Shown here: positions 1 through 47,119 of the stretch, piece by piece
Numbering within the stretch: the stretch's first letter is position 1
How the letters are laid out: each line of letters opens with the position of its first letter
From: Lentimicrobium sp.
Lineage (GTDB): Bacteria; Bacteroidota; Bacteroidia; Bacteroidales; Lentimicrobiaceae
DNA length: 47,119 nt
Direction of reading: 5' to 3'
Assembly (NCBI GenBank): GCA_023957275.1
Contig: JAMLHF010000034.1
Span: 1 to 47,119 of the forward strand
Program-made: the position numbers and the translations under genes
The notes under the pieces: generated by a model
What the model was told of the DNA's origin: nothing
What the model saw: the letters and a program-made list of their open reading frames with translations, nothing else
The model's database searches: none

Positions 1-48
1 AGCATTTTTGTATCTTTACGGGGATGCTACCGGAGGTTTAGTTCAACA

Positions 49-162
49 GCACCTACCCGCAAGCAGGGGATTTTGTAATTATTAGGATGAAAAATTTTAT
101 ATTTGAAAAGCAATACTTCTAAGGCAGCATTGTGCTGAAAGACCCTGTCTGCGGGTAGTTGC
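49..162. repeat. Long inverted repeat, attC-like
   Basis: A 20-nt arm at 49-68 and a 20-nt arm at 143-162 are complementary at 17 of 20 positions, separated by 74 nt. Inside lies a small hairpin (CAGCA at 125-129 with TGCTG at 133-137). Just outside the right arm is GGAACGTTATGG, and outside the left arm GTTCAAC. Imperfect arms with a GTTATG-type outer core resemble integron attC sites, where a folded single strand is the recombination substrate. The match to consensus cores is only partial and no integron integrase is in the window. It could equally be a structured RNA or a transposon remnant. No gene is seen in 1-271. Confidence 0.4.
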
Positions 163-271
163 GGAACGTTATGGACAAGGAGAAGAAACAACTAACCGTA
201 CAGTTAAGAGAGCAACCGTCAATTTGGTAAGATGCTTCTTGATAGTACTGACAGATAATACGAGATAAAAT

Positions 272-688
272 GTGGAGACCAGTGACCACCATAAAAAATT
301 GGGTGATCTCCGAAAAAGCCTTCTGAGTAAGCCACTTTTAAAGTATAATGATATGGAAAATCCAACAAATGTAGAAGCAAATCAGAACTCTATGAATGGA
401 AAGAAAAGTAGCGATCCTTGTCGAAAATGGATAATAATAATTGCCATTGCTCTTATTCTTACGCTACCTTTTCATTATGTTCCAAGCAAAATGATGATGT
501 TTCCCAAAAACTGTTTAACTTTTAGTTATACTTTTATTACTCAAGACGATATTAACAGTATAGTAGCTAGATATAACAACGCAAGTTTTACTGAAAGACA
601 AGCTATTAATAATGAACCAATAGTTAGGAAACTAATGGAAAAAGGCATTATAGCGGAAAAAGATTCTGAAAACTCTAATGATGAATAA
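272..688 (+). CDS. Hypothetical single-pass membrane protein
   Basis: I do not recognise a family. The frame of 138 residues starts at GTG 272; an ATG at 353 (M28) is an alternative start. It has a hydrophilic N-terminus, one membrane segment at about residues 52-70 (rich in Ile and Leu), then a charged C-terminal part with helix-forming stretches. The base composition is AT-rich like the next two genes and unlike the core genes after 4.4 kb. It stands alone, 110 bp after the attC-like inverted repeat, which would fit a gene cassette or island cargo. Coding status rests on length and composition only. Confidence 0.45.
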   Translation: METSDHHKKLGDLRKSLLSKPLLKYNDMENPTNVEANQNSMNGKKSSDPCRKWIIIIAIALILTLPFHYVPSKMMMFPKNCLTFSYTFITQDDINSIVARYNNASFTERQAINNEPIVRKLMEKGIIAEKDSENSNDE

Positions 689-766
689 ACAGGAAGCCAG
701 AAAATGTTAATCCGAATAATTATAGGGAATTATCTCGCAATACATTACTTCTGCTTCACTTAATCA

Positions 767-1513
767 TTGGAAAAAACTTTAATCAAAAAATACAATGCAA
801 TGAAAATTGAATTTGAAATGAAGCTGCAATCATGGCTTTATGAAGTGGCTACAACTTGCGATAAATATGCTAAGGAAATTGATTTAGACTTTTATCCATT
901 TCAGTCACCATATCCCCAAAGTAATATTGAATTATTGATTGTAGCTATTAATCCTGGTGGCAGTAAATCATACAAAGAGATGCTTGAAGAAAAAAGTAAG
1001 GAGTTTGGTAAAGTCATTGAAGCACGAACAAGTGATATGTTAGCCTATGATGTTAATATGTACGCCTTAAAACCTCAATGGGAAATTGATAATAAGCTGA
1101 AAGGTAACGATGTAATGAGAGCAAAACTCAAAAGAGTTTTTGTAACAGAGCATTTACGGAATCTTCTTAAAGAATCAACAATAATAAATCTATATTATTT
1201 TAATACTCAGAACACGAAGACACTCGTGAAACTAACTAATACTATTAAGGAATTTTGTGAAAAGAAAACTTTTGAATTTATTGAAATAACAAAGCCACAA
1301 AAGATACTATTCTTCACATCGGATAACTATACATTGTCAAAATGTGGGGTCCAAATCAAGAGCATCAGGAGTATTGGAAATTATGTAAAAGAAGGGATTT
1401 TGAAAAACGGACAATACGTTTTGGCATTACCTAACCCTGGATTTTACAGAGCATACTCAAATAACAATGGAAAACTAATTGGAGATCACATTGAGAAGTA
1501 TATTAACAACTAA
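767..1513 (+). CDS. Hypothetical protein, possible UDG-like fold
   Basis: 248 residues from a TTG start at 767; the ATG at 800 (residue 12) is an equally good start and no clear ribosome site decides between them. Two segments stand out: a beta strand followed by INPGGS at about 61-66, and LPNPGFYRAY at about 221-230. In the uracil-DNA glycosylase superfamily a Gly/Asn-Pro-Gly loop after a hydrophobic strand near the N-terminus and a second loop near the C-terminus form the active site, so the fold may be shared. The second loop lacks the usual His-Pro-Ser, so glycosylase activity is not supported. AT-rich island gene, 12 bp before the next gene and probably cotranscribed with it. Confidence 0.6.
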   Translation: MEKTLIKKYNAMKIEFEMKLQSWLYEVATTCDKYAKEIDLDFYPFQSPYPQSNIELLIVAINPGGSKSYKEMLEEKSKEFGKVIEARTSDMLAYDVNMYALKPQWEIDNKLKGNDVMRAKLKRVFVTEHLRNLLKESTIINLYYFNTQNTKTLVKLTNTIKEFCEKKTFEFIEITKPQKILFFTSDNYTLSKCGVQIKSIRSIGNYVKEGILKNGQYVLALPNPGFYRAYSNNNGKLIGDHIEKYINN

Positions 1514-1525
1514 AAAACAAAAACA

Positions 1526-2872
1526 ATGAAAAAGACAAATTTACTAATTTGCTTGTTAGGCTTAATGATGGCATGTACATCTCCTGTTGAGAGGGTATAT
1601 AATAAGGGAACCGTAAATGAGGACCTGAAGGAAATTAAAAATTCCATAGATTCATCCGACTATGAATTACTTGTAAATGAAATAAATAATGAAATTTATA
1701 ATGAGGGCGTATTGGAGAACAAAACATATCTTCAGATATTGGATTTGATAAAATCACGTCAAAGACTAGCATTAGAACAGCCTCTGCAATTATCAAATGC
1801 TACAGATATGGGTTTTGAAGAATTTAGCTTTGAATTATCAGGGTACGAGAAAAATACCGTTGGATACAGGCTAACAGGTTCTTTTGTAAATATTTCTGAC
1901 AAAACCTTTGTCAAGGTTGAATTTGTGGACGTGAGTCAAGAAAGCTTTTTTGCTGAAGCTAAAAGAAATCCATATATTGAAATTGATTTGAATAATGCTT
2001 TTCGCTTGTCCTGTGTTGATTTTGGAAGGAGATTTGATAACTGGGTAAAAACTGAAAATATTACTTTACCCTCGGCAAGTTTTGAAAATCCATGGAGACC
2101 AAATGAAATGAGAAACTTTGAAATGTATTTTCAACCAGATGTTACTGGTGGTTATTATTATGGTTCATATGATTATGGCGAATGTATACAGCCTGTTCAT
2201 TTTAATTATGAACCTAATTCGTGTTTATTGTTGATTCCTATCTATGTTGAAGATGCTAAAGGATATAAAAAACAAATGTTTCTTTCCTTTGACATTATGA
2301 AAGATTTCAAGGATTTTGCGAAAAATATGTCACAAAATGCTACCGGAGAGGTTTATGAGAATGGCCAAAAGAAATCTAACGAGGTTATTAAGGATATATC
2401 TCCAGATAGATTGATCGAAGAATTAAATCAGTCAAAAGACTTGCTATTGCCTCTCCCAACAGACATACAGACTCTAAAAAAATCAATAGGAGAATACTCT
2501 CAATTTATACCTGTAGACCCCGATGACCCAAGCCCATGGGGAGGAGATTATGTTTGGAGTTTTACAAATGGGTTTGTTTTGACTGCGCTTGCAGCCAATA
2601 TGGGGCAAGAACCACGTGAAGACGATGAAATTACATTATTTTCTTTAGGATCAAAAGAAAAGGAACAAATTTTTGTGCCCAGCTATAAACTCACTCTTAA
2701 TAAATCTACAATTGCTGAATGTAAGGAGTTGTATAAAAAGTCCCTGATAACAATTAGCCCAAATTACTTTAAAATAAATCTGGATGGAATCAGAAGCTAT
2801 TTCTTTTTCGCTGAAAATGGCCTTTTAAAGAGTATAACACAGACAACAGGCGACATTGAAAATATTGATTAA
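1526..2872 (+). CDS. Hypothetical lipoprotein
   Basis: 448 residues. A type II signal peptide ends in LMMAC with Cys17 as lipidation site, so the mature protein is membrane-anchored. A helical, charged segment (about 25-90) precedes a region rich in beta strands and aromatic residues (about 95-260) and a C-terminal part rich in acidic and proline residues. No family recognised. It follows the UDG-like gene by 12 bp, so the two may be one unit. AT-rich, as expected of island cargo. The last bases run up against the IS21-like repeat, but the reading frame ends in a normal stop. Confidence 0.75.
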   Translation: MKKTNLLICLLGLMMACTSPVERVYNKGTVNEDLKEIKNSIDSSDYELLVNEINNEIYNEGVLENKTYLQILDLIKSRQRLALEQPLQLSNATDMGFEEFSFELSGYEKNTVGYRLTGSFVNISDKTFVKVEFVDVSQESFFAEAKRNPYIEIDLNNAFRLSCVDFGRRFDNWVKTENITLPSASFENPWRPNEMRNFEMYFQPDVTGGYYYGSYDYGECIQPVHFNYEPNSCLLLIPIYVEDAKGYKKQMFLSFDIMKDFKDFAKNMSQNATGEVYENGQKKSNEVIKDISPDRLIEELNQSKDLLLPLPTDIQTLKKSIGEYSQFIPVDPDDPSPWGGDYVWSFTNGFVLTALAANMGQEPREDDEITLFSLGSKEKEQIFVPSYKLTLNKSTIAECKELYKKSLITISPNYFKINLDGIRSYFFFAENGLLKSITQTTGDIENID

Positions 2873-2901
2873 TTGATAACATTTGTATTCCGGTTCAATC
2901 G

Positions 2902-2954
2902 GCGCCACCCATTCCGGGGCATTCAGCGCCAGTTTTCCAGTCCGTTTAGCGCCA
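2902..2954. repeat. Three GCGCCA repeats, IS21-like end
   Basis: GCGCCA occurs at 2902-2907, 2926-2931 and 2949-2954, spaced 24 and 23 bp, in related contexts (CCGG or CCG followed by a short AT stretch, then the repeat). IS21-family elements have several short repeats of this spacing at each end for IstA binding. No istA or istB reading frame is in the window, so this would be a solo end or a remnant. It lies between the last cargo gene and the recombinase. Confidence 0.4.
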
Positions 2955-3131
2955 CCCCAATTGTGGCAAAAAATGGAATTTGAAATAGGTGAATAAGAGA
3001 TAAAAACAACTGACATTCCGGTAGAAATGAATCCACCTTCTCGAAGCATAGGTACTATATCAAAATGACCAATACTTCTGAATCCCCCGGCCTTTGGACA
3101 ATGAAAATTAGAGCTGATGTGGTATAAATCT

Positions 3132-4295
3132 TCATACAATAAGAGCTTCGCCCATTCGCTCCATCGCCCCCTTTATCATCTCCTCATTATCCTTTGTATA
3201 ATGATTCCTTATAACATCTTTCGTATCGCCAACAATCATTTCACGGACTTCAATGGGGACATCCAGTGATAATAGAATTGTATTGACCGTGGAACGGGCG
3301 CTGTGAAATGGTTTGTTACCAGTGATGCCCAGATCTTCTTTGATGGGCTTCAGGTATCTGGCTTCATTCCCCTTAACAGAAAATACTTTTTGTTTGTCAA
3401 AGCCCCGGTTCGGAATTAGTTCTAGTGCTTGCGGAATTAGAGGCAGTTTTGCTGGTTTTTGTGTCTTGTGCTGGGTGAACTCTACCCAGGTTGTGCCAGT
3501 TGTTGGTTTTATGTTCTCCCATCGTAATTCCTTTATATCCCGCCAACGCATTCCGGTATAACAAGCGAAAAGAAAATACCTTAAAACCTCCTGTGGGATT
3601 GGTTTCAATTCCTTTTTATCAAACAATTCACGGAGAGATTTGACTTCCTTGATTGTTAATGGCTCGAATGTGCCTTTAGGGTTTTTTAGGGGGAAATGAA
3701 TAAAGACATTCTTAGTAATACGATCGTCTTTAAGTGCCTGATTCAGGATTCTCCTGACAAACTCAAGGCTTTTATTCCATGTTATTTCTTTGTTATTCAG
3801 ATTATTTATCAAAAAATCCCGGTATTCGATAATGAAGTCCTTGCTGTTTACATAACCTATGGTCAGCGATTCACTGAACATTTTCAGCTTATTGGTTTGT
3901 TTTTCATAAAAGATCAGGGTTTCGTGCGAAAGTCCTTGCTTCGTTCTCTTAACCTCATCGATATAGTCATAGAACGAATCGTTGTTAAAGCTGTTCGAGT
4001 TATATAGCCTGACAAACTCATTCATTGTCGGATTGATATCGCCGATCAGAAAATGCCGTTCTATGGCATTTACCTTGGTATTGGCAGTGGTAATGGCGAT
4101 TCTCTTCTTGTGAAAATCCGGATCCGATTGCTTGACGGTTTCATTTTTAGCATCAAAATCCTTTTTAAGCACATCGAAGCCCAATGGAATATACTTGACT
4201 TCCCGCTGAATGGTAACCCTGAGCACGACCGGGTAGGTTTTATTGACCTTTGGTCTGTCAGGCCGATACATTATCATCGTATTTACTTTGCTCAT
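3132..4295 (-). CDS. Tyrosine recombinase (phage-type integrase)
   Basis: 387 residues: an N-terminal arm-binding domain common in Bacteroidota integrases (about 5-85), a SAM-like core-binding domain (about 100-205) and a catalytic domain (about 210-380). Active-site residues are visible: R250 (TGMR), K277 or K280 (HKTQK), H331 and R334 (HSAR) and the nucleophile Y366 (NHYTK). The position that is usually His or Trp before the tyrosine appears as D357 (VGDT), a tolerated but unusual change. It starts 147 bp from the 3' end of tRNA-Cys and reads away from it, the standard arrangement for an island integrated at a tRNA gene. It would excise or integrate the AT-rich segment to its left. Confidence 0.93.
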   Translation of the reverse strand: MSKVNTMIMYRPDRPKVNKTYPVVLRVTIQREVKYIPLGFDVLKKDFDAKNETVKQSDPDFHKKRIAITTANTKVNAIERHFLIGDINPTMNEFVRLYNSNSFNNDSFYDYIDEVKRTKQGLSHETLIFYEKQTNKLKMFSESLTIGYVNSKDFIIEYRDFLINNLNNKEITWNKSLEFVRRILNQALKDDRITKNVFIHFPLKNPKGTFEPLTIKEVKSLRELFDKKELKPIPQEVLRYFLFACYTGMRWRDIKELRWENIKPTTGTTWVEFTQHKTQKPAKLPLIPQALELIPNRGFDKQKVFSVKGNEARYLKPIKEDLGITGNKPFHSARSTVNTILLSLDVPIEVREMIVGDTKDVIRNHYTKDNEEMIKGAMERMGEALIV

Positions 4296-4311
4296 GATAC
4301 AATGGTTTAAC

Positions 4312-4331
4312 TGGTAAACAATTGGTAAACA
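4312..4331. promoter_or_regulatory. Tandem TGGTAAACA sites upstream of integrase
   Basis: TGGTAAACA is repeated at 4312-4320 and 4323-4331, 11 bp apart, about one helical turn. The repeats lie between the integrase start and tRNA-Cys. This fits arm-type binding sites or an autoregulatory operator of the recombinase, by position only. Confidence 0.4.
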
Positions 4332-4367
4332 TTTTCACAAAGTAATGAAAAATTTCTTTCTAAAACA

Positions 4368-4399
4368 AAAAATCAGGACTCCTTAAAGCCCTGATTTTT
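4368..4399. terminator. Bidirectional hairpin terminator
   Basis: AAAAATCAGG (4368-4377) pairs with CCTGATTTTT (4390-4399), a 10-bp stem with a 12-nt loop. The A tract and T tract give a U-rich tail in both directions. It would end the tRNA-Cys transcript before the integrase. Confidence 0.7.
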
Positions 4400-4442
4400 A
4401 TAACATTTGACATTTAAGTTTTCAATCCTTAAATGTCCTTTG

Positions 4443-4513
4443 AGGTCTCGAGCGGATTCGAACCGCTGTAGAAGGTTTTGCAGACCTCTGCCTAGCCACT
4501 CGGCCACGAGACC
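4443..4513 (-). tRNA. tRNA-Cys (GCA)
   Basis: A full 71-nt cloverleaf on the minus strand: acceptor GGTCTCG/CGAGACC; D arm GCC/GGC; anticodon stem GAGGT/ACCTT with loop CTGCAAA, giving anticodon GCA; T stem AGCGG/CCGCT with loop TTCGAAT. Discriminator base 73 is U, the identity element of tRNA-Cys. CCA is not encoded. Its 3' end faces the integrase and is the likely attachment site of the island; I saw no second copy of the 3' end within 1-3131, so the other island end should lie outside the window. Confidence 0.96.
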
Positions 4514-4585
4514 CTTTGGGGTTGCAAATATACAAAAATTCCAAAAAAACGAATCTAAAAGATTGCCTGTAAAATTTACAGTAAA

Positions 4586-4798
4586 TCAATCAGTTGGGAC
4601 TTTTATCTCTTTGTCCTTCTTTTTTCCGTATGCTGGCAGGCAATCGGGACAGAGGCAGTTATTGTATTCAAGTTTTAATTTTTCAAGGTTTTCAGGGCTG
4701 ATGCTGTAATCGAAACACCAGCACCCCGGGGCATGGAGGCACTCAAAGGTTTTGCCGCAACGCGGACAGGTTTTCAGGGTGGCTGACTTTTCATTCAT
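4586..4798 (-). CDS. Cysteine-rich CWC family protein
   Basis: A 70-residue protein with the pattern CPRCGKTFEC, then CWC, then CxCPDC, which matches the Cys_rich_CWC family and suggests a small metal-binding, probably zinc, protein of unknown role. I take the ATG at 4798, which overlaps the end of folB by 8 bp; an in-frame ATG at 4807 would add three residues and overlap by 17 bp. The overlap implies translational coupling and one transcript with folB. Confidence 0.85.
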   Translation of the reverse strand: MNEKSATLKTCPRCGKTFECLHAPGCWCFDYSISPENLEKLKLEYNNCLCPDCLPAYGKKKDKEIKVPTD

Positions 4799-5156
4799 AA
4801 ATGTCATCGCTGCTCAGGGTTACACAAACCCGGTCAATTTTGCCGCCCAGGGGAGGGTTCAGCTTGGAAATCTTCACCTCGGCGTCGGTCACATCCGGGA
4901 AACGGGCATGCACCGCTTTCAGAATGCGGTGGGCTACATGCTCCAGCAGGTGCGATTTCTGTTCCATTTCCTGTTTAACGGTCTGGTAAACGGACAGATA
5001 GTTAACCGTATCGTGCAGGCTGTCGCTGCGCTCGGCGCGGCTGGTGTCCACCTGAATAAACAGGTCAACCATAAAGCGGGTCCCGATGACCTGCTCTTCT
5101 TTAAAATGGCCGTGGTAAGAGAAAAACTCCATACCCTCTATCGAAATCATGCCCAT
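4791..5156 (-). CDS. folB: Dihydroneopterin aldolase
   Basis: 121 residues, normal length. It makes 6-hydroxymethyl-dihydropterin and glycolaldehyde from 7,8-dihydroneopterin in folate synthesis, in the cytoplasm as an octamer. Family signatures: MEFFSYHGHFKEEQ near the N-terminus with the conserved Glu at 20-22, TVNY (Tyr53), LLEHVA (Glu72), and KLNPPLGGK with catalytic Lys98. A second in-frame ATG lies at codon 3. First gene of a two-gene unit with the CWC protein; a -7 box lies about 30 bp upstream. Confidence 0.95.
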   Translation of the reverse strand: MGMISIEGMEFFSYHGHFKEEQVIGTRFMVDLFIQVDTSRAERSDSLHDTVNYLSVYQTVKQEMEQKSHLLEHVAHRILKAVHARFPDVTDAEVKISKLNPPLGGKIDRVCVTLSSDDIYE

Positions 5157-5183
5157 GATCAGTCAGTTTTAACCGGGTTTAAA

Positions 5184-5191
5184 CAAAGATA
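5184..5191 (-). promoter_or_regulatory. Bacteroidota -7 box for folB
   Basis: TATCTTTG on the minus strand fits TAnnTTTG exactly; transcription would start near 5177, about 20 nt before the folB ATG. No good -33 box is seen. Confidence 0.55.
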
Positions 5192-5231
5192 GGCAAAAAC
5201 CACTCAGTGGTATATTCAGCAGGCAAACTTG

Positions 5232-5933
5232 TTATTCTTTTACAAAATAACGGAAAGGATTATAGCTGATCCCTGTATCAAATACATCCACCTGCTCGCG
5301 CTTCTTCAGAAATCCGACGATGCGGTAGGTGAGGGGGGTGAATACAATTTCAACCCCTGATTTGAAGATGTAGTTGGAAATAATAATTGAGATCAGCAAA
5401 CTGTCGGGCATGGTGCCATAAAATGCGATCAGGCAGAAGATGGCGGTGTCAATGCCTTCACCCAGCAGGGTAGAGCCTATGGTGCGCACCCACAGGTACT
5501 TCCCTTTTGTTCTGATTTTCAGTTTCGACATCAGGTAGGCATTCGAAAAGGCGCCGGCAAAGTAAGCCACCAGGCTTGCCAGTACAATGCGCGGGACAAA
5601 GCCCAGCAACGACTCGTAGGCCTGCTGATTGGGCCAGCCTTCGGCCGGTGGAAGCTCCTGCACAATCCACAACACCAGCGACATCAGCAAGGCTGCCCCG
5701 AAACCGGTCCAGATTACTTTGCGTGAACGCTGATAACCGTAAACTTCCGTAAGGATATCCCCGAATATGTAACTAAGGGGGAAGAGGATGGTTCCGCCGT
5801 CGAACGTAAAAAGCCAGAGGGAGGTGATTTTTGTGGAGGCAAGGTTGGAAATCAGCAGGATGGCTACAAAAAGCGCCATAATCACATCAAAATACCTGAA
5901 ATGAACCTTGCCGGACTGTTCTGCGTCTGTCAT
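5232..5933 (-). CDS. yhhQ: Queuosine precursor transporter, YhhQ/VUT family
   Basis: 233 residues with six hydrophobic segments; an integral inner-membrane protein. The family imports preQ0/preQ1 for queuosine modification of tRNA. The signature is the second-to-third segment region at about 45-75 (GTILFPLSYIFGDILTEVYG) with the conserved Asp and Glu, and the G-E-x-x-D-T motif around residues 158-163 (LLGEGIDTA). The start is an ATG 32 bp downstream of a consensus -7 box; the leader of about 25 nt is too short for a preQ1 riboswitch. Monocistronic by spacing. Confidence 0.92.
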   Translation of the reverse strand: MTDAEQSGKVHFRYFDVIMALFVAILLISNLASTKITSLWLFTFDGGTILFPLSYIFGDILTEVYGYQRSRKVIWTGFGAALLMSLVLWIVQELPPAEGWPNQQAYESLLGFVPRIVLASLVAYFAGAFSNAYLMSKLKIRTKGKYLWVRTIGSTLLGEGIDTAIFCLIAFYGTMPDSLLISIIISNYIFKSGVEIVFTPLTYRIVGFLKKREQVDVFDTGISYNPFRYFVKE

Positions 5934-5964
5934 TTGTTTTTGTATTGGTCAGTATATCAGGCTG

Positions 5965-5972
5965 CAAAAGTA
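5965..5972 (-). promoter_or_regulatory. -7 box for yhhQ
   Basis: TACTTTTG on the minus strand matches TAnnTTTG. The inferred transcription start near 5958 gives a leader of about 25 nt. Confidence 0.55.
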
Positions 5973-6041
5973 CAACAATCCCTCTGAAAAGAGATTCCTT
6001 CCCGAAAGGGCAATTAAACCCGGCAGGGGAGGAGCGGGGCC

Positions 6042-7385
6042 TTAAAGGCCCATATACCAGGAAGCAATTGAAAAATAGATTACTACTCCGGAAATATCCG
6101 CAATGGAAGTAATCAGCGGAGCACTGGCCGTGGCCGGGTCGAGTTTCAGTTTGGTGAAAATAAAGGGGGTGATCATGCCGATCAGGCTGCCTGACATTAC
6201 TGCCAGAATCATAGTGGCGGCTACCACAACAATATATTGCGGGGCGCGTACACTGGCAATCAGGCTGACACCGGCCGCCATAGTGACTCCAAGCAGGAAG
6301 GAAACCAGGAACTCCCTGCCCAGCAGCCTGAACCAGTCTTTGGTTTCCACATCTCCGATGGCTAGGGATCGGATCATCAGGGTTGCCGACTGTGCTCCGG
6401 CGTTTCCCCCGCTGCCGATCAGCAGTGGCAGGAAAAAGATCAGCGATACGGCCGATTGTATCACACCTTCGAAGGTCGCCAGGGCCGCCCCCGAAAATAC
6501 ATTCATAAACACCAGCACGATCAGCCAGAGGATGCGTTTCTGATAAAGAAAAAAGATTTTTGCTTTCAGCGGATTGACAATGGCCGCCTGGAATGATCCG
6601 AATTTGTGAAAGTCTTCGGTGGTTTCTTCTTCCACAACGTCCATCACGTCGTCAACCGTTACAATGCCCAGCAGCAGTCCTTCCGAATCAAGCACCGGCA
6701 GCGCGATGCGGTCCTGATCCTGGAAAACCCGGATAGCGACCTCCTGATCGTCGAAAGCATTGAGCGAAACAAAATGCTCATCCATCAGATCCCGGACATG
6801 TTGCCCGGGGTCGGCCAGAATGATTTCCCTGATGCGGATATCGTCAATCAGTTTCCAGTTGTCATCAACCACGTAAATCAGGTTGAGTGTTTCCGAATCC
6901 CTGCCGTACATCCTGATATGTTTCAACGCCTGTTCGACGGTAAAATCGGGCTTTACGGCAACAAATTCGGGCGTCATCAACCTTCCGATGCTGTGTTCGG
7001 GATATCCGAGCAGGCGGGTGGCAATGAGCCGCTCTTCCGGCGACAACAGCTGTATCAGCCGCTGGGTAATGTTGCCGGGAAGTTCTTCGAAAAACGCCGT
7101 ACGGTCATCTGGATCCAGGTCGTTGAGCAGGCCTGCTACCCTGTTGGCATTTTTGGCCAGTCCCTCGATAATTTGTTCCTGCTTCTCGTGCGGGAGGTAC
7201 TGAAAGGTATTCTTTGCCTGTTCCCTTGGCAATAACCGGAACAGGATGATGTCGTCCTGTTCGGGCAACTCGTCAATAATCTCTGCAATCAGGATGGGAT
7301 CCATATCCTCCAGCTCGTGCCTGAGGCTGCTCCAGTCTTTATTCCTGATCAGATCTTCGAATAATGTGATTTCGGTTTCACCCAT
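6042..7385 (-). CDS. mgtE: Magnesium transporter MgtE
   Basis: 447 residues, normal family length. Order: MgtE N domain of superhelical repeats (about 20-125), two CBS domains that sense intracellular Mg2+ (about 130-250), a plug helix, then five membrane segments (about 285-447) forming a Mg2+ channel. The conserved GNAGAQSATLMIRSLA and the last-helix motif DPATASAPLITSIADISG are present. The ATG at 7385 is preceded at 8-nt spacing by AAGGAG, a perfect Shine-Dalgarno, unusual in a phylum whose mRNAs seldom use it. Upstream lie a leader reading frame and competing hairpins (see separate entries). A GGGCC/GGCCC palindrome covers the stop codon. Confidence 0.96.
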   Translation of the reverse strand: MGETEITLFEDLIRNKDWSSLRHELEDMDPILIAEIIDELPEQDDIILFRLLPREQAKNTFQYLPHEKQEQIIEGLAKNANRVAGLLNDLDPDDRTAFFEELPGNITQRLIQLLSPEERLIATRLLGYPEHSIGRLMTPEFVAVKPDFTVEQALKHIRMYGRDSETLNLIYVVDDNWKLIDDIRIREIILADPGQHVRDLMDEHFVSLNAFDDQEVAIRVFQDQDRIALPVLDSEGLLLGIVTVDDVMDVVEEETTEDFHKFGSFQAAIVNPLKAKIFFLYQKRILWLIVLVFMNVFSGAALATFEGVIQSAVSLIFFLPLLIGSGGNAGAQSATLMIRSLAIGDVETKDWFRLLGREFLVSFLLGVTMAAGVSLIASVRAPQYIVVVAATMILAVMSGSLIGMITPFIFTKLKLDPATASAPLITSIADISGVVIYFSIASWYMGL

Positions 7386-7392
7386 TGATTGT

Positions 7393-7438
7393 TCTCCTTA
7401 CGGGTATTTGCTGCAAGGAGATACAAAACCCCCTGCAG
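7393..7438 (-). promoter_or_regulatory. Mutually exclusive hairpins before mgtE
   Basis: On the minus strand CTGCAGGGGG (7438-7429) pairs with CTCCTTGCAG (7420-7411): 10 pairs, two of them G-U, with an 8-nt loop. The first arm begins one base after the leader peptide stop codon. The second arm also contains TCTCCTT (7421-7415), perfectly complementary to AAGGAGA (7399-7393), the mgtE Shine-Dalgarno. The two pairings exclude each other, so the first hairpin would free the ribosome site and its absence would hide it. The sequences are seen; the switching is inferred. Confidence 0.6.
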
Positions 7439-7439
7439 G

Positions 7440-7481
7440 TTAGTGTTTAATCAGGCCACACGAATAGGGGTCGTCTTTCAT
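7440..7481 (-). CDS. Putative 13-residue leader peptide of mgtE
   Basis: ATG at 7481 opens MKDDPYSCGLIKH and stops at TAA 7442-7440. The frame begins about 17 nt after the inferred transcription start and ends one nucleotide before the attenuator-like hairpin of mgtE. The Asp-Asp-Pro run near the N-terminus recalls E. coli MgtL, whose acidic and proline codons destabilise ribosomes at low Mg2+. No Shine-Dalgarno is seen before it, which is normal in this phylum. Such a short frame could occur by chance; position and content are what support it. Confidence 0.5.
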   Translation of the reverse strand: MKDDPYSCGLIKH

Positions 7482-7504
7482 GGTCGGGTAATGGTTTGAA
7501 GGTG

Positions 7505-7512
7505 CAAAGATA
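7505..7512 (-). promoter_or_regulatory. -7 box for the mgtE leader
   Basis: TATCTTTG on the minus strand, an exact TAnnTTTG. The inferred start near 7498 gives a leader of about 110 nt, too short for the M-box magnesium riboswitch. Confidence 0.6.
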
Positions 7513-7682
7513 AGTTTTTCCTGCAGAAACCTGTTTTCATCGGTTCAATTTCCGGACAGAATCTGAACATTATTTCAATCAGGGGGTTAAATATTATTCA
7601 CCTGAAAGCTATTGTACAGGTTCAAAATCAAACATATAGCTTTCGCAGGCAGATTTATTCAGTTTGCGGATTACCGTTGCTT

Positions 7683-7690
7683 TATCTTTG
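7683..7690 (+). promoter_or_regulatory. -7 box for exported deformylase
   Basis: TATCTTTG fits TAnnTTTG. Transcription would start near 7697, which excludes the upstream TTG at 7612 as a start and selects the ATG at 7705, with an almost leaderless mRNA. Confidence 0.55.
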
Positions 7691-7704
7691 TAAAAATATT
7701 TCCT

Positions 7705-8352
7705 ATGCGTTGTTTGTATTCATTGGTTTTATGGCTTGCACTTTTTCCCGGCATTGTATTAAGTCAGGATTTTACCCCATCAGAGCAGGCATTGATTATG
7801 ACGGGGGATACGGCCGGGATGATGCGGGTGTTGCTTAGTACCTCTGCGGATGATCTTAAAGTACTCACAGCTGAAAGCGCCGATATCAGCCCTGATGAAC
7901 CCCTGCTTCCCCTGCTGGCGCAGCGTATGCTGCTTACCATGCGCGACACGGCCAACCCCGGCGTGGGCATTGCCGCCCCGCAGGTCGGGATAAACCGGAA
8001 TGTTTTCTGGCTGCAGCGATTTGATAAACCGGGATTTCCCTTTGAATTCCTGATTAATCCACGCATCCTGAGCTATTCCTCCCTGCAACGCAGGGGAGGG
8101 GAAGGTTGCCTTTCAATTCCGGATACCAGGGGTGAAGTGCTGAGGAGTTATGCCATTATGGTTGAATACCAGGATTATACAGGCGGATGGCATACCGAAC
8201 TGCTGGAAGATTTTACAGCCGTCATCTTTCAGCATGAATATGACCACCTGGGGGGTATGCTTTTTACCGAAAGGATCAGCGATCAGAAGCATACACCCGC
8301 CCTTCCGCTTCCTGAAGGTCTGGAACTGTTGATGATGCCTGCCGGCCGGTAA
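7705..8352 (+). CDS. Exported peptide deformylase-like protein
   Basis: 215 residues from the ATG at 7705. Residues 1-20 form a type I signal peptide (hydrophobic core, LS-Q cleavage), so the enzyme should be periplasmic or secreted. The catalytic part has all three deformylase motifs: GVGIAAPQ with Gln93, EGCLSIP with Cys135, and QHEYDH with His177, Glu178 and His181 as metal ligands and base. Classical deformylases act on nascent chains in the cytoplasm and have no signal peptide, so this one must have another role, perhaps on exported formylated peptides. An insert of about 45 residues separates the signal from the core. Confidence 0.88.
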   Translation: MRCLYSLVLWLALFPGIVLSQDFTPSEQALIMTGDTAGMMRVLLSTSADDLKVLTAESADISPDEPLLPLLAQRMLLTMRDTANPGVGIAAPQVGINRNVFWLQRFDKPGFPFEFLINPRILSYSSLQRRGGEGCLSIPDTRGEVLRSYAIMVEYQDYTGGWHTELLEDFTAVIFQHEYDHLGGMLFTERISDQKHTPALPLPEGLELLMMPAGR

Positions 8353-8368
8353 ATGTCAGGATGTAATG

Positions 8369-8707
8369 TTATTTATTCCCGGCTGCCATAAAATACATAC
8401 TGACGGATAGCAGCAACAGGTTTAAAACCTGTCCGCTGGTAACCGCAGGCACGAATCCCAGATAGAGACTATAGGCGAACAATAAAACCAGCAGCAGTGC
8501 TGAAATCACTGTCAGCGAAGGTTTTGAGGTGAAACCGCCCGCAAACAGAAGCGTTGCGAACAGCACAAAAGCAAGTGCGATGTAAAACGACTGGGTCTGG
8601 TATTGCAGGGCCAGGATGGTCTGTCCGTGCTGAATCACAAGCCAGGTAAGCAATGTGATACGCAGCAGCCATTTGGATAACTGAAGCAGCGATTTTACCG
8701 GTTTCAT
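8369..8707 (-). CDS. Small four-helix membrane protein
   Basis: 112 residues, almost entirely four hydrophobic segments (about 13-32, 41-58, 64-83 and 88-107) joined by short loops, with a basic N-terminus. No family recognised. It begins 9 bp after the aspS stop on the same strand, so it is probably cotranscribed with aspS; nothing links the functions. Confidence 0.75.
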   Translation of the reverse strand: MKPVKSLLQLSKWLLRITLLTWLVIQHGQTILALQYQTQSFYIALAFVLFATLLFAGGFTSKPSLTVISALLLVLLFAYSLYLGFVPAVTSGQVLNLLLLSVSMYFMAAGNK

Positions 8708-8716
8708 CGGAGGGGG

Positions 8717-10462
8717 TTATAAATTGATTTTAAGTTTTAATTCATCCAGTTGTTCCTGTTTGATCGGGGCCGGTGAGTCGATCATCACATCGCGGCCGGC
8801 ATTGTTCTTCGGAAATGCGATATAATCACGGATGCTTTCGGAACCACCGAAAAGCGAGCACATGCGGTCGAAGCCGAATGCGATGCCGCCATGGGGAGGC
8901 GCGCCGTATTCAAAGGCGTTCATCAGGAAGCCAAACTGCGCCTGGGCGTCCTCATCGGTAAATCCCAGGATGGTGAACATTTTCTTCTGCAACTCTTTGT
9001 TGTGGATACGGATGGAGCCTCCGCCTATTTCCACTCCGTTGATTACCAGGTCATAGGCGTTGGCGCGCACCCTCCCCGGATCGCTGTCGAGCAGGGGAAT
9101 ATCTTCCGGCTTCGGAGAGGTAAACGGATGGTGCATGGCATAGTAACGCTGTGTTTCTTCATCCCATTCCAGCAGGGGGAAATCAACCACCCAAAGAGGG
9201 GCAAATACTTCCGGATTGCGCAGCCCAAGCTGATTACCCATTTCCAGGCGCAACTCTGATAAAGCCTTACGGGTTTTGGCGGTATCACCGGCCAGGATCA
9301 GCATCAGGTCTCCGGGCCTGGCTTCAAAGGCGGCCGCCCATTTTTTCAGGTCCTCTTCACTGTAGAATTTATCTACCGACGACTTAAGCGAGCCGTCTTC
9401 ATTGTACCTCACGTAAATCAACCCTCCGGCACCGATTTGCGGACGTTTCACAAAATCGGTGAGGGTGTCAAGCTGCTTGCGGGTATAACCGGCGCATCCT
9501 GTGGCATTGATTCCTGCCACCAGCGCGGCATCATCAAATACCTTAAAATCTTTTCCCTTTACCAGATCGGTGATTTCCACAAAGGTCATCCCGAAACGGA
9601 TATCCGGTTTGTCGTTGCCGTAATTTTTCATGGCATCGGCAAACGTCATACGGGGCAGGGCTTCTATCTCAACGCCTTTCACCGTGCGGAACAGGTATTT
9701 GGTTAGGCCCTCGAAGGTGGATAGGATATCATCCTGGGTTACAAACGACATCTCACAGTCAATCTGTGTGAACTCAGGCTGTCGGTCGGCCCTCAGGTCC
9801 TCATCGCGGAAGCATTTCACGATCTGAAAATACCTGTCGAAGCCGGCGACCATCAGCAGTTGCTTGAAGGTTTGCGGTGACTGGGGAAGGGCATAAAACT
9901 GACCTTCGTTCATCCGCGACGGCACCACGAAATCACGGGCCCCTTCGGGTGTCGATTTGATGAGTACCGGTGTCTCCACTTCGATAAACCCGATGTTGTT
10001 CATGTAGTTACGGGTTTCAATAGCCATACGGTGCCTGAGCATCAGGTTGTCGCGCACAGGATTCCGCCGGAGGTCCAGGTAGCGGTATTTCATACGGAGC
10101 TCATCTCCGCCGTCGGTATTGTCCTCGATGGTGAAGGGCGGAATTTTAGAGGAATTCAGCACTTCAAACTGATTAACGATGATTTCAATTTCACCGGTAG
10201 GGATTTTCAGGTTTTTGTTGCTCCTTTCGGCAACGGTCCCCGTGACGGAAATCACAAATTCCCGCCCGAGCTTTCGGGCTGACTCACAAAGCGGAGCATT
10301 GCTATCCATATTGAAAACCAGCTGCGTGATTCCGTATCGGTCGCGCAGATCGATGAATGTCATTCCGCCCAGGTCGCGCGAACGCTGAACCCATCCTGAA
10401 AGGGTAACGGTATTTCCGGTATGATTGAGGTTTAATTCTCCGCAGGTATGTGTCCGAAGCAT
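8717..10462 (-). CDS. aspS: Aspartyl-tRNA synthetase
   Basis: 581 residues, bacterial type. It charges tRNA-Asp with aspartate using ATP. Layout: anticodon-binding OB domain (about 1-105), class II catalytic core with motif 2 around [18 protein letters not shown] (about 215-232), the bacterial GAD insertion (about 280-420) and motif 3 GIAFGFDRM near residue 530. The GAD insertion marks bacterial rather than archaeal or eukaryotic enzymes. First gene of a two-gene unit with the small membrane protein. Confidence 0.97.
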
Positions 10463-10480
10463 AAAAATAGATTTAGGCCG

Positions 10481-10488
10481 CGAAATTA
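10481..10488 (-). promoter_or_regulatory. -7 box for aspS
   Basis: TAATTTCG on the minus strand, one mismatch from TAnnTTTG, about 20 bp before the aspS ATG. In the 281-bp gap between aspS and the gene at 10744 I see only this box and a short palindrome around ACATCAGTGATGT. Confidence 0.45.
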
Positions 10489-10743
10489 ATCATTATTATG
10501 GATTTTATTTCTGTAACATCAGTGATGTAGCGCAATCAGCCAAGTGTAATTCAGCTGCGGAATACCCATAAATACAGGCCAGACAATAATTTCCGTTTTT
10601 TTATACGTTTCAGGATGAAAATTCCTGATTTCCAGCGATTACTTTTCAGGATTTATTGTATTAATAAAATGATTATTCGCCTGACCATCCGGGATGCCAG
10701 CCGGGTGTAGCAATTATTTGGTATAAACTATAAGATAGTGATT

Positions 10744-11463
10744 ATGAATAAGCTACTACTCGCTTTTGCCATCCTGATATTTGCTGGTTATGAATTATCT
10801 GCCCAGCGGATTGAACTTGTTCCATACCCGGATGCTGTTTGTTATACCGAATCGGGAGTGGGAAATCTTTTTCTTTCCAACACCGAAGCCAGAGCGCTGA
10901 TGGAATATTTTGCAGCCGAGGATGTGCCTGATAAGATCATTCCGGTCAGGGAGGGCTATTTTTCAGGCTACCGCCTGTGCTATTCGATGGGGAAATGCGA
11001 TCCGCAAGCAGAAGCAGCCGACTGGATTCAGATCCTGACCATTGACAGGGATGCTGCATTGGAATATATTTCCGGGACAACTCCGGATGCCATCATTCTT
11101 CCTTTCAGTGGTTTAAAAGAGTGTGTGGGCCGGATTCATTCCAATGAAGAGTACAGCGATATTTTGGAGCGCTACAAACACCTGGCTTGCAGAATCTATC
11201 GCCAGGTTACCGGGCCCGACGGAGTGGTAACCGATGAAATGACCGCTTTGATAAAAAGCTGCCAGCTGCGTATCGACGGATCGGATCAGGCGATGTATGC
11301 CACTTCGGGTAAAGGCGGAGGCGTCTTCAGACTTGACAGGCAGGATAATCAAGCGATTGATCCCTGGAATGAATGGATCAGTTGTTTCAACGCAATAGAA
11401 AATCAGGGTTATATCACGCTGATTGAATTCAATCAGCCTCCGTTGACTCCTTTCCTGGAATAG
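10744..11463 (+). CDS. Hypothetical exported protein
   Basis: 239 residues from the ATG at 10744; an in-frame GTG lies two codons earlier. Residues 1-21 form a signal peptide (LSA-Q), so the product is exported. The mature part is acidic, has five cysteines spread through it and no obvious repeat or catalytic motif. No family recognised. It is followed 91 bp later by another orphan exported protein on the same strand. Confidence 0.75.
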   Translation: MNKLLLAFAILIFAGYELSAQRIELVPYPDAVCYTESGVGNLFLSNTEARALMEYFAAEDVPDKIIPVREGYFSGYRLCYSMGKCDPQAEAADWIQILTIDRDAALEYISGTTPDAIILPFSGLKECVGRIHSNEEYSDILERYKHLACRIYRQVTGPDGVVTDEMTALIKSCQLRIDGSDQAMYATSGKGGGVFRLDRQDNQAIDPWNEWISCFNAIENQGYITLIEFNQPPLTPFLE

Positions 11464-11554
11464 CAGGGTTCAGCTGAACTATTTATAGCTAAAAGCTTGG
11501 TTTTTAAGGAAAAATTTCGTAAATTGCGAAATAATCCCTTAAAAATATGGCATC

Positions 11555-12127
11555 ATGGCAAGGATCATTCTGCTGGTGTCATTGTTTCTTTCCTTATTGA
11601 CGGCCTGCGATAAGAAAGAGGATGACATGAATCCCGGCAAAGACTACACAGGCTTACTCACCCTCGAGTATACTAGGACCTTCCCGACTTTTCAGTCCGT
11701 CGTCAGCACGCAAGTGGACATCAGCAGTTCCGGAACGGTGGTGTTCAAACAGCCTCCGGTTACCGCTTTTAACGGGGAATCCGAAAAGATGATAGAAAAT
11801 GACAGAATCAGGATCAGGGAGGAAGGGAGTATTTCCATCTCAATGTTATCAGGCAAATGGGATAAGATGGACGGAAAGGAATACCTCCTGGTCAACCTGA
11901 CCTGTCAACTGGACGGTTTGAGGAATGTTTGGGAATGGGATGAATACCGGTGGATTCAATTAAGTGAAGTCCCATATTCACTGGAAAATCCGCTAGCATG
12001 CCCGATGAGCTTCAGGATTGACAATGCACTGATGTCGGAAGCCGTATGCGGTGGAAGTCTTACCGACAACTGGGGCATCAATTGTTTCAGGTGGAGACTG
12101 GTGCTTGTTCCGGTTTCCCTCAATTAG
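11555..12127 (+). CDS. Hypothetical lipoprotein
   Basis: 190 residues. A type II signal peptide ends in LLTAC with Cys18 as lipid anchor, followed by a short acidic and lysine-rich linker, then a beta-rich domain with three further cysteines. No family recognised. It is convergent with the alpha-2-macroglobulin gene, with only 29 bp between the stops and no clear terminator. Confidence 0.75.
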   Translation: MARIILLVSLFLSLLTACDKKEDDMNPGKDYTGLLTLEYTRTFPTFQSVVSTQVDISSSGTVVFKQPPVTAFNGESEKMIENDRIRIREEGSISISMLSGKWDKMDGKEYLLVNLTCQLDGLRNVWEWDEYRWIQLSEVPYSLENPLACPMSFRIDNALMSEAVCGGSLTDNWGINCFRWRLVLVPVSLN

Positions 12128-12156
12128 CCAGGTTTCTTTTCCGATCTTTCCGGGCG

Positions 12157-15100
12157 CTACCTGATTTCAATCATGATTCCCTCCGAATGGGCTGAGAACT
12201 CAGGAGCATACAGGCATTGTACCGAATTTATACCGTTCGAGAATGTGCCTTTCTGCGCCGCTGTCAGTGTATATTCAAATACCCAGGTGCCTTTCGGCAG
12301 GTAGCTGAAGAAGAAATTAGAAGCGGCATCGCGGGTGTTTTCGTAATAACCCAGTCCGCCGTTCCACCTGTATCCCGAAAGGGTGTTAACCGGCTCGAAA
12401 CCTGCCGCCCGCATGCTTTTCAGGTGCACGAATTCCAGATCGCGGTCGGTGCGGAGTTCTACCCTGACTACTACCTGATGGCCGACCCTGACGGGCTTTT
12501 CCCCGCTGATTTCTTCGAGAACAGGTCCGGCATCGGTATTGGATTTTATATAAAGCCTGCTGCTGATCTTCAGCGGACTGTCGTGTCCCGAAATCTTGTC
12601 GAGGTTTTCGAAATACTGCCAGTACATGGCACCCCAGGCCGGACCGGCGGTCGATTTACTGACTTCTATTTTGCCCATTGCGGGCAGTATCTCATCGCCC
12701 TGCCAGATGGTTTTCACATAACCCGTGCCGGCCTCAGGTTGGTTGTCGCGCGATGCCATCTCAACGGGTTTGCCTCCCAGGGTTACGCTTATACCGGATC
12801 CGGTTTGCAGCCAGTCGCCTCCGTGAAGCAGCAGCGCATAAACGGCATCGGCGGTTGCACGTGAGGTAGCCCAGCGTTGTGTTTGCTTCTGCTTCAGCAG
12901 CCAGGTTTTCATCTGGTCAACGGCTTTCGGATCATTGCCAAGTTCTTCGAACAGTTCAATCAGCAGGGCCTGGGTTTCCACCGGAGCCTGATGCCAGAAA
13001 TACCCTCCCCGGTTGTCGCGCCAGTACATGCCCAGTTCAGGATGTGTAATTGCCCGTTCAAGCAGCGATTTCATAATGGCATTGGCCGTGTTCAGATCCC
13101 CGATGCGGCCGGCCCAGAGCGCAATCATTCCCTGAGCGTACAAGCCCTGCGAAGTCCAGTATTTCCGGGCCTGTTTTCCAAAATATGCCAGCGCATCCGA
13201 AGCTTTATCATCTTTACGGATAACATCCTGCAGATAACCTGATGCAAACAGGTATTGCAGATGCTCCAGACCCGGATGCTGTTTGTCGAAGTCTTTGGGA
13301 TGGTCCTTCATAATCCGGTTGTAGTCTTCGGTCATCCGCATGTTCAGGTAGCTGCTGGCCCGGCTGATCATTTCGAGGGAAGCCTGGTCCTGCTTCAGAT
13401 CCATAACTTTCAGATAATGCAGGCGTCCGAAGCCTGTCATAATGAGCTGGGTGATGTACCGGCTTTCGGGCATGCCCTCAAACCAGGGCCATCCGCCGTT
13501 GGCCGACTGCATTTGCTGAAGTTTCTGTTTCGCGGCCTCCTGCATGGATGCCATACGGTTTACATCAAACATCAGGGCAATGCGCTGTTTTTGCTCCGAC
13601 TCGTTCTTTCCTTCCATCAGCCAGGGCGTTTCCTCCAGCACCAGGGCTTTCAGTTCCTGATTCTTTTCCAGATTCGAAAGCAGGGCATCCGGGCTGAGGT
13701 TCTTCCAGGTTTCAAAAACGGCACGGATCTTCGGACTGCTGTTTGCAATATAGGAAGCAAGACTGTTGGCATACAGCCGGTTAAATACCGCATCGGAGTT
13801 TTCATGCGTTTGTCCGGCAAGATAGGGGAGGGCCTGCACCGCGTACCAGGCAGGATTGGATGTAAATTCAAGCGTCAGACGGTGGTTTCGTAAGGTTTGG
13901 CTACCCCCCGGCTGTTCTGTCAGTTTGCTGAAATCAAATGATCTGGATTCGTTTCCGTTGATGGGCAGGGGCAGGGTTTCGGTAACCAGCATACGGTTGG
14001 TCAGCACCGGCAGCATCACCTCTTCCCCGTCGCTGTGATTTCCGGCAACGGCTGTTATCCGCACCATCACGGCCTCCATGCCTTCGGGTATGGCGATCTG
14101 CCATTCCACAACGGCATTCCCGGCCGGTTCAAGTTCAAACGGTTTGGATGAAAGGGTATTTCCGAAAACGGCATCTGCCGGCATCATGGTCAGGGCATCG
14201 AACAATTCAAGCCGGGCGGTTCCCTGTAACGGATTATCAGCAAGGCTGCTGACTTTCGTCTGAATTACCATTTTATCCCCTTCACGGAAAAAGCGGGGCA
14301 GGTTTGGAGTAACCATCAGTTCTTTTCGGGTAACCACTTCTTTGCTGAACTGCCCGTATCGCAAACCGGTGGTGTGCGCAAGTCCCATGAAATTCCAGCG
14401 GGTAAGGGCTTCAGGTACGGTAAACTCCACCCAGACCTCTCCTTCCGCATTGGTGGTAAGGTGGGGATAAAAGAATGCCGTTTCGTTCAGATTTCGCCTG
14501 ATTTGCGGGGGCTCAGCCTGTTTTACGGCTCCGGGCCCTGTCAGCGTCTGATCGCTGATCAGGCCATCTGTATCGTCCGCGGCCGGTGTAACAGCCATTG
14601 CCTCAGGCATGCTTTCTTCCATGTTTTTCATCATTCTGGCAGTCCTTCCCGCAGCAAACCGCCGGAATCCTCCGTACATGCCGTATCCGAACCAGTTTAA
14701 GGCGTCATAGCTGCGGATTGCCGGATAAACAGGTTCTGTGGTCAGTCCGGGAAGGGTATATCCCGTGCCGGAAGCAAATGCGTTCCGGGTTTCCCACTCA
14801 GGATTGTTGTATTGCTTTTCCGAAAGATTAAAATACCAGTTATGCGGTAAAATGGCATCCAGGGATGCATCGTACATACCGGCCAGCAATTCCGCATCCA
14901 GCGGCTTTTGACCGGGATCTGTAATCTTAAGCTTCCATTTTTCGGTACCTCCGGGCAATAGGGGACTCCGGAAAGTCTCAAAAGCCACATTGAGCTGATT
15001 CCGGCTGTCGGGGACAGTCACGGCGGTTGAATAATGATAGCTGCGGTTGTCGTAGACCAGGGTCAGACTGATTTTTACTTCTCCGGTAAAAGTCTCCGGT

Positions 15101-18100
15101 ATTTTATAAGAAAGCACCGCCTGAGCCTGTGAAATCTTTATCCGTTCACGGTGAACCGATTGCTCCTGCATCATCACTTCAAAGTACATCCGGGCGTTTT
15201 TCAGGGCTGAGGCAGTCAGTAAGCGGATTGTTTCCCCCGTTTTCGGAGCCGGGGTAAGCAAATAGGCCCACAAAGCCTCATTCGCCGGCGCTTTTTTCGA
15301 TTCCGGTGAAATGATCCTTACCACTTTATCAACCGTAACCCGCTCACCAAATGCATCCACGGCGCTCAGGCTGATCAGGTAACGGCCGGGGTCCCATTTA
15401 TCCAGTCCCGCGAAGGAAACCATGCTGTCGCTTGCGGTATGATAGTTCTTCCTGAAAACGGATTTTCCCTTTTCTCCCGGTGTTTTATCCTCGTTCAGAA
15501 AAACATCGGAAGGCAGCCTTCGGATAAATTCTTCGCGGGAATAGACAGCTGTATCCGGAGCATCCCACAAGCGCGGGCGGGTATAGCGCGCAGGCTCATT
15601 CAGGGCAAATACCTCCACGCTTACATCAACCGGAGTTTTTTCGCCGTTCAGATTTGTGGTACTCAGTTTGTAACTGCTTCCCGCTTCACGGTTGATGATT
15701 TCGGGAACCGACAATTCCGCCAGCAGCGCTTTGTTGCTTACCTGTACCACTGTTGTCGCCGAACGGGTTTCCCCATTGATATCGGTTACATCCGAATAGA
15801 TGGTGTAGGTGAATAGCGGGTTGTTTTTCAGCTGTGCCTGCGGATCGGGCACTGCCGTGAAGCTGATCGAAAATGTGCCATCCGGTTCCGTAATTAGGGT
15901 TCCGTTGGCTATTTCACTTTCAGGCCGGTGAAACGGATAAAAACCCCATCCAAACCTGAAAAAGGGCCATGAAACCGAACGTACCACCCGGTAGCTGACC
16001 ACGGCCCCGCTTACCGGAACTCCGGTATAACTCTCGGCTCTGCCCGGAACAGTAACCTGTTCATTCAGCCGGTAACTGCCTTTAACAGGCATAAATTCCA
16101 CTTCAAATTTCGGTCGTTTGTACTCTTCCACATTAAAATAGGCGCTTCCGCTTTTATTGTCGATGCGGTACTGACCGCCCGGACCTGAAACCGGAAGTAC
16201 GAAAGAACCGCTGAATGAACCGTATTTATTTGAGGTCACCTCAAGCGATGAAATTTCCCGGCCATTGGCATCGAAAATTGAAACCACCGATTGGTTGCCG
16301 GTCAAAATCCGGTTATTGTCCTCGTCGGATCCGACAACAATTCCCTTGAAATAAATGGTTTGTCCCGGCCGGTATATGGAGCGGTCGGTAAACAGGAATG
16401 TTCTTGTTTTTTCCCCGGTGTTCCATCGGGTATCGCGGTAAGGAGTGAAATAGTTTTCGGCTACCAGGCGGTCATTATCCAGGGTGAAATCGAAAGAGAG
16501 GTTCCTGTAGTTCCGTTCACCTGTACTTTTAACCAGGAACATTCCTTCCGCATCGCTGCGGTAGACATCCCCGTTTTTCCGCTCATTGCTGCGTGTCCGG
16601 TAGTTATACTCACGGGTAAAGGTCTGGATTTTAACATCTTTTACGGGTTCGCCGGTTTCCCGGTTCAACACCCTGAAAACACCCGAACCATCGGTGTTTC
16701 TCCGGTTTACATAGCTGAGGGCCGATGACCAGAAGTCCTGCATGGCAACCGGACTGCTTTTCGGGTCGAAAGCGCTGTTGGAAGATACAATCAGGAGGTG
16801 GTATCCCGCTTCGGTGGCCGGGTGGATTGCCTCGATGCTGTGACTTTTGTAATCTCCGGTTTCGGGCAGACGGATGTTCCACTCTTTCAGGGATTTCAGT
16901 TTCAGGTATTTTTCTGCCGAACGTTCGCTGTAGAGTTCCTGTTTCACATTGACATTTTCGTCGTAGTTTAATTCTATCAGGCGGAACCAAAGTTGCCGGG
17001 TATTTCTGAAATTGACCAGCAGGGGAAATTCCCTTCCCGGATTCACTTCCCTGCCAAGGGTAATACTCAGCGATGGCGCTTCGATGGAATTCAGGATAAT
17101 CCGGCAATTTTTCGCACCATCACTTCCGGGATACTGTCCGATGGCTTTCAGGCACCAATCGCGGGCAATCACGTAATTGCGGCCGGTTTCCTCTCCCGGG
17201 GCCTTAAAACCCTCTTCTTTTTCCTGCCAGAAGCGGGCAATTTTTTCAATTACATCGGCGGCAACCACATTGCCCCTGTATTTTTCCTCCAGCCGGAGCA
17301 GGGTGGCCAGGTACAGGCTGTCGGCCGACTTTACGTTACCGTTGGTCTTTACAAAATCGAGGCGTTTAAGGGCGGCATCCATCAGCGGTAGCGGATCGCC
17401 GGAGCCGGTGTGGAATTTTTCCACTGACTGCGCGATCCTTAACGCCTGATAATGAAAGGAGAGGCTGTCAGACGTTTCTATATTAAGCTTTGCAAATACA
17501 TCAGGCTCAGCCAGCAGGCCGGGATCCTGCATCGTAAAGGGCCTTACAGGGCGGGTAAGGGAGGCTTCGTCGTTTATAAAGAAATCGATGGCCCTGTGCG
17601 CCAGGAAGTCATAAAGCGTTGGCCTGAATTTTTTCGATCCTTCCGCGGTTTCAAGTATGGGATCGTACCCTTTCAGTGAGACCGACTGCAGCAGACCGGC
17701 ATCTGAAAGAGAGGCTTGGTAATGCTGTGAAACCTTTTCCACAAAGCGCCGGGCATCCCAGGTCGCCATATCCGTTGACTGGTCATTCTTCACAACGGTC
17801 TGATCGAGGATGCGGTAGCGGTTTTGCTGATAATACTGCCAATAGAGCTCAGCCAGCATGGAGTTCAGCACCTGCCTTGCAGGTTCCGCTTTTAGGGACA
17901 GATTTTTTTCTGTTTCACCGATATAATTCTCAATGAAATTTTCCTCAAAATCGCTGCGCAGCCTTAATTGATAGATCGATGCCTTCAGGAATTCCGGGAT
18001 ATCGCCCTTCCGTTCCGTTTCCGGAAGGTAGGCATTCACCAGCTCCAGCGCCGACTGCGGAAGCCCCTGCGCTATCAGGGAGTCCACCGTTTTCCAGATC

Positions 18101-18237
18101 CCTTTTCCGTTGCTGATTGTCGTCATTCCCTGATCAGGTTTAGCGGTTGCGGATTGAAATGAATGAAAGAAACCCAGGGCAATGGCGGCTGCCATGACAA
18201 ATAGCAGGCTGAAGGCCAGAAAAATATACTTTTTCAT
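12157..18237 (-). CDS. Alpha-2-macroglobulin family protein
   Basis: 2026 residues. A basic N-terminus and one hydrophobic segment (about 4-23) give a signal or membrane anchor to the periplasm. A helical region (about 35-380) is followed by a chain of beta-sandwich MG domains including MG2 (about 610-710), a bait-like segment, the A2M domain near TPNLPRFFREGDKM (about 1310) and a helical toroid (about 1465-1790). At the place of the CxEQ thioester the sequence reads LPYLAGQTHENSDAVFNRLY, so no thioester can form. Bacterial relatives are thought to trap proteases or guard the envelope. No pbpC gene, the usual enterobacterial partner, is adjacent. The DUF3108 gene lies 105 bp upstream on the same strand. 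Confidence 0.93.
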   Translation of the reverse strand: MKKYIFLAFSLLFVMAAAIALGFFHSFQSATAKPDQGMTTISNGKGIWKTVDSLIAQGLPQSALELVNAYLPETERKGDIPEFLKASIYQLRLRSDFEENFIENYIGETEKNLSLKAEPARQVLNSMLAELYWQYYQQNRYRILDQTVVKNDQSTDMATWDARRFVEKVSQHYQASLSDAGLLQSVSLKGYDPILETAEGSKKFRPTLYDFLAHRAIDFFINDEASLTRPVRPFTMQDPGLLAEPDVFAKLNIETSDSLSFHYQALRIAQSVEKFHTGSGDPLPLMDAALKRLDFVKTNGNVKSADSLYLATLLRLEEKYRGNVVAADVIEKIARFWQEKEEGFKAPGEETGRNYVIARDWCLKAIGQYPGSDGAKNCRIILNSIEAPSLSITLGREVNPGREFPLLVNFRNTRQLWFRLIELNYDENVNVKQELYSERSAEKYLKLKSLKEWNIRLPETGDYKSHSIEAIHPATEAGYHLLIVSSNSAFDPKSSPVAMQDFWSSALSYVNRRNTDGSGVFRVLNRETGEPVKDVKIQTFTREYNYRTRSNERKNGDVYRSDAEGMFLVKSTGERNYRNLSFDFTLDNDRLVAENYFTPYRDTRWNTGEKTRTFLFTDRSIYRPGQTIYFKGIVVGSDEDNNRILTGNQSVVSIFDANGREISSLEVTSNKYGSFSGSFVLPVSGPGGQYRIDNKSGSAYFNVEEYKRPKFEVEFMPVKGSYRLNEQVTVPGRAESYTGVPVSGAVVSYRVVRSVSWPFFRFGWGFYPFHRPESEIANGTLITEPDGTFSISFTAVPDPQAQLKNNPLFTYTIYSDVTDINGETRSATTVVQVSNKALLAELSVPEIINREAGSSYKLSTTNLNGEKTPVDVSVEVFALNEPARYTRPRLWDAPDTAVYSREEFIRRLPSDVFLNEDKTPGEKGKSVFRKNYHTASDSMVSFAGLDKWDPGRYLISLSAVDAFGERVTVDKVVRIISPESKKAPANEALWAYLLTPAPKTGETIRLLTASALKNARMYFEVMMQEQSVHRERIKISQAQAVLSYKIPETFTGEVKISLTLVYDNRSYHYSTAVTVPDSRNQLNVAFETFRSPLLPGGTEKWKLKITDPGQKPLDAELLAGMYDASLDAILPHNWYFNLSEKQYNNPEWETRNAFASGTGYTLPGLTTEPVYPAIRSYDALNWFGYGMYGGFRRFAAGRTARMMKNMEESMPEAMAVTPAADDTDGLISDQTLTGPGAVKQAEPPQIRRNLNETAFFYPHLTTNAEGEVWVEFTVPEALTRWNFMGLAHTTGLRYGQFSKEVVTRKELMVTPNLPRFFREGDKMVIQTKVSSLADNPLQGTARLELFDALTMMPADAVFGNTLSSKPFELEPAGNAVVEWQIAIPEGMEAVMVRITAVAGNHSDGEEVMLPVLTNRMLVTETLPLPINGNESRSFDFSKLTEQPGGSQTLRNHRLTLEFTSNPAWYAVQALPYLAGQTHENSDAVFNRLYANSLASYIANSSPKIRAVFETWKNLSPDALLSNLEKNQELKALVLEETPWLMEGKNESEQKQRIALMFDVNRMASMQEAAKQKLQQMQSANGGWPWFEGMPESRYITQLIMTGFGRLHYLKVMDLKQDQASLEMISRASSYLNMRMTEDYNRIMKDHPKDFDKQHPGLEHLQYLFASGYLQDVIRKDDKASDALAYFGKQARKYWTSQGLYAQGMIALWAGRIGDLNTANAIMKSLLERAITHPELGMYWRDNRGGYFWHQAPVETQALLIELFEELGNDPKAVDQMKTWLLKQKQTQRWATSRATADAVYALLLHGGDWLQTGSGISVTLGGKPVEMASRDNQPEAGTGYVKTIWQGDEILPAMGKIEVSKSTAGPAWGAMYWQYFENLDKISGHDSPLKISSRLYIKSNTDAGPVLEEISGEKPVRVGHQVVVRVELRTDRDLEFVHLKSMRAAGFEPVNTLSGYRWNGGLGYYENTRDAASNFFFSYLPKGTWVFEYTLTAAQKGTFSNGINSVQCLYAPEFSAHSEGIMIEIR

Positions 18238-18342
18238 AAGAAGAATTTGTTATTTTCAATTCAAAGAAATTAATGAAATTTCAGTATCCCTCCGAAAGGG
18301 TAATTATTAGATGCAAGTTACGGCTTATTTCCATAAAAATGG

Positions 18343-19185
18343 CTATTTCTTTGATGCTGCGCCGTTTCCGTTACCTGAAGGCACTTTCGAAGAAAGGGGA
18401 TTTCTCAGGCCTTCGTAACTGACGAGTTCCATTTTGACGGAACCAACGATGACCGCCGATTTCACCATTACCGGAAGGCGGTTGAGGTCGTCGGTGATGT
18501 ACAATTCCATAGGGTAAGGCTCGCTGAATACTTCACCTTTAATAACCATGGGTTTAAATTTCAGGCAGTTAAAGGTACCTAGTTCGGTTTTCAGTTGTTC
18601 ACGCCCCAGAAAAACAATTTTGGATACGTAGAGGGAGTCGTCGAGGAAAAAGGAGAGGGGAAAGGATTCATTTGGCTTTACCCCGGTAATGTCGAGGGTA
18701 CGTGCATAATAGAAAACGGAGAGTATGTCCTGGGTGTTTTCGGGAATCTTCTTCACGGCATTCCGGCTTATGGCCAGGCCGTTGTTTTGCCTGAAGGTGA
18801 CTTCATCGTCTTTCTTGTAACCTCCTTCGCGGGTGCGGCGGATAAAATACCAGGGAATCAGTGCTTCACGGTCAATAAAGGTTTCGAAACGGTCGTCCAC
18901 TTTAAAAAAGAAGTTAAAAGCGCCTTTCGATTGCCCGGAGCCTATTACGTGGTATGTTTCACGGCCGCTTTTGGTTACCGGTTTATTCTTTACTTCGAGT
19001 TTTGCTTCACCGGCGGTGACTTTTCCGGTAAGCAGGGAATGGTAATACACCCTGAAGGTAAGTTTTTCGCCATGCCCAAAGGCAGTATTGTCAACGATCC
19101 GGTAAGTCTGGGAATAGCCCGTACCAACAATCAGTACCAACATGGTGAAAAGAAGATACCCGGATTTATTTCGCCTTTTATTCAT
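18343..19185 (-). CDS. DUF3108 domain exported protein
   Basis: 280 residues from the ATG at 19185; the frame is open for 22 more codons, but the upstream AT-rich TTTGCA-containing stretch looks like promoter rather than coding. A signal peptide covers about residues 1-26 (ending YSQ). The mature part has the DUF3108 pattern: a conserved GEKLTFRVYYHSL start, GRETYHVIGSGQS, the pair DDRFETFID, and a C-terminal YITDDLNRLPVMV strand. The function of this beta-rich periplasmic family is unknown. It precedes the alpha-2-macroglobulin gene and may share its transcript. Confidence 0.88.
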   Translation of the reverse strand: MNKRRNKSGYLLFTMLVLIVGTGYSQTYRIVDNTAFGHGEKLTFRVYYHSLLTGKVTAGEAKLEVKNKPVTKSGRETYHVIGSGQSKGAFNFFFKVDDRFETFIDREALIPWYFIRRTREGGYKKDDEVTFRQNNGLAISRNAVKKIPENTQDILSVFYYARTLDITGVKPNESFPLSFFLDDSLYVSKIVFLGREQLKTELGTFNCLKFKPMVIKGEVFSEPYPMELYITDDLNRLPVMVKSAVIVGSVKMELVSYEGLRNPLSSKVPSGNGNGAASKK

Positions 19186-19419
19186 CAGTCCTGTTTTCTG
19201 CAAAGTTTGCAAAAAGTGTTCCAAAACGGGGAATTGCCTTTTGTTTAACAAATAAACAGGACCAATGTTACTTGTAAAAAGGAGAATCGGGTGTATTCAG
19301 TATTACACAGAAACAGCTGTTCCGTCAGCAGATGGAACCTTGAAGCAATCGGTTCGGGAATGCACGGGCGGATGATTGGATATACAGACTATTGCGGGGC
19401 GCGGAGGATAAAGATCCTG

Positions 19420-22203
19420 TTACACCACTACATTCACGATCTTTCCCGGCACCACGATAACCTTCCTGGGCGGCTTTCCTTCGAGCCATTTGGCCGATTC
19501 CGGTGCCGATACCACGGCTTTCTCTATTTCGGGAACCGGAAGGCCCAGCGGCAGTTCAAGCCTGAAACGCATTTTTCCGTTGAATGAAACAGGATACTCG
19601 AAGGTGTTTTCCACAATGTAACTTTCATTGAATTCAGGGAATGCAACTTGTGTCACACTTCCTGAGTTGCCGAGCAAACTCCATAATTCTTCTGCAATAT
19701 GCGGGGCATAGGGCGATATCAGTATGGTAAGTTCGCTCAGGATGCTTCTGTTGTTGCATTTAAGGTCGGTAAGCTCATTCACACAGATCATAAACGAACT
19801 CACCGCGGTGTTGAACGAAAACCGTTCGATATCATCCTGCACTTTTTTAATTGTCTTATGCAGTACTTTCAGCTCCGCTGCCGATGGAGCGCCTTCGCTG
19901 ACGTTAAAGTTATTGTCGAAATCGTGGTAAAGTTTCCAGAGTTTACGGATAAACCTGAAAACGCCTTCAATGCCGTTGGTATCCCAGGGCTTCGACTGCT
20001 CGAGCGGGCCCAGGAACATTTCGTACAAACGCAGGGTATCGGCACCGTAACGCTCGATAAGGTCATCGGGATTTTGTACGTTGTACTTCGATTTCGACAT
20101 CTTCTCCACTTCCCAGCCACACATGTATTTTCCGTCTTCAAGTATAAAATCAGCTCCTTCGAACTGGGGTTGCCAGCGGATAAACGCTTGTATGTCAAGA
20201 ACATCGTTGTGTACAATATTTACATCTACATGAATGGCCTGAACGTCATAGTCTTTTTTCAGGTTGTAGCTCACAAACTTGTTGGTTCCCGTTACCCTGT
20301 AAACAAAATTGGAACGCCCCTGAATCATTCCCTGGTTGATGAGTTTCTTAAACGGCTCATCTTCAATGGCAAGCCCGATGTCAAACAGGAACTTATTCCA
20401 GAAACGCGCGTAGATCAGGTGGCCGGTGGCATGTTCGGCCCCTCCCATGTAAAGATCCACGCTTTTCCAGTACCCGTTGGCTTCTTTTGAAAAGTATTCC
20501 CGATCGTTGCGGGGGTCCATGTAACGGAGATAGTAACCGCTTGATCCGGCAAATCCGGGCATGGTGTTGGTTTCGAGAGGAAACCCTTCTTTGGTTGTCC
20601 AGTTTTTTGCACGGGCAAGAGGGGGTTCGCCTGATTCGGTAGGGAGATAGGCATCCACTTCCGGCAGTTCGAGCGGCAGTTCTTCTTCGCTCAGGGTATA
20701 AGGCATGCCGTCTTTGTAATAAACCGGGAATGGCTCCCCCCAGTAGCGCTGCCGGCTGAAAATGGCATCGCGTAGCCTGAAATTCACCTTTCCGTAGCCA
20801 ATCCCCATCTCTTCTATTTTCCGGATGGTGGTGGTGATGGCTTCTTTTACTTCAAGACCGGTGATGAAGCCGCTGTTGATCATCACCCCCTCTTTGGAGT
20901 CGTAGGAATCTTCCCATTCCGACGGATCGACCGGTGTTTCGCCCTGACGGGAAACCACCTGGCGGACGGGCAATCCGAAATGCCGTGCAAAGGCAAAGTC
21001 GCGGCTGTCGTGGCCCGGCACTGCCATAATGGCTCCGGTTCCGTAGCCCATCAGCACGTAATCGGCCACCCAGATGGGAATTTCTTCGCCATTCAGCGGA
21101 TTGATGGCATAGGCGCCGGTAAATTCACCGGTAACTTTTTTCACCTCGGTCATGCGTTCGCGTTCGCTGCGGTTTTTGGCCCATTGCACATATTCTTCCA
21201 CCCTGGCGCGGCATCCGGGTGTGGTGATGGCTTCAACAAACGGATGCTCCGGGGCAAGCACCATAAACGTTACCCCGAACATGGTATCGGCCCGGGTGGT
21301 GAATATTTCCAGTTTCTGATCGAATCCTTTAATGGCGAACTCCGCTGAGCAGCCTTCCGAACGACCGATCCAGTTGCGCTGTATCTCTTTGAGTGATTCC
21401 GGCCAGTCGATGTGGTCGAGGCCGTCGAGCAGGCGGTCGGCATAGGCGGTGATGCGCAGCAGCCATTGTTTCATGGTTTTGCGTTCAACCGGGTGCCCTC
21501 CGCGCACCGAAAATCCGTCGCTTACCTCGTCGTTGGCCAGCACCGTACCCAGGGCAGGGCACCAGTTTACCATGGTGTCTGCCAGATAAGCCAGGCGATA
21601 GTTCATCAGCACCTGCTGCTGCTGTGGTTCATTCATCGAATGCCATTCCGCGGCAGTGAATACCGGGGTATCGCTGCATGCCGCCTCAACCCCCGCAATG
21701 CCCGATTTTTCGAATGCCGCAATCAGGGTGCTGACAGGCTCCGCTTTATGGGTGATTTTGTTATACCATGAGTGGAAAAGCTGCACAAAGGTCCATTGGG
21801 TCCATTTGTAATACGCCGGATCGCTGGTGCGCACCTCGCGGTCCCAGTCGTATGAGAAGCCGATTTTATCCAGCTGCTCCCGGTAGCGGGCTATATTTTT
21901 TTCCGTTGTTACGGCAGGATGCGTGCCGGTTTGTATGGCATATTGCTCGGCCGGAAGCCCGTATGCATCGTAACCCATGGGATGCAATACATTATAGCCC
22001 TTCAGCCGCTTGTAACGTGCATAAATATCGGAGGCAATATAACCCAGCGGATGCCCTACATGCAGCCCGGCACCCGAAGGATAAGGGAACATGTCGAGTA
22101 CATAATATTTTGGTTTACTGTGGTCAATATCAGTTTTGTAAGTCTTGTTTTCAGCCCAGAATTGCTGCCACTTTTTTTCTATTTCCCGGTAGTTGTAATC
22201 CAT
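19420..22203 (-). CDS. leuS: Leucyl-tRNA synthetase
   Basis: 927 residues, class I synthetase that charges tRNA-Leu. The HIGH-type motif is HVGH in [16 protein letters not shown] near residue 50; the editing domain (CP1) lies at about 230-440 with the conserved T-rich [15 protein letters not shown] is present near residue 690 ([10 protein letters not shown]); the anticodon-binding helices and a C-terminal domain follow. The enzyme is about 60 residues longer than E. coli LeuS, as in many Bacteroidota. Single gene with its own promoter, divergent from ftsX. Confidence 0.97.
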
Positions 22204-22226
22204 TGGTCGCTTTCTTTATAAGGGTG

Positions 22227-22234
22227 CAAAGGTA
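22227..22234 (-). promoter_or_regulatory. -7 box for leuS
   Basis: TACCTTTG on the minus strand matches TAnnTTTG, 24 bp before the leuS ATG. A weaker TACCTTCG at 22470-22477 on the plus strand could serve ftsX. Otherwise nothing is recognised in the 290-bp gap. Confidence 0.55.
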
Positions 22235-22493
22235 GGAAGAATATGGCATTCAATTTTTGCGGGATGAAAGTCCCTGTTTATAGTCCCGGTTACTTTGCAT
22301 TGTTCATTAAATGAATTGCTGTTTTTAACCATTCCGATCGCCTTCGGGATATCAAAGCTTCTGATAGTACCAAAGTTTTTAAAATATTTAGCGCCCGGAT
22401 AGCCCAGGGAGGTATCTTTTCCGCATTTCGTCATCCCTGATTTAAACAGGACAGAACAGATTTTTTTTCTACCTTCGCAGCATAAACCTGCTT

Positions 22494-23369
22494 ATGTCGC
22501 GCCACGAAGATAAACTCAGCCGCAGGCGGTTGCAAACCTCCACCGCCACTACCATCATCAGCATCTCCCTGGTGCTGTTTATGCTTGGCCTGCTTGGTCT
22601 TATCGTGCTGCATGCACAGAAACTCTCCAATTATGTCAGGGAGAACATCGGTTTCTCGGTAATCATCAAGGAAGAGGTAAAAGAGGCCGGCATCATTGAG
22701 TTCCAGAAAAAGCTGGACCTTGAAGATTTTGTGAAGTCCACCGAATATATTACCCGCGAAAAAGCCGCCGAAGACCTGACCAAGGAACTGGGCGAGGATT
22801 TTGTGGATTTCCTGGGATATAACCCGCTGCTGGCTTCGATCGACATCAGGCTGAAGGCGGATTACGCCAACAACGACAGTTTGAAGATGCTCGAAAACCG
22901 GCTGATTGCCAACCCCATCGTGAAGGAGGTTTTTTATCATAAATCACTGGTAGAGCTGGTAAATCAGAATATCCGCAGGATCAGCGTCGTGATTCTTGCA
23001 TTTACACTGGTGCTTCTGCTGATCTCCGTCGCGCTGATCAACAACACCATCCGCCTGAGCGTATACAGCAAACGGTTTATTATCCGGAGCATGCAACTGG
23101 TGGGCGCCACGCAGCGCTTTATCCGCAAGCCCTTCCTGCTGAAGAGCCTGCTGCACGGGTTTCTGAGCGCCCTGATCGCCATTGTGCTGCTGGGCGTTGT
23201 ACTGTACTTCTCGCGCAGGGCCCTGCCCGAACTGGTTGACATGCAGGATATCGATATGTTTCTTTCGCTGTTCGGCATTGTAACGGCGTTGGGCTTACTG
23301 ATAACGGGAGCCTCCACCTTTTTTGCCGTACGGAAATTTCTGCGCATCAGTCAGGACCGCCTTTATTAG
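22494..23369 (+). CDS. ftsX: Cell division protein FtsX
   Basis: 291 residues with the FtsX layout: a basic cytoplasmic N-terminus, first membrane helix (about 20-42), a periplasmic domain (about 43-165) and three more helices (about 168-190, 218-242, 258-280). With the ATPase FtsE it couples divisome assembly to activation of cell-wall hydrolases. The cytoplasmic loop with the SMQLVGAT-like motif that meets the ATPase is present. ftsE is not adjacent, which is usual in this phylum. First gene of ftsX-DUF3098-uppP-truB. Confidence 0.95.
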   Translation: MSRHEDKLSRRRLQTSTATTIISISLVLFMLGLLGLIVLHAQKLSNYVRENIGFSVIIKEEVKEAGIIEFQKKLDLEDFVKSTEYITREKAAEDLTKELGEDFVDFLGYNPLLASIDIRLKADYANNDSLKMLENRLIANPIVKEVFYHKSLVELVNQNIRRISVVILAFTLVLLLISVALINNTIRLSVYSKRFIIRSMQLVGATQRFIRKPFLLKSLLHGFLSALIAIVLLGVVLYFSRRALPELVDMQDIDMFLSLFGIVTALGLLITGASTFFAVRKFLRISQDRLY

Positions 23370-23461
23370 GAAGAGCCTGTTGAAAACAACGTCGCAGATG
23401 AAGTTTACGGCGGTTGTTGAAAATTATAAATGTTAATCACAGAGTTCAAAAATCAGGAACG

Positions 23462-23746
23462 ATGAATATAAAGAAATCCGATAAGGAAGTTGCCCCCAGA
23501 AAAGCGCCCGCCGCGGGCGATAAAGCCATGCAATTTGCCTTTGGCCGTGAAAATTACCGCCTGATGCTGATCGGGCTGGCAGTGATTGCCCTGGGCTTTA
23601 TCCTGATGGTGGGCGGAGGATCTGACGATCCTTACGTGTTCAACGAAGGCATGTTTAATTTCCGGAGGCTTACCCTGGCCCCGCTGCTGATACTGGCCGG
23701 GTATGTGATTGAAATTTTCGCGATTATGAAAAAACCGCGCGACTAA
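23462..23746 (+). CDS. DUF3098 membrane protein
   Basis: 94 residues from the ATG at 23462, which follows AGGAACG; the frame is open upstream to 23414, but that would extend before the ribosome site. Two membrane helices (about 36-53 and 68-87), a FAFGRENYRLM motif before the first helix and a G-rich loop GGGSDDPYVFNEGMFNFRR between them are typical of DUF3098. The function is unknown. The gene sits between ftsX and uppP, a Bacteroidota gene order that suggests a role in the envelope or division. Confidence 0.9.
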   Translation: MNIKKSDKEVAPRKAPAAGDKAMQFAFGRENYRLMLIGLAVIALGFILMVGGGSDDPYVFNEGMFNFRRLTLAPLLILAGYVIEIFAIMKKPRD

Positions 23747-23749
23747 GCA

Positions 23750-24529
23750 ATGACAGTTATCGAGGCCATCATCATTGCGATTGTCGAAGGAATTACCGAG
23801 TTCCTTCCCGTCTCTTCCACAGGCCATATGATCATTACCCAGGAGCTGCTGGGGATGAAGATCGATGATTTCGTAAAGGCTTTTACCGTTAATATTCAGT
23901 TCGGGGCCATCCTCTCGGTGGTCGTGCTTTACTGGAAGCGGTTTTTCCAGAGCCTTCAGTTTTACTATAAACTCTTTGTTGCCTTTATTCCGGCCGCCGT
24001 TATTGGTTTCCTGGCCGGTGACTTTATCGACTCCATGCTCGAAAGCGTGGTGGTGGTGGCCGTTATGCTGGTGCTTGGAGGCGTTGTGCTGGTGTTCGTT
24101 GACAAGTGGTTCAACAAACCGGTTGCCGATCAGACCGTTACCTATCCGACGGCATTCAAAATCGGACTTTTTCAGTGCATCGCCATGATTCCCGGTGTTT
24201 CGCGTTCGGCGGCAACCATTATCGGGGGTATGACCCAGAAACTCGACCGCAAAACCGCCGCCGAATTTTCATTTTTCCTGGCCGTGCCCACCATGTTTGC
24301 CGCGGCAGGGTATAAACTGATGCAGAATTACCAGACCATTACCGCCGAAAATATCGATATCCTGCTTATCGGGAATGCTGTAGCTTTTGTTGTGGCAATG
24401 ATTGCCATCAAATCTTTTATCAGTTTTCTTACAAAGTATGGTTTCAGGGTATTCGGATATTACCGCATTCTGGTGGGACTTGCAATTCTGATTATGATTG
24501 CCCTCGGTTACGATTTAAATATTGCCTGA
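23750..24529 (+). CDS. uppP: Undecaprenyl-diphosphatase
   Basis: 259 residues. An integral membrane enzyme that dephosphorylates undecaprenyl diphosphate so that the lipid carrier of cell-wall synthesis can be recycled; it can confer bacitracin resistance. Motifs: [15 protein letters not shown] (Glu17, Glu21 and His30 region) and the second motif [11 protein letters not shown] at about 147-157 with the catalytic Ser and Arg. Eight hydrophobic segments are visible. It starts 3 bp after DUF3098, and its TGA overlaps the truB ATG by one base. Confidence 0.97.
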
Positions 24530-25266
24530 TGGACTATCGTTTCGAAGAAGGGGAAGTCCTGCTGATCAATAAGCCGCTGAAATGGTCATCGTTTGATGTA
24601 ATCAACCGTTTCCGGTATTTTCTGCGCAAACAGTGCGGCATTCAGAAGATCAAGGTCGGACATGCAGGTACGCTCGATCCGCTGGCCGACGGACTGCTGA
24701 TCGTTTGTACGGGCAGGTCTACCAAACGCATCGAAGAATTTCAGGGACAGGAAAAGGAGTACACCGGCACCTTCAGGCTGGGCGCTACTACCCCTTCATT
24801 CGACCTGGAACACGAACCGGACCAAACCTTTGAAACAGGCCATATTACCCCGGAAATGATCCGGCAGGCTGCAGCAGGCCTGACCGGCGATATCATGCAG
24901 GTGCCTCCCGTGTTTTCAGCCATTAAGATCGGGGGGAAAAGAGCATACAAATTCGCGCGGAAAGATAAAGATCCTGAGTTGTCAGCCCGCCCGGTAAATA
25001 TCCGTGAATTTGAAATTACCCGTATTCAGATGCCGGAGGTTGATTTCCGGATCAGTTGCAGCAAAGGCACCTACATCCGTTCCATTGCCCGCGATTTTGG
25101 CCTGGCACTAAATAGCGGGGCCCACCTCACTGCCCTCCGGCGAACAAAAATTGGTGAATTTTTGCTGAAGGATGCATGGGAACTCGAAGAGCTGATGGCG
25201 CATATCAGAAAGTCTTATGGCACCGCATCCGGAAGCGGGGATGATGAAAAGCAGGAAGGGATGTAA
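24529..25266 (+). CDS. truB: tRNA pseudouridine-55 synthase
   Basis: 245 residues. It converts U55 of the tRNA T loop to pseudouridine. Catalytic Asp50 sits in GHAGTLDPLADG; the other motifs are YTGTFRLGATTPSFDLE and CSKGTYIRSIARDFG. A C-terminal PUA-like extension is short or missing, as in related Bacteroidota. Its start codon overlaps the uppP stop (TGATG), implying translational coupling. In many relatives queA follows; here no queA is seen and the 241-bp gap to trpS shows no coding frame. Confidence 0.97.
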   Translation: MDYRFEEGEVLLINKPLKWSSFDVINRFRYFLRKQCGIQKIKVGHAGTLDPLADGLLIVCTGRSTKRIEEFQGQEKEYTGTFRLGATTPSFDLEHEPDQTFETGHITPEMIRQAAAGLTGDIMQVPPVFSAIKIGGKRAYKFARKDKDPELSARPVNIREFEITRIQMPEVDFRISCSKGTYIRSIARDFGLALNSGAHLTALRRTKIGEFLLKDAWELEELMAHIRKSYGTASGSGDDEKQEGM

Positions 25267-25507
25267 CATTTTCGGGCGTATACATCCTGAACTTTAATCT
25301 TGTCAGGTAATCAGAATCAGATACTTCGATCGCAAATCAAAAGGAAATGAATTACAGGATTTTTCCGAAGGCGACAGTCCTGACAGGCAGAATGTGAAGG
25401 AAAAAAGGGATAACCGGGGTTCCCCTCAAAAATTCAATTGTTCAGTAATGTCTGGTATGCATTGATTAATCCGGGTTTGGTGAAACGGACCATAGCCGGA
25501 TGCCAGC

Positions 25508-26503
25508 TCAGAAACTTTTAAACCCGATAATTTCCCTTACCTCCCGGATGGTTTGTCCGGCACTGGCATGGGCTTTTTCTTTACCCATATTTACCACCCT
25601 GCGCAGGTAGTTGTCGTCAGCGGCGAGTTCGCGCATCTTTTCACGGAAAGGCTCTGTAAAGGCGATGGCATCTTCGGCCAGTTGTTTTTTCATGTCCCCG
25701 TAACGGATGCGGCATTCGTTGTATGCCTCCTCGAAATGCGCGAGGGTTTCGGGCGCTGAGAGCGCTTTCATCAGGGCGAAGATATTTTCGATGGCCTGAG
25801 GTTTGGGCTGGTTGGGCTCGGTGGGGCCGCTGTCGGTAACGGCTTTCATAATCTTTTTGCGGATAACGGCCGGCTCGTCGTTCAGGAAGATGGCATTGCC
25901 TTCGCCTTCCGACTTGCCCATTTTGGTGCTGCCGTCGAGGCCGGGGATTTTTATCAGCTGCTCGCCGAAGTTATAGGCCACCGGCTCGGGGAAATAATCC
26001 ACCTTATACAGGCGGTTAAAGCGGTTGGCAAAGGTGCGGGTCATCTCGAGGTGCTGTTCCTGGTCTTTGCCTACGGGTACCTTGTGCGCTTTGTGGATGA
26101 TGATGTCGGCGGCCATCAGCGTCGGGTAGGTCAGCAATCCGGCGTTGATGTTGTCGGGTTGTGAGCGGGCTTTGTCCTTGAAGGAGGTCACACGCTCCAG
26201 CTCGCCCAGGTAGGCGTTCATATTGAGGAACAGATAGAGTTCGGCGGTTTCGGGCAGGTCGCTCTGCAGGTAAAGGGTCGCCTTTTCGGGATCGAGCCCG
26301 GCAGCCAGGTAGTCAATCAGCACACTTTTTACATTGCCATGCAGGTCGGCAGGGGTAGGGTGGGTGGTAAGAGAGTGGTAATCAGCAATAAAGAAATAGC
26401 AGTTATTTTCATTCTGCATTTTGATAAAATTCTTCAGTGCCCCGAAATAATTACCGAGGTGAAGGTTTCCTGTGGGCCTGATGCCGCTGACAACTGTATC
26501 CAT
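25508..26503 (-). CDS. trpS: Tryptophanyl-tRNA synthetase
   Basis: 331 residues, class I synthetase that charges tRNA-Trp. The HIGH-type motif is PTGNLHLGNYFGAL near residues 11-24; KMSKS appears as TKMGKS near residue 193, followed by a Rossmann core and helical anticodon-binding C-terminus. Length and motifs are normal. Expressed from its own -7 box, 51 bp upstream, and separated from rng by 105 bp. Confidence 0.97.
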   Translation of the reverse strand: MDTVVSGIRPTGNLHLGNYFGALKNFIKMQNENNCYFFIADYHSLTTHPTPADLHGNVKSVLIDYLAAGLDPEKATLYLQSDLPETAELYLFLNMNAYLGELERVTSFKDKARSQPDNINAGLLTYPTLMAADIIIHKAHKVPVGKDQEQHLEMTRTFANRFNRLYKVDYFPEPVAYNFGEQLIKIPGLDGSTKMGKSEGEGNAIFLNDEPAVIRKKIMKAVTDSGPTEPNQPKPQAIENIFALMKALSAPETLAHFEEAYNECRIRYGDMKKQLAEDAIAFTEPFREKMRELAADDNYLRRVVNMGKEKAHASAGQTIREVREIIGFKSF

Positions 26504-26553
26504 AACAATGTTTGGGTAAAAAAATCCGGACTCTTATCGCTGAAAGCCCGGTA

Positions 26554-26561
26554 CAAAAATA
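26554..26561 (-). promoter_or_regulatory. -7 box for trpS
   Basis: TATTTTTG on the minus strand matches TAnnTTTG. The inferred start near 26547 gives a leader of about 45 nt. Confidence 0.5.
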
Positions 26562-26608
26562 CTGCGAAAATCTTTAGGAAACTGCTTTTATACAGAACGG
26601 GCGGTTCC

Positions 26609-28159
26609 TTACATTTTTATCTCGTCATCCACCTTGTTGAAGAAATGATATTCCAGGAAATGGTAGGATGGCATAGGGGTGAGCCTGATCCAGCGTTTGA
26701 ATTTAAAATACCATTTCATGCGGATGGACGGGAATCCATGCACAAGGTAGGAATAGACAAAGGGGTGGAGGTTTATTTTAATGTAAGGTTCATTCTGGTC
26801 GTGGATCAGGTAGCGGATGTTATTTTCTATCTGATCGATGTGAATGATGCTGGGTTTTATTTCGCCGGTTCCGCCGCAGGCCGGGCATTTCTCAAGGATC
26901 TGCACATTCATTTCGGGCCTTACACGCTGACGGGTAATCTGCACCAGGCCGAATTTGCTGGGTGGCAGAATGGTATGCTTGGCATGGTCTTTTGCCATTT
27001 CCTCTTTCAGCTTCTGGTAAAGCTTGCGGCGGTTGCCTCCTTCGTGCATATCAATAAAGTCCACCACAATGATTCCGCCCATATCGCGCAGGCGGAGCTG
27101 TCGGGCAATTTCGGCAGCCGCTTCGAGGTTAACAGCCAGGGCGTTCATCTCCTGAGAGATCTCCGAATTTACGCGGTGGCCGCTGTTTACGTCGATTACA
27201 TGCAGGGCTTCGGTATGCTCAATAATGAGGTAAACCCCGCTTTTGATGGTGATGATTTTCCCGAAGGAATTCTTGATCTGCTTGTCGATGCCAAAGTGCT
27301 CGAAAATGGGCACTTTGCCTTTGAAGAGCTTTACGATCTCGACCTTATCGGGCGCAATGGTCTTTATGTACGCCTTAATTTCTTCATAGATGCCTGCATC
27401 GTTAACATGGATATTGTTAAACGACTCGTTCAGCAGGTCGCGGAGGATGGCGGTGGTGCGGTCTATCTCGCTCAGGATGCGCTGGGGCGCTTTGGCACCC
27501 GGCAGTTTGGCAATCACGGCATCCCATTTCGCGGTGAGGTTGCGCAGATCGGCATCGAGGTCGGCCACCTTTTTGTTTTCGGCTACCGTACGGATAATTA
27601 CCCCGAAATTCCTGGGCTTAATGCTGGTAATGAGTCGCTTGAGCCTGTTGCGTTCTTCCACGCTCTTGATCTTCTGCGAAACGGAAACCCTTGTGGAGAA
27701 AGGCACCAGCACCAGGTAACGGCCGGCAAATGAAATTTCCGACGAAACCCTGGGCCCCTTGGTGGAGATGGGTTCCTTGGCAATCTGTATCAGTACCTGC
27801 TGGTTCTGGGTAAGCACCGAGGTGATCTTGCCGGTTTTTTCAATGTCCGGCTCAGGTTCCATATCCCCTATGGTAGGGACATCCGGTTTTCCGGTGAGGC
27901 TGAGCTTCAGCAGCTTGTTGAGCGAGTTGACCTGGGGGCCGAGGTCAAGATAATGGAGAAAAGCGTCTTTTTCGTAACCGACATCAACAAAAGCAGCATT
28001 CAGCCCGGGCATAATCTTTTTTACCCGACCGAGATAAATGTCACCTACCGAAAAATTATTATTGCTTTTTTCTTTGTTGAGTTCGACGAGGTCTTTGTCT
28101 TCAAGTAAAGCAATGTTCACTTCCGAAAGACCGGCATCGATAATCAGTTCCTTATTCAA
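26609..28159 (-). CDS. rng: Ribonuclease E/G family protein
   Basis: 516 residues, the size of RNase G rather than full RNase E, so without a long degradosome scaffold. Order: S1 RNA-binding domain (about 38-130), RNase H-like region, the catalytic DNase I-like domain with metal-binding Asp residues in IVVDFIDMHEGGNRRKLY (about 365-382), and the zinc-link CPACGG near residue 435. It cleaves single-stranded AU-rich RNA in rRNA maturation and mRNA decay. It lies downstream of HU and the mS38-like gene on the same strand, and its leader carries two strong inverted repeats. Confidence 0.96.
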   Translation of the reverse strand: MNKELIIDAGLSEVNIALLEDKDLVELNKEKSNNNFSVGDIYLGRVKKIMPGLNAAFVDVGYEKDAFLHYLDLGPQVNSLNKLLKLSLTGKPDVPTIGDMEPEPDIEKTGKITSVLTQNQQVLIQIAKEPISTKGPRVSSEISFAGRYLVLVPFSTRVSVSQKIKSVEERNRLKRLITSIKPRNFGVIIRTVAENKKVADLDADLRNLTAKWDAVIAKLPGAKAPQRILSEIDRTTAILRDLLNESFNNIHVNDAGIYEEIKAYIKTIAPDKVEIVKLFKGKVPIFEHFGIDKQIKNSFGKIITIKSGVYLIIEHTEALHVIDVNSGHRVNSEISQEMNALAVNLEAAAEIARQLRLRDMGGIIVVDFIDMHEGGNRRKLYQKLKEEMAKDHAKHTILPPSKFGLVQITRQRVRPEMNVQILEKCPACGGTGEIKPSIIHIDQIENNIRYLIHDQNEPYIKINLHPFVYSYLVHGFPSIRMKWYFKFKRWIRLTPMPSYHFLEYHFFNKVDDEIKM

Positions 28160-28203
28160 AATCCTGATTTTTAAGATGTAGTAAGGGCTGCAAATGGTTA
28201 TAG

Positions 28204-28298
28204 CTGTTTAACCCCCGGGTTTAACAGTAAACCTGACAGTAGCAGGAATTTTTCCACTACATGCCCCCGATGGTAATATACATGGGGGCATGCAGTGG
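28204..28298. repeat. Two inverted repeats in the rng leader
   Basis: CTGTTTAACCC (28204-28214) and GGGTTTAACAG (28217-28227) form an 11-bp stem with one mismatch and a 2-nt gap. CCACTACATGCCCCC (28254-28268) and GGGGGCATGCAGTGG (28284-28298) form a 15-bp stem with one mismatch and a 15-nt loop. Neither is followed by a convincing U tract towards rng, so they look like leader structures rather than terminators. Confidence 0.65.
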
Positions 28299-28318
28299 TT
28301 TTCCCAAATCAAGAAAAC

Positions 28319-28408
28319 TTATTTCTTTTTATGTCTGTTCTTGCGCAAGCGTTTTTTCCGCTTGTGCGTTGCCATTTTATGTCTTTTTCTTTTTTTTCCG
28401 CTGGGCAT
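28319..28408 (-). CDS. mS38-like microprotein (AURKAIP1/COX24 domain)
   Basis: 29 residues, MPSGKKRKRHKMATHKRKK followed by a Lys/Arg-rich end; two thirds of the residues are Lys, Arg or His. This is the AURKAIP1/COX24 domain known from mitochondrial small-subunit protein mS38 and widespread in Bacteroidota. The related bS22 of actinobacteria sits by the decoding centre, so a ribosomal role is likely (inference). It lies between HU and rng, 31 bp after HU, in the usual place for this phylum. Confidence 0.9.
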   Translation of the reverse strand: MPSGKKRKRHKMATHKRKKRLRKNRHKKK

Positions 28409-28439
28409 GATAAATTGATTTTAAAAGATGAACAACAGC

Positions 28440-28724
28440 TTATTTTACCTTGTTCTTAACTTCGTTGACGAAGGTCTTGGCAGGTTTAAAAGCGGGAATA
28501 TTGTGAGCCGGGATGATGATCGTGGTATTCTTTGAAATGTTACGACCGGTTTTTTCAGCCCTTCTCTTTGTAGTGAAGCTGCCAAAGCCCCTGAGGTAAA
28601 CGTTTTCACCATTGGCCAGTGAATTTTTCACTGCATCCATGAAAGCCTCAACAGTCTGCTGTACAGCAACCTTTTCAATATTGGTCTTACTAGCAATTTC
28701 AGCTACAATTTCTGCTTTTGTCAT
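28440..28724 (-). CDS. HU family DNA-binding protein
   Basis: 94 residues from the ATG at 28724 (MTKAEIVAEIASKT). The frame is open 17 codons further upstream, but the -7 box at 28773-28780 puts the transcription start inside that extension. Two N-terminal helices, the NVYLRGFGSFTTKRRAEKTGRN beta arm (split here only by position, about 44-65) and the C-terminal FKPAK signature identify HU/IHF. It bends and compacts DNA as a dimer. Same strand as the mS38-like gene and rng. Confidence 0.95.
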   Translation of the reverse strand: MTKAEIVAEIASKTNIEKVAVQQTVEAFMDAVKNSLANGENVYLRGFGSFTTKRRAEKTGRNISKNTTIIIPAHNIPAFKPAKTFVNEVKNKVK

Positions 28725-28772
28725 GTTGATTGAGTTTTTTAAAGATTTGAGAATAAATTTTTTAACGGGCTG

Positions 28773-28780
28773 CAAATATA
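28773..28780 (-). promoter_or_regulatory. -7 box for HU
   Basis: TATATTTG on the minus strand matches TAnnTTTG. The inferred start near 28766 supports the HU start at 28724. Confidence 0.6.
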
Positions 28781-28856
28781 AAGGTTTTTAAAACAAAACG
28801 AAAAAAATGCAGTTTTTTTAGGGGCAATTGCCTCAATTTAAGATATTTTCAGCAAA

Positions 28857-29939
28857 ATGAACGATTTTCAGCGGAAGATAATCCAATGGTACAATTTGAA
28901 TAAAAGGGATTTGCCCTGGCGGCAAACGCTTGACCCTTACCGGATATGGGTTTCGGAAATTATTCTTCAGCAAACCCGTGTCGATCAGGGGCTTGCCTAT
29001 TATGAGCGCTTTATTGCCCGTTTCCCTGATGTGAGACAACTTGCTGAAGCCGATGAACAGGAGGTGCTTTCGGTTTGGAAAGGTCTGGGCTATTACAGCC
29101 GCGCCCGCAATATGCACCATACCGCCCGCAGGATTGTTCAGGAATACGCGGGGGTATTTCCGGGTTCCTATCATCAGCTGCTCAGGCTGAAAGGCATCGG
29201 GAAGTACACCGCCGCTGCCATCGCCTCCATTTGCAGCCACGAGCCGGTCCCCGTGGTGGACGGGAATGTGGTCAGGGTTTTTTCACGGATATTTGGCATT
29301 GAAGCGATGGCGGGCACAACAGCCTCATTTAACAAGGTGTGGGAGCGTTCCTCGGCGCTGATCGACAGGGATGATCCCGGTACCTACAATCAGGCCGTGA
29401 TGGAATTCGGGGCGCTCTGTTGCAAACCCGCCAATCCCGGTTGTGGACAGTGTATCTTCCGGAACGACTGCTTTGCCTTTGGCAATCAGATGGTTGATAG
29501 GCTGCCTGTGAAGAAGAAGGAAATCTCCAGGCGGGAGCGCTGGTTCACCTATCTTTATGTTCGCGTTGGCGGCGGTAAGGTGCTGATGCAGCAACGCCCG
29601 CAGGGCGATATCTGGCAGAATCTCTGGGAACTGCCGCTGATTGAAGCCGATCACCTGCTTGGCCCGGCGGAAGTGAGTGCCCATCCGGTCGTAAATCAAG
29701 ACCGGGAGCGGCCGGAAATAATAGTGGTAAATCCGAAAGATTACCGGCATATCCTGACCCATCAGATCATCCATGCGCGTTTTTACGAGATTTCCGGTTA
29801 TCAGACCGGAGAAGCCTTTGAAGCCTTTGAAGCCGGAGATTACCGGGTGATGGAAGATCCGCTGGTTACCGGACTGCCCGTGTCCCGGCTGACGGATAGG
29901 TACCTGCATTGGCGGGCAGGGAATATGCAGGGTCTTTGA
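28857..29939 (+). CDS. mutY: A/G-specific adenine glycosylase
   Basis: 360 residues. It removes adenine mispaired with 8-oxoguanine. Helix-hairpin-helix glycosylase core with Glu34 (WVSEIILQQT), the hairpin LKGIGKYTA (about 111-119) and catalytic Asp135 (VVDGNVVR). A [4Fe-4S] loop with Cys189, 196, 199 and 205 shows the C-x6-C-x2-C-x5-C spacing. The C-terminal NUDIX-like domain (about 225-350) recognises 8-oxoG. Divergent from HU with about 80 bp between the -7 box of HU and this start. Confidence 0.97.
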   Translation: MNDFQRKIIQWYNLNKRDLPWRQTLDPYRIWVSEIILQQTRVDQGLAYYERFIARFPDVRQLAEADEQEVLSVWKGLGYYSRARNMHHTARRIVQEYAGVFPGSYHQLLRLKGIGKYTAAAIASICSHEPVPVVDGNVVRVFSRIFGIEAMAGTTASFNKVWERSSALIDRDDPGTYNQAVMEFGALCCKPANPGCGQCIFRNDCFAFGNQMVDRLPVKKKEISRRERWFTYLYVRVGGGKVLMQQRPQGDIWQNLWELPLIEADHLLGPAEVSAHPVVNQDRERPEIIVVNPKDYRHILTHQIIHARFYEISGYQTGEAFEAFEAGDYRVMEDPLVTGLPVSRLTDRYLHWRAGNMQGL

Positions 29940-30077
29940 AATTCAAATAATTATCTCCGGGCGGCAGGGCAATTAATGTTTCGGTGCGCCACCGCCGTTG
30001 GCGGGGCAGGCTGCACCTGATGATGTCGCGGTGCGCTGCACATGTGGAGTGAGCGGGGGACAGGGAAGAAATTCCGC

Positions 30078-30108
30078 TTGTTTTTCGTGGTGTTATGCAG
30101 TATATTTG
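30078..30108 (+). promoter_or_regulatory. Promoter of ssb (-33 and -7 boxes)
   Basis: TTG at 30078-30080, a 20-bp spacer and TATATTTG at 30101-30108, close to the phylum consensus TTTG-N19/21-TAnnTTTG. The inferred start lies about 22 nt before the ssb ATG. Confidence 0.65.
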
Positions 30109-30137
30109 TCATTATAACAGGCTAAACAAAAAGCAAT

Positions 30138-30563
30138 ATGGCAAGAGGTGTCAACAAGGCGATCCTGATTGGTAATCTGGGCAGGGATCCTGAAATTCAG
30201 AATTTTGACAAGGGTGTGAAGAAGGCATCATTTTCGCTGGCCACCACTGAAACTTACCGCAACCGCGAAGGGCAGGAGATGGAGCAAACGGAATGGCATA
30301 ACATTATCCTCTGGCGCGGACTGGCCGAGATCGCCGAGAAATTCCTGAGGAAAGGTTCCCAGGTATATATCGAGGGCCGTATCCGGAACCGCTCCTACGA
30401 AAAAGACGGACAAAAGCGCTACATAACCGAAATAGAAGGGGATACGCTGAACCTGCTGGGATCAAGGCAGTCGAACGATTCTTCCTCTTACCAGGAAAAT
30501 CAGCCATCTGCACAACCGGCACCCCCGCCTGTGCAGGAGCCGGAAGATGACCTGCCATTCTGA
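30138..30563 (+). CDS. ssb: Single-stranded DNA-binding protein
   Basis: 141 residues. An OB-fold (about 4-105) with the signature NKAILIGNLGRDPEI, WHNIILWRGLAE and KGSQVYIEGRIRNRSY; then a flexible Ser/Gln/Pro-rich tail ending in the acidic tip DDLPF that binds partner proteins in replication and repair. Expressed from its own promoter and convergent with the lyase-like gene; only a weak CCCTG/CAGGG hairpin lies between. Confidence 0.96.
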   Translation: MARGVNKAILIGNLGRDPEIQNFDKGVKKASFSLATTETYRNREGQEMEQTEWHNIILWRGLAEIAEKFLRKGSQVYIEGRIRNRSYEKDGQKRYITEIEGDTLNLLGSRQSNDSSSYQENQPSAQPAPPPVQEPEDDLPF

Positions 30564-30628
30564 ACCGGAATAATTTGATTTAATAAGTCTTACCCTGTCA
30601 CCCTTTACGGCAGGGCATGGTGTTATGC

Positions 30629-31639
30629 TCAGGCCTTTCCGCTCAGCGATTTGGGGATTCTGCCGTTTTTAATGGACTCTGAACGCAGGCGACGGCCAAC
30701 GATGCGTTCCGTCATGGCTCCCGTTTCCAGGATGCGGTCGATGTCGAGGTTGGTTTGAATGCCCATCTCATCCATCATTACCACCATATCCTCCGTTGTA
30801 ACAAGTCCGGTAATGCCGGGATCTTTATAATAGTATGAGCCGGTTCCGGCCACGGGCACTCCGTCCACAAAGTTGGCCGGCTGCCCGCCTATCCCCCCGA
30901 GGGTAGATTCATAATTTGTCATGCCCGCCTGCAAAGCGGCCAGCACATTGGCCAGGCCCCAGCCCCGGGTGGTGTGGAGGTGCACAATGTGTTTTTCAGG
31001 ATTCGGAATGCTGTCGAGCAGCATCGAAAAATAACGGTACACCCGGTCGGGCGAAGCGGAGCCGTCGTGATCGGCGTGCTCCACATCGTTTGCGCCTATA
31101 TCCAGCCAGCGTTTGGTGAAATCAATCGCTTTTTCCATCTTTGTTGGTCCTTCGATCGGGCAGCCCCAGATGGTGCTGACGGTTCCGTTTACCTTGATGC
31201 CCGCATCGTGTGCCAGGGGAATGTACTTCTCAGCCATTTTCCAGTATTCATCCAGCGAAAGGCCCGAATTTTTCCGGTGGTGCGATTCACTGGTCGAAAC
31301 CATCAGCAGGATGCGGTCGGGCCCCCAGCCCTCCTTGCGGGCTTCAATGGCGCGCTCTATGGCCTTTTCGCGGATGGTCACCGCGGTAATGCTTACCCCG
31401 TCGATCAGATGGGCTACCGCTTTGCTTTTGCGGATGCCTTTGAGCAGGGCATCGGCATCCCTGAACTGCGGCATCCCTTTGGGATTGCCCAGGTTGGTGA
31501 GTTCAATGTGCTTAAAACCGCTGAGTATAAGCTGTTCAGCCACCCACAGCTTGGCTTCGGTGGGGATAAATTTTTCTTCGTGCTGAAATCCGTCGCGGAC
31601 AGTGATATCGCCAATGGTTACTTTTTCGGGGTAGTTCAT
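30629..31639 (-). CDS. HMG-CoA lyase-like protein without catalytic Cys
   Basis: 336 residues from the ATG at 31639; the frame stays open to 31723. A DRE-TIM metallolyase barrel: TVRDGFQHE with metal-binding Asp16, HLH at His220 and His222, and Asn256 as likely fourth ligand. In HMG-CoA lyase the loop reads GGCP and its Cys acts as acid; here it reads GIGGQPAN with Gln253. The HFHDT motif is also changed to HLHTT. So the protein is probably a lyase or aldolase of this family with another substrate. It stands alone, convergent with ssb. The 350 bp upstream (31640-31989) hold a TACATTTG at 31738-31745 on the plus strand and the poly-G run. Confidence 0.88.
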   Translation of the reverse strand: MNYPEKVTIGDITVRDGFQHEEKFIPTEAKLWVAEQLILSGFKHIELTNLGNPKGMPQFRDADALLKGIRKSKAVAHLIDGVSITAVTIREKAIERAIEARKEGWGPDRILLMVSTSESHHRKNSGLSLDEYWKMAEKYIPLAHDAGIKVNGTVSTIWGCPIEGPTKMEKAIDFTKRWLDIGANDVEHADHDGSASPDRVYRYFSMLLDSIPNPEKHIVHLHTTRGWGLANVLAALQAGMTNYESTLGGIGGQPANFVDGVPVAGTGSYYYKDPGITGLVTTEDMVVMMDEMGIQTNLDIDRILETGAMTERIVGRRLRSESIKNGRIPKSLSGKA

Positions 31640-31939
31640 GCTTTTTACTTTTCCACTGTTAAACACCTTAACCACAGGCTTGTTCACCGGGATATGCAGT
31701 TTTGTGCATATTACGGCGATCACCGGATAATTACAGTTACATTTGAATCCGGATCAGACATTGGTCATTGATTATTCCGGGATATCCTTAAAAAATTGAA
31801 GTTCATCCCGCAAGGGCAACCTATTGATTATATCAGACAAATACACCCGCATGCTTAACCTGTCCGGGAAAATTGAAAATACATGACTACGGATACTTTT
31901 TTATTTGGAAGGATTCTGAATTACAAAAATATCGCGATT

Positions 31940-31977
<38 letters not shown>

Positions 31978-31989
31978 AATCTCTTTCTT

Positions 31990-34900
31990 ATGCGCAACCG
32001 GATTGTCCAGCTGGTATTTATAGTTTTACTGATTCCGGATCTTTATGCCGGAACTCGGCACCCCGGTGCATACCCATATCGCGGCGCGAAGGATTGAGCA
32101 ACGGGGCGGTCAATGCCATCGCGCGGGATGCCGAAGGATATATCTGGCTTGGCACCTGAACGGGCTGAACCGTTACGACGGTCATGGAATAGAAACCTTT
32201 CTTCCCGGAAGCGACCGGGCAGTATTCACAACCATGTAATCCGGGAGATCTTCCTCGGCTTGGGCCCGCTGTGGCTGATGACAAACAAGGGGATTGCCTT
32301 ATATAATGAAACCGGCAGTTTTTCGGCTTTTTTACCGACGAACCGGAGCAGATCAATTATGAAAACGATATTTTGCTTTCGCTGACGGCCATAGCCGTGG
32401 CATCGGTTTACGGACGGGCCTGTTCCGTTTCAGCGAAGCCGTAAAGCAGTTTGTTCCTCGTGCCTTTGGATGCAGCGGCGATAAGGGTAAAGCGTGTTCA
32501 TATGGCAGGAAGCACCTTATACTGCATTACCGCGGATGGCGAATTGCTCCGGGCTTGAAGGCAACCGCCTGGCAAAGGTTCTGAACCTGCCCCTCGGCAG
32601 CGCACTTACCGCTTGTCCATTCAGGAGGCAGGAGGCAGCTGCTTTTCGTTACCCAGCGTTCAGGCCTGCCCTTGTTACAGATCTGAAAACCCTGAAATAC
32701 AACGACTGAGTCTTCCCGACGATGTCATTACCAGCCTTCAGCCTCGCGGCAGGCGGGCGTTTTATGGGCCGGAACCGAAAAGGAAGGATTTTCAGGTATA
32801 CCATCAAAACCCGCACCTTTGCAGAACCCGGAAAGGTTGGCGGGCAGGATGCCGGCATACCCATTTCCACGCGTATTCTTTGTATTTACGAAACCGAGCC
32901 GGATATCCTGGACAGGCACCGACGGGAACGGCGCATTTACCATGAAACTCACCGAGTTCCCGGTTACGCGCCTGTCATCGGAACAGCTTTCCTATCCCAT
33001 TGTGCGCAGCATACTGGTTACCCGGAAAACGACATCCTGAATGGCACCAAAGGCGGAGGCTGTTTTTGACGCCGGGGGCAGGCGCATCCGGCAGATTTCG
33101 GTGAAAGACGGGTTGAGCAACAATCTCTGTGCTGTCGTTTCATGAACGTCCGGATGGTTCCGTTTGGGTGGGCACGGACGGAAACGGAATCGACCTGCTC
33201 GTCCGATTACCGGACCATCCGCAACTTCCCGCGCGACTTCGGCAAAGAAACGCCCTGGTGTTTTGCATCGGTTTACCGCATTATGGAAGATAGTGACGGC
33301 AGATGACTGGGAACCAGCGGATATGGCGTTATTCGGTAAGAACGGGGAAAACGGCGATCCGGAGAGCTGCAGTACAGTTTGTGCTGGATCCCGACCAGGC
33401 GCCCGGGCGTAGAAACAGATAGTATATGCCCTCACCGAAGAGAGGCCGGGCACATCTGGATAGCACCTGAGGGTTCGGCGTTTACCGTTACAATACCATT
33501 GCGCAGCGGGTGATATTCAATACAACGCACAAACACACCCCGATTTATCCGAAACGACGATATCCTGTCCTGTTCACCGATCACAAAGGATCGTGCGGGC
33601 GGGCAGCAGCAGCGGGCTGTTCTAGCTGAACCGGTGTCACGATTCGGAAACCGGCGGGTACCGACGCACTGTGGGCGGCTCGAATACCAGCATACATACC
33701 ATCAGGCAGGATTTATCGGTAGTCTGTGGATTACCACCAAATCAGGGCTTATCGATGATCGACAGTACCCGCCGCAATGCAGAGTTTTAATATAAACGAC
33801 GGATCGATCAATTTGAATACAGCGACGGGGCTTGCTTGACAAAAACAGCGCCGTTTGTTGCGTGGGAGGGACTATGGGGGTTGACATTGTGCAAGATGGA
33901 TGCCATACGGTCTCGTCCTACTTCCCGCCGGTAGCGGTAAAATCAGCTGCTGATACGCAATGTGCCGGTAAGTCCGGGCGAAGGAAGCGTGCTGTTAAAA
34001 AGATGAACCTTCAGCATGAGCTGGAGTTGAAGCACAACCAGAACTCGCTGACGTTTTTTGTACCCCCTGGCTTACTGGGGCCGTGAGCGCCGTCTGCATT
34101 TCGTACCGTCTGCTGAATTATGCCGACGCATGGGAGGTAATTCCACCTGAACAGCCGCTGGCATTTTCGAACCTGGAAGCGGGCAATTATACCCTTCAGC
34201 TGCGTGTGAGCGATGAGAACGGATATGTCGGAAGTGGTCAGGGAGATCTGGATTACGGTACATCCCCGTTCTGGCGGACCGGCTGGGCCATTGCCGGATA
34301 TATTGCGCTGTTTTTTCTGGTACAGTTTCTGATTTTCAATGCATACCGCCGACGCGAAGCCCGCCGCAAGGAAGCTGCCCTTCAGGAGATGAAGATCAGT
34401 CAGAAAAAGGAGCTACAGGCGTATAAAATCGAATTTTTTACCAATGTGGCGCATGAGTTCCGAACCCCGCTTACGCTGATCAGCTCACACATTCATGCAT
34501 TGATCGAGGAAAAAGCTTACTTCCGAAACCCCGCCTGCTCAAGGTGTACAACAGCCTCAAACTGAGAGAAGCTGGTACCGATCATGCAGTTCCGCAAGCT
34601 GGAGAAGGGCACGGAGCCTTTGAATATTCAGGAGACGGATCCTTGCAGCCTGATCCGGAGGTGGTATCCGACCTTGAGTTGCTGGCAGCACAGCGCAACA
34701 TCCGCTGTACCGTTGACGGTTGTGAAAGTCCCTATCCTTCAGGACGGATGCCGACAAATTCCAAAGGATCATTACCAACCTGGTTTCCAACGCCATCAAG
34801 TACAATGTGGAGGGAGGCAGGGTAAATATCCGGATATCACGGCAGCCTGACCGGCTTACGGTAGAGGTACAGGATACGGGAATTGAATAAAGCCGGAGCT

Positions 34901-35941
34901 CCTGCCCAGTTTTGAGCCTTCGGCATCTCATCGGCCAAAAAGCGGGCAGTTTCCCGGGCTATCGCTCCACCGGTATCGGCCTGGCTGTTACCAAAGGACT
35001 CACCGAATTGCTGAAGGAATCCGTATCGAGAGTCAGCCCGGAACAGGAAGTACGTTTATCTGTACCTTTCCGGAAGTATTTCAGGTAAATACCGATGTCC
35101 CCTCAGCTCCGGCACTGACGTTACGGAACCGGATGCCTGGTTTATTGAAGAACCGGAGAGTGCCCTGCTCCTTCCGACCACCGTTCAATTGCGGAGAACC
35201 GTTCGCTGCTGCTGCTGGTGGACGATGATCCGGAAATTCTGTCGTTGTTGAAGGACTTTCTTCAGGAATCGTATAACCTGATATTTGCGGAAACGGGGTG
35301 GAAGCCTGGCAGAAAGTGCTTGCGCACAAGCCTGACCTGATCGTATCTGATGTGATGATGCCTGAAATGGACGGACGAATTGCGCCGCAGTTTGCGCGAT
35401 AATCGGATACCAGTCACCTGCCCCTGATAATGCTTACGGCCAAAGCCGAGATTGAGACCGCATTGCCGGCCTGGAAAGCGGGAGCCGATTCATACATACC
35501 CAAGCCCTTCCATCCCGGAGCATCTGAGGGTGAGGATAGAAAAACTGCTTGAAGTGCGGCGGAATATCCCGGGCAATCGCTTCGCCGGCAGCGACGACAG
35601 CCTGGCGATGATCAAGGAGCTGCCCGACCCGTTTTTCCAGAAGATGCTTTCATATCGATGAGAACATTGACGATGAAACGCTTACCGCTGAAAAATTGTG
35701 CGACCGCATGGCCACACGCAGGTCATCCCTGTACGAAAAGACAAAATCGGCACTGGGTACCACCCCGCACGGTATGATCAACCAACGCAGACTGAGCAAA
35801 GCGGCAACTCTTCTGCTTTCGACCCAGTTAACAGTAAGCGAGATCATTGATCAGACGGGATTTTCCAGCCGTACCCATTTTTACGATCTGTTTGGCAAAG
35901 CTTACAACTGTTCTCCATCAGAGTATCGTCAGCGGGTCTGA
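31990..35941 (+). pseudogene. Hybrid two-component regulator, frameshifted
   Basis: The segment would code for about 1317 residues, the normal size of a Bacteroidota HTCS regulator, and every domain is found in order across the three frames: signal peptide (from 31990), two-component propeller repeats (GLSNGAVNAIARDAEGYIWL near 32091), a YYY domain and membrane helix (34240-34340), histidine kinase with HEFRTP (His codon 34452-34454), ATPase N box NLVSNAIKY near 34780, receiver with VDDD and SDVMMPEMDG (Asp codon 35349-35351), and an AraC helix-turn-helix ending at the TGA at 35941. Frame changes at about 32050-32087, 32158, 32216-32219, 32326-32333 and 32397-32400 each equal loss of one base. 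Domain motifs are otherwise intact. It likely controls the PUL downstream. Confidence 0.88.
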
Positions 35942-36360
35942 GTGATTTTTGATTTTGGTCCCGATGGCTATCGGGAGCGGATTTTGGAATGTACCAATCC
36001 TGGAGATCACCCTTCGCAGGATAACAAGTGATTTTTGATTTTTTTACGCGCGAAGATCCCGCCATAGCGGGGCAAGCTGCTAAGGCGCAAAGATTGTTTT
36101 TTCTCCATTTTTCACACTCAAGTGCGATCTGTGACTACGTCGAATCAGTTTTATAAATCGGAAATTCTATAATCCACCACCTTCCTTGTCAGGATGAAAT
36201 CTGAAATCCCTTGTCTCTTGCGGAAAGGATGAGGTTAAGGATGAGGTAGGAAGTAAGAAGTAGGAAGTAAGACTGCAAATCCCGCCTCCCCTTGTCACCC
36301 CGTCCTTTGTCTTCTTGTCCGTTTTTTTGGAAACTAAAGAATAATGTCCCAAAATCCAAA
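35942..36360. other. Non-coding, low-complexity spacer
   Basis: No coding frame is supported. It contains a purine-rich imperfect tandem (GGAAGTAAGAAGTAGGAAGTAAG region, about 36222-36272), stretches of GATTTTTGATTT, and pyrimidine-rich text of the CTTGTCACCCCGTC type that returns in the next repeats. Confidence 0.6.
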
Positions 36361-36466
36361 ATCCGCCTTCCCCTTGTCACCCCGTCTCCTTGTCTCCTTG
36401 TCACTGTCTGAAGAGCATTCCTTATTCAGTGAGAAGTTCGTCCCTCGTCCCGGACCCTGAGCGTGC

Positions 36467-36487
36467 ACCCTGAGCGGAGTCGAAGGG
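36467..36487. repeat. CCCTGAGCGGAGTCGAAGGG-type motif
   Basis: A dispersed motif known from intergenic DNA of many environmental bacteria, here once in full with a degenerate second part (GAGCCGAAGGG) right after. It is a short imperfect palindrome of unknown role. Confidence 0.6.
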
Positions 36488-36539
36488 GAGCCGAAGGGCC
36501 GTCCCTCGTCCCTTTTTTGCGTCCCTCGTTTCTTAGTGA

Positions 36540-36602
36540 AAGGTTGAGGTTAAGTCTAAGGTTGAGGCTAAGGTTGAGGTTAAGGTTGAGGCTGAGGTTA
36601 AG
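36540..36602. repeat. 12-bp tandem repeat AAGGTTGAGGYT
   Basis: About five imperfect copies of a 12-bp unit AAGGTTGAGGTT or AAGGTTGAGGCT, purine-rich on the plus strand. Confidence 0.8.
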
Positions 36603-36789
36603 AAATTATAGAAATCAGAAATTCTTTCAACCCCCAATTTCCTTGCCAGGGAAGGATTTTTAAATTCGCAATCTCTCGTTATCCGGCTATCGCCGTCTCC
36701 CGAGACAAGCGCAATCCAAAATCCGCAATCCCCTTATCACCCCGTCTCCTTGTCACTGTCTGAAGAGCATTTCTTTTCAGTGAGAAGTT

Positions 36790-36870
36790 CGTCCCTCGTC
36801 CCTTTTTTGCGTCCCTCGTCCCTTCTTCAACGTCCCTCGTCCCTTTTTTGCGTCCCTCGTCCCTTCTTCA
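36790..36870. repeat. Tandem array of CGTCCCTCGTCCCTT units
   Basis: Four units of 20-21 bp at 36790-36809, 36810-36830, 36831-36850 and 36851-36870. Each begins CGTCCCTCGTCCCTT and ends alternately in TTTTG or CTTCA(A), so the array is a dimer repeat of about 41 bp. Single units also occur at 36440 and 36500. Confidence 0.85.
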
Positions 36871-36945
36871 CTGATATTCTTCACATTCCGGACTCCGCCG
36901 GACAAGATACGGACTCTTCCGGACGCCATTTTCCGCAATCGATTG

Positions 36946-36953
36946 TAATTTTG
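36946..36953 (+). promoter_or_regulatory. -7 box upstream of the PUL operon
   Basis: TAATTTTG matches TAnnTTTG. The inferred start near 36960 gives a leader of about 97 nt before the GH130 gene. No clear -33 box, as expected for a promoter that needs an activator. Confidence 0.45.
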
Positions 36954-37056
36954 GAAATGACAAAAAAACGGAACATCTCCCAGTCGGACAAGAACAGAGT
37001 TTTAGTTCATAAGGAGATTTAAAATCCAATATTCAGAAATTAATATACCTTATAAT

Positions 37057-38100
37057 ATGGACATTGCAAAACGTTTTCCTCAGAACCCCCTGCTTCGCCC
37101 TGCCGATCTGAAACCGGGCATCAAAGGAATGGAAATCACCTGTCTGCTGAACCCCGGGGTTTTCCGGTACAACGGAAAAGTGTGGCTGTTGCTGCGCGTA
37201 GCCGAGCGGCCGGCACAGGTTGAAGGGAAAATCAGTTTTCCGGTGTATAACAGTAAAGGAGAGATTGAAATCCTGAGTTTCGGTAAAGACGATCCCGACC
37301 TCGACGCTTCCGATCCACGGGTAATCAACTATAAGAAGAAAGATTACCTTACTACACTGAGCTATTTGCGACTTGTATGCAGCGACGACGGCATCCGTTT
37401 TTACGAACCGGAAGGATATCCTCCCATTTTCGGTAAAGGGGAGCTGGAGACCTTCGGCATTGAAGACTGCCGTGTGGCCACGATGGATGACGGCTTCAGC
37501 CTCACCTTCACCGAAGTTTCCGAATTTGGCGTGGGTGTCGGACTTATCCGCACCGGAGACTGGAAGAATTTCACCCGTGAGGGGATGATTTTCCCGCCCC
37601 ACAATAAGGACTGTGCTATCTTTGAAGAGAAAATCAACGGGAAATACTATGCCCTGCATCGTCCCAGCAGTCCCGAACTCGGCGGCAACTACATATGGGT
37701 GGCTGAGTCGCCCGATATGATTCACTGGGGCAGGCACAAGTGCATCGCTACCTCCCGTCCTGACATGTGGGATTCGGCCCGTGTAGGCGCCGGAGCAGCC
37801 CCCATCCGTACCGAAAAAGGATGGCTTGAGATTTATCACGGTGCCAACAAAGACCATCGTTATTGCCTGGGCGCGCTGCTGCTCGACATCAACGACCCCA
37901 CTAAAGTACTGGCGCGCAGCACCGAACCCATCATGGAGCCCTTACAGCCTTACGAACAGACCGGTTTCTTCGGGAATGTGGTATTCACCAACGGGCATTA
38001 TATTGACGGCGACACCATTTATATGTATTACGGCGCCAGCGATGAAGTGATCTGTGGCGCCACCCTGTCGGTTTCCGAAATACTTTCCACCCTGATCTGA
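37057..38100 (+). CDS. GH130 family glycoside phosphorylase
   Basis: 347 residues, no signal peptide, so cytoplasmic. A five-bladed propeller of GH130 type: the N-terminal NPLLRPADLKP, LLLRVAERP, and the catalytic segment GIEDCRV with Asp137, plus HGANKDHRYCLGA and the C-terminal ending YYGASDEVICGATL typical of the family. GH130 enzymes split beta-mannosides with phosphate to mannose 1-phosphate, saving ATP; the exact linkage (for example mannosyl-glucose, mannosyl-GlcNAc or 1,2-mannobiose) cannot be told from sequence alone. First gene of the PUL operon; 13 bp separate it from the MFS gene. Confidence 0.93.
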   Translation: MDIAKRFPQNPLLRPADLKPGIKGMEITCLLNPGVFRYNGKVWLLLRVAERPAQVEGKISFPVYNSKGEIEILSFGKDDPDLDASDPRVINYKKKDYLTTLSYLRLVCSDDGIRFYEPEGYPPIFGKGELETFGIEDCRVATMDDGFSLTFTEVSEFGVGVGLIRTGDWKNFTREGMIFPPHNKDCAIFEEKINGKYYALHRPSSPELGGNYIWVAESPDMIHWGRHKCIATSRPDMWDSARVGAGAAPIRTEKGWLEIYHGANKDHRYCLGALLLDINDPTKVLARSTEPIMEPLQPYEQTGFFGNVVFTNGHYIDGDTIYMYYGASDEVICGATLSVSEILSTLI

Positions 38101-38113
38101 CAAACGGTACACT

Positions 38114-39373
38114 ATGAAAAACAAGCTGACAGCCGAATATCGCTTCTTCCTGTCGATGCCCCACAATATGCGGGTGCTGTTGATCACCAATATGCTTTAC
38201 GCGCTGGTGCTGCCCGTGGTTGAGATATTTATGGCGGCCTACATCATGCGCTCCTTCGACGATACCGGTTTTGTGGCCATTTTTCAGGTAGCCATGTATA
38301 CCGGCATCATCATTACCTCCCTTACCAACGGATTTCTGCTGAAACATTTTAAGGTGGCACATCTTTACAGTTTCGGAATACTGCTGAGCGGTATAGCCAT
38401 GGTCGGGATGATGTTTGTAAAAGACATCGCCCTTCCGGGACTGATTGTTTCAGGAACGCTCATCGGAGCGGCATCCGGCTTCTTCTGGACCAACCGTTAC
38501 CTGATGGCGCTGACCTCCACCGCGGATGAAAACCGAAACTACTTCTTCGGACTGGAATCCTTTTTCTTTACCGTATCCAACATTGCCGTTCCGCTGGTGA
38601 TCGGAGCCCTGCTCGCATATATCGACGGCATGCAGTTTCTGGGCATTACCTTTGATGTGTATAAGGGCTACCGTATTGTTACCCTGGTCGTTTTCCTGAT
38701 TACCATCCTGGCAACCTATTCACTGTCGCGGGGCAGGTTTGAAAATCCCGTACAAAAAGATTTTCTGTACTTCCGTTTCGACCGTTTGTGGAACAAGCAG
38801 ATACTGCTGGCCGCGCTGAAAGGATTGGTTCAGGGCTTCCTGGTGACCGCCCCGGCCATGCTGATTATGAAATACGTGGGACAGGAAGGCTCGCTCGGGC
38901 TGATACAGGGTATCAGCGGCGGACTCACGGCCATCCTGATATACCTGCTGGGACGTTTCACCAAACCCAAACACAGGATTGCAGTATTCGGTTTTGGTAT
39001 CACCCTTTTCCTCATTGGAACCATAGTGAACGGAATTGAGCTTTCGATGTTCGGAGTGATGGTATTTGTGCTTTGCAAGGTGTTTTTCCAGCCCCTGCAC
39101 GATCTGGCCTATTACCCGATCATGATGAAGGTGATCGACGTGGTATCGAAAAAGGAAAACAGAAACAATTACGCTTACATCCTGAACCATGAATTCGGAC
39201 TTTATGCCGGAAGGGTAATCGGACTTGGAATGTTTATTTTTCTTGCCTATGCCGTTTCGGAGACCTTCGCGCTGCGTTATGCCTTGATCATTGTTGCGGT
39301 ACTCCAGATGCTGAGCATTCCGCTGGCTAAAAACATAATGAAAGAATCTTATGCTGAAAATCATGAAAGATAA
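38114..39373 (+). CDS. MFS transporter
   Basis: 419 residues, about twelve membrane helices, an inner-membrane major facilitator. A charged loop around 205-230 (RGRFENPVQKDFLYFRFDR) splits two six-helix halves. In PULs with a cytoplasmic GH130 enzyme the MFS partner imports the oligosaccharide, which fits its place between GH130 and a periplasmic or surface lipoprotein. The end overlaps the next gene by 11 bp, so the two are translationally coupled. The substrate is inferred from context only. Confidence 0.9.
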   Translation: MKNKLTAEYRFFLSMPHNMRVLLITNMLYALVLPVVEIFMAAYIMRSFDDTGFVAIFQVAMYTGIIITSLTNGFLLKHFKVAHLYSFGILLSGIAMVGMMFVKDIALPGLIVSGTLIGAASGFFWTNRYLMALTSTADENRNYFFGLESFFFTVSNIAVPLVIGALLAYIDGMQFLGITFDVYKGYRIVTLVVFLITILATYSLSRGRFENPVQKDFLYFRFDRLWNKQILLAALKGLVQGFLVTAPAMLIMKYVGQEGSLGLIQGISGGLTAILIYLLGRFTKPKHRIAVFGFGITLFLIGTIVNGIELSMFGVMVFVLCKVFFQPLHDLAYYPIMMKVIDVVSKKENRNNYAYILNHEFGLYAGRVIGLGMFIFLAYAVSETFALRYALIIVAVLQMLSIPLAKNIMKESYAENHER

Positions 39374-41084
39374 AATATTTTTCGTTGCGGCATTGGCAAT
39401 TGCCGTCGGGTTTTATTCCTGTACCACTGATCTGGGAGAGCCTGTTGCACAAACATCCATCCCCCGCATTGAGCAGATGCCACAGCTCCCTGCGCCTTTG
39501 AAAATCATCGACTGGAAGCAGAAAGCCCTGCAGTTCGACAGCCTCGCATTTGACTTTAACGCCACGACCCCCTATGCACCCTATATCTGGCTCGACAGCT
39601 CACGGCGCAACATCGACCAGGTAACCTACGGGCTTTATACCGTTATCGGGGATGTGCGTCAGCAACCGGGGAAGAACAACGGGGAATTCCACGAAGCACT
39701 CACCTCATTGAATGCATTGGTAAGCGCCGGTTTGATCGGGATAGACAAAACAAATCAGCACGGTTATAATTTCGTGAAGATGTCGCAGAACTATTTCAAC
39801 AGCGACAACGGCTGGAACATTGTTATGAACAACACCAATCCGGAGGTTGCTTTGTTAGGGGGCGGTTACGGACGCGACTGGTGGTACGATGTGTACCCCA
39901 ATGTACTTTATTACGGCGTGGCGGCATTGTTTCCCGGTGTTGAGAATACCGAAAACATTCAGCGCACGGTGGCTGAGCAGTTTTATAAAGCCGATTCGGT
40001 TCTGGGAGGCAATTACGATTATTCCTATTTCGATTATGCCCGGATGAAAGGGATGCGCAACCACATACCCTGGCAGCAGGATGCGGCCGGAGGTCATGCG
40101 TATGTCCTTTACTCGGCTTATCAGAAATTCGGCGACGAACGTTACCTTGAAGCTGCAAAACGTGCCACTGAAGCATTGGTAAATCAAAAGGAAAGTCGAT
40201 TTTATGAGATACTTCAGCCGTTTGGCGCCTATACGGCCGCAAGGCTGAATGCCGAGAAGGGAACAAATTATGATATTACGCGCCTGCTTAACCATGCTTT
40301 TGACGGCTGCCAGTCAAAGGAAGGCCGTTACGGATGGGGGGTTATTGCCGACAAATGGGGCGATTTTGATGTATCGGGGATGCAGGGCAGCATTACCGAC
40401 GGCGGCGGATACGGATTCTTTATGAATTCGGTAGCCATGGCCTGGCCGCTGGTGCCGCTGGTTAAGTATGAGCCTCAGTATGCCAGGGCTATAGGCCGCT
40501 ACATGCTGAATGCTGTAAATGCCTCGCGGCTTTTCTATCCCGACCAGATTGAAGATAAATACCAGTGGTTGCCGGAAAAGAAAAACATCACCAACGGAAT
40601 TATAGGATACGAAGGCGTGCGGAAAACGGATGACCTGAACAATCCCGCCCTGGCAGGTGTAAGTCCGGTCGCCATCGGCGATGGTCCCAAGTGGGTTGAA
40701 GGCCAGCCCGAAGAATCCATGTTCAGCCTCTACAGCACTTCCATTGCAGGGGTATTCGGTGCGATTGTTAATACCACGGATGTTGAAGGAATACTGATGC
40801 TTGACTGCAACGCTACCGATTTTTATGCATCTTATAATTATCCGGTTTTCCTGATCTACAATCCTTACGGCGAGGCCAGAACCATCAGCATTAACACAGA
40901 TGGTTCGTCCGACCTCTTCGACATCGTTTCTCGCACCTATTTAGCCAGGAATCTTCAGGATACCGGAAGCATCGAAATTCCTGCCGGTGAGGCGGTGGTT
41001 ATGGTGCAGCTAACTTCCGGAACCCGTCTGAAGGCCGAAGGCCGTAAAATAAAAGCCGGAGATTCAGTAATTGCCTACCGGTAA
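39363..41084 (+). CDS. PUL lipoprotein, putative (alpha/alpha) glycosidase
   Basis: 573 residues from the ATG at 39363; an ATG at 39351 would add four residues. A type II signal peptide ends at Cys20 (FYSC). The short linker RIEQMPQLPAP is followed by a helical domain (about 60-440) with features of an (alpha/alpha) barrel: GGGYGRDWWYDVYPN, QQDAAGGHAYVLYSAY, GWGVIADKWGDFD, GSITDGGGYGFFMNS, and paired aromatic and acidic residues. A beta-rich C-terminal domain (about 460-560) follows. I do not recognise a named CAZy family. Position beside GH130 and SusC/SusD suggests glycan cleavage or binding at the surface or in the periplasm. Candidate acids are Asp and Glu in these motifs, unproven. Confidence 0.85.
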   Translation: MKDKIFFVAALAIAVGFYSCTTDLGEPVAQTSIPRIEQMPQLPAPLKIIDWKQKALQFDSLAFDFNATTPYAPYIWLDSSRRNIDQVTYGLYTVIGDVRQQPGKNNGEFHEALTSLNALVSAGLIGIDKTNQHGYNFVKMSQNYFNSDNGWNIVMNNTNPEVALLGGGYGRDWWYDVYPNVLYYGVAALFPGVENTENIQRTVAEQFYKADSVLGGNYDYSYFDYARMKGMRNHIPWQQDAAGGHAYVLYSAYQKFGDERYLEAAKRATEALVNQKESRFYEILQPFGAYTAARLNAEKGTNYDITRLLNHAFDGCQSKEGRYGWGVIADKWGDFDVSGMQGSITDGGGYGFFMNSVAMAWPLVPLVKYEPQYARAIGRYMLNAVNASRLFYPDQIEDKYQWLPEKKNITNGIIGYEGVRKTDDLNNPALAGVSPVAIGDGPKWVEGQPEESMFSLYSTSIAGVFGAIVNTTDVEGILMLDCNATDFYASYNYPVFLIYNPYGEARTISINTDGSSDLFDIVSRTYLARNLQDTGSIEIPAGEAVVMVQLTSGTRLKAEGRKIKAGDSVIAYR

Positions 41085-41125
41085 ACTGTGATTGCCACAT
41101 CGTGTTATTCAAAAAATAAGCACAC

Positions 41126-44100
41126 ATGAAAAAACTGATTCTACTATTGACCATCATCCTGTCGGCGGGCACCATGCTGGCCCAGCAGGTTGTGCAGGGA
41201 ACCGTTACCGATGCGAAAACGGGGGAAACCCTGATCGGGGTGACGGTACAGATTAAGGGAACCACCTCGGGAACCATCACGGATATTGAGGGTCGCTATC
41301 GCCTGGAATCCGACAGGCTGAATGCCTCTTCGGTGATTGTGTACTCCTATATCGGGTACAAATCCGTGGAAGAAACCCTTGGTAGCCGTGCATTGGTCAA
41401 CGTACGCATGCAGGTGGAGCAAACCATGCTCGATGAGGTGGTGGTGATCGGTTATGGTACCGCCAAAAAGCGTAACGTGCTGGGTGCCGTAACCCGCGTT
41501 GACAATACCGAGCTTACCCGCATGCCGGTTGCCGGCGTTGACCAGGCGCTTCAGGGAAGGGCCGCCGGGGTTCAGGTGACCCAGAATACCGGAGCTCCCG
41601 GAGAAGGCGTCGCGGTTAGAATCAGGGGAACGGGTTCCATTAATTCAAGCAATGCCCCGCTTTACATCGTGGATGGTATTGCTACCGCCGATGCGCTCAG
41701 AATACTGGCTCCGGGTGATATTGAAAACATTACGGTGCTTAAGGATGCTTCTGCTGCTGCCATCTACGGATCGCGCGCCAACAACGGAGTGGTGCTGATT
41801 ACCACCAAAAAGGGAAAAGCCGGTAAAACGACCGTAACCTATCGCGGACAAACCGGGATTCAGCAGGCGGTCAGGCTTACGCCCATGGTCAATACACAGG
41901 ATTATGTTACCATATACAACGAAGCGGCGGTCAACGATAACAAATATCTGCCTGCCGGTTTGCAGCGCAGCCTGATCAGCGCGGAGGATGCCGCCCGTTT
42001 TTCGGACATCAACTATGTGGATGAGTTGCTCCGGACCGCTCCGGTAAATTCGCACGAGTTTTCGGTTTCAGGCGGAAGTGAAAAAACAAACTACCTTTTA
42101 TCGGCGTCGTTTTACGATCAGCGTGGAATCATTAAAAATACCGGTTATACCCGCGGCACCGCGCGTCTGGATGTTACAACGGAAGCAAGTCCCTGGCTTA
42201 CGGTGGGCATCAGCATGCTGGCCGGACTTTCCGACAACGATATCATCGGCAGTTCGGGCGACGGTTACGGCGGTAACGGGGGAAGTGTGGTCAGGTATGC
42301 CTTCTTCAGGAATCCGGCCATCCCAATTCAGTTTGAAGACGGAACCTATGTTGACCGGCCGGCGGAATATTTCGGGGCACAGGTCTTTGATTCTTACCTC
42401 GGTGACGGGTACAATCCCATCGGGATGGCAGAATATAACGACAATAACCGCAAAGACGACAGCTATCTGGGCAAGGCATTTTTTACGGCAGCCATCACCG
42501 ATAAACTCAAATTTACGACCAATCTGGGGATGGATTACCGGAATACCACAAATCGCCGTTTTAATCCCTCCTGGGGAACGCTGAACCGCATCAACGCAAA
42601 GAACAGCCTGAGTGTCGGCAATGAGCGCATGGCAAACTGGACGGTGAATAACTTATTGAATTACGAAACTGCGTTCGGCGAAAAGCATAATTTTTCTGCT
42701 ATGGCCGGTTTTGAGGCCATCCGTAATCAGGGAAGGGGCCTTTATTCCAGCGATATGGATTTCCCCGTACAGCAGGAAGAACTGATCTTTATCGGCAACG
42801 GACTGGGTGAAAAAATCACCAGTCAGAACGAGTATAGCTCTGCCCTGGCTTCATTTTTCGGCCGTGTCAATTACGAATACAACGGCCGGTATTACTTCTC
42901 GGGGACCATCAGGAGGGATGGATCCTCGAGATTTACCGGCGACAACAAATGGGGAACGTTTTTCTCGGCTTCCGCCGGATGGATTCTGAAGGAAGAAGAT
43001 TTCCTGAAGGATGTTGACTGGCTGCAGAACCTCAAACTGAGGGCCGGATATGGTGCCATCGGAAATCAGGAGATAGGGCTGTACGCATACAGCGACCGGA
43101 TTTCGCCCTATTTCAACTATCCTTTCGGAGGAGTGCCGGCTTCGGGCTATGCACAAACAGCCCTTGGCAACGAAAAACTGAAATGGGAAACCAGTTACCA
43201 GTATAATGCAGGCATTGATGCGGAGATATGGAAGGGTGCCCTGGCGTTCTCCATCGACTACTTCTATAAAGTTACCGCTGATATGCTGGTGAAAGCCCCC
43301 AATCCTCCTTCTACCGGAAATGCCGATGCTGCATGGATCAACAGCGGCTCGGTACTGAATACCGGGGTGGAGCTGGAAGCCATCTACCGTAAAAACAAAA
43401 AGGATTGGGGTTATTCGGTTGGAGGAAATGTCGCATTTCTGCACAACGAAGTGCTTGAACTGGATGCCCCGCTGTTTGGCGGAAGGGTGGAATCGGGAAT
43501 CAATGCCACCCGCACCGAGGTGGGACAGCCCATCGGCGCGTTCTACCTGCTCGAAATGGAAGGCATATTCCAGAATGAAACGGAAGTGCTGCTGTCTGCC
43601 CTTCCGAAGGGCGGAAACATCCGTCCCGGTGACGTTAAGTTTAAAGATCAGAACGGTGACGGGGAGATTGACAACAACGACCGGGTATTTATGGGCAGCG
43701 CCATTCCGAAGTTCACCACGGGCATCAACCTGAACGCTTATTACAAGGCGTTTGATGTAAACCTCTTCTTCCAGGGTGCATTCGGACATAAGATTTACAT
43801 GCAGGTAAACCAGGATATTGAAGGATTTTACCGCGGATTTACCGTAACGCAGCGTTATTTCGACGAGCGCTGGACGGGGGAGGGAACATCCAACACCCAG
43901 CCCAGGCCGGCATGGACTGCCAAATCGAACAACGCCAGGCCTTCCAGCCGCTTCCTTGAAGACGGATCCTATTTAAGACTCAAAAACCTGCAGGTAGGAT
44001 ATACCTTCAGCAATAGTCTGCTGGAAAGGCTGAAAATGGAAAAAGCAAGGGTATACCTTTCGGGTACCAACCTGCTCACCTTTACGGCTTATCCGGGACT

Positions 44101-44221
44101 TGATCCGGAAATGACCGTCAGCGACAACTCAAAGGATGAAGGTGACCGGGCCGGTGGTATCGACTGGGGAACCTATCCTTCGGCAATGACAATCATGCTG
44201 GGAATCGATATAACCTTTTAA
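41126..44221 (+). CDS. SusC-type TonB-dependent transporter
   Basis: 1031 residues, normal length. Signal peptide (about 1-19), carboxypeptidase-like beta domain (about 22-98), TonB box DEVVVIGYG at 103-111, plug domain with LQGRAAGVQV and the SusC-type IYGSRANNGVVLITTKKG, then a 22-strand outer-membrane barrel. It imports oligosaccharide through the outer membrane with energy from TonB. It follows the lipoprotein gene by 41 bp and precedes SusD by 12 bp. Confidence 0.97.
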   Translation: MKKLILLLTIILSAGTMLAQQVVQGTVTDAKTGETLIGVTVQIKGTTSGTITDIEGRYRLESDRLNASSVIVYSYIGYKSVEETLGSRALVNVRMQVEQTMLDEVVVIGYGTAKKRNVLGAVTRVDNTELTRMPVAGVDQALQGRAAGVQVTQNTGAPGEGVAVRIRGTGSINSSNAPLYIVDGIATADALRILAPGDIENITVLKDASAAAIYGSRANNGVVLITTKKGKAGKTTVTYRGQTGIQQAVRLTPMVNTQDYVTIYNEAAVNDNKYLPAGLQRSLISAEDAARFSDINYVDELLRTAPVNSHEFSVSGGSEKTNYLLSASFYDQRGIIKNTGYTRGTARLDVTTEASPWLTVGISMLAGLSDNDIIGSSGDGYGGNGGSVVRYAFFRNPAIPIQFEDGTYVDRPAEYFGAQVFDSYLGDGYNPIGMAEYNDNNRKDDSYLGKAFFTAAITDKLKFTTNLGMDYRNTTNRRFNPSWGTLNRINAKNSLSVGNERMANWTVNNLLNYETAFGEKHNFSAMAGFEAIRNQGRGLYSSDMDFPVQQEELIFIGNGLGEKITSQNEYSSALASFFGRVNYEYNGRYYFSGTIRRDGSSRFTGDNKWGTFFSASAGWILKEEDFLKDVDWLQNLKLRAGYGAIGNQEIGLYAYSDRISPYFNYPFGGVPASGYAQTALGNEKLKWETSYQYNAGIDAEIWKGALAFSIDYFYKVTADMLVKAPNPPSTGNADAAWINSGSVLNTGVELEAIYRKNKKDWGYSVGGNVAFLHNEVLELDAPLFGGRVESGINATRTEVGQPIGAFYLLEMEGIFQNETEVLLSALPKGGNIRPGDVKFKDQNGDGEIDNNDRVFMGSAIPKFTTGINLNAYYKAFDVNLFFQGAFGHKIYMQVNQDIEGFYRGFTVTQRYFDERWTGEGTSNTQPRPAWTAKSNNARPSSRFLEDGSYLRLKNLQVGYTFSNSLLERLKMEKARVYLSGTNLLTFTAYPGLDPEMTVSDNSKDEGDRAGGIDWGTYPSAMTIMLGIDITF

Positions 44222-44233
44222 TCCGCGAAGGCC

Positions 44234-45754
44234 ATGAAAAAAAGATATATTACTTCAGAAACTGATAACGGTAAAATGCGTAATCCGGCATCCCGGTTTA
44301 TGCGGATGGTGGCAGCATTGCTACTACTGCTTCCGGTTGCAGCTTGTACCGATTTCCTTACGGAAGACCTGAAAGGCGATTTTGCCTCGGATACCTTTTT
44401 CCAGAACGACAAGCAGGCCATTCAAGCCATTAACGGTGTATACAATGCCATTGCATTCAACAGTTTCAACAATGCAATCTGGGTTTTTGGTGATGTGGCT
44501 TCCGATGATGCGGTAAAAGGCGGAAATCCGGGCGACCAGGCAGAAATCACCTACATCGACGAGTTTTTCGCCGACGCCAATAACGGTATCATCAACAATT
44601 ACTGGAAGTTTGCTTATGAGGCCATTGCCCGGGCAAATAATGTAATCGCCAATGTTCCGGCTGTGGAGATGGATGAAATCCTCAGGAACCGGATCATCGG
44701 GGAGGCCAGGTTCATCCGGGCATATACGTATTTTAACCTGGTCAACGTTTTCGGGAAAGTTCCCTTGAAGCTCATGCCCCAACTTACACAGGAAACCATT
44801 CATGTTCCCCTGAGTGAGGTTCCGGCCATCTATCAGCAGATAGAAAAAGACCTGAACGACGCCGCTGCGGTGTTGCCGGATTCTTATGGTTCAACCGATG
44901 CCGGGCGCGTTACCCGAGGAGCGGCGCTTGGTTTGCTGGGCAAAGTCAGCCTGTACCAGAACAAGTGGCAGGAAGCTGTTAACTATTTCCACCAGCTTGA
45001 AAACCTGGGCGTTTACGGACTGCTTGACAACTATTCCGACAATTTTAAGGTGGCCTTTAAAAACAACAAAGAAGCCATTTTTGAAATCCAGCATCTTACG
45101 GGTCAGAATCCCTTTATGGGGAATGCCCTGAACCAGTGGTTTGCACCTGCAGCCGAAGGAGGGTATTACTTCAATGCCCCTACCCAAAGCCTGGTGAATG
45201 CTTTTGAGATAAGCACCACCGGAGAAGCCGACCCCCGCCTCGATGCCAGTATCGGACGCGACGGACAGCCCTGGCTGAACGGAGAAATATTCAGCGCTGC
45301 GTGGTCGCCGACAGGCTTCCTGACCAAAAAGCACCAGCAGCCCTTGTCGGAGGTTCCTTCCTCCCTGAAAGGCGACGGGGACCTGAATTACACCTACCTG
45401 CGTTATGCCGATGTGTTGCTGATGAAAGCCGAGGCGTTCAACGAGCTGAATAATGCCGACTCGGCCCGGGCAAACCTGAATAAGGTAAGGCAGCGCGCCC
45501 GGAACAGCTTTGATGGAAACGCACCGGCCGATCTGCTTGCGGATGTTACTACTTCGAACAAGGATCAATTGCGTACAGCCATTCAGAAGGAACGCAGAAC
45601 CGAACTTGCCCAGGAATTCCACCGCTATTTCGACCTGATGCGCTGGGGCAAAGCCGTTGCTGAGGCAGCGCTGGGTACCGATTTCAACTTTGAAGCAAAA
45701 AGGTATCAGCCGATACCGCAAGCCGAAACCGATGCCAATCAGGCCATCCCGTAA
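44234..45754 (+). CDS. SusD/RagB-type glycan-binding lipoprotein
   Basis: 506 residues from the ATG at 44234. An ATG at 44276 gives a more typical signal peptide (lipobox VAAC, Cys38 of the longer form). Tetratricopeptide-like helices (EARFIRAYTYFNLVNVFG) and the C-terminal RLSE-type ending with KERRTELAQEFHRYFDLMRWGKA identify SusD. It forms the lid of the SusC channel and binds the glycan at the cell surface. Confidence 0.96.
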   Translation: MKKRYITSETDNGKMRNPASRFMRMVAALLLLLPVAACTDFLTEDLKGDFASDTFFQNDKQAIQAINGVYNAIAFNSFNNAIWVFGDVASDDAVKGGNPGDQAEITYIDEFFADANNGIINNYWKFAYEAIARANNVIANVPAVEMDEILRNRIIGEARFIRAYTYFNLVNVFGKVPLKLMPQLTQETIHVPLSEVPAIYQQIEKDLNDAAAVLPDSYGSTDAGRVTRGAALGLLGKVSLYQNKWQEAVNYFHQLENLGVYGLLDNYSDNFKVAFKNNKEAIFEIQHLTGQNPFMGNALNQWFAPAAEGGYYFNAPTQSLVNAFEISTTGEADPRLDASIGRDGQPWLNGEIFSAAWSPTGFLTKKHQQPLSEVPSSLKGDGDLNYTYLRYADVLLMKAEAFNELNNADSARANLNKVRQRARNSFDGNAPADLLADVTTSNKDQLRTAIQKERRTELAQEFHRYFDLMRWGKAVAEAALGTDFNFEAKRYQPIPQAETDANQAIP

Positions 45755-45844
45755 GGGTAATCCCCGGAAAGGCATACACGACTTTTTAATCTTGAATTTC
45801 AATTAATTAATCAACCTAATCAATAACCCTAAAACCAAAGTAAA

Positions 45845-46930
45845 ATGAAAAACCTGATGAAACTGCACACCCTGCTGCTTATGCTCTTCGTAAGTACTGC
45901 CCTGATCCTCGGATCGTGTAAGGACGACGACGATGACATCGTAGAAGGCGACAAAACAGAACTGAATGCGCTGATTGCACAGGCTGAAGCCATTGCCGCA
46001 GCAGCCACAACAGCCGATTATCCGCAGTCAGCCATTGACGCGTTTAAGGCAACGCTTCAGACAATAAAAGATGCAGCTGCCACTAAACTCACTCAGACGG
46101 AAATCAATAACCTGATCGTGAATCTGAATAATGCAATGGGAACCTTTAATTCACAGGCATACGGGTATATTGACGAGTCGTTGTACCTGAATGCCGGCTG
46201 GAATTTTGATGAAGGAACCGGTACTACTGCAACGGCATTTTCATCTACTGCACATGTGGCAACCTTTAAGAAGGGATGGACTACTTTATTAGGTGCATCA
46301 GCTGAATTGCCTGTATGGGTTGATGGTGTAAAAGGAAAGGCTATTTATCTTGATAATGGAGCTCACCTTGAAGTGCCATATTCACCATTGTTTCTTCCTG
46401 CAGACATAACCATTTCAGCATGGATAAAGAATGATGTAAAGGGTTGGGAGAACAATGTTATTGTTTCACAAAACTACTGGTGGGGTTATAAGTTTGCAAC
46501 CCAATCTGCTGGAAAACCTTTATTCACCGAACGCATTAATGCCACCACTGTTCAGGATTTTGACGCAGCAAGCGGTGAAGTTACTCCACTTGTATGGACA
46601 CATGTTGTAGTTGCACTCAACAGTACAGCTAAAACACTTTCGTTTTATATTGATGGCGTGAACGTCCAGACTTATACGGAATTAGATGGTGTAGGTCCAC
46701 TGACTCGAACCCTTTCATTTGTTGATGGTCCAAACACCTACACGGCACAACCATTTTTAATCGGATCATTTGCTAATGATGATGAAATAGCTTTACATCC
46801 GGACAATTTTAGCTGGATTAGTAATGATAACGTAGGTTCTTTCAAAGGTGCGATCGATGAATTGAAGATCTACAACATCGCGCTCACCGACGGACAGGTA
46901 TCCAAACTCTATAACGACGAAAAACCGTAA
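45845..46930 (+). CDS. FIVAR + LamG surface lipoprotein
   Basis: 361 residues. Lipobox ILGSC with Cys25, then five or more Asp residues, a common surface-export signal in this phylum. Residues about 38-100 form a three-helix FIVAR-like module; about 115-355 form a LamG/concanavalin-like sandwich (ITISAWIKND, WTHVVVALNSTAKTLSFYIDG, GAIDELKIYNIAL). It sits in the place of SusE/surface glycan-binding proteins, so carbohydrate binding is likely. Base use changes within the gene: roughly 46200-46850 is richer in AT than both ends. A strong terminator follows. Confidence 0.92.
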   Translation: MKNLMKLHTLLLMLFVSTALILGSCKDDDDDIVEGDKTELNALIAQAEAIAAAATTADYPQSAIDAFKATLQTIKDAAATKLTQTEINNLIVNLNNAMGTFNSQAYGYIDESLYLNAGWNFDEGTGTTATAFSSTAHVATFKKGWTTLLGASAELPVWVDGVKGKAIYLDNGAHLEVPYSPLFLPADITISAWIKNDVKGWENNVIVSQNYWWGYKFATQSAGKPLFTERINATTVQDFDAASGEVTPLVWTHVVVALNSTAKTLSFYIDGVNVQTYTELDGVGPLTRTLSFVDGPNTYTAQPFLIGSFANDDEIALHPDNFSWISNDNVGSFKGAIDELKIYNIALTDGQVSKLYNDEKP

Positions 46931-46966
46931 TTGGTTGGTTGGTTAATATAGTGTGTTTGAAGGATG

Positions 46967-47014
46967 GGCCCAACTGAACCGGTTTGCCGGAGGCAGGTTG
47001 GGCCTTCCTTTTTT
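46967..47014 (+). terminator. Rho-independent terminator
   Basis: GGCCCAAC (46967-46974) pairs with GTTGGGCC (46997-47004), followed by TTCCTTTTTT. It would end the operon after the LamG lipoprotein. Confidence 0.85.
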
Positions 47015-47034
47015 AATCCATTGATGATTTTACG

Positions 47035-47119
47035 ATGAAAAACAGATATCTCGTTCCCATTATAGCCCTCCTGGCTTTTCCGGGGTTCTCCCAGACCGGG
47101 CAACTGAACATCAGCCGCA
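47035..47119 (+). CDS. Exported protein, partial (runs off the window)
   Basis: Only 28 codons are seen from the ATG at 47035: a signal peptide ending GFSQ, then TGQLNISR. The frame is open at the window edge. It comes 20 bp after the terminator tail on the PUL strand, so it is probably another PUL member. The lipoprotein at 39363 has an Ile-x-Arg followed by IEQMP just after its signal; whether this protein goes on in the same way cannot be seen. Confidence 0.7.
   Translation, partial: MKNRYLVPIIALLAFPGFSQTGQLNISR

Follow-up and report, generated by a model that had tools for sequence, protein, structure and literature searches.

In translational attenuators of the ErmC type, translation of a leader selects a hairpin that hides or one that frees the Shine-Dalgarno sequence (SD) of the following gene, and an antibiotic-induced stall on the leader frees it. 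Leaders that sense Mg2+ through destabilisation of the ribosome are enterobacterial in the accessible parts of two papers (PMC8092293, PMC11282234). MgtL, the mgtA leader of E. coli, has an acidic and proline-containing start (EPDP) at which ribosomes are lost when Mg2+ is low; its control runs via Rho-dependent transcription termination, the target is a P-type ATPase, and no SD switch is described in the available portion of that source (PMC11282234). MgtQ, the mgtB leader of Salmonella, is likewise acidic and is reported to combine ribosome destabilisation with the hiding or freeing of an SD; according to the available text it is flanked by two genes of an enterobacterial operon, and four RNA segments take part (PMC8092293). 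Magnesium transporter genes are also controlled by the M-box riboswitch, which is found with mgtE, corA, mgtA and NrmT operons carrying an MgtE_N gene. In the excerpt at hand, the M-box is a direct Mg2+-sensing aptamer, mostly combined with a transcription terminator and lacking a leader peptide, and its control of MgtE_N-nramp operons is placed mostly in Clostridia and Deltaproteobacteria (PMC4072509). The earlier note on this DNA knew of no leader-peptide control of mgtE in Bacteroidota. In agreement, no leader control of an Mg2+ transporter in this phylum is described among the open-access literature matches listed, the corA side being weakly searched, and a transcriptome paper on B. thetaiotaomicron covers leader-like sORFs in general, with corA and mgtE not mentioned in its accessible part (PMC7366714). 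The principle is known from MgtL and MgtQ; new, as far as seen, are the phylum, the layout, the context of the SD and a probable regulon that spans several transporter families, as described below.

The window analysed here is a stretch of 47,119 nucleotides from Lentimicrobium sp. (contig JAMLHF010000034.1). Features of the mgtE locus are collected in Table 1.

Table 1 Features of the mgtE leader locus in the window; ON and OFF denote predicted states
Feature	Position	Strand	Basis
Bacteroidota -7 box TATCTTTG, fits TAnnTTTG	7505..7512	-	direct read of strand
Leader frame MKDDPYSCGLIKH, stop TAA (codons ATG AAA GAC GAC CCC TAT TCG TGT GGC CTG ATT AAA CAC TAA)	7440..7481	-	direct read of strand
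Left arm CTGCAGGGGG of anti-sequestor hairpin	7429..7438	-	read, covariation, folding, stop-to-arm placement
Right arm, pairs with left arm (ON) or SD (OFF)	7411..7421	-	covariation, folding
Shine-Dalgarno AAGGAGA of mgtE	7393..7399	-	read, right:SD covariation, SD survey
mgtE, Mg2+ channel/transporter (MgtE_N, CBS pair, MgtE)	6042..7385	-	PF01769 (7e-33), PF03448, PF00571; TIGR00400 (8.8e-119)

The left arm begins one base past the leader stop and forms 10 pairs, two of them G-U, with the right arm (CTCCTTGCAG, 7420-7411), giving a hairpin of -16.1 kcal/mol when folded alone. The same right arm takes part in a second pairing, as TCTCCTT (7421-7415) is complementary to the SD (7399-7393); this alternative hairpin amounts to -13.3 kcal/mol. 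The leader stop is separated from the mgtE start (ATG at 7385) by 54 nt. Box, 13-codon frame, hairpin and anti-SD:SD complementarity had been proposed in the earlier note and are correct to the base, as is its claim that the two pairings are mutually exclusive, since both need the one right arm. Judged by its sequence, the -7 box (7512-7505) puts the transcription start 5' of the leader. At gathering score, Rfam models returned only a tRNA in the whole window and nothing at the leader site.

Conservation was followed in 80 named mgtE loci together with 30 loci, among them that of the window, taken from 60 genomes. The encoded MgtE shared at least 50% identity in 92 loci, and after removal of 8 exact upstream duplicates and 2 regions that were too short, 82 distinct upstream regions remained. 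Of these, 65 (window included) carry an acidic leader, in most cases with Pro as residue 5, and 17 do not. Leaders were called by the motif M[DEK][DEAKS][DEGSV][PS] with its start 71-124 nt upstream, and one MQKEEEP leader was added; the motif part fits just 2 of 255 sampled genes, one being the window mgtE. Leader length varies between 9 and 20 codons. Every one of the 57 distinct frames (one MQ-type excluded) places two or more acidic residues at positions 2-4, and Pro5 is present in 53, an acidic start of the MgtL/MgtQ type. The entropy at codons 2-5 was 1.26, 1.26, 0.99 and 1.55 bits for third positions vs. 0, 0.25, 1.16 and 0 bits for second positions, so that second positions are near-invariant at codons 2, 3 and 5 and third positions are variable. 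Typical leaders read MDEGPYHS..., MDEDPYPS... or MDDDPYPN..., and MKDDPYSC... in the genus of the window. Leader-bearing loci carry labels including Lentimicrobium, Perlabentimonas, Parabacteroides, Seramator, Odoribacter, Alistipes and Bacteroides sp., and occur also in MAGs labelled Delongbacteria and Lentisphaerae; two flavobacterial mgtE loci (Bizionia, Xanthomarina) are without a leader. Of 64 loci (one of the 65 being too short for this test), 54 have the motif TAnnTTTG at most 75 nt 5' of the leader, vs. a frequency of 0.052 in shuffles.

No leader of the mgtE type was seen at 44 loci of more distant MgtE relatives (L093-L108 and L115-L142; 25-47% identity); five of these (L105, L108, L123, L132, L136) have other short frames with an acidic start. 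Weak matches to a leader model in loci counted as leaderless (L069 with 20.3 bits, L028 with 19.3, L029 with 18.5, and others) were not upgraded. A leader covariance model (R1) identified the window site as the sole match in its genome at E up to 1, with 150 of 1074 first-look candidates scored, and gave three matches over 295 genomes of the class, window included, with 13 candidates scored per genome. One genome (G007, L091 1-4317) harbours a tandem mgtE pair in which the first copy has leader and SD and the second lacks both, thus providing a natural control pair.

The position of the leader stop relative to the left arm is strongly constrained. With placement of the arm bounded by the stop, the distance from the leader ATG to the start of the arm is 35-59 nt and takes 14 different values, which fall in all three frames. 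A second placement by pairing alone agrees with the first in 61 of 65 loci, and the in-frame stop ends within -8 to +7 nt of the arm thus placed in 63 of 65, compared to 18 and 10 for the other frames. The spacing is therefore kept although leaders span 9 to 20 codons, and the stop TAA forms part of the arm (CTGTAA) in 21 loci. Because of this locking, a ribosome at the stop should cover the left arm; a ribosome at codon 5 (27 nt masked) would not reach it.

Both competing helices covary in an alignment of 60 of the 65 leader-bearing loci. For left:right, 89.0% of cells are paired vs. 84.0% in shuffles, with double changes in 9 of 11 pairs; for right:SD, the corresponding values are 85.8% vs. 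79.4% and 10 of 12 pairs. Neither the percentage paired nor the covariation score of either helix was matched in 500 shuffles, which ignore relatedness, and slid-register controls dropped to 44-56% paired. Extension pairs beyond the SD core, counted in a thinned set of 36 loci, reached 3.56 vs. 2.93 of 5 (0/5000 permutations), and RNAalifold run without guidance picks right:SD. With both helices covarying and the stop locked to the left arm, the alternative folds are tied to leader translation.

Folding calculations over the 65 loci gave nearly equal mean energies for the two hairpins (-13.8 kcal/mol for left:right, -13.9 kcal/mol for right:SD), right:SD being the stabler in 29. The mean predicted accessibility of the SD, 0.09 in the free RNA, is 0.23 when a ribosome occupies codon 5 and 0.05 when it occupies the stop (0.06, 0.65 and 0.00 in the window), and the value at the stop compares to 0.45 when the stretch from stop to SD is shuffled (325 folds). 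A gain of more than 0.2 at equilibrium, codon 5 vs. stop, was obtained in just 25 of 65 loci. In a snapshot taken before the SD emerges, the left:right hairpin has a mean probability of 0.68 in free RNA, which becomes 0.87 when the ribosome is placed at codon 5 and 0.06 when it is placed at the stop (0.98, 0.98 and 0.00 in the window). As the SD-hiding fold often wins at equilibrium in the absence of a ribosome, the ON state would need co-transcriptional folding order. On these models, a switch is plausible as a choice during transcription and less so at equilibrium.

Similar leaders are found before other Mg2+ transporter genes, in related bacteria from both gut and environment. A model match (L113) and a related locus (L109) have a leader in front of an operon for a PRC/MgtE_N/CBS protein and an NRAMP protein. 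The latter (PF01566 in L109) shows DAGG where metal NRAMPs have DPGN in an alignment by eye; published NRMTs feature DxxG at this site in the available part of PMC8806188. A protein search yielded nine distinct MgtE_N/CBS genes, eight with a leader (e.g. MDEGPTYSKINKPQ; exception L146) and eight beside an NRAMP gene (exception L110), both being present in seven. L150 (G034), with no operon match above 150 bits, is outside this count. The leader precedes MgtE_N/CBS genes in three genomes outside the order (G123, G279, G328). One MgtE_N/CBS gene (L243 1135-2512, G037) carries the leader MDEGPAGLSPNITKLD and has no NRAMP, MgtE or CorA neighbour within the 6 kb read.

A pattern of leader plus SD that is blind to the transporter was applied to 295 genomes of the order; 17 of them gave 19 matches, which fall on 18 places, and the reversed control gave none. 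Eleven of these places precede Mg2+ transporter genes (mgtE 2, MgtE_N/CBS 4, CorA 5); behind three of the four MgtE_N/CBS genes an NRAMP gene follows, and at the fourth the contig ends. The remaining seven comprise four places inside long frames and three similar 23-codon frames without a long frame behind. These three (L154, L156, L163) have in common MDEKP...L followed by TAAGGAGC and are probably unrelated. The identity of CorA is backed by Pfam PF01544. CorA relatives occur in 46 of 218 genomes of the order, and among 30 of the 46 that were fetched, a looser rule, which fits 4 of 255 sampled genes, assigns an acidic leader to 23 corA loci. Many corA leaders represent a second type, MDDYH..., without Pro at position 5; a pattern for this type gave 12 matches in 277 genomes (control 1), all 12 before CorA. 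Two leader-bearing corA loci (L177, L189) are without an SD-like sequence. With the ribosome at the stop, the calculated SD accessibility is at most 0.05 in 18 of 22 corA and 9 of 11 MgtE_N/CBS loci, and the SD is not hidden to this level in the other 4 and 2, respectively. A relaxed leader pattern was discarded, as its 6 matches in 257 genomes of the class vs. 7 in the reversed control correspond to chance and it missed G123, G279 and G328. Leaders thus stand before MgtE, CorA and MgtE_N/CBS genes, the last mostly with NRAMP behind. Their similarity across unrelated transporter families supports Mg2+ as the signal, and a similar control probably acts on CorA and MgtE_N/CBS (plus NRMT-like) genes in related Bacteroidales.

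Taken together, we consider it likely that the mgtE leader is a cis-acting translational attenuator that senses Mg2+ via the translating ribosome; its Mg2+ dependence and the direction of control are what we infer from sequence. At sufficient Mg2+, the ribosome would pass the acidic and proline codons, reach the stop and cover the left arm, leaving the right arm to pair with the emerging SD and mgtE off. At low Mg2+, the ribosome would pause or drop off at codons 2-5, allowing the left:right hairpin to form first, so that the SD would be unpaired once made and mgtE on. Such an Mg2+ switch, built from a leader peptide and competing hairpins, was the proposal of the earlier note. It gains support from the range of transporter targets and from the comparative tests: codon-level conservation of the frame, a maintained stop-to-hairpin spacing, compensatory changes in both pairings and the box upstream of the leader. 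On the other side stand the 17 leaderless mgtE loci, the seven pattern places that are not in front of an Mg2+ transporter gene, the corA leaders that lack Pro5, the corA and MgtE_N/CBS loci with an SD that is not hidden or is absent, and the modest equilibrium effect.

By analogy, the Bacteroidales leader would share with MgtQ a short acidic peptide, SD control at the level of translation, an Mg2+ transporter as target and ribosome destabilisation. It differs from MgtQ in being promoter-proximal, in having three clear segments and in occurring in another phylum with other transporter families. The acidic and proline-containing start and the putative OFF state upon full translation of the leader resemble MgtL, and with the M-box it shares magnesium transporters as targets. 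In contrast to ErmC-type attenuators, a completed leader would hide the SD.

Several other readings of the conserved anatomy were weighed. In a four-segment version in the style of MgtQ or trp attenuators, leader codons 2-7 would act as segment 1 and pair with the left arm; an untranslated leader would then also be OFF, and ON would arise solely with a ribosome held at early codons. The leader:left-arm duplex is indeed stronger within a locus than between loci (-10.62 vs. -8.94 kcal/mol, 0/5000 permutations; p 0.02 in a thinned set of 18 loci), in 46 of 65 loci it is stronger than the average synonymous recoding, and the codon-5 ribosome state is the most accessible of the three by more than 0.05 in 31 of 65. 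Conversely, in fixed register this helix stays within the shuffle range (62/500 match its percentage, 81/500 its covariation score) and synonymous recoding barely shifts the early hairpin (0.68 vs. 0.73). We rate the four-segment version as somewhat unlikely. The attenuator might also respond to a signal other than Mg2+, such as Pro-tRNA, EF-P or slow translation in general, as ON is expected from any early pause and Pro occupies codon 5 in 53 of 57 leaders. However, the genes downstream are mgtE, CorA and MgtE_N/CBS (with NRAMP), and the MDDYH-type corA leaders lack Pro5, which speaks against a proline-based cue; overall, a different signal seems unlikely.

Translational coupling, in which ribosomes that finish the leader reinitiate at mgtE and leader translation means ON, would fit the strong SD and the 54 nt from stop to start in the window. 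Coupling would not call, however, for a conserved left arm in competition with the fold that hides the SD, and the SD is predicted to be hidden when a ribosome sits at the stop; we therefore regard this reading as very unlikely. Conserved, covarying hairpins are also what a ligand-binding riboswitch with an incidental leader frame would display. Against it stand the coding-type variation of the leader and the in-frame stop locked to the arm; in addition, no Rfam family matched the leader regions when 15 loci were searched at E up to 0.5. At this loose threshold the 15 loci gave three unrelated matches, all outside the leader regions, and the M-box (ykoK) model matched neither there nor in the window. 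A ligand-binding riboswitch with an incidental leader frame, judged against the known Rfam families, is highly improbable, and a translational attenuator that would respond to Mg2+ is the reading we prefer.

The SD of this attenuator is itself unusual. Across the window and 400 kb of a congeneric genome, AGGAG or GGAGG lies at -20 to -4 of just 4 of 256 predicted genes (control slice 1), starts being taken from the longest frame and some possibly wrong. The same motifs precede 53 of 61 leader-bearing mgtE genes (4 with uncertain starts excluded) vs. 6 of 17 leaderless ones. Given the rarity of SDs in the lineage (4/256), the mgtE SD is special. Other AAGGAG/AGGAGG sites among the 256 genes were seen only at L212 ~11908 and L214 ~3130, ahead of a frame of 904 aa whose start resembles a signal peptide and a frame of 457 aa that resembles a sensor kinase, respectively, both judged by eye. 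Patterns for the 16S 3' end had no match in G000, G001, G013 and G016. Bacteroidia ribosomes are reported, in the accessible part of PMC9976891, not to recognise SDs, which counts against SD exposure as the step that turns translation on. The anti-SD of these ribosomes is normally concealed by bS21, bS18 and bS6, so that low Mg2+ may have two effects. On the mRNA side it would abort the leader and free the SD; on the ribosome side it would loosen the 30S platform or favour bS21-poor ribosomes and so free the anti-SD. This combined picture, a Bacteroidales Mg2+ regulon under leader-peptide control whose SDs are among the few real ones of the cell, with Mg2+ sensed on both sides, is speculative and in our estimate improbable. 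If true, the gain in translation would be confined to the leader-controlled transporters. The attenuator also bears on the role of the few strong SDs in an SD-blind lineage.

The probable occurrence of MgtL/MgtQ logic in Bacteroidales, on unrelated transporter families, suggests that ribosome stability may be a widely used gauge of Mg2+. With Parabacteroides, Bacteroides, Alistipes and Odoribacter among the leader-bearing labels, a candidate regulon in gut Bacteroidales emerges.

Two further observations concern the surroundings of mgtE in the window. Its divergent neighbour (7612-8352) encodes a peptide deformylase of 245 residues (PF01327 spanning 82-225), the extra N-terminus of which resembles a signal peptide by eye. 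Further along, a tyrosine recombinase gene (PF00589) adjoins a minus-strand tRNA gene (4443-4513), and the pair (3132-4513) has the typical appearance of the edge of an integrated element.
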